From Venturia oleaginea (lineage: Eukaryota; Ascomycota; Dothideomycetes; Venturiales; Venturiaceae): 64,000 nt of DNA. Below, in pieces: positions 1-64,000 of the stretch; the stretch's first letter is position 1, and each line of letters begins with the position of its first letter. The position numbers and the translations under genes were made by a program. The notes under the pieces are model-generated. The model was not told the origin of the DNA. It was given only the letters and a program-made list of their open reading frames with translations, and did no database searches. The stretch spans positions 806,001 through 870,000 of the forward strand of contig JABMLP010000002.1 of assembly GCA_013176395.1 (NCBI GenBank), read 5' to 3'.

Positions 1-1980
1 GACGAGACCCAGTCGTACGAAGACTTCTACATGTCCGTGAATCCTCTGCAGCTGGGTGCAGATGCAGCCACCAAGAGCAAAGATATCAAGGTCGATGGAA
101 TCGATATCTCAATAGGCGGAAAGAGAATTCTCACTGACACCAACCTCACTCTCCGATACAGTGGGAGGTACGGTTTGGTCGGACAGAACGGTATTGGTAG
201 GTGGCCAGCAGATCTTGCTCAGATTTTTTGTTGCCCCAGGTGGACACTAATAAGTTGTTCGTATTAAATAGGTAAATCCACCTTACTCAGGGCTCTCAGT
301 CGAAGAGAGGTTTCCATTCCAACCCACATTTCTATTCTCCACGTGGAGCAAGAGGTACAAAGCGCGTCGTGCCTGGATATCAACCCAGGTTATGTTGACG
401 CTACACGCAGATTACTGGAGATGACACCCCTGCTCTGCAGGCAGTTCTCGACGCTGACGTTTGGCGGAAGCATCTGCTCAAAGAGAATGATGTACGTGTT
501 CCTGTCACCCTGTTGTCTTACCAGTCACTCATGACAGATAGAAAATCACAAAGGAGCTTGCAGAACTCGAGGCGCAGCGATCGCAGATGGCGGATACGTC
601 TGCAGATGCTGCGCGACTTGACCACCAACGCGAAGGGCTGGACGTGACACTTGGTGACATCCAGGGTAAACTTGCCGAAATGGATTCTGACAAGGCAGAG
701 TCTCGTGCTGCAAGCATCCTCGCAGGTCTTGGATTCTCAACAGAACGACAGCAGTTCGCAACCAAGACATTCTCTGGCGGTTGGCGTATGAGACTTGCAC
801 TTGCGCGTGCTCTGTTCTGCGAACCTGATCTATTGTTGCTCGATGAACCATCTAACATGTTGGACGTTCCGTCCATTACCTTCCTCGCCAACTACCTCCA
901 GGGGTACCCTAGCACTGTTCTCGTCGTCTCTCACGACAGGGCTTTCCTCAACGAGGTCGCCACTGATATCATCCACCAACACTCGGAGCGCTTGGACTAT
1001 TACAAGGGAGCCAATTTCGATGCCTTCTATGCTACCAAGGAAGAGCGTCGAAAGACAGCCAAGCGTGAATACGAGAAACAGATGGCTGACCGAGCTCATC
1101 TGCAAGCTTTCATCGACAAGTTCCGATACAATGCTGCCAAGTCATCGGAAGCTCAGTCTCGAATCAAGAAGCTGGAAAAGATGCCGATCCTCGAAGAGCC
1201 CGAAGCAGAGTACAGCGTGCATTTCAAGTTCCCGCCCGTGGATAAAATGTCCCCACCAATCATTCAGATGGCCAATGTCAGCTTCGGATACACGAAAGAC
1301 AATATTTTGCTGCGCAATGTGGATCTTGACGTTCAGCTCGACTCTCGAATTGGCATTGTCGGACCTAACGGTGCCGGGAAGACCACTGCGCTCAAGCTGC
1401 TTATTGGTTCTTTGGAGCCATCTGCTGGTTTGATCACGCAAAACCCACGTCTCAGAGTTGGCTTCTTCGCTCAACATCATGTCGATGGCTTAGACATGAA
1501 TGCCAGTGCCGTTGGATTCATGGCTCAGAAATTCCCTGGAAAGACGGACGAAGAGTATCGCCGCCATCTAGGTGCTTTCGGTATCACAGGTATGACTGGT
1601 CTACAGAAGATGGAGCTGTTGTCTGGAGGTCAGAAGTCCCGTGTTGCATTTGCTTGCTTGTCGATGACGAATCCTCATATCTTGGTTCTCGACGAACCCT
1701 CGAATCATTTGGATATTGAGGCAATGGATGCTTTGTCGGAGGCATTGCAGAAATTCGAAGGTGGTGTTCTTATGGTTTCTCATGGTATGTAAACGCTTTG
1801 CTTGCACCATTTGTGCATTTGCTAATTATCACTACAGATGTCACCATGTTGCAGAATGTCTGCAAGAGCCTGTGGGTTTGTGACCATGGAACTGTCGAAC
1901 ACTTCGACGGTACAGTCAACGACTACAAGAAAAGAATTACAGCACAAGCCAACGAGGCCGGCGTGGTAGCAAAGCACTAG
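1..1980 (+). CDS. GCN20: ABCF ATPase Gcn20, 3' part
   Basis: Partial: the frame is open to the left edge, so the N-terminus lies outside. Five exons fit: 1-196, 272-354, 411-491, 542-1784 and 1838-1980, giving 581 visible residues. Two ABC cassettes are seen. The first has Walker A GQNGIGKST (split by the first intron), signature FSGGWRMR and Walker B LLLLDEPSNMLD. The second has GPNGAGKTT, LSGGQKSR and ILVLDEPSNHLD. There are no membrane segments. The linker (DIIHQHSERLDYYKGA, FRYNAAKSSEAQSRIKKLEK) and the C-terminal AGVVAKH ending match Gcn20/ABCF3 better than Arb1 or eEF3. In yeast Gcn20 works with Gcn1 on ribosomes to activate the eIF2-alpha kinase Gcn2 during amino-acid starvation; that role is transferred from the family. 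Confidence 0.93.
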
Positions 1981-2479
1981 TACATAGCATATTTGATGAT
2001 TTTGAGATGAGCAGCTCCAATTGGTCTCTTGTCTTTGACCCAATTCCAACAGTTGTCTCCAGATTCATACCAAAGTTGGCATGAAGTTGAAAGACAGAAT
2101 TGCGTCGTTGTTTCAAAAGGTAGCAAGCCTACCAAAGTTGTGGACTTTGGACCAGAGCACAAGATTCTTCCGGGAGAAGTACGACTCGATGCAGGCGATT
2201 TTAGGTTGTCAATCGTTAGGCACATAAGTTCCCGCATAAAGTCTCTCATTTCAATGCATGTCTAGTCGCCCTAATCTTGTTCTAATTTGATCGTGACGGC
2301 TATAATGGTGTTATTATCCTGATTGGATAGGAAGAGCCGCCGACGCCTGCCAATGCTGAGTTCCAACCCTTGAATCCCCCTACTGCTACAACAAAACAAC
2401 ATATCGTGACCTACTCGGCGATACACGAGCATCCACTCTCCCACAACTGTCCCACCAGCCATTCCGCTCAATGTTATAA
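1981..2479. other. Intergenic, GCN20 to Whi2-like gene
   Basis: No convincing gene. The right half is the pyrimidine-rich leader of the next gene and may hold a short first coding exon, because the downstream frame has no ATG of its own near its beginning. Confidence 0.5.
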
Positions 2480-4399
2480 TCTCAGCATCACGTGGATCCT
2501 TCCAGAGCTCTGCCAGCTTGCCATTGCCATAGCTCGCGTTTGCGCATCACCATACCGTCTCCCATCATACCTCCCACTCCCACTCCCACACCCACCCTGT
2601 TGCCCATCACGTTGACCGACACACAACCGACCAGTCGCGTGATCGCGTCCTCTCCTTCTCTGAGCCCTCAGGCAGACCCTCCGCTCTTTCAGGTGTCTTC
2701 CGACGACCTCATCGTCACAACGGCCGACCCCGTGGACTCTCCTTATCCTCCGCCCTTTGCCTCCCTCGTCTTTGGGCCCAGCAGCAGTTCCACAAGCGAA
2801 GCAAACAAGCCATTTGAACGCAGTGCGCATCCACAGGAAACACCTCCGGCTTTCTCATCGCTCCCGCCACTTCAGGGGTCGTCCAGCTCTTCTGCCATCG
2901 TCCATCACTCTGTCGTTGCCGATACCAAAGCTGCATTACCACGCGACACCAAAGAAGGGTCGTCTTCAAAGGATATCGACGACGGAGAGCCACCACCTCC
3001 ATACAGTGAAGGCTCCAGTCCATTAGATTCGTTCACATACGTCATGGCATCAGCAGGAGGTCCCGCGAGTATCATCACACAGGTGCAGCAAGGAGGGGGA
3101 GGAGCTCCTCTCAGCAATTTGGCTTCAGGTGAGGATCGAGGCTGCATGGCGACTACAACGTATGGTGCTAACAAAATATGAAGGCGGCGCGGACGAGAAC
3201 ATCACTCTGGATCTCAGGTATGCGCTTCTGCAATGATCAAGGCCCATTCAAGACAACTAACGACTTCCGACAGAGGGACACGTTTCACTCTGTCCCGCGA
3301 CGAGCTACTGACTCTCCCCGAGTTCGTGCTTCTATCACTCTTCCCTAATGGTCTCCTCCCCGATGGCCCCATGAACTCCTACCACGATGGTGATGTATAC
3401 CCTGTCGATGTCAGTACCGAACCTTCCTCTAACGATGGCAATGTCATCACGCAAGCTCGCCAAAGCGGTGGAACGGAATCCAACCATGGCTCCCGTTCCA
3501 CTGCCTCAGTGATTATAAATGCCCTCTCCAACCCTGCGTTATACCTATCTGACATGTTTTACTCTTCCCAGTACGATCCAAACAGTCTTCAATACATGTT
3601 GGATTTCTTTAGGCACGTTGCACAAACCATCCCTGCCTCTCCTCCTTCACCATCCACCGAATCCGCTGCACCTGAAGCCATTCCCATTGAGCCCATGCAA
3701 GGATCTGCACGCGACATGCTCCAAGACAGGGCTGGAATCATTGTTCTACGTGAAGACCTTGATTTCTATGCGATCCCACCAAGGAAAGATATTGAACAGG
3801 CGGAGATGATGGAGGTAAAGAGAGCAGCAGGCAAGGTGTTGTTGAAGCAAGATGGCATATTCTCAGGATTGAGGAAAAGCGAGGAGCCAGGGACCACGGA
3901 GCAACACCTCATCGAGATGCTGACAGCCGGGTATGCATACTCAGATGTTTTATCGCAAAATCAACCTTGCACACATGCTAACTTTGGCGCAGTGGATTCA
4001 ACCACGACGACCAATGGGGCCATCGCGCCGGAGAACCTAATAAGGCAGTCATCTGCAGCATTGCTCTCGCCAGACTTCGAACAGACATCCGTGGCAACGA
4101 CCTATCGAATAACGCCGTTGGCATGGCCCAAAAGCTGCTTTTATTCTGGAGAAAACCAGCCAGAAGATGCTGGTGGGAAGGCGTCGATTTGGAAAACGTC
4201 GAGGGCGTTGAGGGCAAACTCAAGGTTTGGATTCGACGGGTTTGGACGCTGGAGATGGTACGTGGTCCTCGTTTACTATTGTCGGCTTGATGAATGGCTT
4301 TATTTCGTGGAGGTCGTTCGCCTCCTACCTCCTCCGGTAATTTTCACGAATACTAGCTAACCTTTTCGTGTTTAACAGAGCGTTATTGGATTGCGTTAA
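2480..4399 (+). CDS. Whi2-like BTB/POZ-type stress-response protein
   Basis: Six exons fit: 2480(?)-3128, 3184-3217, 3274-3409, 3572-3930, 3993-4257 and 4379-4399. The N-terminal third is Pro/Ser-rich and disordered with an EPPPPYSEG stretch. A BTB-like block follows (RFTLSRDELLTLPEFVLLSL, then LLPDG, SYHDGDVYPVDYDP and LQYMLDFFR), the signature I associate with fungal Whi2-like proteins. The C-terminal part is charged and ends in SVIGLR. Whi2 acts with Psr phosphatases in general stress response and in TORC1 restraint; this is family knowledge. The start is unresolved: the frame opens after TAA at 2477, has GTG at 2492 and no ATG until 3044. The true start is either 3044 or an ATG in an upstream exon; the conserved-looking Pro-rich part favours the latter. 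Confidence 0.82.
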
Positions 4400-6575
4400 A
4401 CCCACATCATTTCGACAAATGACGATGGAAAGCAAAAATGGGCAAACTGGATATCCTTTGGCGTTTTTCCTTCGTCCACAATACCTTCCACTCGCTTCTG
4501 CACAACGAAGTTCTATCTGGAATCATGGTTGAAAGGTACATCATCTTTTTTTTGTTTTGAAAAAGTGAGGGGTTTTCCTGGGGCTGTTATTTCTTGTTTG
4601 ATACCTGCCGCTGCTGCTTGTTTTTTTCTTGGTGCTTACATAGTCCGTTTTGCGTGCGTGCGTGCATTCGCAGCGTGTTGGCATGGTTTTGGTTTGGCTC
4701 AACTAGGCTTATTATCATATCTCTGTCTAGTGCCGTTTGCATGATGAAGGGAAGAGGGAGTGTAATGGAAATAATTACCCCTGTTTTCTATGTTTATGGG
4801 GCTTTTGGGTTTTGTTTTCATCAGTCTGCTGACGGTTCATCCTCGTCTGAAGATCTATGTTCAGCGTGCATGCATGTGGCGAAGAGCGTGGAAACTAAGG
4901 CGACTATATTCCACAACACATAGCGAGCATGGTTTTCCTTTCCTCGTTGCTATCAGGAACTCATTTATGGGTTTGTGGTCGTACATCTTCAAGCCTGGAT
5001 CGGGCATTCAGGTTTCTTCGGACGACTGCCACGGCTTTTGAAGCGAGCGCTTCTTTTTTTTAATCGGAGTTTGGGCTCTCTTTTGATTGCTCCGTTCATC
5101 GCTGGCGTGTCACGAACTCACCGCTGCTGCCTGATTTGATGCTGACGAGGTAAGTGGGTACGCAGATTCGTCCGGTTGTGTGTCGTCGCTTGTGGCTGCC
5201 GGGAAGGAAATGATGAAGGTACTATTTGTGTACCTTGGTTGGGCTGGGTAGGTATGTACTAGTATGGCTATAGTAGGTATGGAATGAGGGTTTTTGGCTG
5301 TGCCGGTTGTCTGGTTCTTGGAAAAGGGGCATGTTGCTTGTTTGCGGTTATTTGTTGGTGGGAGATTGAAGGGGAAGACGTGGTGTGTTTGTGAGGAATT
5401 GTTGGTTCTCGGTTCTTGGCCTTCAATTGAGCACGATACTCATTGCTGATACAGGCGGAAGACACGGGTGTTTCGATCTTGTAGCTTTCGTTGTATTCTC
5501 TTTCTTTGGAAACTCTTTGTGCCGCCCAAAGATTACCAAAGTCGAGTATACTCCGCCACCTTTCCGCTCTTTTATCGACTGGATGAAGTTGTCCTTGATT
5601 ATCTTTGCGGTGTAGTCCTGCCGTAGTATCAGCTGCTCGTTTTCCTGGCCAAGGGTGGGCTATCGGAAGATTAATCGCGTCAAGAAGGGAGGATAGCTAT
5701 GTGTACATGTCTATTCTCGGCCATGGAATTCTCCTCCGGCATGTAATAACGGCCGGATGGCTGCAGAACTTATCTGAAGACGAGCCGAGGTGGGGCTATA
5801 ATTCTCACTGTGTCTCTGAGCCAGGCGTATCTGTTGTATGAGTTGGCTGATGAGTGGATCGGGTGATGTACGTATTCGTGTTCGTGGATAGATGCATGCC
5901 CCGCTCGAATGGGGTTTCAAGAATGTGGAACCCATGGAGTCGCAATGATTACCCGCTATCATATAGTAGGAGTAGAAATAGAGTTTAGAATGCACCTTCT
6001 TTCCACCCGGGAATCCAATCCAATCTCGGAAGAGCCATCGTTCCAGAACAACGATGCTGATCCTCCGAAACCTAAAGCCTGGTTTTTGGGTGTTCCTTTG
6101 TTTTGTCGGTGAGGGCGGAGAGAGGTGGCGAGACGCTGCAAAGCTATATATACGATGCCCGCATGAGCAGCTATCCGGTCCGAATGTAGTCGGGGGACTG
6201 GAGCCGGTTGTCGTCGTTGTTCGAGAGAGATCTTTTTCCAATCGGCCTACTTTGATGCAAGGGATTTTAGATATCGGCAAGCCAACTCTGCAAGTCTGCA
6301 GATCTATATATAGGTTTTACGGATGGATAAATAGGAAATGGGCTGGTTGTGTTCTTGTTATACCATTGCTGTTACTCGAGTATTATCGCTATAATATCAT
6401 TATAGCCTTTATCATTACCACTACCACCAAACCCACCAAAAACCCAACGACCACTCCGAAGGTCTTCCTCACCAAACCGTAAAAATACCCACCATCATCA
6501 CCACCGCCTCAACCACAACAAACACACCTGCCACCCCAAACCCTCGACTCAACCCCAAAACCCCTCAAACCCGGA
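4400..6575. other. Long intergenic region
   Basis: No open frame here has gene-like composition or recognisable motifs. The first 600 bp, rich in T and G on the plus strand, are probably 3' untranslated sequence of the Whi2-like gene. The last 200 bp are an A/C-rich leader before the ABM-fold gene. No RNA gene recognised. Confidence 0.45.
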
Positions 6576-6953
6576 ATGTCATCCCAATCAACCATCCACA
6601 TCACCTTCGAACTCCCCCCAACCGCCCTCCCAAAATTCTACAAAGCCCTAAAAACCCTCCAAGAACACGTCATCGCGGAACCAGAATGCGTCTATTTCAA
6701 CTGCTTCGAACTACCCAAACAACCCGGGAAAGTACGCATCGTGGAGAACGGGGATAAGAAATGGAGGAAAGGGGTGAGCGCCACTTTGAGTGTTTATTTA
6801 CTACATCTATTTGAATGGACGTTAACGAAAGGAAAGGTACAAGCCCGAAAAGGCTACTACGAACCCTTCATGCGCGTTGTTGGTGCGTTGGAGACGAGAC
6901 CGAAGAAGGTGGAGGCGTTGCAGCCGATTGAGGGTTCTTATTTTGGGAGGTGA
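6576..6953 (+). CDS. Small ABM-fold (dimeric alpha/beta barrel) protein
   Basis: The ATG at 6576 opens a frame of 125 codons. The N-terminal half (IHITFELPPTALPKFYKAL, EPECVYFNCFEL, GKVRIVENGDK) resembles antibiotic-biosynthesis-monooxygenase-like dimeric alpha/beta barrels, and the end (YYEPFMRV) matches the usual KEYYKPY helix of that fold. An intron at 6774-6836 (GTGAGC..AAAG, 63 nt, branch-like GTTAACG) is likely: its translation is unlike the family and removing it joins the two conserved halves, giving about 104 residues. Because it is 63 nt without a stop, retention would also keep the frame. Substrate unknown; relatives are often cofactor-free oxygenases or heme-binding proteins. Confidence 0.7.
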   Translation: MSSQSTIHITFELPPTALPKFYKALKTLQEHVIAEPECVYFNCFELPKQPGKVRIVENGDKKWRKGVSATLSVYLLHLFEWTLTKGKVQARKGYYEPFMRVVGALETRPKKVEALQPIEGSYFGR

Positions 6954-7123
6954 CAATTATGGATGGAAGGGAATTTCCGGGTTTCCTCTGAATCCTCATC
7001 GTAGCGCTTTTATGTTTGGATTTTTGATTTTTGGTAGGACAATTATGGATGGAAGGGAATTTCCGTGTTTCGTCTGAACCGTCGTCGAAGTGCTTTTGTT
7101 TGGATCTTTGATCTTGGGTTTTG
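6952..7123 (+). repeat. Direct tandem duplication, ~86-bp unit, two copies
   Basis: A unit starting GACAATTATGGATGGAAGGG occurs at 6952 and again at 7038, with the following sequence about 85% alike (TTTCC, CTGAA, GCTTTT, TTTGGAT, TTGAT in the same order). It begins at the stop codon of the ABM-fold gene, so it is probably 3' untranslated sequence. Confidence 0.8.
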
Positions 7124-7849
7124 GGCAGAAAGGGTTTGCATCGCATCGTATCGCATCGCATATAGCATTGGACTGGGTTTTTGGGATTTGCAGCGTTCGG
7201 CATAGTTTGGTGTTTGGGATGTTTTGAGACACTTTTTGCAACGCAAATATTAGGAAGCATTGGGATTTTGGGCGAGAGATAGAGAGAGAAATAGCAATGA
7301 AACCCCAGTCCTTTCGTTAGATCGTGTTGATTAAGAATTGACTCGCAGTCATTTGAGATCGATATTGCTGAACTTCTGAAAAACCGAGAAACAAATTTTT
7401 ATGAAGCTTAGCGATATCGATCTTTTTGAGAGTGCTGTATAAAAATGCGGTATCCGGTTCTCAGCGGATACGATTTGACGAATCTGTTGGTCCAAGAGGA
7501 ATGCGAGAAGCGCTTTGGGTCAGCTGGTGTCACTGGAAACACAGCGAGTCGATATGCCGGTTACTTAGCCGCTAAGAAGTCATTCGAAGTGAAGTCTTTG
7601 TTGATTGGCCGCATCGCGTAGCTTGATGGCCATGCAGCAGTGACGTTGTCACCGGAGCTCGGATCATAGTAGATTACCTGAAATGCCGGTGTCAGATGCC
7701 ACCGGTTCATAATGACCTTTCTGTATTACCATTAAACGAGCAACATTTTGTTGAGTCTCCTGCACATGCTCTGCCAACCTTCTCGCACGACCATCGCTTT
7801 TGTTGTCCGTGTCTCCAAATTATCCAATGCCATCTCTTAGAACCTGGAT
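7124..7849. other. Intergenic; short CATCG repeat
   Basis: Contains a short microsatellite (ATCGCATCGTATCGCATCGC near 7140) and a GCGATATCGATC motif near 7413. No gene seen. Confidence 0.4.
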
Positions 7850-8167
7850 TCACATCTGACCCATCATCGGTACTGCAACATCTTCCAACTCCTGCTTCTT
7901 CTTCGCATACGTCTCCAAGGATGCAAGTTCGGAACCACCATCAAGCCATGCAATGATATCTACAATATGATTGTATAGCTTTGCCTTGTCGCCTGCCTCC
8001 ATCTTCTTGGTCATAGCAGGATCGTCAATGGAGTCGCGAAGTTTATTGACATAATCCTCGAGTCGGAATTTGGCTTGTTGGCGTTCGGCTTCTATCCCGT
8101 CTTCGTTTTCGTAGTCTTCGTTTTCTCGGATCAAGTGGTTGATTCTTCCTGATGGTAGGCGATCCAT
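7850..8167 (-). CDS. Hsp70 C-terminal lid-only protein
   Basis: Encodes 105 residues from the ATG at 8167. The whole product aligns by eye with the alpha-helical lid of Hsp70: an RINHLIRENEDYENED helix (compare the usual I-E-R-M-V-x-E-A-E), LEDYVNKLRDSI (compare LENYAYNMRNTI), then HIVDIIAWLDGGSELASLE and a KKKQELEDVAVPMM end. The Hsp70 ATPase and beta-sandwich domains are absent, and the upstream sequence looks like an ordinary C/T-rich leader rather than eroded Hsp70 core. It is either a true stand-alone lid protein or a transcribed fragment of a duplicated Hsp70. The frame has no stop, which favours selection. Confidence 0.65.
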   Translation of the reverse strand: MDRLPSGRINHLIRENEDYENEDGIEAERQQAKFRLEDYVNKLRDSIDDPAMTKKMEAGDKAKLYNHIVDIIAWLDGGSELASLETYAKKKQELEDVAVPMMGQM

Positions 8168-8577
8168 TGTAGTTGTAGGAGGTCGTGAGGAAAGAATTGA
8201 GATATTGACGATCGAAGTATGTTAGTCTGAAGTTATGGAGCTTGAATTGTAAGACGTGCGAGCTGGATAAGAGCTGCATTTTGCAGAGGTTTATAGAGTA
8301 TTGTGTGTGATGACTTTGTGTGACCTCATGGCCGTTGCCAGTCTCGACCGTCATAGTCCGTTGAAACGAGCCTCCGAGATCTCACATGCAGTCTGATTAT
8401 GAAATACTTCGGCGTCGAATGGTCGGAGATTTGGCGTGTTTGTGGGGTAGAGTATGCACTCCGTTAGAGACGTCTTAAAATGTCGCAGCCACGCTATCTT
8501 TTATTCTTTCGCAAACGCGGCCGTTCCTCGCCATCATCGATATACGACATCCAACATCATCGAATTGCCAGATTTGT

Positions 8578-10329
8578 TCAAGCCAAATCATGTAATCTCA
8601 AGAATTTTTTGTCATTGTCAAAACCCAAGGACCATGTGTAGGCGCCTGGCTGAGGGTTATCGTGTAAAGCCTTGATCAAATCGTAATTGTATCGCAATGA
8701 TGCCAGCGTTGAGCTCCAGTTCCCATCCTCTGCTTTAACTGACATGAGAGCATCAAGAGTTTGATTTTCGTCTTCTTCACGAATCCTGTCAATAGCCTCC
8801 TCTGTCCATTGCATCACGCCACACCTGAATATCTGCTTATCCTTATCGATTGAACTTTGGGCTGCATGGAGCTTCACCTCTACGATCGATTTGTGTTTGT
8901 GGTTGTGTGGTTCACTGCTAACTCCACATCGCTTCGAGTCCGCATCAACCTGTCCAAGGTTGAAAAGTATAACACCAGGACCATAAACCGTGCCTAGATC
9001 CGGCCGAACTGAGGTAGATCCATTGGTCGCTATGATAAGCGTCAACGAGAAGGTGCAACGAGCTGGTAGCAAGAGCTTAGCTCGAAAACTTCGGACAGAA
9101 AGGCCATAAGGTGAAACCCCTTGCTCGAAGGATACCAAAACTTGCTGAAATCTCTTCCTTGCAAGGTAGGAAAGGAGGTTGGTATTCGAGATTTGTCCAG
9201 ACTGTTCCACCACTCTCTCCACGACAGCCATTAGATCAAACCAAGACCAAGCCACGTCGAGTTGGAGCAGAGATCCTGACGGTAGACCGACGACGAAAGC
9301 CACCACGTCGGCGATAAATTTTTGAGTGCTTTTGCTGTAATCTGGGTAGAGGACTTCACTGTTGTTGGCGTCGGAGGACAAGCTCACAAAAGCGTAAATC
9401 CTGTCCCTCTCTTCAGTCGCTTGACTGGCGCGGAACTTCAGCAGCAATTCTGATAGAAGCGGCTTGTCGTTGGTGCGGAAGGATTGTCCTGGCATCAGAT
9501 CAAGGACTGGCTGGCAGTGGAGGCTCAACTCGCCAGCAAACTCTTGTGGACGAGTTTGAACCACACCCTGAGCAATTCTTGCAAACACTTTGGCTGGTGC
9601 AGATATCCATCCACAAATAATCATTGCGGTACGAGCGTTGCCTATTTCTTGTAGAATCCATATCCGAGAGAACCAGGGACGGCGCAGCAGGTTTACAAGA
9701 GCACCAGTCTGTCGAGTGGAGAGTTGGCTGGCTACACTAGTATCTCGGCCATGCGTAGCTGCAATATGCCTGTGGTGCATAAAACTCAAGAGATCGTCTG
9801 TGTCATCTGTCCCTCTGCCTAGCCAGACAAGCACTCTCTTTGCATTCGTATAGATGGTACTCATCAGGTTGACTTGATGTCCTCTCTCTTTGTTATTGCT
9901 TTGATCGATACAGATGGCGTCGATCCAGAGGTATCTTTCACGATCGGAGTGCCTCAGGTGAAGTAAGGCCTCGTATAGGTTGTTGGTGACCTGCATTCCC
10001 TTGCTGTCGACGACAATATGGGACTGCTTGCCAGTCCCGCCCCAAGTATATGAGAGTGCCTCGTACGCCATTCCATCATCCTCCTCCTTAAATCCAGATT
10101 CGAAAAGCTCACACGCGATTTGCTGCCACGCATCGCCGCCTATGAGCCGTACCAGGCGGAAGGTCGACGTGCTTAGATCTATAGTCGAGTATTGATAGGA
10201 GGTCATGGGCAATAAGGAGGAGGAGGGGAAGGATGCCATTCTAAAGGGATTAGAGCGTACAATCGCGCCAGCAATAGAAGCTGTGCGTTCAGTTGGGTGT
10301 TCAATTGTGAGCCAAGGGCATAAGAACAT
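8578..10329 (-). CDS. HET-domain heterokaryon incompatibility protein
   Basis: Intronless, 583 residues from the first ATG. A start at 10239 or 10206 is equally possible; the latter gives MTSYQYSTIDLS, which looks like a usual HET N-terminus. HET blocks are clear: YEALSYTWGG, then LWIDAICIDQ followed by ERGHQVNLMSTIYTNAKRVL VWLG, then RPWFSRIWILQEI. The C-terminal half is unassigned and has none of the NACHT, ankyrin or WD repeats carried by some HET proteins. HET domains trigger cell death when incompatible hyphae fuse; many are of unknown partner. A short A/C-rich leader lies upstream. Confidence 0.92.
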   Translation of the reverse strand: MFLCPWLTIEHPTERTASIAGAIVRSNPFRMASFPSSSLLPMTSYQYSTIDLSTSTFRLVRLIGGDAWQQIACELFESGFKEEDDGMAYEALSYTWGGTGKQSHIVVDSKGMQVTNNLYEALLHLRHSDRERYLWIDAICIDQSNNKERGHQVNLMSTIYTNAKRVLVWLGRGTDDTDDLLSFMHHRHIAATHGRDTSVASQLSTRQTGALVNLLRRPWFSRIWILQEIGNARTAMIICGWISAPAKVFARIAQGVVQTRPQEFAGELSLHCQPVLDLMPGQSFRTNDKPLLSELLLKFRASQATEERDRIYAFVSLSSDANNSEVLYPDYSKSTQKFIADVVAFVVGLPSGSLLQLDVAWSWFDLMAVVERVVEQSGQISNTNLLSYLARKRFQQVLVSFEQGVSPYGLSVRSFRAKLLLPARCTFSLTLIIATNGSTSVRPDLGTVYGPGVILFNLGQVDADSKRCGVSSEPHNHKHKSIVEVKLHAAQSSIDKDKQIFRCGVMQWTEEAIDRIREEDENQTLDALMSVKAEDGNWSSTLASLRYNYDLIKALHDNPQPGAYTWSLGFDNDKKFLRLHDLA

Positions 10330-10532
10330 GGAAAATGGATACTAGCTGCCAAGGCCAAGCTTTTGACGACATCACGTGATGTGATGCCACTACCACGCTA
10401 CACCATCAAACCAACATCGCAGTCTCATTCCATTTGAGTAAGCAAACCGCTTTCGAATCAATTCTTCCACTATATCTTCTCTTAGTCATCCAAACTGTTC
10501 ATTCCTGCCATCAATAGACAGTCATCGTAATC

Positions 10533-12460
10533 TTACATCAATTTGACAGCCCAGACTTTCCTCTTCAACCTTCTCTTCCACGGTTCCACCAGTAGAAGTC
10601 TGTCCGATCTGGCTTTTCTGTCCGGATAAACAAAGCGGTAGTAGATCTTGTGTTGTGGATCATGGCTTTCCCAACGAGATCGACAATCCTCATTGTCGTC
10701 TGCCCGTGCATATACAAGTTCATCGACAGCAAAAGGCTCGTCCGCCTGTTGTCTGGTGTCCGGACCCGACACAATTATAAAAGTCCCTGAATCCTCCTCT
10801 TTCTGCCTCTGTGATGCAAGTAAAAGCACTCCGGTTGTCCCAATAGAGGATGCTATTCTTCTTCGGTCAGTTGACCGCTTCCAATCCTCCTACTCTTGTT
10901 GATAAAGAAGATCTTGGACAGCACCAATTTGCTTCGCAACTTCAACAAACGACCCAGACAGCGTGGAAATGAATAGAAAATTCTCAACGCGATCAGAAGC
11001 TGACCACCTAAACCCAAACACTTCAACCATTCCAAGTTCGCTTCCATGACTTCCTTACAGAAGTCTTTGACTGGATTCATTGGCCGCTACAAGCCCTCCC
11101 ACCGAGACCCGCCAATAACAAATCGGAGTCTCAACTTCTCTGTCTGAAAAGAGTCCTGGATACAGCGCAAAAACTCGTCTCGGCCTGCTTGTGTGCATGA
11201 TTGCCAATCGTCGATACACATCTTGATACAAAGTCGCTTGATCAAGCTCATCTCATAAGGCCAGTGTTAATGGTTCGATTTGAGAACACCGACGATGTCG
11301 TCTGTCAAGGCACCCTCCAAATAGAACTGATTTTCCCCATAGAAAATCTTGATCGCTTCTTCTCTGATCGACTTGGACGTTTTGCCCATAAGCCCATTCC
11401 GATAAGCCTCGTAGTTTGGACAACATGGCCAAGAGTTGTAGTCCGCAGAGGCAGTCATATAGTTCACTCTGTGAAGAAATCTCTTACGGCTACAGCAGCA
11501 AGATGCGCCCCATTTCTGCCAACAGTCTGAAAGGCAGCTGCAAGCCGCCATACCTGGAACGTGATAGAATTTGACTTCGTGGCTTCCAGATGCCACAGCA
11601 CGGTCCGTTCTGAGGAAGATACCAGTGTGTTTGGGGGTATCGAAAACAAGATCGGAGCGTTCCAAAACCATCAACTGGAGTTCTGGCGGTAATCTCGAAA
11701 ATGGATGGAAGGTCCGTTCTGAAAAGTCTTCAGGCGGATGAGATGAGAGGGTAGGCCATTCTTCATCATTCACGACCGAGGCATCGAATCCTAGAGCGGC
11801 ATCGTTCTTGAATCTGGGACTATGTCCATGGAAACGCGGGTATTGGTAGTAATGCACCGCGCCATTCCATAACACGTGCCGACGTGTATGATGCACACAA
11901 ACCCTCTCCTCTCCAGATACCAAGAAGGCATACTCACTTTGGTCGTTATCTTCGTCCAGGCCGACGCTCGCATAGCTTCGAAGAGTAACGTCGACAACCT
12001 CGGGGACGTCTGGCTCAACCACGCTGCCATCCCAACTGGCAGGGAGACCTGGCCATTCTTCTTCGTTCAAGTCAACAGCATTGTATCCTGCTGAATTCTC
12101 GGAGGGATCGGGATACCTCCATTTTCAGACCTCGGTGGACAAAATGAGCCTCTCTTGGCGAAATATTCGTTCCTTCATGATATGACACCACGCGGTAAAA
12201 TATTCATTTCTTTCGATGAAGCAGTCGCCAGGATACGGACCATTCGAGTTGAAGTCGTTCATGGTGTCGTTTCCCACGATATCGACGCAGAGGAATGATC
12301 TGTGCTTGAAGCGCGTTGAGCCTGGATAGGTAGATTTGACGAGATTTGTCCTCCAACGTTCGGGTTCCTGGAATTTCGTAGATGCGCCTCGGTGTGGGTG
12401 TGTCTTGATTTGGCTCAGGAAGATATGATGGGAATGTAGCGGTTGAGAGGTGAGGATTTG
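10533..12460 (-). pseudogene. Decayed F-box/2EXR-like gene(s)
   Basis: One minus-strand frame keeps protein-like sequence from about 12460 to 10853 but is cut by in-frame stops at 12125-12127 (TGA), 11267-11269 (TAA) and 11087-11089 (TAG). The longest intact piece, 11267-12070, has FHPFSRLPPELQLMVLE and SKSIREEAIKIFYGENQF, the usual start and mid blocks of fungal F-box-like 2EXR proteins. The next segment (SLIKRLCIKMCIDDW) continues that pattern. After 10853 a frame change leads into 10533-10829 (DPQHKIYYRFVYPDRKA). Two neighbouring relatives merged by decay, or one long gene, are both possible. Function unknown. Confidence 0.5.
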
Positions 12461-13005
12461 TGCGAGGAAAGAGAGGAAGAGGCACGAATGCTTCCAAAGA
12501 AAAAGCCGGGTTTTGTTATAACTTTGAAAATACGGTGTCCTGTTTGACTAGATATTGGTACCACTCTACGGATTGGCTCTAGTTCGGGTTAAACTTTTCC
12601 CATCCAGACAGAATCAACGAGCACTGGAATGCCACGTTTAACTTTGAGCAGTCTGGCATAGATTCTGTTTCAGTGTTTCGAGTACGCCTGTACAAGTGGT
12701 AAATCCAGCAGTACTCCCGGATATCCGCTTTCTGTATTACGAAAGTTGATAGGTCCTATCTCGTCGCTTGGAACATTTTCGAGGGAAGGTCGTTTCCTTG
12801 TATATTCAAGTCAAAGCGAAAGGCATCGGATATTCGAGATCAGGGGGCACTAGTATATGCGCTTAGTCTACGATCGTCCAAATTCCATGTCTAGAATCTG
12901 TACCGGACCACCAAACTCATACATGACAACTTTTCAGGTATTGGTAACTCACAAACGCCCGCTTTTCTCACTAATCCCTCCTATTTTCAGCCAAATACAG
13001 CATGT
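12461..13005. other. Intergenic
   Basis: No gene or RNA recognised between the decayed locus and the end of the SURNod19-like gene. Confidence 0.4.
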
Positions 13006-14503
13006 TCAATCTTGAACGAATGTAAAAGCCACGATGCCCATCTCCATTTGCTCCTGCCCATTTGACAGTCGAGCAGGATGCTTTATCTCGTCAAACGCCG
13101 CTTCCAGCGTAACCATGTCGCCCTTCTTCACCGGCCAAATACCGTCACATTCAGACATACGAGTAATCGTGGTCCAATTGCTGACACCCGCTTGCAGATC
13201 ACCCCCATATCCCGTCGAGTAGTCTGCGGAAGAAGTGCATGTCTCCTTTCCGTTTATAAAAACAGACATATTCTCACCACCATCCTAGGTCGTTCATCAG
13301 CACGAAATCCATGCCATCCAGAACTCGAAAATGACTCACATGCATATGTCCCCTCATCGACAGAATATTCCCAGGCTTCGTAACCGGTGTCCCCTTACTA
13401 ATCAACCTCCCTCTACTCCCCTTCCCACTGAAAGCCATCGGATCAGCACAATCAGTAACACTACTCAACCCTGTCACAGCCTCCTTCCCAACCTTCCCGG
13501 GCACCCACTCAAAATCAACCTGGATATAAATCGGCACATTCTCCTTTCTATAATTCACAAGTTCAGCAGCCATCAACATCTCATCCTGGGGATGTAGATA
13601 AAACCCAGAATTAAACTTGCCATCCGGCGTCGTGAAGAGTTGTTTGAATTCATCCACTGAGCCGAAACCGAAGATGGAGGAACTGCGACCACGGTTTATG
13701 GCTGTGGCGGCGCCAAGGACGGTGGTCCCTATTGTTTCTGTGTAACCGCCGCCGGTACAGAAACCGAGCCATTGGTTTACGAAATCTGTTGGCATTTTCC
13801 TTTGGCCCATGTTGAAGGTGACGACGTGGTGTAGGTAGACGCCGGTTTTGATGTCGGCGCGCGTCCCGTTTTCGAAGACGGCGTCGAGTTTGGCGGAGAG
13901 GACGGTGCATTCTTTGCAGAGACCTGCTTGGATTGTGTTCATGACGTTGAAGCCTTCGGGGTCCTGGCTTTTGGAGAGGTAGTCGGCACTATTACGTGAG
14001 TGGTTATTTCTGTTTCGGCTTTGCAAAAACTTACATGGCCAGAGTCACATCGCCCTTGAGTACAGCCCTGATATCAAGGTTCTTGATCCCCGTTCCACCA
14101 CTCATGATTCCTGCGTTCTCCGGCTTTCCATTGGCTCCACCATGCTTATGGCCAGGCATGCCTGACATGGACTAGTAATGGTCAGTACCGATGAGATATG
14201 ATGTGAGCGGCATGTAGATACTTGATTTGCCTTTGAAGCTGGCATGACAAAAGGCCCATATCGCACCAGTTGTCTCTTGGCGGTAGGTCTCAATTGCGGC
14301 TCCACATCCACAATAGCAAAAGGTGTAAGCTTAGGAGCCAACTGCTCCATTGTTTTCAGAGGCTCTCTTGTAGACTCAAAAGGGTTCCATGACTTCGGTA
14401 CCTGATCCGTCCCAGCTATATAATTGAAGGGCGCCGCTAGTTTCTCAAGGGGCAGCGCAGCAACAGAGGCCGCCCACAGCGAGAAAGGTAAAAACTGAAA
14501 CAT
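13006..14503 (-). CDS. Secreted SURNod19-like protein
   Basis: Four exons fit (minus): 14503-14222, 14171-14035, 13988-13340 and 13284-13006, giving 448 residues. Introns are 46-55 nt. The protein starts with a signal peptide (MFQFLPFSLWAASVAALPLE) and has a KR near residue 79 that could end a propeptide. The body has VYLHHVVTFNMG, CTGGGYTETIG, GKFNSGFYLHPQDEM and, across the last intron, MRGHMH joined to DGGENMSVFINGKE. His-rich LHH and GHMHDGG motifs are what I associate with SURNod19 (stress-up-regulated Nod19), found in plants and fungi; the biochemical role is unknown. The paired His suggest metal binding, which is inference. Confidence 0.72.
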
Positions 14504-15753
14504 GGTGATAGCACAAGGAACGAGCGTGAGCTGACGGTGACAGTCGACAAGAAACTGGCGTCAGATGATCCTGCGGACACGGTATCTTGACTGGTTGTTG
14601 TTACTTATCCCCAGATCGTCCATGGATATTTTTGCGAGGGATACAGATCATGAGTAAACTTCTATTCCGTGTCCATAGTGGGGCAATCTGAGGATCACAC
14701 CCATGTTCTCGTTTGTGTGTAGCGAAGCAATTAGGCCAGCGCAATGCGGGTACACAAAACCTATTATAGTAAGAAGTGGTAACATTGTACGGACGATCCC
14801 CCCAGTTTCCCATATCCTTCGGTAAGGACACCCTCAATTAACTATTCGGCCCTGTGAGCATTTGACCGAAAGTCAGAAAAGGGATCAAAAGCTACGGGAG
14901 GGTCGAACGATGGAGCCCAGTCCAGTTCATACAAGGAGCGTTTGCGGGTCATAGTAGGCGATGCTCATGAACATCCAAGTTACTTTTGGCTGGGTTTGCG
15001 TTGCGGGTATATTAAACGATACCCGGGCGTTTGCGCATTGGTGTTCCTATCAAAGAGGAGTACAAAGGAATGTCCGAATGCTTCAAAGCTTCAAGATGAG
15101 TATATGAGAGTGGCAGGGGACGGAAGCAAAATAGGTGTATTGTCGGCGAGGAATACCATCCTGCCTTCTGTCTCTTGGCTTCCGAGGACAGTGATCACGG
15201 AGCGTGGCATGGTACGAAGAGAAGAAACTGGGCTGTACCTTCGGCTACTTCAAAGACATGCTTTGGTACGCTTTGCAATGTAATACAAGCCTGATGTTCA
15301 GGGCGCCTAGCTAGGAGCAGCTCCATATTCCCACAAAGGATTGGGTAAAACCTGAACTGCTTTATTGTAAGGAGAGGCCGCATGTGCGCATCGAGGGGAA
15401 TGAATGCATGGTTTTAGATGAAGTTCAAGATAGTGTTCAGTGGTCCTGGTTCATCCTTGTCAACTTAGCGTCCCGAGGCTGGGATGGCCATCTGCATGTG
15501 TCAATCTCTCTGCAGGGTGCTGAAATCCCCGCCCCAGTCCTAACCATTCTATAACTTCGATGATCTTGGGACGATGCAGTTGAACCTGCAATTGTTCACC
15601 AGAACTTACCGAGCTATCGACATGCACGGATGCCCTACGAGCAGCAACCCTGAGAGCCTGAGGCTGCAACAATGCCGTCCTTGCGTTACTGGACTTTACC
15701 GACTGAGTACAACACTAACACCCAAACGCTCCATCTTAAAACCCAACAAATCC
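14504..15753. other. Intergenic
   Basis: No supported gene. The open frame at 14942-15283 has no recognisable motifs. Confidence 0.4.
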
Positions 15754-18128
15754 TCAAAGCCCCAAAAGCTCAAGTAATATCTTAGCACCCGCATTACCCT
15801 TCGGGCCCTCCTCCCCACCCTTCCTTTTCTTAACAACTTTCTTCTCCTCAGCACCCTCTTCAACAGCCTTCGGCGCCCTAACGATCTCCGTAACACTAGC
15901 AACCTTCAGCTGCTTCTTACTCGCCTTGAGAGTCTTCTCTAAAGTTTTCTTCGCCTTGAAATTCTCTGCCTCCATCAAAGCTACGATGACGAAAGAACTT
16001 TCGCCTGTAGCCCATGCAACGGCGTGGTCTTCAATGCGTTCGTAAAGACAATCTGCAAATCCGAGGTTGGCATCACGGATGACAATTTTCTTTTCTTTGG
16101 GCGAGAATTGGCCTCCTGCAATGAGAGTCTTGAGCATACGACTTCCAGCCGCGGAGCTTGAAATGTGTCCCTCCTCACTTGGGTCACCGAATGCCATGAT
16201 CGCAATAGCATTGAGTGCAGCAGACTTGTCACCAACGGACGACAGGATGACTTCGGAGATGAACTGGCAACCATACGCCGTTTGGATAAATTCGGGCGCG
16301 TGTGATGCGATCGTTGCGAGAAGTGTTGGTGAAAGCGCAGTGATAAGTTCCGTTCTCCTAACCTCAGGATCCTTCTTCGATGTAGTCGTTCGGATATCGT
16401 GAACCTCCTTGATCAATTTCAGGGTTTCCGGTCTTTTGATGAGCCACTTAGCTGTGCCTGCGAATGGGTATAACAATGGTATACGACTCGTCGTCTCATT
16501 TGCCATGCCCAAAATCTGGTCATCTCGTGCCTCAGCATCTTCGTTCTTAGTGAGTAACAATTCGCTGAAAATACGCTGTGTGATTTCTCGAGTGTCGTCA
16601 ACAACATCGTAGGCTGTGATTAAGACGTGTTGGGCATTGGCGTCCGCGGCAAGCATGACAATAACCTCTTTGTAGGACCTGAGAATTTGCTTTCGATCTT
16701 TGGCACCGCTGTATGCCAGTGCGAGGCACACAACTCGGGATCCAGGCTTTGTGAATGCCAGATTTTTCAGCAAATCGACTTCCTCTTCCTTTGCGTCACC
16801 AATGATGAGGCGCAGGAAGTCAGTCATCTCCTCGGTCCCAGGTGTAATGTTGAGGAAGTATTGTAGCATAGCATCGTGCAACATGGTGAAACCGGTGAGC
16901 TTCTTTTGAATGAGCTGATTGATCAGGCCTTGGAGATAGCTCATGATGGGCTTTCGCTTTTCTGGGGTCTTGGCCAATATCTCGGAAAGGGTGCCAGTCA
17001 ACTCCGACTTATCACTCTTGAAGATGGCGAATTCCGGTCCGTACCACTCGCGGAGTAAAATAGCTTTCTGCTCCTTGGAAGCGACTTGTCGGTAGACATC
17101 GTCAAGGATCCAAGATGCTTCGGCGTGGTTGATAAGGCGTCGCACGTTGCCGTAGAACTCTGGGAGGATCAAATCGCGGATATAAGCATCACTACAACCT
17201 GTTAGCATATTGCAACACCATCGCTGACTGCCAGAACTCACCCCTCAACAAGTAACTTGCCAATCAAAAACTTCGCATATCGACTCTCAGCCAAACTCTT
17301 ATAATTACCCTTCAGCTCATCCGCAATCATATGCCTCTGCGGCATCGTCGCATACTTGAGCGCAGTCTGAATCGTCCTCACAGAATCATGCTTGAAAACA
17401 AAATCTTTGACCCTGCCAGAAATAATCTCAAACAGCTCAGCAACCAGTTCCGTGCGCTCCTCTTTGGGTACGTGTGACTTTCTCCGTAGACGTTCCCACA
17501 ACTTCTTTGCGCGTTGTACTTCGTCGGCATTGGGTTTCGCGGCTTTGCGGGCTTTCTTCTCTTCCTTTTGTTTCGCGTGGGCTTCTCTGGAGTTTGTGCC
17601 TGTGGAATATGTTAGCCATATTCTTCGGCAGACGCGAGCTAGCAGTAGAGATGTGAGCATACCATTAGGATTATTAGGATTCACCTCCGCCTTCTCTTCT
17701 CCCTTTTTAATCTTCTCCGCCGGTTTCTCCTCATTAACATCCTCCCCTTCATCACTATCCTCATCATCCGAGAGCGGTCTAAAAGCAGGCGCCTCAACAG
17801 CGTCAGTCGAAAAGCCCTGGAATTCGTCCTCATTTACATCGTCGACCTCCATCTCTTCAACTTCATCGTCAGACTCCTCCACTGGCGCCTTCTTGACTTT
17901 CTTCTCTTTCTTTTCTTTCCCAGATTTGTCCTTCTTTTCCTTCTTCTCCTTCAATTGTATCGTGAGATGCTCCTTTCCCTCAGGCTTGGGTGTTTTCGTA
18001 GACTTCGAGTCCTTCCTCGCCATCTTGAGCGCATGTTTCTTGTCTGATTTATTCGTCGAATCGGTCTTCAGTTTCTTCGATTGGCTTTTGACTGTGTCAT
18101 CCGACTGAGGGCGCTTGATTCCAGCCAT
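15754..18128 (-). CDS. PUF6: Puf6-like pumilio-family ribosome biogenesis protein
   Basis: Three exons fit (minus): 18128-17663, 17599-17242 and 17191-15754, giving 753 residues. The N-terminus is a Lys-rich nucleolar-type tail followed by an acidic stretch (VEESDDEVEEMEVDDVNEDE). The body starts with AKKLWERLRRKSHVPKEER and continues with helical PUF repeats (DSVRTIQTALKYATM, SRYAKFLIGKLL, GFTMLHDAMLQYFLN, GSRVVCLALAYSGAKDRK), then the CPL-type region (ISSSAAGSRMLKTLIAGG) and a basic tail. Yeast Puf6 acts in 60S subunit assembly and in ASH1 mRNA repression. Length and layout agree with Puf6/PUM3. Confidence 0.92.
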
Positions 18129-18538
18129 GTTGAGGAAGTAGTGAAGGTGTGGCTAACAAATTGCGCAGAGACTGAATTGATGAAGCTCTACCTCGAACTT
18201 TTTTCTCAAGGCCGAAAATCATCCCGCGCTAGCTGCGTTTCGCTCCAAGACTTACAGGGGTCAATGTGTAATTGCTTACAATTTTCGTACCGTAGTAGAA
18301 TCAAGGGAACATTATTCTTTATCAATATATATTAGAAGAACTAAATAGTAAACATCACGAGGTCTGGCAAACTCGTATGGGGCATGCCATGATGCCTTCG
18401 CCAGCAATATCGCACCAATGCGACCCATCACACGCCCATGTGACCCTTTGAATGCCCATGTTCCCAGAAAATCCCCAGCGTGACCATCAAATCAATCCAT
18501 TATTCGTTGCATTTCAACGCCTTTATCTCCAGCCTGAA

Positions 18539-19432
18539 TTATTGTCCACCCACCTCGACAGCGTTCCCACCATTCGGCCTGCCAATAGCGTTCAATTCAG
18601 CACCTTGCCCACTCTGTCCGCGTTTCCTCCCAGGGAATTGTAAGAAATTATGGTGACTTGATGCTGGCCTTGCGTCGGCGGTCACAGGAGAGTCTGCTGA
18701 TGAGTCGCCGAATCTCGAGAAAAGACTCCGCTTCTTAGGCTTCGCTTCATCGTTCAATCCGACTTCTTCGAAACCTTCTTCCACAGGATCATGAGGGCGA
18801 TCAAGATGGCGACCTTGGAAAGAGGGACGAGAGGCGTAAGAGTGGAGGACTCTTCTCGAATCGAGAGATTGGCGGGGTCGCTCGTCGAAGTTGGGAATTG
18901 GAGAGCGCGCAGATATATCCTAGATACGATAATTAGATCGTGTGAAATTTGACTTAATGGAGATTGAACATACGAATGATCGCCTATACGAATCAAAAGA
19001 TTCTCGGGAGATATTGAACGGCTCGGTGTTGTCGCTGGGAGTACCTCTATGCGTCGTCGAGTATGAAGTGGAAGTGGAAGATCGACTGAAGAAGCTGCGT
19101 TCCTTTGGCGGTGGAGAAGGCTGTCGCATGTCAGCGGAATGATTACTCAGACCATGGGTTATCTCGTACCGGTATATAGACTCCGCTGTCGTTGATCTCT
19201 GTGATACAATATTGTCAGCGCAGTTCAGGTAAGCACCGGCGCTCATCGCGGTCGCGCCATCTGTACAAGGCCCTCACTCACCACTCAACTGATACTCCGT
19301 AGGCACCTTGATCTCAATTCCCTTCCCAATAACTTCCACAGTCTTGAACCCGTTCGCCGCATTATCCCTCAGATTTTGCTCATGCAGCTGCTCCGCCGTG
19401 ATCGACTTCCTAAACGGATTGCGAATTGGCAT
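18539..19432 (-). CDS. Conserved fungal protein of unknown function
   Basis: Four exons fit (minus): 19432-19282, 19198-19170, 19120-18974 and 18919-18539, giving 235 residues. It starts MPIRNPFRKS, has IEIKVPTEYQLS-EINDSGVYIP across exon 1/2, then a Ser-rich stretch, FNISRESFDSYRRSF-DISARSP across exon 3/4, and near the end KPKKRSLFSRFGDSS. No enzyme domain, signal peptide or membrane segment; the composition suggests a disordered, phosphorylation-prone protein. I believe similar proteins exist across Pezizomycotina but know no function. Exon 2 is only 29 nt. Confidence 0.8.
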
Positions 19433-22251
19433 CTTCAAAGATATATCGTGTGTAAGTATGTGATTAAGGGAAGAATTCTCGATTGCGATCAGAACAAATA
19501 CTGGCTTGCGAAAGAAGAATTACAGAACTCGAAATATGATGGGGTGGTGGGTTGAGGCGAGGCAGTGCAGAAATCAAAGATGTCAGTCGCGCAGCTTGGT
19601 GGTCAGGGACGATGCAAGGCGAAGGCTGGGGATAACTCGCTGCTGCCAGTCAGACATTCGTCTGATGTTTGCGACAATCCGATTGGGCTTGCCTGGAACG
19701 TCGTGAACCAAAAGGCGGCAAGTCAACGGGAATCGCATCGTTCTACGGTATGCTAACGACCCGTTCGAACCGGGGCGGCGTGGTGGGCTGGGAAAATCCA
19801 TGACGCCGGATCGTTGAGCGCTCCGAGATGTGCGTGGAGAGAATCCTTGAGGAATTCGAGACCTATCATTAACCTCGGGAAGAGTATTCACTGGCACATA
19901 GCGTTGGGTCAGAATCACGATTGATATGATTTGATACCATTGCAAAATTGACAACAAATTATGCTTTCTATTGTGTTTATTTCTTCCTCATGAATCGCTA
20001 CTGTTCTGGAAGTATAGCGCTAACCCGCATCATTGCCGTTTGGGGACAATGCTGCAATTCATGACAATCCTAAATCCAGCTGTACTGACTACTGAGCGAA
20101 TACACTGGTCATGTCCAAGCCCAATCATTGCGCAACCTAGCGTAAGAAGGAAAGACTACAGGTTTTCGATTCAAATTTGTATGCTCACCTTTCAAGTTGT
20201 TGCGATGCTCGGTTAGAGGACTGTCAATGATCATCATATTGAACACGATACCGATGTGTTGTTTAGGCTAGCATGTAGAAGATCTTCACAAAGCACCGGT
20301 TGCGGAACGATCATTCAAACGTTTAACGTTCTTGACAAACGATTTTCGATAATCTGAGATCGTCAATGCGTTGTCCCCGATACGTACCAGAATCGAATCA
20401 AGCCAAGATGGCCATAGCGTTTACGTCTTGTGAATCGGGTACCAACTTTCGACTTCAGTTATTCGAAACCCCTGGCATCAAGATTCGAGCCGCGTACCAG
20501 AGACGTCGCACTGAATCTCGTCGTAGCGCAATGTTGTACGGAAACTGTGCTGTCAACATGTTTGAGGTACCGTGCATATAATCGACAGCGGCACAGATTT
20601 GCCACACTTAGTCTTGTCGTACAGAGTGGTCGTAGTCGTAGCCGTGTACAAACCGGGTCTTCCAGATGCGCAAAACTTTGCGTTTATCCTATCTATAGTC
20701 CTCCATTACAACTTCATCGTTAAAGTCGTTTAAATTGTAAAAAAATATCGAGAAAGGAAAACTGGGGCGGGCGAATTCGAGTCGACTTTAGGACTTTGCT
20801 CGTATCGCTGCTGGAGGTGGAAGAAATGGGAAAGTCTTAACACAGCAACGGTAAACGCAAATATCGATGGTTTCTTCATGACGCAGCACTAGGTGAAAAG
20901 CTGAACGATCCACGATGGAAGCTCGGAAGTTAGAGTGGAAGTTGAAATAATCGATAGTTCGATGCAAGGAACTCCCCAGCTTGAGAGAATAGTGGCCGCT
21001 TGTAGGCGAACTGCTCCATGGAGTCTGTCATTGGTGTACCTGAACTTCATGCATTGCCTTGCTGGAACCTTTGAGGCGGACGCGTCAATCGTGTCAATCG
21101 CATGACCACAGCTTGGATGTTACTTGAAGTGTTGTTTGTAGTGGCTATGGCCAAGGAGCAGCTCGAGCTCTGGTGGAAGACTTTCTCGTGTCACGCTCGC
21201 GTCTATTGTGTTTCATCTCATCTCCCCAACCTCACTCCAACACCTCTATCTTTTTAAGGACGTTGCACAACACCGCCGTTTGCTCGCAACAGGCTAGACG
21301 GATCGATCCGCATGGCACACCACTGCTGTCAAACTTTGCTCATAGTACTCTGTGTAAAATGAAGGTCTCCACAGTCTCCAGCGATCCGTCGTCTGAGAAT
21401 GGCTCTGAACAGGCGAGGTAGATATCCATGTGCAGGAAAACAATGGCCATTGGCGTGCATCATAACTCTCGCCTCCGGTTCTCCGCAGTGAGTGATGGTC
21501 TCTTGCCCAGACATACTTGCAGCACCGTTGTGGTGTTGCATGTCTGCTGCAGACGGATTTGCTGCCATAAAAGAAGTATCTCTCCATGACTTGGCTTTCA
21601 TAACTAAGAATGGACTCGTCCTGGAGAAGGCTGATAGGGCACTTGATGTTGCCTTCTTCATTCAGCAGGTCTTTTGATTTGAGAGTGCTTTGCCAGCTCG
21701 CGCTAGACGACTTGTGCTTCCAATGGCTACTCTTCGAAGCTACTAGTATATCTCAGCTTGTCTTCCACCCGCAGCTTCCCATGCTCCTGCGATCCGCCAA
21801 CACGCACATCTCACGCAGGAACACGATTTGCAGGAGGAGAGGCTCGACCTCCCCCTCGTCACTGCCGTCTGCTATAGTTGCACAAGCCGTGCCTTGCCGC
21901 ATCGACACATCTGCTGATTGATCAAGTACAATCCCTCAAATGAACCTCTGCGAATCCACAACGGAACTCCAACAATTTCAATAGTGCTCCTCAGACGACA
22001 CTTTGATTTTGAGAGGTCAATCCGCGCCTACCTGCTGTCCACCGCACCCTCCCTCTCTCCATCTGCAACACCAGCATTCGCTCAAACCCACCATTTACTC
22101 GACCCAACGTCTCATGGAAATCGATGCCTCTCACTCACGACGGAATGGCGACCTCATAATCGCCGCATTGTCAAGTTTCGGATCCAGCACTCGTTTCGTT
22201 ATCCCTACAAGCTCCACTACTATTCCTCTCTTCCTCGATTAGATCTTCAGA
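19433..22251. other. Long intergenic region
   Basis: 2.8 kb without a gene I can support. Short open frames lack codon bias or motifs. The last 400 bp are C/T-rich and probably the leader of the membrane-protein gene at 22252. A GTTCGAA palindrome near 19763 was examined for a tRNA and rejected. Confidence 0.4.
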
Positions 22252-23935
22252 ATGTCCGGATTCTTCGCAGGATGGGCTCTATGGGAGAAAATGACCTTCG
22301 TGAGTTTATTCTTAGATAGTCACCAGTCTCACGTGAGCTAATTGCTATTCACAGGTCCTCGCTCTTTGCATTGTAAGCAATCTTCGATTCGGTACCAATT
22401 GTCCAAAGCTAATATCTCAGGTGGTGGCTATGGGTCTCGGAGGGTGTAGGAATATGTATACTAGATGGAGACTTCGCCAGTATACCTCTGTCAGCATCAA
22501 ACACCCCACTCCGAATATGGTCGAAGCACAAACAACAGACGAAGTACCTTTCGGAATCAAAGCAATTGAGAGCGGAGTCGAAGTCGAAGGCGTCTGGATC
22601 TCGCGGTCAAACACGCCAGTACCCAGTGGCAGTAACAGCTTGAACAACAGCCCAGCAACTTCTGCCCGAGCAAGTGTTGCGTCGTTCATCTTTCTTAACG
22701 AAAGTACAGTCCCGAAGCCAGAATCCGCGTCTTCACAGAGTGACAAATCGCGACGGCACTCCCTAATAAAACCTTCATGGGCGAACCACAAAGAGGTCCC
22801 AAATGTGCTGGAACGAGATCGCTCCACTGAGCGGCTTGTTCCTGAGTCGTCGAGGTCGAGGTTGCCATACGCCGGCTCGGGTCGTTCCAGACATGCTTCC
22901 ATGCCTGTCATGAGCCGTTTGCGAGAGTCCATGACTTTGTCACCTCAACCGGACTACAACAGAGGTGAAGCTGAGATGAGCCTCGACATTCAATCCACAT
23001 GCTGACATCGAACAGAATCATCAGGTTCTTTGACTGATGGCGACCACGGCAATCAGCGACCCTCTTCGGAACCACGACCCTCTACTGATCCTTCCACCTC
23101 TCTCGATTCCAGCGGCAGCAGTTCCCGATCTTACCGTCGTGCCTCGCAATACACTTATACAGAACCAAGTTCAGAGAATGAGCGCCAGCCTATGGCATGG
23201 ACTAGAAAACACAAGGGCAAGGGCATAATGTTGGAGACCGGTGCAGATCTTGGATTGTTACAAAGCCATCGGATGTCGCATGTGGCAGAAACTGGCCAAC
23301 TTGGACATTGTACTCGACGTGTTGGCAATGCAAGCAATGGACGGACAAGCCCAATTGATATGGAGCCACCGAAAGCAAAGCCGGAAATAGAGCCGGAGTC
23401 GGAACCCGAGCCTGAGCTGCCTGAACTGGATTTGACTCTGCCGACATTATCACAGGTGGACCTCCACTTCGAGACGTCGGACTCAGCATTTTCAGCACCG
23501 GTACCCAGAGGTCTTTTCGAGACGCCATTGCCACCTCATCTCGACAGCATGAGCGGCTATTCCTCCGAGCTCGATCTCGGAGTAATACAGGACGTCATAC
23601 GTACTAGGTATCTCGACGAACCACGTCCACGCTGTCCATCTCCAGGCAGTAAAATGGAGAGACGGACATCTTCCGGTGAACGTCGGTCTTTTCAAGCGGA
23701 CAGAAATTCTAAAATCCTGCGAAACGTGAACTCAAGTTTTCAAGTCATGCAACCAGGGACCTTTGCGCCACCCGAGGCTGCGGCCGTTGAGCCAGCACCA
23801 TCGATCAAAGAAAGGAGTTCCGACCGATCGCGTAGACATTCTCGAAAACTTCGCAAAAGAAAGGGGTCAAATAGCAGCAGCAAACGAACGAGTTTCATTG
23901 AGATTATATATGGGAATGAGCGACACCCGAGTTGA
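22252..23935 (+). CDS. Single-pass membrane protein with long disordered tail
   Basis: Four exons fit: 22252-22299 (48 nt), 22355-22372 (18-nt micro-exon), 22421-22964 and 23016-23935, giving 509 residues. Joining exons 1-3 creates MSGFFAGWALWEKMTF-VLALCI-VVAMGLGG, a membrane segment near residues 5-30 followed by a basic stop-transfer (TRWRLRQYT). The rest is Ser/Pro/Glu/Arg-rich and disordered (EPESEPEPELPELDLTLP) with a basic end (RRHSRKLRKRKGSNSSSKR). Function unknown; the layout suggests a type III membrane protein with a cytosolic tail. The micro-exon is supported by splice sites on both sides and by completing the hydrophobic segment. Confidence 0.78.
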
Positions 23936-26002
23936 TTTGGCTTGGGTGGAATAGAGTTTGAATTTTTGGTTCATTCTTTTATCTGCATCCGGAAGGCGGT
24001 ATCAGTCTTTCGTGGCGTTCAAAGCGATAGCATGACAAGGGAGTTATCATGATACACACTACTTCTGGCAACAACACTCGGCGTTTTCACTTTTTTTTTC
24101 TTTCACTTAGAATTGGGCTGGATACCATATTGAGTAGCAGCTGCAGCGGGCATTTGTACAGCTTTATGCCCTTGCTTTGTATGACGGCGGCGTTTTGATG
24201 ATGGCGCCGTGGATGGGGCTGTCTGCTGTTTACAGTAGTCTTATTTTGTTGGATTAGGTGAAATGAATTTAGATGTACATCATGTTTGGATGTGATGCTT
24301 GGCGTCATTGGTTTTTCGTGCCTGTGGTCAGAACAAAACCGTGCTTTTTCGAACGATGCGGCTTGTTTTATTGATACTGGAGGCCTCCAAAGTCGAATTT
24401 CCAGCCTTTACGAGGCGAAGGCTACGAACCTTCCATATCGTCTCGACGATGATGGGAGAGCCGATGGAAATCGTTGTCCGTGGACTCACCCCCCACGGGC
24501 ATCGGACGGCACGTCGTGGTGGTTTGCCTAGTAGAGCGGACTCTACCACACCACGAGCGATGCTCCTGAACATCTGAACACAGGGGAAACTCAGTACGTA
24601 GTAAGAGATGGCAATACAGCGATTACACGAAGAGCAACGTATACTGGAAGTACCACGCTGGCACCGAGTCGGAGGAGTTCAAGTCCCACCAAGGCCGCAC
24701 AAAGAGTCCAAAATTCTTAACTACGACTACTACCTTACCGACTTCCTACACCACCTCACCTACCCGTACCGGGCGTGTACCAATACCTCCTCCGCAATAG
24801 TCTGAAGAGACTCCACCTCACCTACCTTACCTACCTCACCTACCTTACCTACTACGCAATAGTCTGAAGAGACATCACCTCACCTACCACCAACGATGGC
24901 GCGAGAGTCCAAAGGGGCCGCAACAGGAGCTGGAGGATAAAGGGCAGGGCAACATCGAAAAGTGAGCGTAATAGAGAAGGTAAAGGGCAGGAGGAGAAGG
25001 AAAAAGGGCAGGGTAACATCGAAAAGTGAGCGGGGAGGAGGAGGACCACCCCCGGTACAGGAACAAAGGGCAGGGATAATAAGGAGAAAAAGGGCAGGTT
25101 AAGGGTAGGAGGGTATTCTGGTGATGTGAGTTGAGGGGACGACGGACCACGGCAGGTTAAGGCATGGTATATACGGGGGATAGGAAATATCCGTACATGA
25201 CGGTTCTCATGTGAAACGACAGCAGATTTTAGGCAGAGGGCACGGCTCAGGAGCCGTAGAGGAGCTGTACTGGCGGGAGTAGGATAGATGACCCTGGTAG
25301 TAAAGTAGGGGGCATAGTAAGAGTAGGTGTACGGCCAAGTCGAGAGACGTCAAGATAGCGAAGGGACTGGGCCGTTGATGGCTCCCTTACGCACCGTATG
25401 GATTCCGCTCAGGATAGATCCGAGAGGCTTTTTCATCCCAGAGAGTTAGGTTTTTGCGATTGTAGATAGAGATTGTGGGCACACGGCACAGCAGCTGTTA
25501 CGCAGAGGCTATGACTCAAAGTAATCTAGCTGGATTTGGCTAATCCGTACAGTAGAGTTCAAGTGGTCCGGGGCGACAATATCGTATCAAACAAGTGAAG
25601 CGAAGCTTGCAAGATATAAGAGTCGTGAATTGTGCTAAGTAACTAAAAGCAATAGCGAAGTAACGAGAGAGTGAAGATACGAGACACTGAGGGAGCAGAG
25701 TCTCGTCCATTATATAGGAAATCCTCCCATAAGGCTCGAAGCCTAATGCACGAGCCAACACGTGATCCTTAGGCTCGCTCATGGCTCATGACCTGAGCGT
25801 CGCGCCAACACGTGATCCTTAGACTCGCTCATGAGCGTTGCGCCAACACATGATCCCTATGGATCCTGTGTGGCATTCAACCAACCATAAAGAAACAGAC
25901 TGGTGCGTATTTGAATGCATATGAATGCAGTCAAATACAACCGAATACCATTAAATACATGTCCACGTGACAGTATCCGTAACTAACAGCAGCCATTACA
26001 TA
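23936..26002. other. Gene-poor flank of transposon
   Basis: No gene. It holds low-complexity runs (CCTACCTTACCTACCTCACC-type repeats at 24815-24855; GGGCAGG-rich purine repeats at 24940-25120) and the short direct repeats listed separately. It looks like old repeat-derived DNA next to the insertion. Confidence 0.45.
25750..25860 (+). repeat. Short direct repeats (CCAACACGTGATCC)
   Basis: Three copies of a block GCCAACACGTGATCCTTAG-CTCGCTCATG (the third with CACATGATCC) at about 25754, 25804 and 25843. Each carries a CACGTG or CACATG core. Confidence 0.7.
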
Positions 26003-26062
26003 ACGTAATCCACCATCGAGCGGTACACACCACCGAGCGGTACACATTTTCGTATCCTCATC
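26003..26062 (+). repeat. Left terminal inverted repeat of Fot1-like element
   Basis: 60 bp, perfect match to the reverse complement of 33368-33427. Inside it a block CACCATCGAGCGGTACACA is followed by a near copy CCACCGAGCGGTACACA, a likely tandem transposase-binding site (inference). Confidence 0.93.
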
Positions 26063-26074
26063 GATTAACCCACA

Positions 26075-27697
26075 ATGCCACCACAACTAGTCAATACAAA
26101 GGCCCAGAAAGAGGGTCAACTACTCCTCGCTCATGACGCTTATTCGAAAGGCCATTTTCCAAGTATTCGAAAGGCCGCCGATGCCTATTCTGTCCCATTT
26201 ACTTCCCTTGCCTCCCGCCTTCGCGGACGCACTTCACGCGTCGATTCGCGCCCAAATTGCCAAAAGCTTACGGATACGGAAGAGGAGGTCGTTGAGCATT
26301 GGATACTATCTATGGATGAAAGAGGTTATCCATTGACCGTTACTGGGGTACGCGATGCGGCAAAAATCGTACTCGAGCAGCGTGTAGGCTCAGATTGCAA
26401 AATCGGTGTCAATTGGCCTCAGCGATACATCAACCGCCGCCCTAGCCTCAAATCGCGATATTCACGCAGCTACGATAATCAAAGGGCAAGATGCGAAGAT
26501 CCAGCCCTTATTGGGGCCTGGTTTCGGCTTGTACAAAACACAATCGCTAAATACGGCATCCTCAATAACGATATCTACAACTTCGACGAAACTGGCTTTG
26601 CAATGGGCCTTGCAAGTACCTCACGCGTAGTTACTGCCTCAGATAGGCGTGGCAGACCCCCTCAATTACAGCCTGGCTATCGCGAATGGGTTACGGCAAT
26701 CGAATCGATCAATGCGCTGGGTTGGAGCCTCCCGCCGATGGTGATCTTCAAAGGCAAGGTACATATATCATCTTGGTACGAAAACAACAATCTACCGCCT
26801 GATTGGACAATTGCTTTGAGTACAAATGGATGGACTAATGACAAGCTTGGATTACATTGCTTAAAAGAGGTTTTCTAGCCAAATACAGCTGCAAGAAAGG
26901 TTGGTAGTTATCGACTACTAATTCTGGATGGCCACGGCAGCCACGCAACGCCAGAATTTGATCAATCTTGTGCAGACCGGGTGATTATTATTCTTTGTAT
27001 GCCACCGCATTCATCACATCTTCTTCAACCTCTCGATATTGGTTGTTTTTCGGTCCTCAAGCGTACCTACGGCCACCAAGTCTCGGAATATATGAGGCTT
27101 GGCATAAATCATATCGACAAAATTGAGTTCCTTCACGTCTTTAAAATTGCTCGAATTAGTGCCCTCACACTAAGCAATATTTAACGCAGCTTCACTGCTG
27201 CCGGTCTCGTACCTTTTGATCCAGATCAGGTACTTTCAACCATCCAGATTAGGCCATCTACCCCTACAGCGCCCTTGGCCGCAAACCAAGAGCAATGGCA
27301 ACCAGAAACACCTCAGAATCTAACCCAGTTAGAGCTGCAGGTAGCTACAATTAAAGGCTATCTTAAGAGACGTTCAAAAAGTCCACCAACACCAACAGAT
27401 CAGGCCCTTAATCAGCTTGTCAAGGGCTGCCAGATCGTGATGCAAGGCGCCGCTTTACTAGCTGCGGAAAATGAGAAATTAAGGGCTGCAAATGAGAGGC
27501 AGAAGCGAAAGAGGCAACTAAAAAGGAAATATATTAGTCAACCAAGCGCTTTAACTGTTGCAGAGGGCTCAAGCTTACTTCAACTTTCTAAAGAAGCTTC
27601 GGTTATCAGCAGTAACCAGGTTGATCAAGAGCCTTATATTGAGGAAGAACCACCAAATGAAGAGGAGAACATTGTAATTACTTGTTTTATTTGTCGC
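26075..27697 (+). pseudogene. Broken Fot1/pogo transposase
   Basis: An N-terminal HTH/CENP-B-type region (FPSIRKAADAYSVPFTSLASR) is followed by a DDE domain: NFDETGF (first Asp), LILDGHGSH (second Asp) and QPLDIGCFSVLK (third Asp). The frame is cut by TAG at 26876 and TAA at 27182, each one C-to-T change from a Gln codon, and reads on in the same frame after both. At 27698 a retrotransposon interrupts it; the last codons resume at 33281 beyond the insertion and its 5-bp target duplication and bring a Cys pair-type tail. Inactive. Confidence 0.9.
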
Positions 27698-27873
27698 TGT
27701 TATGGGCATGGCCCATGGTTGGTATAGGCTAAGAGCCTAAGCCTGATTGAGTCTAGTATAGAGAAAGAACCTCATTGAGGTTCTCTGTTTGTAGATACCT
27801 TCACTCTTTAACTGAATCTAAACAATCTTTGGCTACGAGTATGCTGCGTCTTTCCAGCCACCGTCCCGTAATA
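27698..27873 (+). repeat. 5' LTR
   Basis: 176 bp from TGTTATGGGC to CCCGTAATA. Compared with the 3' LTR it has TTCTCTG for TTCACTG and CCAGCCACC for CCAGCTACC. A TATA-like GTATAG lies about 55 bp before the predicted RNA start at 27810. Confidence 0.95.
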
Positions 27874-27884
27874 TAGATTCAGTT
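27874..27884 (+). promoter_or_regulatory. Self-complementary primer-binding site
   Basis: TAGATTCAGTT begins at the first base after the 5' LTR and is the exact reverse complement of AACTGAATCTA at 27810-27820 within the LTR. This is the arrangement of Tf1/sushi-type elements, whose RNA 5' end primes its own reverse transcription. Confidence 0.75.
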
Positions 27885-27907
27885 CTTTACAAACCTAGGT
27901 GTACTTG

Positions 27908-29002
27908 ATGCGTAGCAACAGTACCCTATCGACTCCTACAACCTACACCCCTACTACCGACGACGACCCAATCGCGAGCATTACGCAAGGAATCGACAAA
28001 CTCTCAATGGCTCGAGCAAATTCGCCTGACACCGTACAACAATTGGTGGCAGCTCTGACCGCAGTCAGTGTTGATGGGAACACCGGTGCAAAAGCTATTG
28101 CATGGCCTAAATGGGACGGGAAAAGAGACAACTACACGCTGTTCAGATGGCAGATCAAGACAAAAATCACTGTTGAAAATGGGAAGCTTGGAAGCAATCA
28201 AGGAATATGCGCGAACATCTTCAACGGGCTTCCGACAGAGAAACAACAACGCGTCATCCAATGGCTAAGCAATGGAGAGCAACATGACAACTACGAACCC
28301 GAGTCCTTTATCAAGCATATGGACGACAAGTTCTTAGATCATGAAGCGGAAGCTAAAGCTCTCGACGAGCTGAACAAGATTAGCCAAGGCAGCAGACAAC
28401 CGTTCGAAGACTTCCGCCAGCAGTTCGAACAACTGACATCGCAAGCTGGATCCCTAGCGCCGCAAAGAGCCTCAAAGATCACTATCATGAACAACGCGCT
28501 CAACTACTCCCTCCAACAGACCTTGAAATCAGTGCGATTGTCCAGGGACGACTACGACACTTACGTAAAAGATGTACAGTACTTCGCGACGAAGACAGAG
28601 GCTCTATTCCACCAACGCCGCTATCCAAGTACGGATAAGGAGACGCCAACGACTCGAGGGAGGCCACAATCACCCCAAACAGTCAGTCGTGACGCAGAAG
28701 GCGATGTCGAAATGACTGGCATCAACGCCCTTTCAGCGCAGATCGCAGCACTGATAGCTCGGGTCGATACACTCGGAAAGGATGCGAAGAAGGACCGACG
28801 ACCTAGAGCGAAATGGCGATCCCAAACAGAGTTCTTGGCACTTATACAAGCGGGCAAATGCGGGCGCTGTAAGAAGCCCAAGCACCACCCGAACGTATGC
28901 GAATTCCGACCAGCAACACGTCCAAAGACTCAGGTCACTGCGGTAATCACACAGCATACCGATGACTCCCTACAGGAAGCCTCATCAGAGTCGGAAAACT
29001 AG
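27908..29002 (+). CDS. Retrotransposon Gag polyprotein
   Basis: 364 residues from the ATG at 27908. The middle (WPKWDGKRDNYTLFRWQ, LDELNKISQGSRQPFEDF) is a typical Ty3/gypsy capsid region. A zinc knuckle CGRCKKPKHHPNVC (C-x2-C-x4-H-x4-C) lies near the C-terminus. The stop at 29000-29002 overlaps the open pol frame, which is shifted by -1. Confidence 0.92.
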   Translation: MRSNSTLSTPTTYTPTTDDDPIASITQGIDKLSMARANSPDTVQQLVAALTAVSVDGNTGAKAIAWPKWDGKRDNYTLFRWQIKTKITVENGKLGSNQGICANIFNGLPTEKQQRVIQWLSNGEQHDNYEPESFIKHMDDKFLDHEAEAKALDELNKISQGSRQPFEDFRQQFEQLTSQAGSLAPQRASKITIMNNALNYSLQQTLKSVRLSRDDYDTYVKDVQYFATKTEALFHQRRYPSTDKETPTTRGRPQSPQTVSRDAEGDVEMTGINALSAQIAALIARVDTLGKDAKKDRRPRAKWRSQTEFLALIQAGKCGRCKKPKHHPNVCEFRPATRPKTQVTAVITQHTDDSLQEASSESEN

Positions 29003-32000
29003 CTACCCTTGTGCATCGTCGCGCACGAGGGTCTGAAGTAGATGTACATGGCGAAGACATTACAAAGCTACCAGGCATAAGAGAAATCAAAGCAGCAAAG
29101 GATAGGATGGAAAGTACACCCTTCTTGATAGATACCTTGATCAATGGAACTTCTTTCACCGAATCCTTCTTTGATAACGGCTGCCTCCCTTATGCTGCTT
29201 TCAGCGAGAAGAGTGTCCAAACACATCGTCTACCGCGCATTCCAATTGACACCAAACAATTGGCACTGGCTAAAGAGAGCCACGAGAACGGAGAAGACCT
29301 CCGTATTACGCACATGACCTACGCTACGATCGACATTGATGGTCGAGCAGAGCGAGTCTATGGGTATATAGTGAAAGGATTGAGCTTCCCTATTATCCTA
29401 GGCAAGGCATGGGCAGAGAGAAACTGGGTGCGATATATAGCAGCTAAGAGAAAGCTGCTTATTGGTCAAGGATCCCAGCGCATCACGGTAAGAGAAAAGG
29501 GGTGGCTAGAACAGAACACCAAAGCGCGAGACCGGCTCGCTCACGTGCGGGCGGCTTGTCTAGTGTCAGGATCTGTATTTGCAGCTATTGTTGGAAGGGC
29601 CCAGCGACGGTTGAGAAGAGATGGACCGGATGGTACACAAGTGCTGGCTATCTCGATGTCGGATATCAACAAGGCCCTAAGCAAGTTAGCAGAAAGAAAA
29701 CAGAGAAAGACTGAGGAAGAAATCCGACAAGAGATACCAGAAGAAATAGCAGAGCATGCTGATGCCTTTCTCGACGACGAAGACGGAGAGATCGCGCCCC
29801 ATCAAGAGGGTCGCGATCACGTTATCGAATTGATACGAGATGAACAAGGTCGCGAGGCAGAAGTTCCTTGGGGCCCATTATACGGCATGTCGAGGGAAGA
29901 GCTATTAGTCCTACGAAAAACACTTTCGGACTATATGGACAAGGGCTGGATACGCGCCAGCAACTCACCAGCGGCAGCCCCAGTCTTATTTGTAAGGAAA
30001 CCAGGTGGAGGCATTCGGATGTGTGTAGACTATCGGGCACTGAATCGAATCACTCGATCGGACCGCTACCCATTGCCACTAATCCGAGAAACCCTACGAA
30101 ATCTAGCAACAGCGCGTTGGTACACCAAACTTGACGTCAGAGCGGCATTTCATCGGCTCCGCATCAAGCACGGCGATGAGTGGAAAACGGCTTTTCGCAC
30201 TCGATTTGGACTATTCGAATGGCTAGTTACCCCCTTCGGACTAGCTGGCGCACCCGCGAGCTTTCAACGATACATCAACGGAGTCCTACGGGAATCCCTA
30301 GATATCTGCTGTTCAGCCTACATGGACGATGTCTTGATATGGAGCGACGGCGACTATCTGGATCACATGGTTAAGGTTAACCAAATTCTTGCCAAGCTCA
30401 AGACTGCTGGACTTCGGCTAGACTTAAGCAAGTGCGAGTTTGCTGTTCAGGAGGTCAAATATCTGGGGTTCATTATCACTGCAGGAGAAGGGATCAAAGT
30501 CGACCCAGAGAAAGTTGCCGCGATTAAAGAATGGGAGGCTCCAGTCAATGTCACAGGCGTACGCTCCTTCCTAGGCTTTGCAAATTTCTACCGAGACTTC
30601 ATCGACAACTTCTCAGAGCTCTCCGACCCCTTAATCAAGTTAACACGGAAGGCCGTCGCTTTTGTCTGGAACAAAGAACATGAGAACGCCTTTCAAGTCT
30701 TGAAGGAGCTATTCATCTCCGCCCCAATACTGGCTCACTGGAATCCAGACCTGGATACGGTACTCGAGTGCGACTGCTCTGGCTACGCGCTGGGAGGCAC
30801 GTTGTCGCAGAAGGATATGAAAGGAAAACTACGACCAGTAGCATACTTCTCCCGCAAGCTCACTGCGGCTGAATGTAACTACGAGATCCACGATAAAGAA
30901 TTACTGGCAGTAATCAAGTCCATTGAACACTGGAGAGGAGAACTACGCAGTGTTGCAGCACCTTTCAAAGTCCTTACCGATCACAAGAATCTCCGCTACT
31001 TTATGACAGCGCAGCGTTTGTCAGAGAGACAAGCAAGATGGTCGCTAATTCTATCTGAGTACCAATTCCAGCTGGAATTTCGCGCCGGAAAACTAGCGCA
31101 AAGACCAGACGCACTATCAAGAAGACATCAAGATATGCCACATGACAAGAACGACGAGAGACTACAAGGGCGAGTGGCCCAGTTGATCAAGGACGAATGG
31201 CTTCCTCCTCTTTCCGAGAGGACGACCGAAACAATCGCAATACAAGCCCTTATCTGCCCAGTCAATACACCGAATACATCCAATAGTACATGGGACGTTA
31301 TACGGGAGCCCCAGCAAAATACTGGACTGGACGGTCGACACCAGCTGACTGCCGAAAACGGTCAACACCGGTCCACTACTAGGTACGGTCAAAACCGGTC
31401 AGTTGCAAAAGGATGCGATCTTTTCGAGAAACCAGAGTTACAACTTCTCTGGGATCGCGCAATAGCAGAGGACCAATCCTACGAAGCTATTCATACGGCT
31501 ATAGTTACTGGCGAACGTTCCTTTCCTCCAGAGCTCAAGTTGTCGGTACAGCTACCCGAATGCGAAGTAGACGACCACGGCGCGGTCACGAGAAGAGGGA
31601 TCCTATGGGTACCAGATTGGGAACCGCTGCGAACAACGCTGGTCCAACAAACTCACGATTCCCATGTTACTGGACACCCAGGGAGAGATAGCACGCTTGC
31701 GATTCTATCCAGAAGTTTCTTTTGGCCCCAACAATACAAGACAGTCCGGCAGTTTGTACGTAATTGCGACGTATGTGGGAGAACAGGAATATGGCGTGAT
31801 AAGAAGCGAGGTCTTCTGAAACCACTTCCAATCCCGGCCCGCTTCCACAGCGAGCTATCAATCGATTTCATGACTGATTTGCCCGCAGAGGAAAACGGCC
31901 CAAAATACCTCATGGTTATCACAGATCGCCTCCTCAAAAGTGTTACGTTGGAGGCTATGACTACAATGAGCGCCAAAGAGTGCGCGAAAAGGTTCTTACA

Positions 32001-33087
32001 ATGCCACTATCGCTACCACGGATTTCCCATGGCATTGACGTCGGACAGAGGCAGCAATTGGACAGGTCGTTTTTGGAAGAAGCTTTGCGAACTTACAAAG
32101 ATTGAGCAGAGACTCTCTACAGCCTTTCATCCACAGACTGATGGCGCGACCGAGCGCATGAACCAGGAAGTTCTACGCTATCTCCGCGCCTTCATCGCAT
32201 ACTCCCAACTAGACTGGCCAACGCTACTACCTACGGCTATGTTAGCACTGAACAATCGTGACTCTTCAGTCACAGGGATGAGTCCATTCTATCTAACCCA
32301 CGGCTACCATGCGGAACCAATCCAGAAAGTACAACGAATCTCACCCAGTAACTCACCAACAGCCGATGCCGAGACCTTTGTGCAACGAATAGAAGAGGCA
32401 CAAGAATATGCACAGGCAGCGATGGCCTGGTCCCAGCAGAAGATGGAGAACGACGCCAACAGGTCACGTCAAGCTGCCGAAACGTTAAAAAAGGGCGACA
32501 AAGTCTGGTCGAACCTTAGGAATATCAATACTCCGCAGCTATCAAAGAAACTGTCGTGGACGCAAGCCAAATACACTGTCGAGAACCAGATCTCCCCGAT
32601 GGTATACGAGCTGGCTGACCTGCCAAGTGGTATCCATAACCGTTTCCACGTTGACCTACTCCGCCGAGCCGCAACCGACACACTGCCCTCACAAGAATCC
32701 GATGATACCCAGCCGCCACCATTAGTGCCTCAAACCGAAGAAACAGAGGCTGAGTTTGAAGTAGAACGTATACTTCGCGCAGAGAAGAAACGGGTTGGGC
32801 GAGGCTGGGTTCGTCAGTTATTAATCAAATGGAAAGGCTATGCAGATCCCGATTGGCAGCCACGTTCATTATTCACAGAAGTCGAGGACTTAGACCGCTT
32901 CGAGGCAGAGTATGGCAAGGGCGACGGTGTCGGCGAAGATATAGGAGCTCAAACAGGGGCCCGAAGAAACCGAGTAGCGGTGGCCAGCGCCTTCGAATCT
33001 GCTACAAGCTGGCAGAAGCGATGTATGGCGTTTGTCTGTTTGATTATCCCACCTACCACACCCTCTTTAGTCCTGCACACCCGGTAA
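28966..33087 (+). CDS. Retrotransposon Pol polyprotein with chromodomain
   Basis: Uninterrupted frame of about 1370 codons, overlapping gag by some 37 nt in the -1 frame and lacking an early ATG, so it is presumably made by frameshifting. In order: an aspartic protease-like region with FFDNG where D-T/S-G is usual; reverse transcriptase (KLDVRAAFHRL, TPFGLAGAPASFQ, SAYMDDVLIWS); RNase H (VLECDCSGYALGG, NYEIHDKELLAVI); an integrase zinc site (HDSHVTGHPG with CDVCG) and core (SIDFMTDLP, LTSDRGSNW, ATERMNQEVL); and a C-terminal chromodomain (FEVERILRAEKK, LIKWKGYADPDWQP). Chromodomains steer insertion towards heterochromatin. Confidence 0.93.
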   Translation, partial: LPTGSLIRVGKLATLVHRRARGSEVDVHGEDITKLPGIREIKAAKDRMESTPFLIDTLINGTSFTESFFDNGCLPYAAFSEKSVQTHRLPRIPIDTKQLALAKESHENGEDLRITHMTYATIDIDGRAERVYGYIVKGLSFPIILGKAWAERNWVRYIAAKRKLLIGQGSQRITVREKGWLEQNTKARDRLAHVRAACLVSGSVFAAIVGRAQRRLRRDGPDGTQVLAISMSDINKALSKLAERKQRKTEEEIRQEIPEEIAEHADAFLDDEDGEIAPHQEGRDHVIELIRDEQGREAEVPWGPLYGMSREELLVLRKTLSDYMDKGWIRASNSPAAAPVLFVRKPGGGIRMCVDYRALNRITRSDRYPLPLIRETLRNLATARWYTKLDVRAAFHRLRIKHGDEWKTAFRTRFGLFEWLVTPFGLAGAPASFQRYINGVLRESLDICCSAYMDDVLIWSDGDYLDHMVKVNQILAKLKTAGLRLDLSKCEFAVQEVKYLGFIITAGEGIKVDPEKVAAIKEWEAPVNVTGVRSFLGFANFYRDFIDNFSELSDPLIKLTRKAVAFVWNKEHENAFQVLKELFISAPILAHWNPDLDTVLECDCSGYALGGTLSQKDMKGKLRPVAYFSRKLTAAECNYEIHDKELLAVIKSIEHWRGELRSVAAPFKVLTDHKNLRYFMTAQRLSERQARWSLILSEYQFQLEFRAGKLAQRPDALSRRHQDMPHDKNDERLQGRVAQLIKDEWLPPLSERTTETIAIQALICPVNTPNTSNSTWDVIREPQQNTGLDGRHQLTAENGQHRSTTRYGQNRSVAKGCDLFEKPELQLLWDRAIAEDQSYEAIHTAIVTGERSFPPELKLSVQLPECEVDDHGAVTRRGILWVPDWEPLRTTLVQQTHDSHVTGHPGRDSTLAILSRSFFWPQQYKTVRQFVRNCDVCGRTGIWRDKKRGLLKPLPIPARFHSELSIDFMTDLPAEENGPKYLMVITDRLLKSVTLEAMTTMSAKECAKRFLQCHYRYHGFPMALTSDRGSNWTGRFWKKLCELTKIEQRLSTAFHPQTDGATERMNQEVLRYLRAFIAYSQLDWPTLLPTAMLALNNRDSSVTGMSPFYLTHGYHAEPIQKVQRISPSNSPTADAETFVQRIEEAQEYAQAAMAWSQQKMENDANRSRQAAETLKKGDKVWSNLRNINTPQLSKKLSWTQAKYTVENQISPMVYELADLPSGIHNRFHVDLLRRAATDTLPSQESDDTQPPPLVPQTEETEAEFEVERILRAEKKRVGRGWVRQLLIKWKGYADPDWQPRSLFTEVEDLDRFEAEYGKGDGVGEDIGAQTGARRNRVAVASAFESATSWQKRCMAFVCLIIPPTTPSLVLHTR

Positions 33088-33096
33088 GGAGGGGGG
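33086..33096 (+). promoter_or_regulatory. Polypurine tract
   Basis: AAGGAGGGGGG lies just before the 3' LTR and overlaps the last base(s) of the pol stop codon; it is the expected plus-strand primer site. Confidence 0.85.
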
Positions 33097-33099
33097 TAA

Positions 33100-33275
33100 T
33101 GTTATGGGCATGGCCCATGGTTGGTATAGGCTAAGAGCCTAAGCCTGATTGAGTCTAGTATAGAGAAAGAACCTCATTGAGGTTCACTGTTTGTAGATAC
33201 CTTCACTCTTTAACTGAATCTAAACAATCTTTGGCTACGAGTATGCTGCGTCTTTCCAGCTACCGTCCCGTAATA
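33100..33275 (+). repeat. 3' LTR
   Basis: 176 bp, same ends as the 5' LTR and two visible differences from it. Followed directly by the GTCGC target duplication. Confidence 0.95.
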
Positions 33276-33367
33276 GTCGCAGTGGTGACTATTTTGCAAT
33301 CAACTGTCAGAAATATAGATAGGAATATTTAAAAATGAGAGATTTACTGGTGCATAATAGAGTAATT

Positions 33368-33427
33368 GATGAGGATACGAAAATGTGTACCGCTCGGTGG
33401 TGTGTACCGCTCGATGGTGGATTACGT
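33368..33427 (-). repeat. Right terminal inverted repeat of Fot1-like element
   Basis: Reverse complement of 26003-26062 over all 60 bp, followed by TA. Confidence 0.93.
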
Positions 33428-34141
33428 TACCATGTGACGGCACGGCATGGCTATCCTGCAGTCACGTTACTTTGTGGCCTTAGCGTGGCGTGCACAGCCA
33501 CCTGTGGCTAAAGCGCTACATCTTTGCGCTTCTGAGGTCTTTTGCTCTCGACCTAAGATTCTCTTATCACACCCAGTACTTAGAGCAATAGACCTATCTA
33601 TGACCTCTTTTGCTTGCCGTGACATACCACGTTAAATTTGATTATTATTATTATTGTTGATACTGGAGTATAGTATGGTGTTGAGGTTCGTGAAAGGGGA
33701 TGGGAATGGAGAAGGGAGAGGGCTTGATTGGGATACGGCTTTGGGAATTGTTTGGGAGGGGATAGAGATGCCATGGAATTGATGACGATGCTGATTACAG
33801 ATTACTTTTCTGATTATACATTTGTGGAAGGCGAAGATGATAAAGCATTCTACAAGTGGTTCGGATATGAGTGAAAATATCATGTTCAAGTAGAGTTTGA
33901 GATTGAGTATATGTGAGGAGTACGGATTAGTCTATCTAGTTTTTTCAGAGGTGTTTTTCTACATGCACGAAGGTCTGTAAACCGAGTAATGAGTGTGAAG
34001 CTGGAAATCCAGCTTAGCAAAATCCACGAAAGCTACCAAGAGATGCAACAATAAAGGCAAGAAGATGCTGATGAGTATCGAAAAAGGTGAAGAGTGTATG
34101 GCGTAGAGTTGCGCTATTCTGCAAAGCAAATACGACTCCGC
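33428..34141. other. Intergenic
   Basis: No gene recognised. A short ATT-repeat (TTATTATTATTATTG) lies near 33643. Confidence 0.4.
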
Positions 34142-34576
34142 CTAGACAGAGCAGAAAGCGCAGTTGGCGACACCGTTAACGTTAGTCCTATGATTGGTTA
34201 GTCATGAGCTTTGTTTCGGGGTGTAAAAAGATGAGAAGACTTACACTCCCTGTCCAAAACTGATAGTGGTGATTACGCTGTCCAAATCACAAGCGATTCG
34301 ACCTCCAGCGTCGTTTGTAATACGGCCACTTGTGAAGGTGCAGAAAATACCTGGTTGGGTGATTTCGGCGAAAGCGGATTCGCGGCCTTGAGCTGTTGAG
34401 ATGCCGATGCTGTCGGAGAGAGAGTCGAACATTACGAGGGGGGCGACTTCTTCTGCGTCGGAGTTGAAGACGCGGCCGACGTTTATGGAGACTAAGGGGA
34501 TATTTTGGGGGGAGGGAAGGGCAGAGACGGTGAGGAGGAGGGAGGAGAGGGAGAAGAGGAGAGTGGAGTATCGCAT
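34142..34576 (-). CDS. Small secreted protein, unknown family
   Basis: Two exons fit (minus): 34576-34245 and 34187-34142, giving 125 residues. The intron (GTAAGT..ATAG, 57 nt, branch GACTAACC) removes an in-frame stop that would follow FGQGV and adds a tail TNVNGVANCAFCSV. A signal peptide MRYSTLLFSLSSLLLTVSA precedes LPSPQN. The mature part has four Cys (IFCTF, IACDL, and C..C in the tail), consistent with two disulfides. No known domain. It could be an effector or cell-wall-associated protein; that is inference. Confidence 0.75.
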
Positions 34577-36616
34577 TTTTGTGGTTGTGGGTGGTGATTC
34601 GGATGTTTTTTGGGGGAGATGGAGGAAGTTTGGAAGTTGAGATTTTTGAGAGATAGACGGGTTAGGAGTGATGAATGAAGATGTGAGTTTATTTTGAGAT
34701 GGCATTGGTATTTGAAGATATCGTATGCTTTAAGTAGGCCTCTCATAGCCTTTTGAAATCACTGATCTTGGTATGATGGTCGTCTAAAAGGGAGCGATGA
34801 GGCTTTCGACTGCAGCTGCTCACGATCTTACTCCCAAGAGTAAACAGTCAACATCTTCGTTGCAAGCTTCACGACTCTCACAGTCACTCCATTCGCTAAT
34901 TCGACGTGAAGAGTATAAACCTGGGCGTAAGTGTAGTTCCCGCGCCAGCACTCAGTGCGCTTCGATGCCACATTGCGGCGTTTCCTGACCTGGGCGATAG
35001 TGAGAACCAGAAATAGGCTGATGATTTGATGCGGGTTTACTGAGCTCAGGAGTAAGACTTACTGTAGATAGAGACGACGGTCATTTCCATGACCACGCGT
35101 TAGAGAGGTTACAAATATTTGGGGAGGACTAGACAGATATGAAGAAGACGGAGACGATGCTTTCGGTGGAAATGATGGGACTGATTACTGGTTGTCAGCA
35201 TTTGAGCGGTGAAAGGCTTGTGAAATAAGTCGCATAAGATCGGTATCCTATCAGTTCTATAATATGTTGACAAATCTGTCGTTATTATTCTCCAGGGGCA
35301 CTAAATTGATAAAGCCACGGTGTCGGCTAGCCTATTCCAACATTGCCGCGGGAATACCCGAGGCCCCTATCATGCACCAACAACACCTTTCTCTCAGTCT
35401 ATTCCCACTAAAGGACGCCATTCTCCATCTGTTCTTGTCCCCACCACATGCTCCCTCATCCTCACCGTCGCCATCACGGAAACTCTTCAACCTCAATTCG
35501 ATGCACTCTTGACGGAAACAGGCGACGACGAACGGCCGAATTGATGCTCAAGCGACACGTCTTTGTTTTCAACACTGCCTAAAGAACGCTATATCAGAAG
35601 CTCAATATCAGGCACGCGGGGCGAACATACTGCATTCGTTTCGAGCATCACGCCCACTTCCTAGCACATAAGCTGATTGCATCGTTGGAAGTTGCCGATC
35701 AGGCTGAATGGTAGCCTTGTAATCGTCTCTGGGGCGATAGATTGTGGACCTCCAGCCTACCATCACTATCATACAGTGCGGCTATGCATGCCCGGTTTCC
35801 TTCCCTTGTACGTGGCTGACTGACAAAGTTTGTCTTTGGACTTCTGAAAGCCACCATATCACTGAGCCTGCGTCTGGTATTCTAGGTACCTAGCTGTGAG
35901 CTTGCGTCGGAATTTCTCAGTCCGCTTTATCTCGAAGCTGCCACTTGACAATTTTGTCGGGTTGGCTGACTTTCTGCACGTCAAAAGAGACTGCGGTCGT
36001 GTCGTGCGATTGTGATCGGCATCCTTGGGGATCCCTAATACCGATGAAAGCATAATTCTGCTGGCTCGCATGTTTCTTCGCGACCGTTGCCCATTTGATG
36101 CCGATTAGACTGCGACACTTGACCCGCTGGGCTGGACCGTACTTTAAGTTGTTGGTATGTTGTCCAATACAATCCGCAGAATCCTTGGCGGCTCCCTGTC
36201 ATCCATATACACTGCAGAGGAAATAGATCAAGATGGGCTGGCAAAGAGATAGTGGAGGTGGGCTGCTGGACAGCTCAAAGATCTTCATATTTACTTTGGA
36301 GACACCAGAGAGAAGCAACATGTTACATTCCATTGTAGTTTTTGCTTACTTTGATGTCCCTCAGAGAAGGAAATTTCGCAAAGAGATGAGAAAGACATGG
36401 CGCGGACATGAGAGTGATAAGCATCAGGAAGTGACTGCTTGGCGCATGTTCACACTGGCATACACCACTATGTTCTTTGGATGGTAAGCATTAACGACAA
36501 AGCCCATTCTTTTCGACCTGCTAACCGAACGCAGGGCATGCTTTGGCACGATACAAGACCTCAGCAACAGCTTCGACACCTCAATCATTGGCATGACCAT
36601 CACAAAACCAACCTCA
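34577..36616. other. Intergenic
   Basis: Two kb without a supported gene. Open frames here lack motifs and have no credible splice partners. Confidence 0.4.
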
Positions 36617-37639
36617 CTAGCTGTGGCTAAGCTCTTCTCCCGGTTTGAACGCCGATTTTGGTATTTCCACAGCATGCTTCTTCACCCCTTCGACAACGCT
36701 GTCCCAGTTCTTACACTTGTGTGAAGCTCCGAAATCTTCCTTCGCCACCTCTCCAATTTTACCCTCAAACCATAAGTACGGTGTAAGGTCAGCGTTGCAC
36801 ATCAACGCTTCGCGCAATGTCGCAATGCAGTGGGTGACATGATCTCGAGCAACTTGTTTACTGTTAAGCGTGAACAGCCATGGTACCAAACCGGCGGGGT
36901 ACTCGTCCCGTTGCACGTATTGTCGAACTACGTTCAAGCAGTGAAGATGATGGAAAATTTCCACCGTGCCGACGTACCCAACGTCACCTCCTCCCCGCGT
37001 GGTTTCGACGAAGCCTTGTGTGTGACTGCGGTCCAACGAGAGCAACTTTTCTGATGGAATCATCACTGCTGGCACTGGGTAGCAAAAGTTAGTCAGTTGG
37101 TTTGTTCTTCGATCTCTTTGTGACACTGGGTAAAGCTTACTGTTTTCCAAGGCTTGCCATGCTGCCTCAAGCGATGCACTTGGAGGTCCATCGTACAAGG
37201 TGTTATTCGAAGTGCTTTCTTTGAAGTTGCGTACTTCATATTGCACATAGGGCAGGACAGGAGCTGCATTAAACACATCGTCATCAGTCTACCTCGCGAA
37301 GAGAGAACCAAGGTAAGTGAACTCACACCAAACGCTGAGTTGCTTTGTGCATTCGACATCTCTCTTCGGCGCGTCCGACCCATATGTCCTAATTTTCATT
37401 TTGGGGCGCGTTGAAGTCCACATCATGCCAGCCCCAGCAAGGAACATGAGAACACATGCGAGTCTAATCAGCGACTCTAGCGAAACCAGGAGACTTGGAG
37501 CTCTAGAACGAGTAACAACCTGTTCAAGGGAGGCCTCATTCTCGTGCTTCCCTTCCTCCACTTCGACAGGAGCATATTGGCTATTGTGCGCGCCTTTCCA
37601 CCACTTCGCTCTGAGATTCGTTGCAGTTGACCGGATCAT
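36617..37639 (-). CDS. UstYa-like oxidase (DUF3328), copy A
   Basis: Three exons fit (minus): 37639-37327, 37263-37141 and 37074-36617, giving 297 residues. A cytosolic N-terminus is followed by one membrane segment at about 52-74 (SLESLIRLACVLMFLAGAGM). The lumenal part has the family's two metal-type motifs: HHLHC at 187-191 and HC at 227-228 in HCIATLREALMCNADLTP, then SHKCKNW. In ustiloxin, phomopsin and asperipin pathways UstYa proteins oxidise and cross-link peptide side chains in the secretory pathway. It lies on the opposite strand from copy B and the precursor, about 5 kb away, and about 0.6 kb from the precursor relic. Substrate inferred only. Confidence 0.9.
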
Positions 37640-38229
37640 TGGGTTGGATTAAGCTGAAAGTTTGACATAACTGAACTTATCTGCAAGTGAGCGAGCTCAT
37701 ATACGGTCATCGCGCCGACACTTCATATTGATCCACGCTGAAACCCCGGTTCAGGACAAACACACCTTCTCATTCTATGCGATATGCATTGTGCCCACGA
37801 TTTCACGAAAATGGGTCCGGCTTACGATCGCATTTTTCACATAAGACACATGGTTATACCATGCCATTCGCCAGGTGGTCTCTTTTGGCCCCCATGTTAC
37901 AAGAGCTTGGCATTCTACTTCAGTCTTGTATTCAGATGGCAGAGAACAGCGCCGCCAAGTAATTATATCGCTGCATCATCGGTACACACAGAAATCAATT
38001 GAGTACACAACGCGCTACTGAGGTTGGAATTACCAGAGCGCTCATTTACTATTGCTGCAGCCTTTATCTGGACACAACGACATCGCTCAAATATACCTCG
38101 CCCATAATACCGTTCAACCCTTGTCTTCAACAACCATGATCAACATTTGCGCTACCCCGCCACCGATATTGAGCTGTGGCTGAGAAGATGTTAGATTTGG
38201 TACCATGAGGTTCGACAACGATGGGACGA
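37640..38229. other. Intergenic, oxidase A to precursor relic
   Basis: No gene recognised. It should contain the promoter of oxidase A. Confidence 0.4.
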
Positions 38230-38436
38230 CTAACCTATCTCTCCCCGGACTCTAGTCTTGTATCCGAGGATATCAGCTGGATTGGAGACGGCGCTGATCC
38301 CGTCATGGCAAGCGATGGCGCCGCTCGGGGAACTTTGGAGCTTGAGGATGTAGTTGATAGCATCGATGGTGGAGTCAGCCTCCGTGTTGGTCTCATCGCA
38401 CTTCATGACTGGGGCTGCAACGGTAAATCCAGCGAT
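38230..38436 (-). pseudogene. Relic of a repeat-peptide precursor gene
   Basis: A 68-residue open stretch on the minus strand aligns along its length with exon 1 of the precursor at 42534: AAPVMK vs AAPMAK, STIDAINYILKLQ vs TTVDAVNYILSVQ, and NPADILG vs DPSEILG. The signal-peptide region is lost (in-frame TAG at 38437-38439), the Kex2 KR is replaced by YKTR, and no further repeat units follow before the TAG at 38230. It is a decayed or divergent single-unit paralogue, possibly the ancestral form. An undetected upstream exon cannot be excluded. Confidence 0.72.
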
Positions 38437-40337
38437 CTACTGTACATCCATTCTGTCAGCCGGTTGCTTCTAACCCATCACCAAGGCGATTACTAGGCTG
38501 ATTCTTTACAGAATCTAGGATCTGTGGTTTTACTGAGGCCTGTACCACCTCGTCCACCACACATACCGTGCTTTCTGCAGATAAGTTTTGCATCATCGTG
38601 GACGTTCTGCAGTTTTTGGACTGATGGTGAAAGTGCTTCCTGAGAGAGCCGAGATAATATATTAACGGCTGGCTAAGGACTTAGGTAGGGTTTTGGAGGC
38701 TCTCAAGACATACTAAGCCTTTTTTGAGTAGATATTATGACATAAGGGTAAGAATTAATCAATCCACGTGTTTCGGCTAGGTTCTACTATTGGACAGAGC
38801 GGCTGGAAAAATGAAGATCTATTAAATTAAAAATAGCAGAACGTCCACGTCGATGCGCACACGATAAGATCAAAGGTTTATTGTTTAGAAGCTGCATGTA
38901 ACAAGCAAAACGGCACATATAATCTGACATCATTTGCGATAGATCTGATATCATTGGTGACCACGACACTCACAGTCTTCCTGGGTGGAGTTGTTTATTT
39001 TCGGCGAAAAAGAGTAACGATGTATTGAACGTCAAGCCCGAAAAGACAGGATAACCTAGACTTACGCAAATTCGAGGTTATTGGACGCGGCCTTCAATCC
39101 AAACAATACGATGCACTGCGGCACGTCTGCTTAGGGCTGACGAGCATATTTTGAACCTATTCTATTCCAGATGCTAATCGGACATAGGACCACGGGATCA
39201 AAGACTGGTGATAATACTCCAAGACCGTTATCATTCGAAGCGATGCTCTCATCATATTGCTCGTCGCTGTCAATTCCCGATCTGGGACTGACATCCACTC
39301 CACCATGCGAGAATTTCAAGATGCCTATACTCGTAGCGGGGACATTAACCTCCTACCAAAAGCAATTCAGTCAATTTTTACTCAGTAGATCCTGGCCCCG
39401 CGTTTCTAACGCTTGGCTTCTATCCTGTTGGGAAGGTGGTATGTGAAAATTTGTTCATATTCTAATTTTGGCCACGAGCGCTTCTTTTATGTTTGCTTTT
39501 TTCGCCTAATGGTAATGGTAATCATTTATTCGATGTAGGTACATGATACACTTACCCGACAAAAGATGGCTACACTATTGTTCAAATTGAAGATTCCCTG
39601 CAGGTCCCTACACTTTCCATGGTCTACTTACTTCCCCACAGCGCACTGACCCGCAGTCTCACCTCCTCAAAACCACAAATGCTTAGAAAGCTACGACTCC
39701 ACGGAGAGATCATCGGTTTGTTGTCCTCAATCAAGCTCGTACATCACGTCTTTTGTTTCAAGGAGCCGATCATGCGCATTTAAAAAATTGCCGCGCGATG
39801 GTCAGTTACCTATGAACGGGCCCGAATTCGTCTCGGACCGTCGGACGTCTACTATCAATAGATAGCCGCTTCTTAGCCGGGAAACGTCGATCTGGATCGG
39901 ATAGATCTGGCGGACAACCACTCCACGGCCCGATATCCACTCGGATCGACAAAGGCGATGGAGTGTTAACAAGGCGATGTAGTCGTAACGTTCGATGGGT
40001 ACAGGCCTGGATGGATCAGATACCCTGGAAGGTATGACCTAGAATTCGGGTGGTTGTCCTAATTGCATCAACTCCTTTGCACGGGGGATCATGTGGACAT
40101 TTCCATGGCGGACGACACGACATGGAGCGAAGCCTTCACTTGGCAATTCTCCGTAGTCGACGTTGGTTCTTCTCTTTCAAATCCAGCTTAGGAGGGAGTA
40201 TACCGTTTTCCTCCCAACACGTTCGAAATTTCCAAAGCCCGGCCCATCTTCAACCTTTTCATCGTCCTTTCCAACTTACTTCCAAGAAAAATATCAACAC
40301 GTCTCGTCAGTTTTTACTACGACACTTGATCATTGCA
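38437..40337. other. Intergenic within the candidate RiPP locus
   Basis: No enzyme gene seen. The last 500 bp before oxidase B contain several CGG/CCG half sites (for example CTCGGACCGTCGGACG near 39836) of the kind bound by Zn2Cys6 regulators; this is suggestive only. Confidence 0.4.
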
Positions 40338-41342
40338 ATGGAGGAAACCAAAGATTACCGTCCCCTCATGGACCCCGAGAACTTCGAAGACGACAACTCT
40401 TCCACCGGCCACTCGAGCCAGGCAGACCTCGCCAACATGATGAAGGTTAGAAAGCAGCAGACATGGCGACGTCACCTCCCAAACCCCCTCATTTTCGCCG
40501 TCTGCCTCCTCACCGTCCTCGCTTTGGCGAATTTAGTCATGATATTCAGATATTGGAAACCAACAGATGCGCAGTGCACGGCACAATTGAGCACCTACTG
40601 TAAGAAATTCTTCCAAGCAATCACCCCAACACACACATACACCATGATCAGACCTGATTCCCTTTCTTTCTTTCTGAAATGCTGACATTTGTTTTTAGCG
40701 CCTGCCCTCGAAGCAGTAGAGTATGAAGAAATTGACTTCACGGCTACTTTCAACAATACCAGTATTTACCGCGGTCCCCCCACTCCAGAACGCGAAAAAG
40801 CGTGGGACAAACTAACCTACAAACACGGCATCGAGGTCCCGGCTGAGAAATTGGCTATGCTGAACCGAACGGATCTGGACCATATCAAACATGTTCCCAA
40901 GGACGTGGGCACGGGATACATGGGTATCTTGGAGGTATTCCATCAACTGCACTGCCTCGTAAGTTCCTCCTCTGCCCTACTCCCCACCATGCAAAACCCG
41001 ACCTTCCCCTCCTTTGTTCTTTCCAACCATGGCAAGGAGACATTGCTAACCTCCCACTTCTCGTCCAAACAGAACATGATCCGCATGTACACCTGGTGGC
41101 AAGTGGGAAAATACCCCGGCACACCAGCCGGTCTCTCCATGTCCCCGCTCAAAAACCGCATGCACATAGATCACTGTTTCGAAAGTCTCAGGATGAGTCT
41201 GCAGTGCCACGGTGATGTTACGCCTGTGCTTATCCAGCTGGGTGGGCCGGTGGGTAGTAAAGCTGATTTCAGAACTCATCACAAGTGTCGAAACTTTCAG
41301 AAGTTGGAGGATTGGATTGACAATAATTGGAGTGTTAATTAG
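40338..41342 (+). CDS. UstYa-like oxidase (DUF3328), copy B
   Basis: Three exons fit: 40338-40599, 40699-40958 and 41073-41342, giving 263 residues. An acidic cytosolic N-terminus precedes a membrane segment at about 49-70 (LIFAVCLLTVLALANLVMIF). The lumenal domain has IYRGPPTPEREKAWDKL, VPAEKLAMLNRT, HQLHC at 169-173, HIDHC at 205-209 and LQCHGDVTP, then HHKCRNF. These are the diagnostic HxxHC motifs of UstYa-type oxidases. The last intron falls right after the first motif. It is co-oriented with and 1.2 kb upstream of the repeat precursor, the strongest contextual link to that peptide. Confidence 0.92.
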
Positions 41343-42533
41343 GTAGCTAGTGCGAGGCGAGTTGGTGGAACGAGGGGTAAGGGGTGGGATGGATGTGGTT
41401 GCGGTGGGAAGGAGTGGTTGTTGGTTTGAGGATTGAGTGGAGGGTTTTATTATTGGAATGGGGATTATTGATATGCTGGTGTTTCTTGGTTGGCAATAAA
41501 TTGTTTATTTTGATATTTCCCCCTGGGAGTTTTTTTTTTCCGTCGCTTCGTTCGTTAAAGTCATCTTTTGTGTGAAATGTTGCGAAGAGAAAAGAATTTA
41601 CCACCTAACAATCGATTCGCATTAATTCACCTTAATGGCAGTCCTCGGTTCTTCGTGACCACTCTTGCTGGTGTTGCAAGATCACGTCATAGCTCTCCAG
41701 ACGTCCAGGATCGATAGAACGCGATCTACCCGCGATCTAAGCCTCCTGTTAATTTGGTTGAATTTCGATCGATCCCATGCGCAGTTCTTCCCATGCTCTC
41801 TGATCGCATTTTTGATATATTCTGATATCTCAATTGAGCGGGGTACGGCAGACCATTAGCCTCGAGGCGGACAATACGGGGGCGACTCGCTTATCGCAGG
41901 CATCCGTGGGGTATCTGACTGAGAATGCCTGAATGCCGATTCAGGTGAGATCCTTCCGGGCTATTATCCGGAGTCATCTCTATATTCCCATGTGCTGCTC
42001 CTCGATCCCTTGCGAGGTACTGTTTGGAACTCCGCACGTATATCGGACCACCTCCATACCTGTTTATCGGAGTAAAGCCCGAAGGGGCCGAAGGGGAACA
42101 TATTGGACTCCAGTCATCCAGTTCCTCTGTGACTCGGTTCTTCGAGATGCGGAGGTGGCCGGATGAGAAAATCGACAAGGGAAAATTGATACCGTTGTAA
42201 GGCTCAGTTCGATCTTTGGTGGATCTACACGTGTTTAGCGAGTCTGTGTACTGTAGCTGAATGAGAGCCTCGCGAGGCATGGAACGACTTACGCTGTTGG
42301 TGGTAGAGACTTCCGAGGATCGAATTGCATCGTGGTTGATGTGACCAGGTCCCGGACAGCGACAGTCGGTGAGTAGAGCACTGGGTGCTCGAGTGCTACT
42401 CTACAAGGGAAACAAGAGTGTATAATAGGTGGTGATTCTCTCTCTTTCAAAACAGCATCACCTCCTTCGTCTTCAATCCACACCACCATCACAGTTTCTT
42501 AGCTCTTTTGCAAATCCAAACCCAACGCCAACC
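41343..42533. other. Intergenic; promoter of precursor
   Basis: No gene seen. The final 100 bp are C/A-rich and look like a leader for the precursor ATG at 42534. Confidence 0.45.
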
Positions 42534-43701
42534 ATGAAGACCACTCAATCCGTCCTCTTCGCCCTCGTGGCCACCGTCAATGCCGCACCAATGGCCAAGC
42601 CTGTACAGAGCTCTGAAAACACAGAGACTGTTTACCCAAGCGAGACAACCGTCGATGCTGTCAACTACATTCTCTCTGTACAGAAATCTGGAACCGGGGC
42701 TTATGGAGAGGAAATCGAGGCTGCAATGGCTAAGGACCCTTCTGAGATTCTTGGAAAGCGCGCTGGTCAGTGCCACCATCTTCATTGGAGTCTGATATAT
42801 GATACTAACCTCGACTACAGTAGAGCCAAGTGAGACAGCCGTCGACGCTGTCAATTACGTCCTCTCCCTCGAGAAAAGCGGACCTGGTGTTACCGCGTAC
42901 GACGACGAGATTAACTCTGCCGTCCCAGCTGATATCCTTGGAAAGCGCGCTGGTAAGAATAGTATCTTTTTTCTTTAAGGATTTAATAGTCGTATTAATC
43001 TCGACTATAGTAGAGCCAAGTGAGACAGCCGTCGATGCTGTCAACTACGTCCTCTCCCTCGAGAAAAGCGGACCTGGTGTTACCGCGTACGACGACGAGA
43101 TTAACTCTGCCGTCCCAGCTGATGTCCTTGGAAAGCGTGCTGGTAAGAATAGTATCTTTTTTTCTAAGGATTTAATAGTCGTATTAATCTCGACTATAGT
43201 AGAGCCAAGTGAGACAGCCGTCGATGCTGTCAACTACGTCCTCTCCCTCGAGAAAAGCGGACCTGGTGTTACCGCGTACGACGACGAGATTAACTCTGCC
43301 GTCCCAGCTGATGTCCTCGGAAAGCGCGTTGGTAAGAATAGTATCTTTTTTTAAGGACTTAATAGTCGTATTAATCTCGATTATAGTAGAGCCAAGTGAG
43401 ACAGCCGTCGATGCTGTCAACTACGTCCTCTCCCTCGAGAAAAGCGGACCTGGTGTTACCGCGTACGACGACGAGATTAACTCTGCCGTCCCAGCTGATG
43501 TCCTTGGAAAGCGCGCTGGTAAGAAAAGTATCTTTTTTTTCTAAGGATTTAATAGTCGTATTAATCTCGACTATAGTAGAGCCAAGTGAGACAGCCGTCG
43601 ATGCTGTCAACTACGTTCTCTCCCTCGAGAAAAGCGGACCTGGTGTTACCGCGTACGACGACGAAATCAACTCTGCAGTCCCAGCCGATGTTCTTGGTTA
43701 G
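42534..43701 (+). CDS. Secreted Kex2-processed repeat precursor, candidate RiPP (dikaritin-like)
   Basis: Six exons fit: 42534-42765, 42821-42952, 43011-43142, 43200-43331, 43387-43518 and 43577-43701, giving 294 residues. A signal peptide MKTTQSVLFALVATVNA is followed by a divergent first unit and five near-identical units of 44 residues (VEPSETAVDAVNYVLSLEKS, then GPGVTAYDDEINSAVPAD, then VLGKRA). The first five units end in GKR, a Kex2 site; the last stops after VLG. Exons 2-5 are exactly 132 nt and every intron (55-58 nt) is phase 1, so units can be added without frame loss. This is the architecture of UstA/PhomA-type precursors and other Kex2-processed repeat proteins. The shared NY-[VI]-L around the Tyr is a candidate core; maturation is inferred from neighbouring UstYa genes. 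Confidence 0.85.
42821..43701 (+). repeat. Tandem exon-intron repeats, ~187-190 bp unit
   Basis: Five units start at 42821, 43011, 43200, 43387 and 43577. Exon parts differ at only a handful of positions. The four complete introns following units 1-4 share GTAAGAA.AGTATC, a T run, TTAATAGTCGTATTAATCTCGA and .TATAG. Intron 1 after the divergent first exon is different. The whole exon-intron segment was therefore copied recently. Confidence 0.95.
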
Positions 43702-44441
43702 AGTGTTCGCTTAGAAGCGTGAGTTGGACCCAATGCAGAGCTCAGACCGTTAACACTAACACCATCTTTAGGCTCGGCTCGCATATGGAGTTATGATTCG
43801 ATGAGTGGTTTGGACAGTGAATTTGTACGCAATTGAAATGCTGGGCATGTTCGGGATAGTACTTGTTGATAGACGGCTGAAAGGAGGAGTTTGGTTAGTT
43901 GCAGAGCATGAATACAGTCCTTACCAGAACAGCGTTTGTCACTCTGAAACTTCGTCCTTGATAACTTTTGTGAGCGCTATGGTACCAAGCATTATTGCCT
44001 TGCCAGAAGAGTCTCTTTCTCCCCGCCCACATAGCACTATTGCCATGAACCTTGGGTCTACAAGCTTGAGCTAGGAGTACAGCCCAAGATGCGACGTCTC
44101 CTCTCAGCCCGTGTTGCATCAATCAGGTTTCCTGTTCGCGTTTGTGTGTATGGTTCGTGTAGACTGGCTCCAGCAATATCGAGGGGCATTGGGGATAGTA
44201 TTTGAGGTGAGGAGGAGAAGAGGAAGTTCGAAATGGACAAGCCAGGCACGTCAGGATCGGTCCGAGGGTGGCCTGAGGTGTCTATACTATACGTACGGTA
44301 TACCCGATCTGGAAATACACTACTGCAGGAACGCGGAAAGCCCCATGACCTCACCATCCTGCCGAGCTCCTCTCCATCGAGGACGCGACGCGCAATGAAA
44401 CATACAGATCCATCCAACATCATTGTCTCTGGCTGTCGACA
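43702..44441. other. Intergenic
   Basis: Probable 3' region of the precursor and leader of the glycosylase gene. No other gene recognised. Confidence 0.4.
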
Positions 44442-45587
44442 ATGGCGAGGGCAACGAGATCGTCCAGGACCTCGGCTTCAAAGGTTTCCATGAAGGAAGA
44501 AGATGAGAAGCCAGTCATCAAAGAAGAAGATGACACACCGCAGAAATCATCAAGAAACACCAGGAAACGGCAGTCTTCAGTCGAAGATAAAAGCCCAAAG
44601 AAGAAGATGAAAGCAGAGAATGACACAGCAATTCCCAGTCCGTCGGTGTCTGATGATCATCTCTCGTCTCCGCCTTCCACTCCAAAGGCGAAGAAAGGGA
44701 CATCTAAGAGGTCGACTCCGACGGATCTCCAAGCCAGGAAGCTGAAATCGTACAGCCAGTACGCCAAAACATCGCCGTTCCCCGACTTCTCGCATCCCAC
44801 TCCTGAAGATTGCAAGTTGGCACATAAGATTCTGATACAGATGCACGGTGCCAGGACCCGTCCAAAGGAAGTGGTGGCGTCGACGACTCGTGCCGGTTGT
44901 GGAGACTCACCGTCTGTACTTGATGCACTTGTTCGAACAATTCTGTCCCAAAACACCAGCGACACGAATTCCACCAGGGCGAAATTGAACATGGACGACG
45001 TGTACGGCGGGAGCGACAAATGGGACGCCATTGTCGAAGGCGGAGCAGCCAAGCTACAGGAAGCCATCAAATGCGGTGGACTGAGCCAGATCAAAAGCAA
45101 AGTTATTATCAGTATCCTCCAGCAAACGCACGAAAAGTATGGGAAATACTCCCTTGATCATCTTCATGATGCAACCAACGAAGTCGCAATGCAAGAAATG
45201 CTCTCTTTTCAGGGCGTTGGACCCAAGACTGCATCCTGCGTTTTACTTCTCTGCCTCCAGCGGGAAGACTTTGCGGTCGATACGCACGTCCATCGAATTA
45301 CTGGATTACTTGGTTGGAGGCCCAAAACTGCGAATCGCGAAGAGACGTACGCGCATCTCAACATCAAAATCCCCGATGAAGACAAGTACGGCTTGCATAT
45401 TCTGATCGTTGGCCATGGGAAGAAATGTCCCGAGTGTCGCGCGGGCGGTCGCAACTCTGGAAAATGTGAGCTGAGGAAGGCGTTCAGGAAGAGCAAGTTG
45501 GAAGGGGAGGCGGGTGAAGAGATGAAGGAAGAGGAGGAAGAGGAGATCAAGAAGGAAAAAGATAAAAAGGTCAAGACCGAGAATTAG
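44442..45587 (+). CDS. HhH-GPD DNA glycosylase (endonuclease III-like)
   Basis: Intronless, 381 residues. The first 95 are Lys/Ser/Glu-rich, disordered and probably nuclear-targeting (SPKKKMKAE). The glycosylase core follows: LVRTILSQNTSDTNS (Nth helix), IKCGGLSQIKSKVI, the helix-hairpin-helix FQGVGPKTASCVLL, and VDTHVHRITGLLGW with the catalytic Asp. In Nth the hairpin Lys precedes it; here GVGPKTA carries the Lys in the usual neighbourhood. The usual four-Cys iron-sulfur loop is not complete: only KKCPECRAGG and GKCELR supply Cys. The C-terminus is a Lys/Glu tail. Role: base excision repair, by family. Confidence 0.88.
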   Translation: MARATRSSRTSASKVSMKEEDEKPVIKEEDDTPQKSSRNTRKRQSSVEDKSPKKKMKAENDTAIPSPSVSDDHLSSPPSTPKAKKGTSKRSTPTDLQARKLKSYSQYAKTSPFPDFSHPTPEDCKLAHKILIQMHGARTRPKEVVASTTRAGCGDSPSVLDALVRTILSQNTSDTNSTRAKLNMDDVYGGSDKWDAIVEGGAAKLQEAIKCGGLSQIKSKVIISILQQTHEKYGKYSLDHLHDATNEVAMQEMLSFQGVGPKTASCVLLLCLQREDFAVDTHVHRITGLLGWRPKTANREETYAHLNIKIPDEDKYGLHILIVGHGKKCPECRAGGRNSGKCELRKAFRKSKLEGEAGEEMKEEEEEEIKKEKDKKVKTEN

Positions 45588-46210
45588 GCACACTGGAAAA
45601 AATTGCAGTTGAAAGACTTTGTGATCTCACTCACTTTACAAAATCCACAATTACCACCACTCCGTTTAATCGTCTCTTTGCCCGAAGTCGAACGGCTAGG
45701 AAAGCTACAATGTGCTCGAATCACAAACTGTGGCAATAAATTGTCAGAAAGGTATCGACACTGGTACCACAGTGGCTGCATTAATCCAGTGCCCCTCGTA
45801 GCGAAGCGAAACCGACTTCAATGCCCGCAACTCCAGAACGATGTCGATAAGCTTCTGTCCATCACAAAGAAAACGATCGCCATAAATTTATCGATATCGA
45901 TCTGAAGTTGGTTGACTTCTAAATTAAGACTCTGAGAGCGCTCTCATAGCGACCAAGCAGGGCATGCCACGGTACGCTTCTGCCGTCAACCGTGATCGGA
46001 TACCCCCACCGCTCTTCTAGAAGCACGGAGCCAACCCAGAGTTGAGACTTGTACTGGTTGAGTCGCCGAGCTTTATGTCTGAGCGAAAACGCTACACCCT
46101 TATCTTGTCCAATTTGACATCAAAATTGTCCACAAACCTTACCAACTGGTCTCCCCAAGTCACCCAAAACGGCCGTAATTCTAAGCAATACAAGCTGCCA
46201 TTCCTATGAA
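45588..46210. other. Intergenic
   Basis: No gene seen. Contains a TTTATCGATATCGATCTG motif near 45887. Confidence 0.4.
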
Positions 46211-47469
46211 ATGGAATCTGACCGCGAACTAAGGTTGCGAGATCTCCGAGAACGATTTGAGACGCTGAAAACAATGAGGAAACGGATGAGCCAGATAGAG
46301 TCAGGGCAGCGAATGATCGCTGCGTCTCAAACCTCCGCGACTCCGGAGTCAAGCGACACGCCTCCTCCCATGCTGGACAACAACTTACCCTGGGAAGACC
46401 GAGAACAGCCTGTACAAGAGCAGATTGGGCAAGCCATCTCATTCAGCGATTTATATCCTGACTCACCGATGCGAAATCTTCGACAAAGTTTGGAGAATCT
46501 GAAAGATACAATGGAAGACAAAAGATAATGTCATGGCAGCAGCTCAACCTTTTGCAGCTCCGAGACCGAGCAAGATGCCCCCTGCCATGTTGAACAGCGA
46601 CCTAGATTGGGATGTTCGAGCTCGCCTTGTACGCGAAGACATTGAGCGGCTTACCAGGAACATCGTTTCTCAGACAACTAGCGCTCTCGAATTTGTGGCA
46701 GCCTCAAGTTCTAGATCGAGCTCGCCATCTTCTCAGTCCACAGAGCCTCCCCCTTATTCGACCTTGGATACGAGCACCGAGGTAGCGATCGACTCATCAT
46801 GCAACCGGTCGTCACGCAGTCCCATCCATCAGCTACAGGAAGTAGAGATCAAATTCCCTGATCAGATCATTTGCCCTGCGTGTGTCGAATTTCATCCGAT
46901 CCATAGACTGTTCGCCAGATCCTGCCACAAATTACTTAACACATTGCCAGTCGTTTCTAGTCCGTTCATGACTTGCAGCGCATACAGTTCCGCTTTGTAT
47001 TGTGGTGGCGGCATTAAGATAGATCTCATGACTTTGCATCTTGTCATGAGATCACATTGACTTGGGCCTCACCACGGTCTTCCGACGTCTGCATTATTTC
47101 GGTCAAACAGCCGCACGGTTTCCAAATGCTCCCACAAGGCTATTTTGACATCCCAAACAGCTGCCCGAATTTTGGAAAATCGTCTGAATCGACTCACAAA
47201 ACACGATTTCTTCGTTGCAGGAGAAACTTCTAGACGGGCAGGACTGCTTACACTGTAGTAGCCAGTACCTGATTTTAGATTGCAAAAGAAGGAAGGGAGA
47301 GAAGAGTACTTTCAAAGGAAAGGACAGGATATTTCAGATCGACCGATACATTGATTTCGGCGAGTGTTCGCCGGATGACACATCCGAATGGAATGCGGTC
47401 ACAAAGCAAGGGAGAGGACTTGGGTACACCCGAACGACGAGCCCGAAGGATTTATGGAGAAAGGCATAA
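46211..47469 (+). pseudogene. Decayed accessory gene, paralogue of the next locus
   Basis: Protein-like pieces in different frames: 46211-46528 (PPPMLDNNLPWEDREQPVQE), 46533-47060 (MPPAMLNSDLDWDVRARLVR, TEPPPYSTLD, ICPACVEFHPIHRLFA) and 47215-47469. The first two share a module, so it may be internally duplicated. The last piece, FQIDRYIDFGECSPDDTSEW to SPKDLWRKA, matches the end of the locus at 47992. That end resembles the R/W-x-D-L/F-G-x-G stretch at the C-terminus of many fungal F-box-type proteins; no F-box itself is visible. Function unknown. Confidence 0.45.
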
Positions 47470-47991
47470 TCGATTGCTTCTGACGACCAAGACCGCTGCG
47501 GATAAGAATCATACACAACAACGCGCATCATCAAGACTCTTTATCTACACTCCATCTCAATTTGCCATTTCTCAAGTGAACCGCACACATTCAAATCTAA
47601 CCCGGAGTTAGCACCTCTTTGGCAGTTTCTTTCTGAACCTTGCCGGAATTCTGCGCCATCGATTTGCTCCGAGTCATGTTCTATTGAGCCAGATAAATGA
47701 TGGAAAGAAAAACGCTCTTAAAACCGTGGGCCCGTTGGAATCGGTGAACCATTGGCTTTGCTAGGCTTGCCGTGGGTCACAAAACACTATCCGCGCACAC
47801 GTATTGAGAAGACCCTTCAACCAGTTCATACCTACCTACTTTCTTGCCTTTGCACATTTCTACGCTTCAAATTCAACAATCTTCGCTCAAAACAGTTATT
47901 TCGACCCAGAACCACCTTCGTCCTTTCTCGAGCAATTTCAAACACCATCGATATTCATCTTAACAGCTATGAACGTCTAGACGAAGTCAAT

Positions 47992-49016
47992 ATGAGGTGG
48001 CACCCAATGAAGCGATTGTCTCCTTTCGCTCGGTCGGACGCGTCAACGATCTCGGACAGAAGTTCCGATTCAGCGAAGCAGCCGCCACCTTACTCTCGAA
48101 AGGACCCGGCCACTCGACAAACGTTGAAGGCTCTTCAAGCCAACGACAGCTCTTTTTCCTCGAAAGATAGTCGGGGCGATTTACAACATTTTGACAACAA
48201 TGCCAAAATCGAAGACTTTGCCCAGAATGGGTTGAACACCACTCAGCCAACGATTGACTCAAAAGCTATACCATCAAGTCATTGTCACCTGATAGCACGG
48301 CCGTTGGACCTTGCGATGCATTTACCTGCACTTTGGATATCGCTTTCCTCATGAAAGTCAATTGGATGACCCTATGCCTCATCATGCAGGATTATCGCAG
48401 ACCTGGATTTCACAAGGAAAGCCTTTTGCCAATGAGCCTCACAGGTTCTGGGTTTAAGAGTGTTTTACAAAAAATGAAGAGCAGAACTGAAGGGTACGAC
48501 TACCTCAGATATATCTTCAAGTTACACTCTAAGGCCAGTGCCGCGGACGATCGACTGGTCTTGAAAACATCTGCGTTGCTCCATTTGCGCGAAGACGAGA
48601 AGGTCGAGAGACATCACCTCGAAGAGTTTATCAAGCCAATCGTATGTGCTCACGACCTCAACCAAATCTACCTTAATTCTCACAATAATTACACCGGTCA
48701 TAAGATTGGAACAGTTCTCAACGACTTCATTGATCGACGAGACAACTTGTGCCAACGGGAGGGAGAAGTTCACGACGAGAGATGCACGGTCTACAGCTCT
48801 GAGTATGTCGTCATTGTAGGAAACAAGAGACAAGGCGAAGAGTCAACCGTTTCGAAGAACAGCAGAGTGTTCCAGGTGGACAGGTATATCGACTTTGGAG
48901 AGTGTCGTGCTGCTGATCTGAAGGAGTGGAATGCTTTGACTAATCATGGAAAGGGTTGAGAATTCTATACTCGTCCATCAATGAGCCCAAAGAAGTTATG
49001 GGAGAAAGCAAAGTGA
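47992..49016 (+). pseudogene. Accessory gene with frameshift and late stop
   Basis: Starts MRWHPMKRLSPFARSDAST with a Ser/Pro-rich head (SAKQPPPYS). Near 48260, at an AAAA run, coding sense moves by one base into the frame running to 48959 (SLSPDSTAVGPCDAFTC, LMKVNWMTLCLIMQDYR, FQVDRYIDFGECRAADLKEW). TGA at 48957 is followed in frame by EFYTRPSMSPKKLWEKAK and a second TGA at 49014, matching the end of the paralogue at 47469. So one missing base plus one nonsense change (CGA to TGA fits). A sequencing error at the A run is possible. Family unknown, F-box-protein-like C-terminus. Confidence 0.5.
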
Positions 49017-49762
49017 GAAGAGGGACAAGGCTGATTTGGTTATCAAAAATTTCAGGATGGTCAGGAATCTTCCAAGCTTGGCTTTGGCTCGAGTACTTCA
49101 ATCTATTACGGTCAACTATCGGATGGGACAATTGGCTCCATTCTTTGTGGCTGGGTGCAGTCGCTTAAACAGCAGCTAGCGGACTTGGATCTAAATGGCA
49201 CAGTTTCATCGATAGGCGTTAGACAAGCGAGGTTATAGTCATTATGAAATAGAAATCAGACGGGAGGTAATGAAACAATGGAATCGCTTACATCAATGCT
49301 TAGTGTGCCACCCGTTTACTCGAAGTCAAGTCTCCTCAGCCGCGCGCGACTGCTGACACCGTCACCACCATGGCTGAAACAACAGAGACCTGGCTGTCAG
49401 TATGTTAAGAGTATCGTGATTATTGGCTTCGTCTCCTTGGAAGTCATCGATATTGATCTTCGGTTGGGTATACCGTCATGTGTTCAGCTATGCACCAGAG
49501 AAATATAATCAGGTGCTCCGACATTGAGAATGCATGGCAATCAGGCAGGTAACCATACACGAACTTGATCTCTACAAACAGTGTAAAGACTCACAGGTAA
49601 CTCACCCAGCCGCGTAAGGACCACTTGGTGCCTATAAGGTGTCCACCATTCAACTTCTCCTTCCTTCACTCTACATCTCTTTCATCCATCTTCTCTCAAG
49701 TAACCTTCACCACACTCACCTTTCTCACTTCAAGAAACAACCTCACCATTATAACCACCACG
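49017..49762. other. Intergenic
   Basis: No supported gene. C/T-rich leader sequence before 49763. Confidence 0.4.
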
Positions 49763-51001
49763 ATGGCGAAACCAGCTACCAAACTTCCAGACGAGACCAA
49801 GGACCTGATCAAAAACACGGACAAACTGGCATTTCTCCCCGAAGCACTGCGCGATGTGATCCCGACGCTTTCCGGATTTCAGGCCAAGCAGTTACGTGGA
49901 CTATTCGAGAGGTAAGTTCTCCTCTAGCATCTCTCCTCACTTTCCTCATCATGAAAAATAATTCACTTTCGTCAGCGAGCCAAGTCAAAACCAAAATAAC
50001 AAACCCATAACAAATTCTCGAAAAAGCACTTTCCAGGAACCCAATAAACACCACAAACCCTCACTAACACCCCCAACCCAGCACCTTCGACTTCCTAGAA
50101 CTTCCCCTAGAACTCCGCGAAACCATCTACGAACTTCACCTCCGCGGAACCGGCACCGGCTCCTCCACAACCATCGTGCGTAAAAACCGCCTCTCAAAAG
50201 CAAGCAAGGGTACCAACGAAGATATCACCCTCCCCTCCTCTCTTTCTAGAGCGTGCCGCCAAATACAGCAAGAAGTTCTCAATGTGCTCTACCGACAATA
50301 TGTGGGGAAATTACATGTTAATGCTTACAAAAAGGTAGCCGCGAAGAAAGCGATTGCTCGTAAGAAGGTAGTTGGCGGAGCTGTAATGCTAAGGTTGATT
50401 TTTGGACCGGGCGATGTGGGTAAGAGAGGCAAGGGAGCGGAAGAGGCAGAAGTGAGGAGGGAGGATCGGGGATATCGACTTCAAAACTGCGATGTACAGC
50501 CTTTCCTCGGATTCAGGAAGGTTCATATCTTCATCCAGAGTCACTGTCCCCTCCACGCCTTCGAATACGGAGAAAAGTAGAAGGGTTCTTTGGGGTTCAT
50601 GCTGGCAGATTGGACAAATATGCTTGTTGCGCAGTGGTATACTCAACCAACTCCTACATTCAAAAAAGAGATTTACCTCGATTTCCACCTCGATGGGAGG
50701 AATTCTGCTCTTTCGTCTGCGCTGGACAGTGACCACAGCTGGGCGTGAGAAACTTTGGTTCTGGGTGCAGGCTGGCCATGCTTTCGGGGAGATGAAGGAG
50801 GAATTGGAGGGCCGGTTACCTGCGAATTGTCCTATTGTTCTGACGTCGAATGTTGAGGAATCAGTTGCGCATGTTACGGAGCGGTTGGATGCTGAGAAGA
50901 TACAGTATATCCAAGAGAGTCATTACATGCCCAAACAAACCTTGCGGTTGGACAAGGGGAGTGTTGTACATGGGTACTTGCCGAGTGCTCCGCGGAGGTA
51001 A
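49763..51001 (+). pseudogene. Decayed 2EXR/F-box-like gene
   Basis: Exon 1 at 49763-49911 joins exon 2 at 50082 by a 170-nt intron. The product has FDFLELPLELRETIYELHLR and SLSRACRQIQQEVLNVLYRQY, standard for fungal 2EXR-type proteins. A TAG at 50578-50580 is followed in the same frame by KGSLGFMLADWTNMLVAQWY and a Lys/Asp-rich stretch, then near 50745 coding sense shifts frame into REKLWFWVQAGHAFGEMKEE and on to 51001. One nonsense and one frameshift therefore break it. Function unknown. Confidence 0.6.
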
Positions 51002-51847
51002 GTGTTGATTTTGATAGAACTTGGATAAAGAGAGAGGACTAATGATGTGGATAGGTAAAATGGTACTTTGCCCAAAGCTATGGCATTCCTCGATCAGGAC
51101 GCATGGCCTACAAAGTCTGGAAAACATCTCCGGGGTCGGTTTCCATCCTTTCGATCCTTGGCCTCTTTTGGTTCTTCCCTGGTGGTTTGTACACGGGTAG
51201 GGCAGCATGAAAGGCGTCGACAGGGGGCTAGCGACACTTTCATGATAACCACTTTCATGGACGAGACGTGTCGGCAAATGCTAGCCTCAAAAAATCGGAG
51301 ATAGAAGAAAGAACAATAGCCACTTAACCCAAAAGTCTTAACTCGAGACAAAAGTTCTCAATCCAAAATCAGTATCAATAAATTTCTGGCAGCATTTCTT
51401 TCGAATATCTACAAAGATTTATCGATATCGATTTTCGTTTGTTGGTGTCAGGCAGAATAATTTGGTATTTTCCATTGTGCCCAGAAAAGAGTTTGCAGGA
51501 AGGAGTCTATAGTTATTGGTGTTCTTTAGAAGCCAGAATGTGATGAGATTTCGATCTTCTTAATGTGAGCCTGTGTATGGCGCTGAAAGGGCTGCGATAG
51601 AGGGCTTCTTGCTCTTATCTGATCGTCATCCCATTCAGGTTTCTCATTTGCCTAAGTTGTATCTTGAACCGAAACCTCAATTCTACATGCATTATCATAT
51701 TGGTAACACAATCGCAAAAAACACTGCAAGCAAACAGGCAGTTTTATATATACAGATCCATACGCATGCCCACAGCCCGACACTAGAGGAAAAGAACCTT
51801 CTCACCAAATCAACCCATCAACCGCCAACATTAAAAACCCTCCCTAC
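51002..51847. other. Intergenic
   Basis: No supported gene. Contains TTTATCGATATCGATTTT at about 51418. Confidence 0.4.
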
Positions 51848-52200
51848 TTAATGGCAAGATCCTCCCTTTCCGGTCGCAACTGAACAACAATCCGCACCAT
51901 TGCAACTGACAGGAACTGACCCATGGTCCGCATCCGTCTTGAAGTTGGAGCATAAGCTTGGATGGCCCTGGCAATCCCAATGGTTACCACCCTGGTTACG
52001 ACATCCGTCGTAGTTGTTGAAGCAGCAGTCGTTGTCGACGCCGTTGCACTTGGCCTGTGAAGTTCGTCAATTTGGTGTTTTGGAGTGATGGAGGGTTGAC
52101 TTACTCTCAGCTTGCGTGCCTCTAAATTTGCGTTAGGAGATGGGGATGCGAGGGCTGTGGTTGCCAGGACGGTGGCGAGGAGGAAGGTCGTGAATTGCAT
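51848..52200 (-). CDS. Cysteine-rich small secreted protein (effector-like)
   Basis: Two exons fit (minus): 52200-52105 and 52054-51848, giving exactly 100 residues. The 50-nt phase-0 intron (GTAAGT..CACAG) switches to a frame that the unspliced reading misses. A signal peptide MQFTTFLLATVLATTALA is followed by a short pro-region ending EARKLR (possible Kex2-like cleavage). The rest has ten Cys in the order AKC, DCC, DGC, WDC, SLC, VSC, DCC and GSC, rich in Asn and Gly. An even, dense Cys pattern with a CC at each side suggests a disulfide-knit apoplastic protein. No family assigned. Confidence 0.82.
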
Positions 52201-53686
52201 TTCGGCGATTCTTTGGATCGGGTTGGTTGATGAGGTTTGAAGGTGTTTGTTGACGGTGCTTGAGGAGGTTGATGTTGATCTGTTGGTATGAGCATTCGTG
52301 GTTTGAGTATAAGTATTGTGTCCAGGTTGCGGTTGCGCTGAGGCCTACCGAACTTAATAATCGGCATGCTTAACGGAAAAAGTAACGAGCGTGTTCTCTC
52401 ATTACAACGCGCGGATTCCTATCTTGGCTCAAAGACTGTAATCCTTAGTCTAGACAGGGATGTGAGGTCTGTGTACGGAAAGACATGTTGACGCTTGGAA
52501 GCTCGCATAACAATGGATACAGATACAGTGACAACTTCTCTATCATGAATACGCGCACCAAAGCCGTTTCAACAACGATTATTATTTTTCAAATACATTT
52601 GGGAGGTTGAGTGTTTGTAGGTGGTGCACTGAATTTCTTCTACCACTCTTCTAGAACATTAGGGCCCCAGTGTTTCTGTCGAGCGCGGAATGGATCAGGG
52701 TGATCAACGACTAGGACAACCGGCTTCTTCGCCGATCTAGTTGAATCTCGAAGCATTGGCAACTCTGATTCCGTATGGATTGGAAAATAGGCTTGGCGTG
52801 AAATGAGTTGCATCAACGTTTTTTGTATACGTACACCGACAATCCTTGCTGGCAAAAAACCTCGTAATCCGTAGAAAGCGTAATCCGACGCTAAGTCTAT
52901 TTTCCAATTCATACGCTAGGAGAATCGCGAGGATGGCAATGAAAGGCGAAAGCATGTCCTGCTGGAAGTGAGAGCACATCTCCCAGAACGAGACTTCTGC
53001 TATGTAACGTCAGTCTCTTTACTGTAAGCACAAACAATCGTCATCCCGTCCTAGTTCTTGTCGCGACTTCGTGGGCACCCAAACCTGATTGGGATAATTG
53101 TTCAGAAAAGAGAAGGGTTCAGAAGCATTAGCCACGAACGTAAGCTTTCCTCAACCGCTTATACTTGGCTGGATGACATCTGAGCCGATGAATGGCCTGA
53201 TTGGAAGATTCGAGCGCTCTCTTGGCCGCGCTGTTCCACCTCGTTGCAACACACAGCGCGAGCATGTCCGAAGACTAGACAGCATTTGGTTTAGAGCTTC
53301 GTCGTCATCCGTTGCGACATTTTGCTTGATCAAATCTCTGCTTGAGCCTTTTATTCGGGGTCGGGCTTGGCTATCCTTTGGCTGTCTCCATTGTACTTCG
53401 CTACCGAGCATAGCTAGGTATTTGGACTAAGAGCCTCATGATGCGGGGGCTGGAAATTATGTTGATGCGATGTGTATGTCCTGCGAAGGAGGTTAAAATG
53501 GTGAAACATGACGTTGGAACTTTTGATAAGGTATTCGTACCGATGCCGGGAGCTATACCTAACCGAGCACTCCTATCTTTCTTGTGCTATTCAAGGCTGA
53601 CAACGAATAGCCGCATTCCTGTCCTTCATCCTCTGGGCCGATCTATCAAGAGAGAATTACACAAGTGAGTAAAGAGACCACCGCGT
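52201..53686. other. Intergenic
   Basis: Minus-strand frames at 52640-52979 are open but motif-less; not called. Otherwise nothing. Confidence 0.35.
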
Positions 53687-54155
53687 GTCTATGTCCCCCA
53701 CGGACTCCAAGAGCAATTGGACTACTACAACAAGGTCGCGGCGGATCACCCTGACATGTGGCTTGAGGTCCTAGAATTGCAGGAGAATTGGTACTAGAGT
53801 TTGTGAGCTAGTATCGCCAATTTCGCAACAATACTCCTTACCCCAATTAATTATGTTCAATAACCTCGATTACTGGATTTTCATTGTCTTCGCGGGTACG
53901 AATCTCGTAGCGGACGTGTTGAAGTGGTTGTTTGTTCCTGTAATCCACGTCTACCAATAGTATCGGTATCATCTAAGAGGCAGAACGCATTATTATTAGT
54001 AATAAGAATATAGCAATAATTATATTAAATAGGAATAAGGTCCTGTACCAATTTTCCTGCAATTCTAGGACCTCAAGCCGCATGTTAGGGTAATCCGCCG
54101 CGACCTTGTTGTTGTAGTAGTCCAATTGCTCTTGGAGTCCGTGGGGAATATAGAC
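53687..54155. repeat. Inverted repeat of a coding fragment, ~110-bp arms
   Basis: The left arm 53687-53794 and the reverse complement of the right arm 54045-54155 are about 92% alike over 108/111 bp, separated by about 250 bp. Each arm reads as YVPHGLQEQLDYYN-type protein (the right arm has one extra Asn codon) ending LEVLELQENWY, followed by a stop in the left arm. They look like two opposed copies of the 3' end of one gene. Parent gene not in the window. Confidence 0.85.
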
Positions 54156-54299
54156 ACCCGGTCTTGGATCGTCACGGCTTCACCTCGTCACCAGTCCCCT
54201 CTCTCACCTTCCCAGCAACACCCGAATGTATATCCTCAGGTCTAATGCGTAGGACGTGTGATGAAGAGGGAAAGGAGGGGAGAAGGTGGAACAGACATC

Positions 54300-54424
54300 T
54301 ATTTATAATTGATGAGGAGTTGACTATTTATAATAGATGAGGAGTTGACTATTTATAATAGATGAGGGGTTGACTATTTATAATAGATGAGGGGTTGACT
54401 ATTTATGATGGATGAGGGGTTGAG
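54300..54424 (+). repeat. Minisatellite, 25-bp unit x 5
   Basis: Unit TATTTATAATAGATGAGGGG + TTGAC with small variations, five tandem copies, shortly upstream of the transposon end. Confidence 0.93.
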
Positions 54425-54557
54425 AGGGGGATTGAGACATGTGTAATGGGTTGGGTAGGGGGTGGGACGATCCCATCGAGATGAGTATTTCCATCGCATT
54501 GGTCGCCCTTTCGAGGAAGGATGGCAGAAAGCAACTCCGATATAAATATATCTTATA

Positions 54558-56026
54558 ACGTGTTCCATCACCGAGCTGGTCAACCCACCGAGCTGGTCAA
54601 AAAGGCTTGGCACGACCAACTCATGTTACGACTCTTCAATTTAATCGCTATTAACAATACATTCTAAGTCCGTCGTGCTGCTATCTGATTCAGATGATAC
54701 CTCGATATCTTTTTTACAAGTTCGCGCATTATGCCCAGTTGCACCGCAGTTCCTACAGCGCCGTTGAGTTGGTCGGGCTATTTCTTGACCACCACTACCA
54801 CGAGCCTTCTTTAATCCCTGAGGCGCGACAGACGCCTCAGCAGCTACCTGCGCTGCTACAGTCCCATACTCTATAGTACCACCTTGCTGGATCCACTTCC
54901 TTTTGCGCCATTTTCGCTTTGTCATTACTGCCAATTGCTCTTCAAGCTCGCGGTTGCGCGCAACAAGTAGAGCGTTTTGGTGTAGCATCAATTCAGCGCC
55001 CTTGACAAGCTGGGAAAAGCCTGCCTGCGCAGTAACTGGTGACCGAGTAAAGGACTCGCTTACGAGCTTGGATTGGGATCCAAATTCAAGAGTATTGCTT
55101 GGAGTCTTCGACTGCCACGGCGTCTCCTGCGGTGGGGGTGCTGGTGGGGTACGTAGCCGTACTTCAAGGCGATCCAATACCACCTCCGCGTTGATAGGGA
55201 CTAGCCCTACCATCTCAAAAGCCTTTCGACAGTTCTCTTCTGTAAACACGTCGAAAAACGCGTCTTTGAAGGCTGGGAGGAAGCCTTCTTTGTTGATATG
55301 GTAGACGCGTCGGCGTGCCAAGTCTCGAACTCGTTGAGAGTACTTGCACTTCAACGGCGAGAAGCAGACCACATCAAGCGGCTGGAGGATATGCGATGAA
55401 TGAGGTGACATACAGAGCGTTATGATCTTATGTTCGAGGCAGTAGTCCTTGAAATCCTGGTTGAGATGGCTCTCATGGCCGTCCAAGATGAGCAGCCTAT
55501 ACCCCCCCACTTGACGCGCCTTTGTATGCGCGTCAAAGTGCTTCAACCACTTAAGACCAAGCGCGTTGTTTGTCCAGCCGTTCTCAGAGACCGAGAGCTT
55601 CCAATTCCGTGGTAAATCTGCCTCCTCATACCACGCAGAGATGTGAACGCGTCCTTTGTAGATAATGAATGGCGGGGTCGCATACCCAGCGGCGCAGATG
55701 CTCTGGATAACTGTAACCCACTCGCGGTCGAGGATATATTGGACAATTGTCTGCTCTTCAGTCGTAGTGAGCTTGTGTTGGGCGTTGCGAGTATCTAGGC
55801 GATACGTGATTCCGTTGTATCGGCTAGTCAATGTTGAAGGAGGTACATCAAACGCTTCAGCAGCGCGCCGGAGGCTTCGGAACTGGTGGGTGTTATAGGC
55901 AGAAAGGGCAAGCTGAATTCTGCCTTCTCTGTTAGATAATTGCGCATTTTGTTGTTGAGACATATCGTGTTAATGAGGGAGTTGGTCGTCTTGGCAGAAA
56001 CTGACCAGCTCGGTGGTGGAACACGT
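54558..56026 (-). mobile_element. Second Fot1/pogo-type element, internally deleted
   Basis: 25-bp terminal inverted repeats with one mismatch (54558-54582, 56002-56026), starting ACGTGTTCCA, flanked by TA at 54556-54557 and 56027-56028. The left end carries a second CACCGAGCTGGTCA copy just inside. At 1469 bp it is about 0.37 kb shorter than the other element. Confidence 0.9.
54641..55963 (-). CDS. Fot1-like transposase missing part of DNA-binding and DDE regions
   Basis: 440 residues, no stop. An HTH start (FRSLRRAAEAFDVPPSTLTSR) and TTTEEQTIVQYILD lead directly into REWVTVIQSI; relative to the element at 26 kb about 128 residues are missing, including the second DNA-binding half and the NFDETGF catalytic Asp. 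The other two acidic motifs remain (LLILDGHESH and QPLDVVCFSPLK). A CCHC knuckle CRNCGATGHNARTC lies near the end. The in-frame deletion should abolish catalysis, but DNA binding by the C-terminal part is conceivable. Confidence 0.9.
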   Translation of the reverse strand: MSQQQNAQLSNREGRIQLALSAYNTHQFRSLRRAAEAFDVPPSTLTSRYNGITYRLDTRNAQHKLTTTEEQTIVQYILDREWVTVIQSICAAGYATPPFIIYKGRVHISAWYEEADLPRNWKLSVSENGWTNNALGLKWLKHFDAHTKARQVGGYRLLILDGHESHLNQDFKDYCLEHKIITLCMSPHSSHILQPLDVVCFSPLKCKYSQRVRDLARRRVYHINKEGFLPAFKDAFFDVFTEENCRKAFEMVGLVPINAEVVLDRLEVRLRTPPAPPPQETPWQSKTPSNTLEFGSQSKLVSESFTRSPVTAQAGFSQLVKGAELMLHQNALLVARNRELEEQLAVMTKRKWRKRKWIQQGGTIEYGTVAAQVAAEASVAPQGLKKARGSGGQEIARPTQRRCRNCGATGHNARTCKKDIEVSSESDSSTTDLECIVNSD

Positions 56027-57502
56027 TAATACTGATTATGAGCAAAGTCTCCCTGTCCCTTACAGGACTGCGATAGCACGTCTTAATGGACTAGAAGGCA
56101 TGAGCCTGATGGTACTATGACGAATAGGTTCTTGCTAATCAAACCAGCGGCTGGACAATCTCAGCCACTAAAGGAGGCAGAGAGCAGTCCAAGGTAATCA
56201 CCTCACCTATCCGCAGTACCACTCAGTATCTCAGCTAACCACCGCCAGCTTGCAATCTGTGCCGAGCAAAATACAAGTGCGACGGAGGATGTTTTAACTG
56301 CTGGCGGGTGATTCGCACATCCTGACAAGCATTCATATAAGCTTTCTGAGTTCCTGGACACGATTTCGATCTATTGTGTACATTGGAGATGATCTCACGG
56401 GCCAGGTCTGGCCTGTGGGACTTTGTACTGTCATCATCCTCGAGATACGCTGGTTGCAGTCATTACCGTGTAAATTCGCACAGTTTTGGCTGGTGCGCAA
56501 CGTATTGACTGCGCCCAACCATGCCTCCATCACATTACCTAAATAAGCGTAATTTCGGACGGACTCTCGGCTACTACTAGGTTGTCGTAGCAATAACCGA
56601 GTCTCTAGACTATATTCTAATAATATTTCAAAGAGGAAAGAAAGAAAAAGGTTTCTCTAGACTTTCCTAGACTCTAAAAGGAGAGGGGGGAGAGAAAGAG
56701 GAGAAGAGAGGCGGGGGGGAAAGGAGAACGAGGAGAAGAGGGGGGAAGAGGAGAAAGAGGAGAAGAGGGGGAGAAAGGAATCTAACCTAGCTAAAAAGTA
56801 AAAATCGTCAGGATTTAATTAACTGGCTACTAAACGCCAGATTTTAAAATCCAGCCAATGCATTCAATCCTTCGTACGAGCCCTTAGATCGATAGACAAG
56901 AAACGTATGATTTTACAAGCCTTCAATTCGGCGATAGCAAACGCGTCCAAGGTATAAATCCCGATACAATCCCACAATGGACCTTTATCCTATATCTCCT
57001 TCAGTAAAAGTAGTCACTAACTGTAACTCTTCAACTATAACTCTTCAACCATAACGATTCCCAGCCAGAAATCGACCTACTATGTGTATCGAACATATTC
57101 GCGACGTTTATTATACCTGTGGTCACAATATCCTGGAGCATACTTTCGTCAAAAGTCGTAGTCGTACCTGTGTGGGTAATTGCGCACCAGAGACTATTAA
57201 GCGGCGCTATCATGAACCCCCAGCCTATATCCTTGTACTTTGCCCAGCCTGCGCTCAAAGTGTCTAAAGGTATGCCATTCCCAATCTCTCTTTGCCCCAA
57301 TGCTAATAGAGTAGATGGCCATCTAAGATCACTAGACGCGCGAGAGGAGAGGATTACTAGCGTATACAAGGAAGACATTCGTTAAGAACCTTGCTGAGGG
57401 AGGATAGAAACTCTGAGAACATATCAAATATAACAATTTCTAAGACTCCTATTGAACGCCATTACAATGACCACTCCCGTATAACTACCTAACTCCTACA
57501 AA
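56027..57502. other. Intergenic, purine-rich
   Basis: Contains a GA-rich low-complexity stretch (56625-56785) with many GGAGAA/GAGGGG runs. No gene recognised. Confidence 0.5.
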
Positions 57503-58372
57503 TTAAAGTGACGCTGCGCGAATAGCATCTACCACATCTTGAGCACACCCAAAACCCCTTTCCTGCAACCCTCAATCACTTCCCCGCAAGTGAAGCTCCG
57601 TACATTATGTGGAAATTCTAACCTAAGGTAACAGGCTATAACCTCTTCGTCTATTAGGTAGTGATATGGCTCATGCCTAGACATAATAAAATATATCGTT
57701 GAGCCTAAAGTGAACAGATTGACCTTGTATGTGGTGTAGCAATAGGATCTCTTTAAGAAGAATCGAATGCTTTCCATACCGCCCCTATCTAGAAGCCCAA
57801 ATACCGATCTAGCAAAGTCGTATAGCTGTACATCAAGATTCTCATCGAGAAGGAGGTTGTTTAGATGGAGATCGCTAGGGATGATCCCTTTTTTGTGGAT
57901 GAAGGCGAGTGCTTCGGTGGCTTAGCTAACCCATTTCATTCGAAGTATTTCTAGACTCGCACTATCACCAGGGTCTAAACTTGATATGTATCGGCGTAGA
58001 TCACCAAGAGCTGCTTGCTGGAATTGGAGACCGTTCTCAGACTTTTCCAAGTACTTTACGATCCTTTCGTGGCTGCCGAGTGCGGAGAGAATGGTATGTT
58101 CAGTTTCGAGGCATTTTTTTGCGCGGTCGCTCCCTTTGTCCCAGACAAACTTCAGCACATCATGGCAGCTGTCAACGTCAAGTTCAACGAATTGTGCATG
58201 CGTGCCCGTGCTGTACTGCCACCCCAAAGTATATCCGTATCTGAGATGCCAGGCTGGTACCAAGGATCAGTGGTGAGTCTCCTCAACACCATCGGGTTGG
58301 ATGGATCAGCGTGGTATTTTCCGTCCGTGGGCACGTCTACCCACTCGCAGGAAGGAGCCGCCATTGCGTGAT
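57503..58372 (-). pseudogene. Decayed protein kinase-like gene
   Basis: Kinase blocks in order: HTILSALGSHERIVKYLE (N-lobe helix C region), LGDLRRYISSL, then after an in-frame TAA at 57922-57924, ATEALAFIHKKGIIPSDLHL NNLLLDE (catalytic loop with Asp and Asn, His-Arg lost), YDFARS in place of DFG, and NLFTLGSTIYFIM. Near 57545 an extra G in a GGGG run shifts the original C-terminus (CAQDVVDAIRAASL) out of frame. The N-terminal Gly loop is also out of frame near 58240. It resembles the short fungal kinase family with fused HGD-type loops; inactive. Confidence 0.7.
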
Positions 58373-60971
58373 AATAACTGCGGCAGGCGGAGTCTGGATA
58401 GCTCAAGGCGTTCGGGGAGGGCCAGGAGGTCAAGGCGAAGTTTCGTGAGGTAGTACCCCACGAAGCTGTCTGACTTTGTAGTATTGAATCTCCAATCAAT
58501 ACGCGAAGTCAGCCCAAATAAATTACCGTCGCAGAAGAAGGATTCCCCTTGAAGGCCAAGCCAGCCTCCTTCTCCTTGCCACTCATTAATGCCTTTTGCA
58601 ATTGGCGCAGGAAATCAAAGGCAATAACTCTGTTCTCGCAAGAGCTCTTTCGCCTGGCTTGATTTAAAATGCGCTCGTACATCATCGATAAAAAGTAATG
58701 CTTTGAGCTTGATTTTGAAAAACCTCGCGTGCGACGTACGGTTCAGGGTATGCCGCCGTCATCGTCAGTCAAGAAGATAGACAACATGAGTGCGGCTCTG
58801 GAGATTGGAAATAGATTCATTTGTCCTGATCCATACAAGCTATTATGTACAGGCGCCGTTATCGTGTAATACTGATTGCTGATGGTTGGTAACTGGAGTA
58901 TTCTGGTGATCGTTGTTGTGCTTGCTTGTCCCTCCGCTCAGAGCTTTACAGACCTTTGATTGACTTTACTGGAGGCCATCGTTACTTGAGTGATACCAGT
59001 GATTAACATATCGTCCAATCCGTGAGTCTATGCGTGGCCAGCTATCGATGCAGAGACCTATCAAAAACTCCGTCTCACAACCACAATCCACGGAGGAACG
59101 CCAATGCAAGATCGCTTCTGAAGAGCCATAGGACAAGAGTCAAGAATGGCAGTCAAAAAGAGGATCATAAACGAGCAGTGTTCCAACGAGGGTAGGAGTC
59201 AAGAGTGAAGATTGAGGGCTTCTGGACGGAGACAGGCGGGGTGCAATTGCTCAAGATGGGACGATAGACTGACCAGAGGTAGCACTGAAGTAAGAAGTAG
59301 TCTTTAGAGTGACAAGAGCATCTGCAAAGATAGACGAAGAGATGGTGTGATGCGAGTGATGACGCCGAAGCACGCTTCAGAAAATTGATGATATTCGCCA
59401 CCGCCAAGAGCGTGACTTCATCCCAGCCGATTGCCTCTAGAACCCTTTTCTCGCTCACGCGCCCATCAAATTGTGACTGGAGAACAAATTTCCCATTTCT
59501 TCTATTTCGATAAAATTCAGAGACATACCAGCCAAAAAGAAAATATTTCCAATCATTCTTCCGAGCGTAGCGAGTCCAGATTCACTGCAGTCAAACGAAC
59601 AGACGTAATTCAGCCTTGTAGACAGCCTTACATGGCGTTTGGTCACACTTTAATACTGGCACAGCTGGTCTTCCCGAAACATACACTCACTTGTCAGTAT
59701 TGATTAAGATTTATACATGTGCATCAGACAAATAAGATGGCAAGAGCCCGGAAAATACAGTCTTGTCTGCGCGCTTTTCATTATTGACTCAATTCTGCAC
59801 GAATTCGCCTCATAGGCCAAGAAACGGAGATAGAAGGCTCCAATACGTCTGAGAAGTAGCTCCATTCAACCAGTTTGGATATTAGAAGGACTTTCCCGAA
59901 ACAATACTCAAAAATGGAGCTTGAGTGCCAAACCCCGTGTGTAAATACACTCTGCTCGGGTGTCCCATTCCCTGGCATCAAAGCTTTTGGGAAGATATAT
60001 GGGCATATTTAGCGATCATTGAGATCGAAATGTCCTTGTAGCGGACAGGTTCTCATCAGAGCCTAGGCATCAGTGGCCAAGCATGACTATATGGAATCCT
60101 TCGACTATTCGAGCCAATGAAATCTTGTTCTTCATATGGTTCTTCCCAGTAAACCGCATCTGACGCATTGTATACTAGACGCCAGCAGGCTTCTTCTTCC
60201 GTTATCTGCTAGACGACACGATTGACAGCACAATTGACAGACTATCTATGACAATTGTATACAGACTAGCCAGGAGGTAATAGACCTCCTGGACCTGTTT
60301 GTAATATGCAAAGAATACGGCATACCTGCATTCCTGTCCAACACAGTAAGGTAATTTTAAAGAGCTCGCGTCTGTTGAGGAGATGTCGAAGCTATGTTCA
60401 AGATCATCATCGTGTTGAAAATAATTTCTCGAGTTACACTGGTGCTAGCCGTGTAAATCGAGCGTTCTAGCCTTATTTCTGATCATCGTTCTGGGCTTAG
60501 GGGCCAGACAGTGCCGACATGCTTGCAGTAATATCAGCCGCATGATGATGGCTTGTCAGTACATTATAAAGCACTGAAAGGATGATGGAAGTACTTATTG
60601 CTAAATAGACCGCCCATGGGTTCGCCCTTCGCCACCTTATATGCTATACACACGACAGATGAATTCGTATATCTCAAACAGATCCCAAAGCCTCGAGAGG
60701 AAATAGAACAGGGTGAGAAAATTAATAACAGTTGAATGGGTTAAAGAAACGTTCAATTTTTACGTCCGGCAATCTAACCTTACAATGTAAACAGAGAAGC
60801 ACTTGGTATAGAACGGTGTTGTACAATTTCGAAAGGCAAACTCGTATAAAGCAGTCATGCCTCGCGCAAAAAACAGTAAATGAGTAAAATATTGACAAAG
60901 GAAAAGGGATTTTAGTTCGTGGTATATAAGAAGATATCCCACCAACATGAACGCGAGGAAAGATAAGCAAC
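58373..60971. other. Long intergenic region
   Basis: 2.6 kb in which I see no gene, repeat or RNA. The last 250 bp are probably the 3' untranslated region of the coiled-coil gene. Confidence 0.4.
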
Positions 60972-63900
60972 CTAATCTTCTCCCAGGGAGAGATGTTCGA
61001 ACGTCCTCAATCTGTCGGCTCTCGGCGTACCCTCTATGGTACTTTCTTCGTCATCGTAGTAGCCACTAGCACTTTCTTCGGCATCCTCGTCATAGTCAGC
61101 TCTTCCGAGCAAAGGAGGCGTGGATGGAGGTTCGTCCTCGGCATGGCTGATCGGCATCTTCTCCTGGTTGCGCAACAGACGTCCACGATTTTCATGGTCA
61201 AGTGAGCTCAAAGGACGACCCATAGATGGACCAGAACTTATGGATGCTCCCGGTGATGGGGATTTGCGAATGTTCGATGCAGGCGGCGTCATGAGACCGT
61301 TGAGGAAGGTCTGTGCAGCTGAAGAGGGCTTGGAAGGAGTTTGGGTTCGACTGCTAGAATTGCTGGTGGTAGGACCGGTCAAGTTTGACAGTCCACTTGG
61401 AGCCATGGTTCCTCCCTTCCTCCAATTTCCAATAGCAGCGGCGAGTTGAGCTGCCTTGGGAGATGCGAAGTTCGAAATGCTTGCCAGTGTAGGAAGTGAC
61501 TGCTCGGGCGCACCCCTCAGCTGACGCTCTTTCTCCTGCTGCTCCATTTGAATGCTTGCACGAATTCGAATGGCGGCATTCCGCACAGCTCCGCGGTCAT
61601 ATGTTGGGAGGGCTAACGCGTTGACTAGATCAGAAAGATCATCGAGTCGCACGCCCAGAAGTTCACGGAGCCACCCAATCTCCGTGTTTCGCTCTTGGAG
61701 TTTGTTCGGGGCATCTTTATCGACCTCGGACAGTTCATGCTCAAGAGCTTCGATCCTGGCTTCCCGTTCCTGGAGTTGGTCCTGCAAGACGCCAATGGAC
61801 TCCCGAAATGCCTGGGTTGCAACCCTATCATGAGCACGGGAAGCAGGCGCAGATGTGGTGGGTACAGGCGACTTAGCAGATTGGGCTGCCATGGCTGCGG
61901 CATTAGCTGCAGCCTTGGCCACCTCTAGCTTCTCCTCCAAGTGTAGAACCTTATCTTGAACAAGGTCAAGTTTGGAGTCAGCGAGGACAAGGCGCTCGTT
62001 GAGCATGGCTTCTGAATGCTCTTTAGCGGCCAAGACTTGCTCCAGAGCTCTTTCATGAAGCTGCTCGATCTTGCTCAGCCTCTCTCGGTGTGCTTCTCTG
62101 GACATAGATTCAGACTGATTTTTCATTTCCATGGTGTGCTCCAATTCTCTCCGATGTTGATTGCGAAGCTCTTCCAGACGTTCCTCAAATGCTTTTCGAA
62201 GTTCCTGCAGGGCACTCTGTCGAGCTTCAGCTGACTCACGAGCTGCATCACGACGAGCGTCAGCTTCTTGCTCGAGTTCGAGCGCGTGCTTCTCTTTTGC
62301 AGTATCGGCGTCCATCTTGACATTCTCCAGCTCTGCTCGCACGCGCCCAATCTCGCTTTCGAGGTCAGCACGAATGATGTTCACTTGATTATTTGCGGCT
62401 TCAATGTCAACCTCCATGAGGCCACGAGTTCTTTGTACCTCCAACCGTGCTGCGTCTCGAGCTTCTCTAAATTCGGAGGCATACTTGTCGGCCAGCTTCT
62501 GATGCTCGGAAGATTCTGACCTCAGGTTGTCGACCAAATCCTCGAGCCTGGAGTTCTCCTTTTGCATCTGTACGAGCTCAAACTTGAGCGACGGAATCTC
62601 CCGTCCCTGCAGGTCCAACCTCTCGCACTCGGAAATAAGCCGATTAACTTCCTTTTGTGATTGTTCAAGTGTGACTCTCAGCTTCATAGCCTCCATTTCT
62701 TGCATTTCCAGCCTCTCGAGTTCCTGTTCGAGTCGCTCTCTCGTCCTGCCTTCGGCTTCAATTCGTGCGCTCAAGATCTCGTAGCGAGTGCGGTGTTCAG
62801 TGTCAGCTCGGGCCCACTTGTAGCGCTCGTTGGCAGCTTGACCAGCGGCCGCGTTGACACCATCCTGCAGCTTCTCAATTCGGGACCGCATGGTTTCACG
62901 AATTCGAAGGGCTTCCTCGGCTTGAACCTTGAGTGCTCCGAAATATACGCGGATCTGTTCCTTTTCAGCCTCTGCTTGATCGACATTGCGCCTCCACTTG
63001 TCACTAGAGATTCTGTATTCTTCGAGAGTCTGCTTAAGAGCTTTCTTCTCGCTGGTGACGGCCATCAATTTCTTGGAAAGACCAACACGAGTGTCCTCAA
63101 CCTCAGCTGCTTCCTTCTGGGCATCATGGGCTGCAGCTTCAAAAGCAGCGACTCTTCCATTGGCATCGCGTAACGACTCCTTGATTAAGGCTAGTTCCTC
63201 TTCAGCCAAGGCCAGCTGTCGTTGCGAATTCTCCTCTCGCTGTTCCGCGACCTTGCGGGCCTCGATTTCATGGCTTAACTGCGCAGCAATCTTGTCAGAT
63301 TTATCGGCGAGGTTGGAGAAGCGATCAGCAGCCTCCCTCGCCATCGCTTCTTCTCGAGCTTGAACGAGCTTTTCATTTTGTTGTGACACGCTCTCGTCTA
63401 CAATAGCTTTGAAGTGGTCGAGGTTGGGCTGAGCGCTCATTGACTTGGTAACAGAAGCTTTCACTTCCTCAAGAGCAGCGTGTAGAGCAGAGACTTCGGA
63501 TAGACCCATAGGGGTTGGACTATGACTGCGTTGCTGTGATGACAAAGCATCTTGAAGCATAATCTTGAACTTTTCCATTCTTCTGTCGCGTTTGGGTGAC
63601 CAACCTCGTGAGTAGGTATCGGTCTCCAGATCCTCGTCCTCGTCGTCAGCATCGCTTTCCATTGTGGCTCGAGAGCGAACACGACGTCCTTGTATGGGTG
63701 CTTGAAACTGGGCAAGCTGATTTTGCATCATTTCCTGTAAGCGTTTCTCAAGAGGGGCCAGACGATCTTCAACCGCGGTGCCGATGACCTCAGATACACG
63801 ACGGTCAAAGAAGGTACTACGTTCGCGTAATCGGTCATCCTCGGCTGAAGATACAACATCGTCCCAATCGCTGATTGGCGCATCACCGTTCTGATTCAGA

Positions 63901-64000
63901 TGGTGAATTGGTGAGTCATAAGTTGGAACAGCTCGTCCATCACTAAACGGATCTTGGGTAATAGAAGCAGATTCGAGTTCAGGCAGGCGAAGAGGTCGCG
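60972..64000 (-). CDS. Large coiled-coil protein, C-terminal 1008 residues
   Basis: Partial: open without a stop to the right edge (codons in frame from 63998). The visible N-terminal part is acidic and disordered (ISDWDDVVSSAEDD, ESDADDEDEDLETD). Residues about 150-750 are nearly unbroken Glu/Ala/Arg/Lys heptads (for example RLEQELERLEMQEMEAMKLR), a long coiled coil. A short conserved-looking block follows (GWLRELLGVRLDDLSDLVNA), then a Ser/Pro tail ending FEHLSLGED. Such proteins are often labelled myosin-heavy-chain-like, but no motor domain is visible. A structural or scaffold role is inference. Confidence 0.85.
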   Translation of the reverse strand, partial: RPLRLPELESASITQDPFSDGRAVPTYDSPIHHLNQNGDAPISDWDDVVSSAEDDRLRERSTFFDRRVSEVIGTAVEDRLAPLEKRLQEMMQNQLAQFQAPIQGRRVRSRATMESDADDEDEDLETDTYSRGWSPKRDRRMEKFKIMLQDALSSQQRSHSPTPMGLSEVSALHAALEEVKASVTKSMSAQPNLDHFKAIVDESVSQQNEKLVQAREEAMAREAADRFSNLADKSDKIAAQLSHEIEARKVAEQREENSQRQLALAEEELALIKESLRDANGRVAAFEAAAHDAQKEAAEVEDTRVGLSKKLMAVTSEKKALKQTLEEYRISSDKWRRNVDQAEAEKEQIRVYFGALKVQAEEALRIRETMRSRIEKLQDGVNAAAGQAANERYKWARADTEHRTRYEILSARIEAEGRTRERLEQELERLEMQEMEAMKLRVTLEQSQKEVNRLISECERLDLQGREIPSLKFELVQMQKENSRLEDLVDNLRSESSEHQKLADKYASEFREARDAARLEVQRTRGLMEVDIEAANNQVNIIRADLESEIGRVRAELENVKMDADTAKEKHALELEQEADARRDAARESAEARQSALQELRKAFEERLEELRNQHRRELEHTMEMKNQSESMSREAHRERLSKIEQLHERALEQVLAAKEHSEAMLNERLVLADSKLDLVQDKVLHLEEKLEVAKAAANAAAMAAQSAKSPVPTTSAPASRAHDRVATQAFRESIGVLQDQLQEREARIEALEHELSEVDKDAPNKLQERNTEIGWLRELLGVRLDDLSDLVNALALPTYDRGAVRNAAIRIRASIQMEQQEKERQLRGAPEQSLPTLASISNFASPKAAQLAAAIGNWRKGGTMAPSGLSNLTGPTTSNSSSRTQTPSKPSSAAQTFLNGLMTPPASNIRKSPSPGASISSGPSMGRPLSSLDHENRGRLLRNQEKMPISHAEDEPPSTPPLLGRADYDEDAEESASGYYDDEESTIEGTPRADRLRTFEHLSLGED

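Follow-up and report, generated by a model that had tools for sequence, protein, structure and literature searches.

A peptide precursor gene was modelled on the forward strand at positions 42534-43701 of the window, which is the whole stretch of 64,000 nucleotides analysed here, taken from a fungal assembly that totals 46 Mb in 61 contigs. The model is derived from the sequence. An N-terminus that looks by eye like a signal peptide is followed by six units of one repeated peptide, and two UstYa-family genes and a degenerate single unit lie nearby. The features are given below by position and strand.

36617..37639, minus: UstYa1, UstYa-family gene, introns partly placed; PF11807 at about 120.5-125 bits (cut-off 25)
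38257..38379, minus: degenerate single unit (relic); 40% identity to a precursor unit (E 1.3e-3 for a search of its own genome)
40338..41342, plus: UstYa2, UstYa-family gene of 263 aa with exons 40338-40599, 40699-40958 and 41073-41342; PF11807 at 146 bits (cut-off 25)
42534..42765, plus: precursor exon 1, 232 nt; signal-peptide-like start and divergent unit 1, GKR at end
42766..42820, plus: intron 1, 55 nt; 63-64% identity to introns 2-5
42821..42952, plus: exon 2, 132 nt, phase 1-1; unit 2, GKR at end
42953..43010, plus: intron 2, 58 nt; 90-97% identity among introns 2-5
43011..43142, plus: exon 3, 132 nt; unit 3, GKR at end
43143..43199, plus: intron 3, 57 nt; the sole intron with an open frame when retained
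43200..43331, plus: exon 4, 132 nt; unit 4, GKR at end
43332..43386, plus: intron 4, 55 nt
43387..43518, plus: exon 5, 132 nt; unit 5, GKR at end
43519..43576, plus: intron 5, 58 nt
43577..43701, plus: exon 6, 125 nt including the stop; unit 6, ending ADVLG without KR

All five predicted introns are of the GT-AG type and in phase 1, and each has a branch-point-like YTRAY motif ending 11 nt upstream of its 3′ end. In silico splicing gives an uninterrupted frame of 294 amino acids with six units and five GKR sites; a stop is met when intron 1, 2, 4 or 5 is retained. The splice point lies one codon past KR (KR-A/V, the stroke marking the junction), and an internal exon corresponds to one unit plus one cut site. 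Two tyrosines are present in every unit, and a dibasic site ahead of unit 1 is absent. The spliced frame agrees with the original prediction of a signal peptide (by eye) and six units, the first five closed by GKR and the last without it, and also with the symmetric introns that it proposed. Its exon length of exactly 132 nt was correct for four exons (2-5) and incorrect for the fifth, exon 6 being of 125 nt with the stop.

Duplication history, relic and UstYa neighbours

The repeats were also found by Tandem Repeats Finder as a 190-bp tandem array of 4.7 copies with 95% matches (score 1626). The precursor repeats are under coding constraint, because 11 of the 13 variable sites in exons 2-6 fall at codon position 3, the other two being divided between position 1 and position 2. 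The third-position excess has P 2e-4 assuming equal chances, in a naive test of copies that share their history. When exon 6 is compared with exons 3, 4 and 5 in turn, 7-8 sites differ, every one of them a third position.

Introns 2-5 are nearly identical, and the recent duplications therefore copied exon and intron together, and the diverged intron 1 marks the junction of units 1 and 2 as older. Since the exons are in phase 1 and frame-neutral, copy number can shift by whole exon-plus-intron units, which is in keeping with the earlier proposal of change through exon duplication.

The relic that had been announced at 38.2 kb, with NYIL kept and the second tyrosine replaced by cysteine, is real. 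Its flanking dibasic sites are absent on both sides, and a clear signal-peptide start was not seen. Its identity to P0024, which comes from another source, is 73% over 40 residues and exceeds the 40% that it shares with the window units; it therefore looks like a separate old paralogue and not a copy of the array. We read it as degenerate and as a poor guide to which tyrosine matters, because both flanking dibasic sites are lost. A genome search with one unit as query (7 candidates) gave no paralogue beyond the six units and the relic.

UstYa2 has the motifs HQLHC and HIDHC and lies 1192 bp upstream of the precursor; UstYa1 has HHLHC and HVTHC and lies 618 bp from the relic. The chance of a UstYa gene so near is 8e-4 for 1192 bp and 4e-4 for 618 bp, with 16 genes spread at random; the number 16 is an estimate, and the 23 PF11807 matches in the genome form 17 groups by place. 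In a comparison of about 14-15 UstYa loci, with UstYa1 represented by its C-terminal 223 residues, the two genes are mutual best matches (31.5% identity, 97 bits), and the next-best matches score 65.5 bits for UstYa1 and 79.7 bits for UstYa2. The gene model and these neighbours together support the reading of a predicted secreted, kexin-type, multi-copy precursor adjoining UstYa genes. Among the subset of window ORFs run through Pfam, no tyrosinase or methyltransferase gene was found.

The window also contains a long open retrotransposon-type pol frame at 28966-33087 (plus strand, by eye) and transposase genes at 26069-27727 (plus) and 54641-55969 (minus), with DDE_1 scored for 26069-26878 and 54641-55969. 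Adjoining plus-strand frames at 47279-47611 and 48258-48959 share similar stretches (.FRSTD/FQVDRYIDFGEC type) and are probably a local duplication.

The peptide family and its link to EC6

Relatives of the precursor were collected in three protein searches, each of which scored the 7,994-7,996 candidates sharing most words with the query. The whole precursor found two proteins among the best word-sharing candidates. A profile (A1) made from these two and a shortened window sequence gave 48 matches at E 10 or better, the worst having E 2e-4, and a second profile gave 45 matches, 13 of them new. The family set consists of 58 relatives and the window protein (59 in total). Three distant proteins of the Venturia inaequalis group (P0059-P0061, from V. 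inaequalis and one other source) were excluded; they match at E 3.1e-4 to 6.6e-2, carry strongly diverged KR-separated repeats, resemble the relic-type members at the N-terminus and are distant relatives by look. The window precursor itself satisfies the family profile, with significant similarity over the unit and with both the AY..E block and the C-terminal P..[VI]LG present.

The named sources include Didymella, Dothidotthia, Ramularia, Venturia effusa, Letrouitia, Lecanora, Penicillium, Aspergillus and Colletotrichum, and they cover four classes, namely Dothideomycetes, Lecanoromycetes, Sordariomycetes and Eurotiomycetes (one species looked up per class). Family relatives were not found in viral contigs. 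No family member matched Pfam at E 0.01 (0 of 32, a single window unit included), and a unit had no PDB relative at E 1. The spliced precursor did reach 32.7 bits against DUF6280 (PF19796, cut-off 27); no single stretch passes, and this candidate was set aside as a sum over the repeats. The scores against four other Pfam families were weaker.

All 59 proteins, with 104 units, were taken in for a recount of ends, junctions and tyrosine loss. One unit is present in 31 proteins, two in 14, three in 13 and six in the window protein; these are lower bounds, some sequences being partial. The C-terminus is the unit's own end in 49 of the 59 (47 LG, one VG, one LS). Four of the other ten run one residue over and six stop elsewhere, the latter six being by appearance truncated or mis-predicted. 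Internal junctions read KR or RR in 45 of 47 cases (46 of 48 with another pattern), the non-dibasic ones being one each in P0053 and P0012 (ER, RS); one junction of P0023 reads GKG and was missed by both patterns. The original prediction had named homologues that are structural wall proteins uncut at KR as evidence against it, and what was found are homologues whose unit junctions are nearly all dibasic. A dibasic site stands at most 45 residues ahead of the first unit's Tyr block in 55 of 59 proteins, which suggests that single-unit members may also be released by kexin. The translation of P0053 (163 aa, metagenome source, three units) reads as if intron sequence separates its first two units, a possible hint of unit-junction introns in another lineage.

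Profile A1 contained no Colletotrichum sequence, and it found P0033 (E 2.4e-6) and P0038 (E 6.8e-6), both named "EC6 protein" in their source labels. A single comparison of a window unit with P0038 gave 18 of 38 identical residues (E 9e-8). Going by homology and by these labels, the window gene is a relative of ChEC6, the EC6 protein of Colletotrichum, a genus that infects plants, and the profile defines a little-described peptide family with EC6 among its members.

The claim that no product of this sequence had been described calls for correction. The single-unit relative ChEC6 has already been studied, as an intact secreted effector candidate (PMC3320591), though no mature peptide from it is described in the available passages. 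The word "kex2" is absent from the main text of PMC3320591. According to the available passages, one assay showed no gain in bacterial virulence from ChEC6 (PMC3320591), and those of another study state that it was undetected in the interaction of C. fructicola with apple (PMC6064131). The unit strings VNYILVL, VNYILKL, DAYQDEI, DAYQDEV, TAYDDEI and VNYVLSL do not occur in the literature searched.

A model of one unit by AlphaFold2 was mostly helical and of modest confidence, with a mean pLDDT of 71.6 and a pTM of 0.32. In Ustilago, the Rep1 products are described, in the part of the source available, as kexin-released amphipathic peptides of 35-53 residues, and surface-active repellent peptides of this kind would share with the window units a similar length and the helical prediction. 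We consider such a function highly improbable: the likeness is one of length and prediction, the window units are acidic by eye, and the many single-unit members (31 of 59) fit a signal or an effector better than a coat.

Tyrosines, processing and product

Conservation was counted over 94 distinct units; these counts omit four of the 59 proteins that have no C-terminal anchor (P0024, P0036, P0045, P0046), and those for the terminal LG are partly built in by the same anchor. Of 93 distinct units, 92 have the second tyrosine; the first is present in 81 of 92. In the NYIL block the isoleucine is kept in 80 of 92, and elsewhere the A before the second tyrosine in 86 of 93, E in 84 of 93 and the P near the end in 88 of 94. 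Over four fungal classes the conservation covers the whole unit and not a tetrapeptide. The first tyrosine is absent from 12 of the 104 units, all of them from P0017, P0022, P0050, P0051 and P0055 (lichen-type). These units retain their C-terminal half, and the first tyrosine is therefore hard to see as an indispensable residue.

The original prediction had chosen Tyr-Val-Leu as the best core since the second tyrosine is cysteine in the relic. The evidence does not bear this choice out, as the second tyrosine is the more conserved one, unit 1 retains it and the relic is degenerate. The same counts bear on a short-core dikaritin, in which NY-[VI]-L would form the core for cyclisation by UstYa and AYDDE..PADVLG would be a recognition follower that is discarded. 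The two UstYa genes adjoining the precursor agree with such a scheme, and so does the scrambled N-terminal half of the five lichen-metagenome proteins P0017, P0022, P0050, P0051 and P0055, which keep AYQDxxDAV..PAxVLG, as would be expected if the core varies and the follower stays fixed. However, the scrambled halves lose the only core tyrosine in 12 of 12 units, that is, the residue which the chemistry needs; NYIL is conserved and not variable in most units, and the more invariant tyrosine sits in the conserved C-terminal half. We therefore regard a short core as unlikely. The likely product, judged from this conservation, is a whole peptide of about 40 residues and not a short ustiloxin-like core.

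Such a peptide could also be a plain linear one, processed by kexin and pheromone- or effector-like, with no modification by UstYa and with UstYa neighbours that are coincidental or serve other products. In its favour, earlier work treated the EC6 relatives as ordinary secreted proteins, the unit is predicted to be mainly helical, and a nearby DUF3328 gene is the exception among KEX2-processed repeat proteins (KEPs), 22% having one in the available part of the survey (PMC7329392). Against this stand the invariant tyrosine and the presence of one UstYa gene near each precursor copy, the two being mutual best matches; little credence is accordingly left for an unmodified peptide. The linkage of UstYa to an EC6-family precursor comes from one genome, and the characterised UstYa products in the available literature derive from repeats of 8-14 residues as against about 42 here; both points weigh against a modified peptide.

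On balance, the locus probably encodes a six-unit precursor of the EC6 family from which kexin would release peptides of about 42 residues, probably modified by UstYa and acting outside the cell or at the host surface. The signal peptide would direct the precursor into the secretory pathway, where kexin would cleave after every KR and a Kex1-type carboxypeptidase would strip K and R. The peptides so released, of about 42 residues, would all end in VLG or ILG. Unit 6, through its own stop, ends in ADVLG, the C-terminus expected of the other units once kexin and carboxypeptidase have acted. A single kexin-type P_proprotein match was found in the genome, scoring 101 bits within a frame of 902 aa, and there are S10 carboxypeptidase matches as well. 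For the idea that GKR could serve amidation, PF03712 (peptidylglycine monooxygenase) was searched and gave zero matches in this genome and also zero in the control genomes.

The exon borders lie no further than one to two codons from the cuts, so that an internal exon would supply one peptide and one cut site, and copies come and go in steps of about 190 bp, each an exon together with its intron, as the near-identical introns 2-5 show. At least one of the two adjoining UstYa oxidases probably modifies peptide tyrosine, before or after release, as the linkage suggests. The peptide's site of action would most likely be extracellular or the surface of the host, by homology with ChEC6, which is reported to be secreted. 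The simple model is one in which gene architecture mirrors protein processing, with exon borders near the protease cuts, and in which peptide dose may be adjusted by duplication or skipping of frame-neutral exons with the protein left intact. It points to a candidate UstYa-target tyrosine inside a long peptide.

A broader and more doubtful proposal, offered tentatively, is that the EC6 family as a whole is a widespread class of peptides of about 40 residues that are modified by UstYa and serve as effectors or signals. Active ChEC6 would then differ from the secreted protein used in the tagging and assays: it would be a peptide released by kexin, its LG end free and its conserved tyrosine oxidised or cross-linked, and some lineages would tune its dose by duplication of one-peptide exons. 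If this is true, EC6 matures to a short peptide whose C-terminus is fixed, and C-terminal fusions and cytosolic expression of unprocessed EC6 would miss the natural molecule. The proposal joins the kexin/UstYa peptide clusters with Colletotrichum EC6; no earlier joining of EC6 with UstYa was found in the literature searched, where the sole co-occurrence was a false match on EC65. A study in Venturia, in the part available, reports nine dikaritin clusters and warns that dikaritin precursors are often mistaken for ordinary secreted proteins (PMC9632046), and we propose EC6 as a possible case of this warning, that is, a RiPP-type precursor taken for an ordinary secreted protein.

Comparison with known precursor systems

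Arrays of KR-separated repeats with units of 10-25 residues were found at six of 14 other UstYa loci of the genome (L031, L032, L034, L038, L042 and L043), counted with motifs that were chosen after a first look at the loci. The repeats lie within a single open frame in five of the six arrays, L043 having two frames with 3 and 5 copies, and none of the six has an intron in every linker. In L031, for example, an open frame of 267 residues holds a Tyr-Tyr motif 12 times in exact copies. At a further locus, L044 (G000:C2:788000-797900, plus frame, about 4799-5083), a UstYa-type frame has three EDLFGVRRKR-like repeats of 14-15 residues between its HxxHC motifs, an oxidase that carries kexin-like repeats internally. 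The genome thus has ordinary dikaritin-like precursors, from which the window gene departs in unit length and in exon design.

One repeat per exon was not described in the literature searched, which mostly excludes subscription papers; PMC8786786, on Glomeromycotina tandem-repeat proteins, mentions exon and intron and may hold a precedent. The word "intron" is absent from the main texts of two KEP surveys and occurs once in an Agaricomycete study, for cDNA cloning. The survey of Umemura counts 7878 KEPs, 22% of them with a DUF3328 gene nearby (PMC7329392), and the EC6 family is not identifiable from the top lists in its available part. In a lichen RiPP survey, as far as its available text goes, a repeated precursor is absent from its two clans (PMC12048977).

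The window precursor resembles KEPs in its signal-peptide-like start (by eye) and KR-separated repeats, and differs from KEPs generally in its exon-per-unit structure. With the dikaritins (ustiloxin, phomopsin, asperipin-2a, victorin and possibly the epichloecyclins) it shares a signal-peptide-like start, a multi-copy kexin-type precursor and adjoining UstYa/DUF3328 genes. Its unit of 44 residues is unlike their repeats, which in the available part of the Umemura survey are of 13 residues in ustiloxin, 14 in phomopsin and 8 in asperipin-2a (PMC7329392); also unlike dikaritins, the EC6-family unit is conserved whole between fungal classes and the window gene has an intron per linker. With Colletotrichum EC6 (P0033, P0037-P0040, P0044, P0048 and relatives) the window gene has in common the unit D[SA]VNY[IV]L..L, AY[QD]DEI[DN].A.P..VLG, a start like a secretion signal and a C-terminus at LG, and a dibasic site precedes the unit in most EC6 members. 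EC6 has one unit and no exon-per-unit design, whereas the window gene has six units, each with its own exon.
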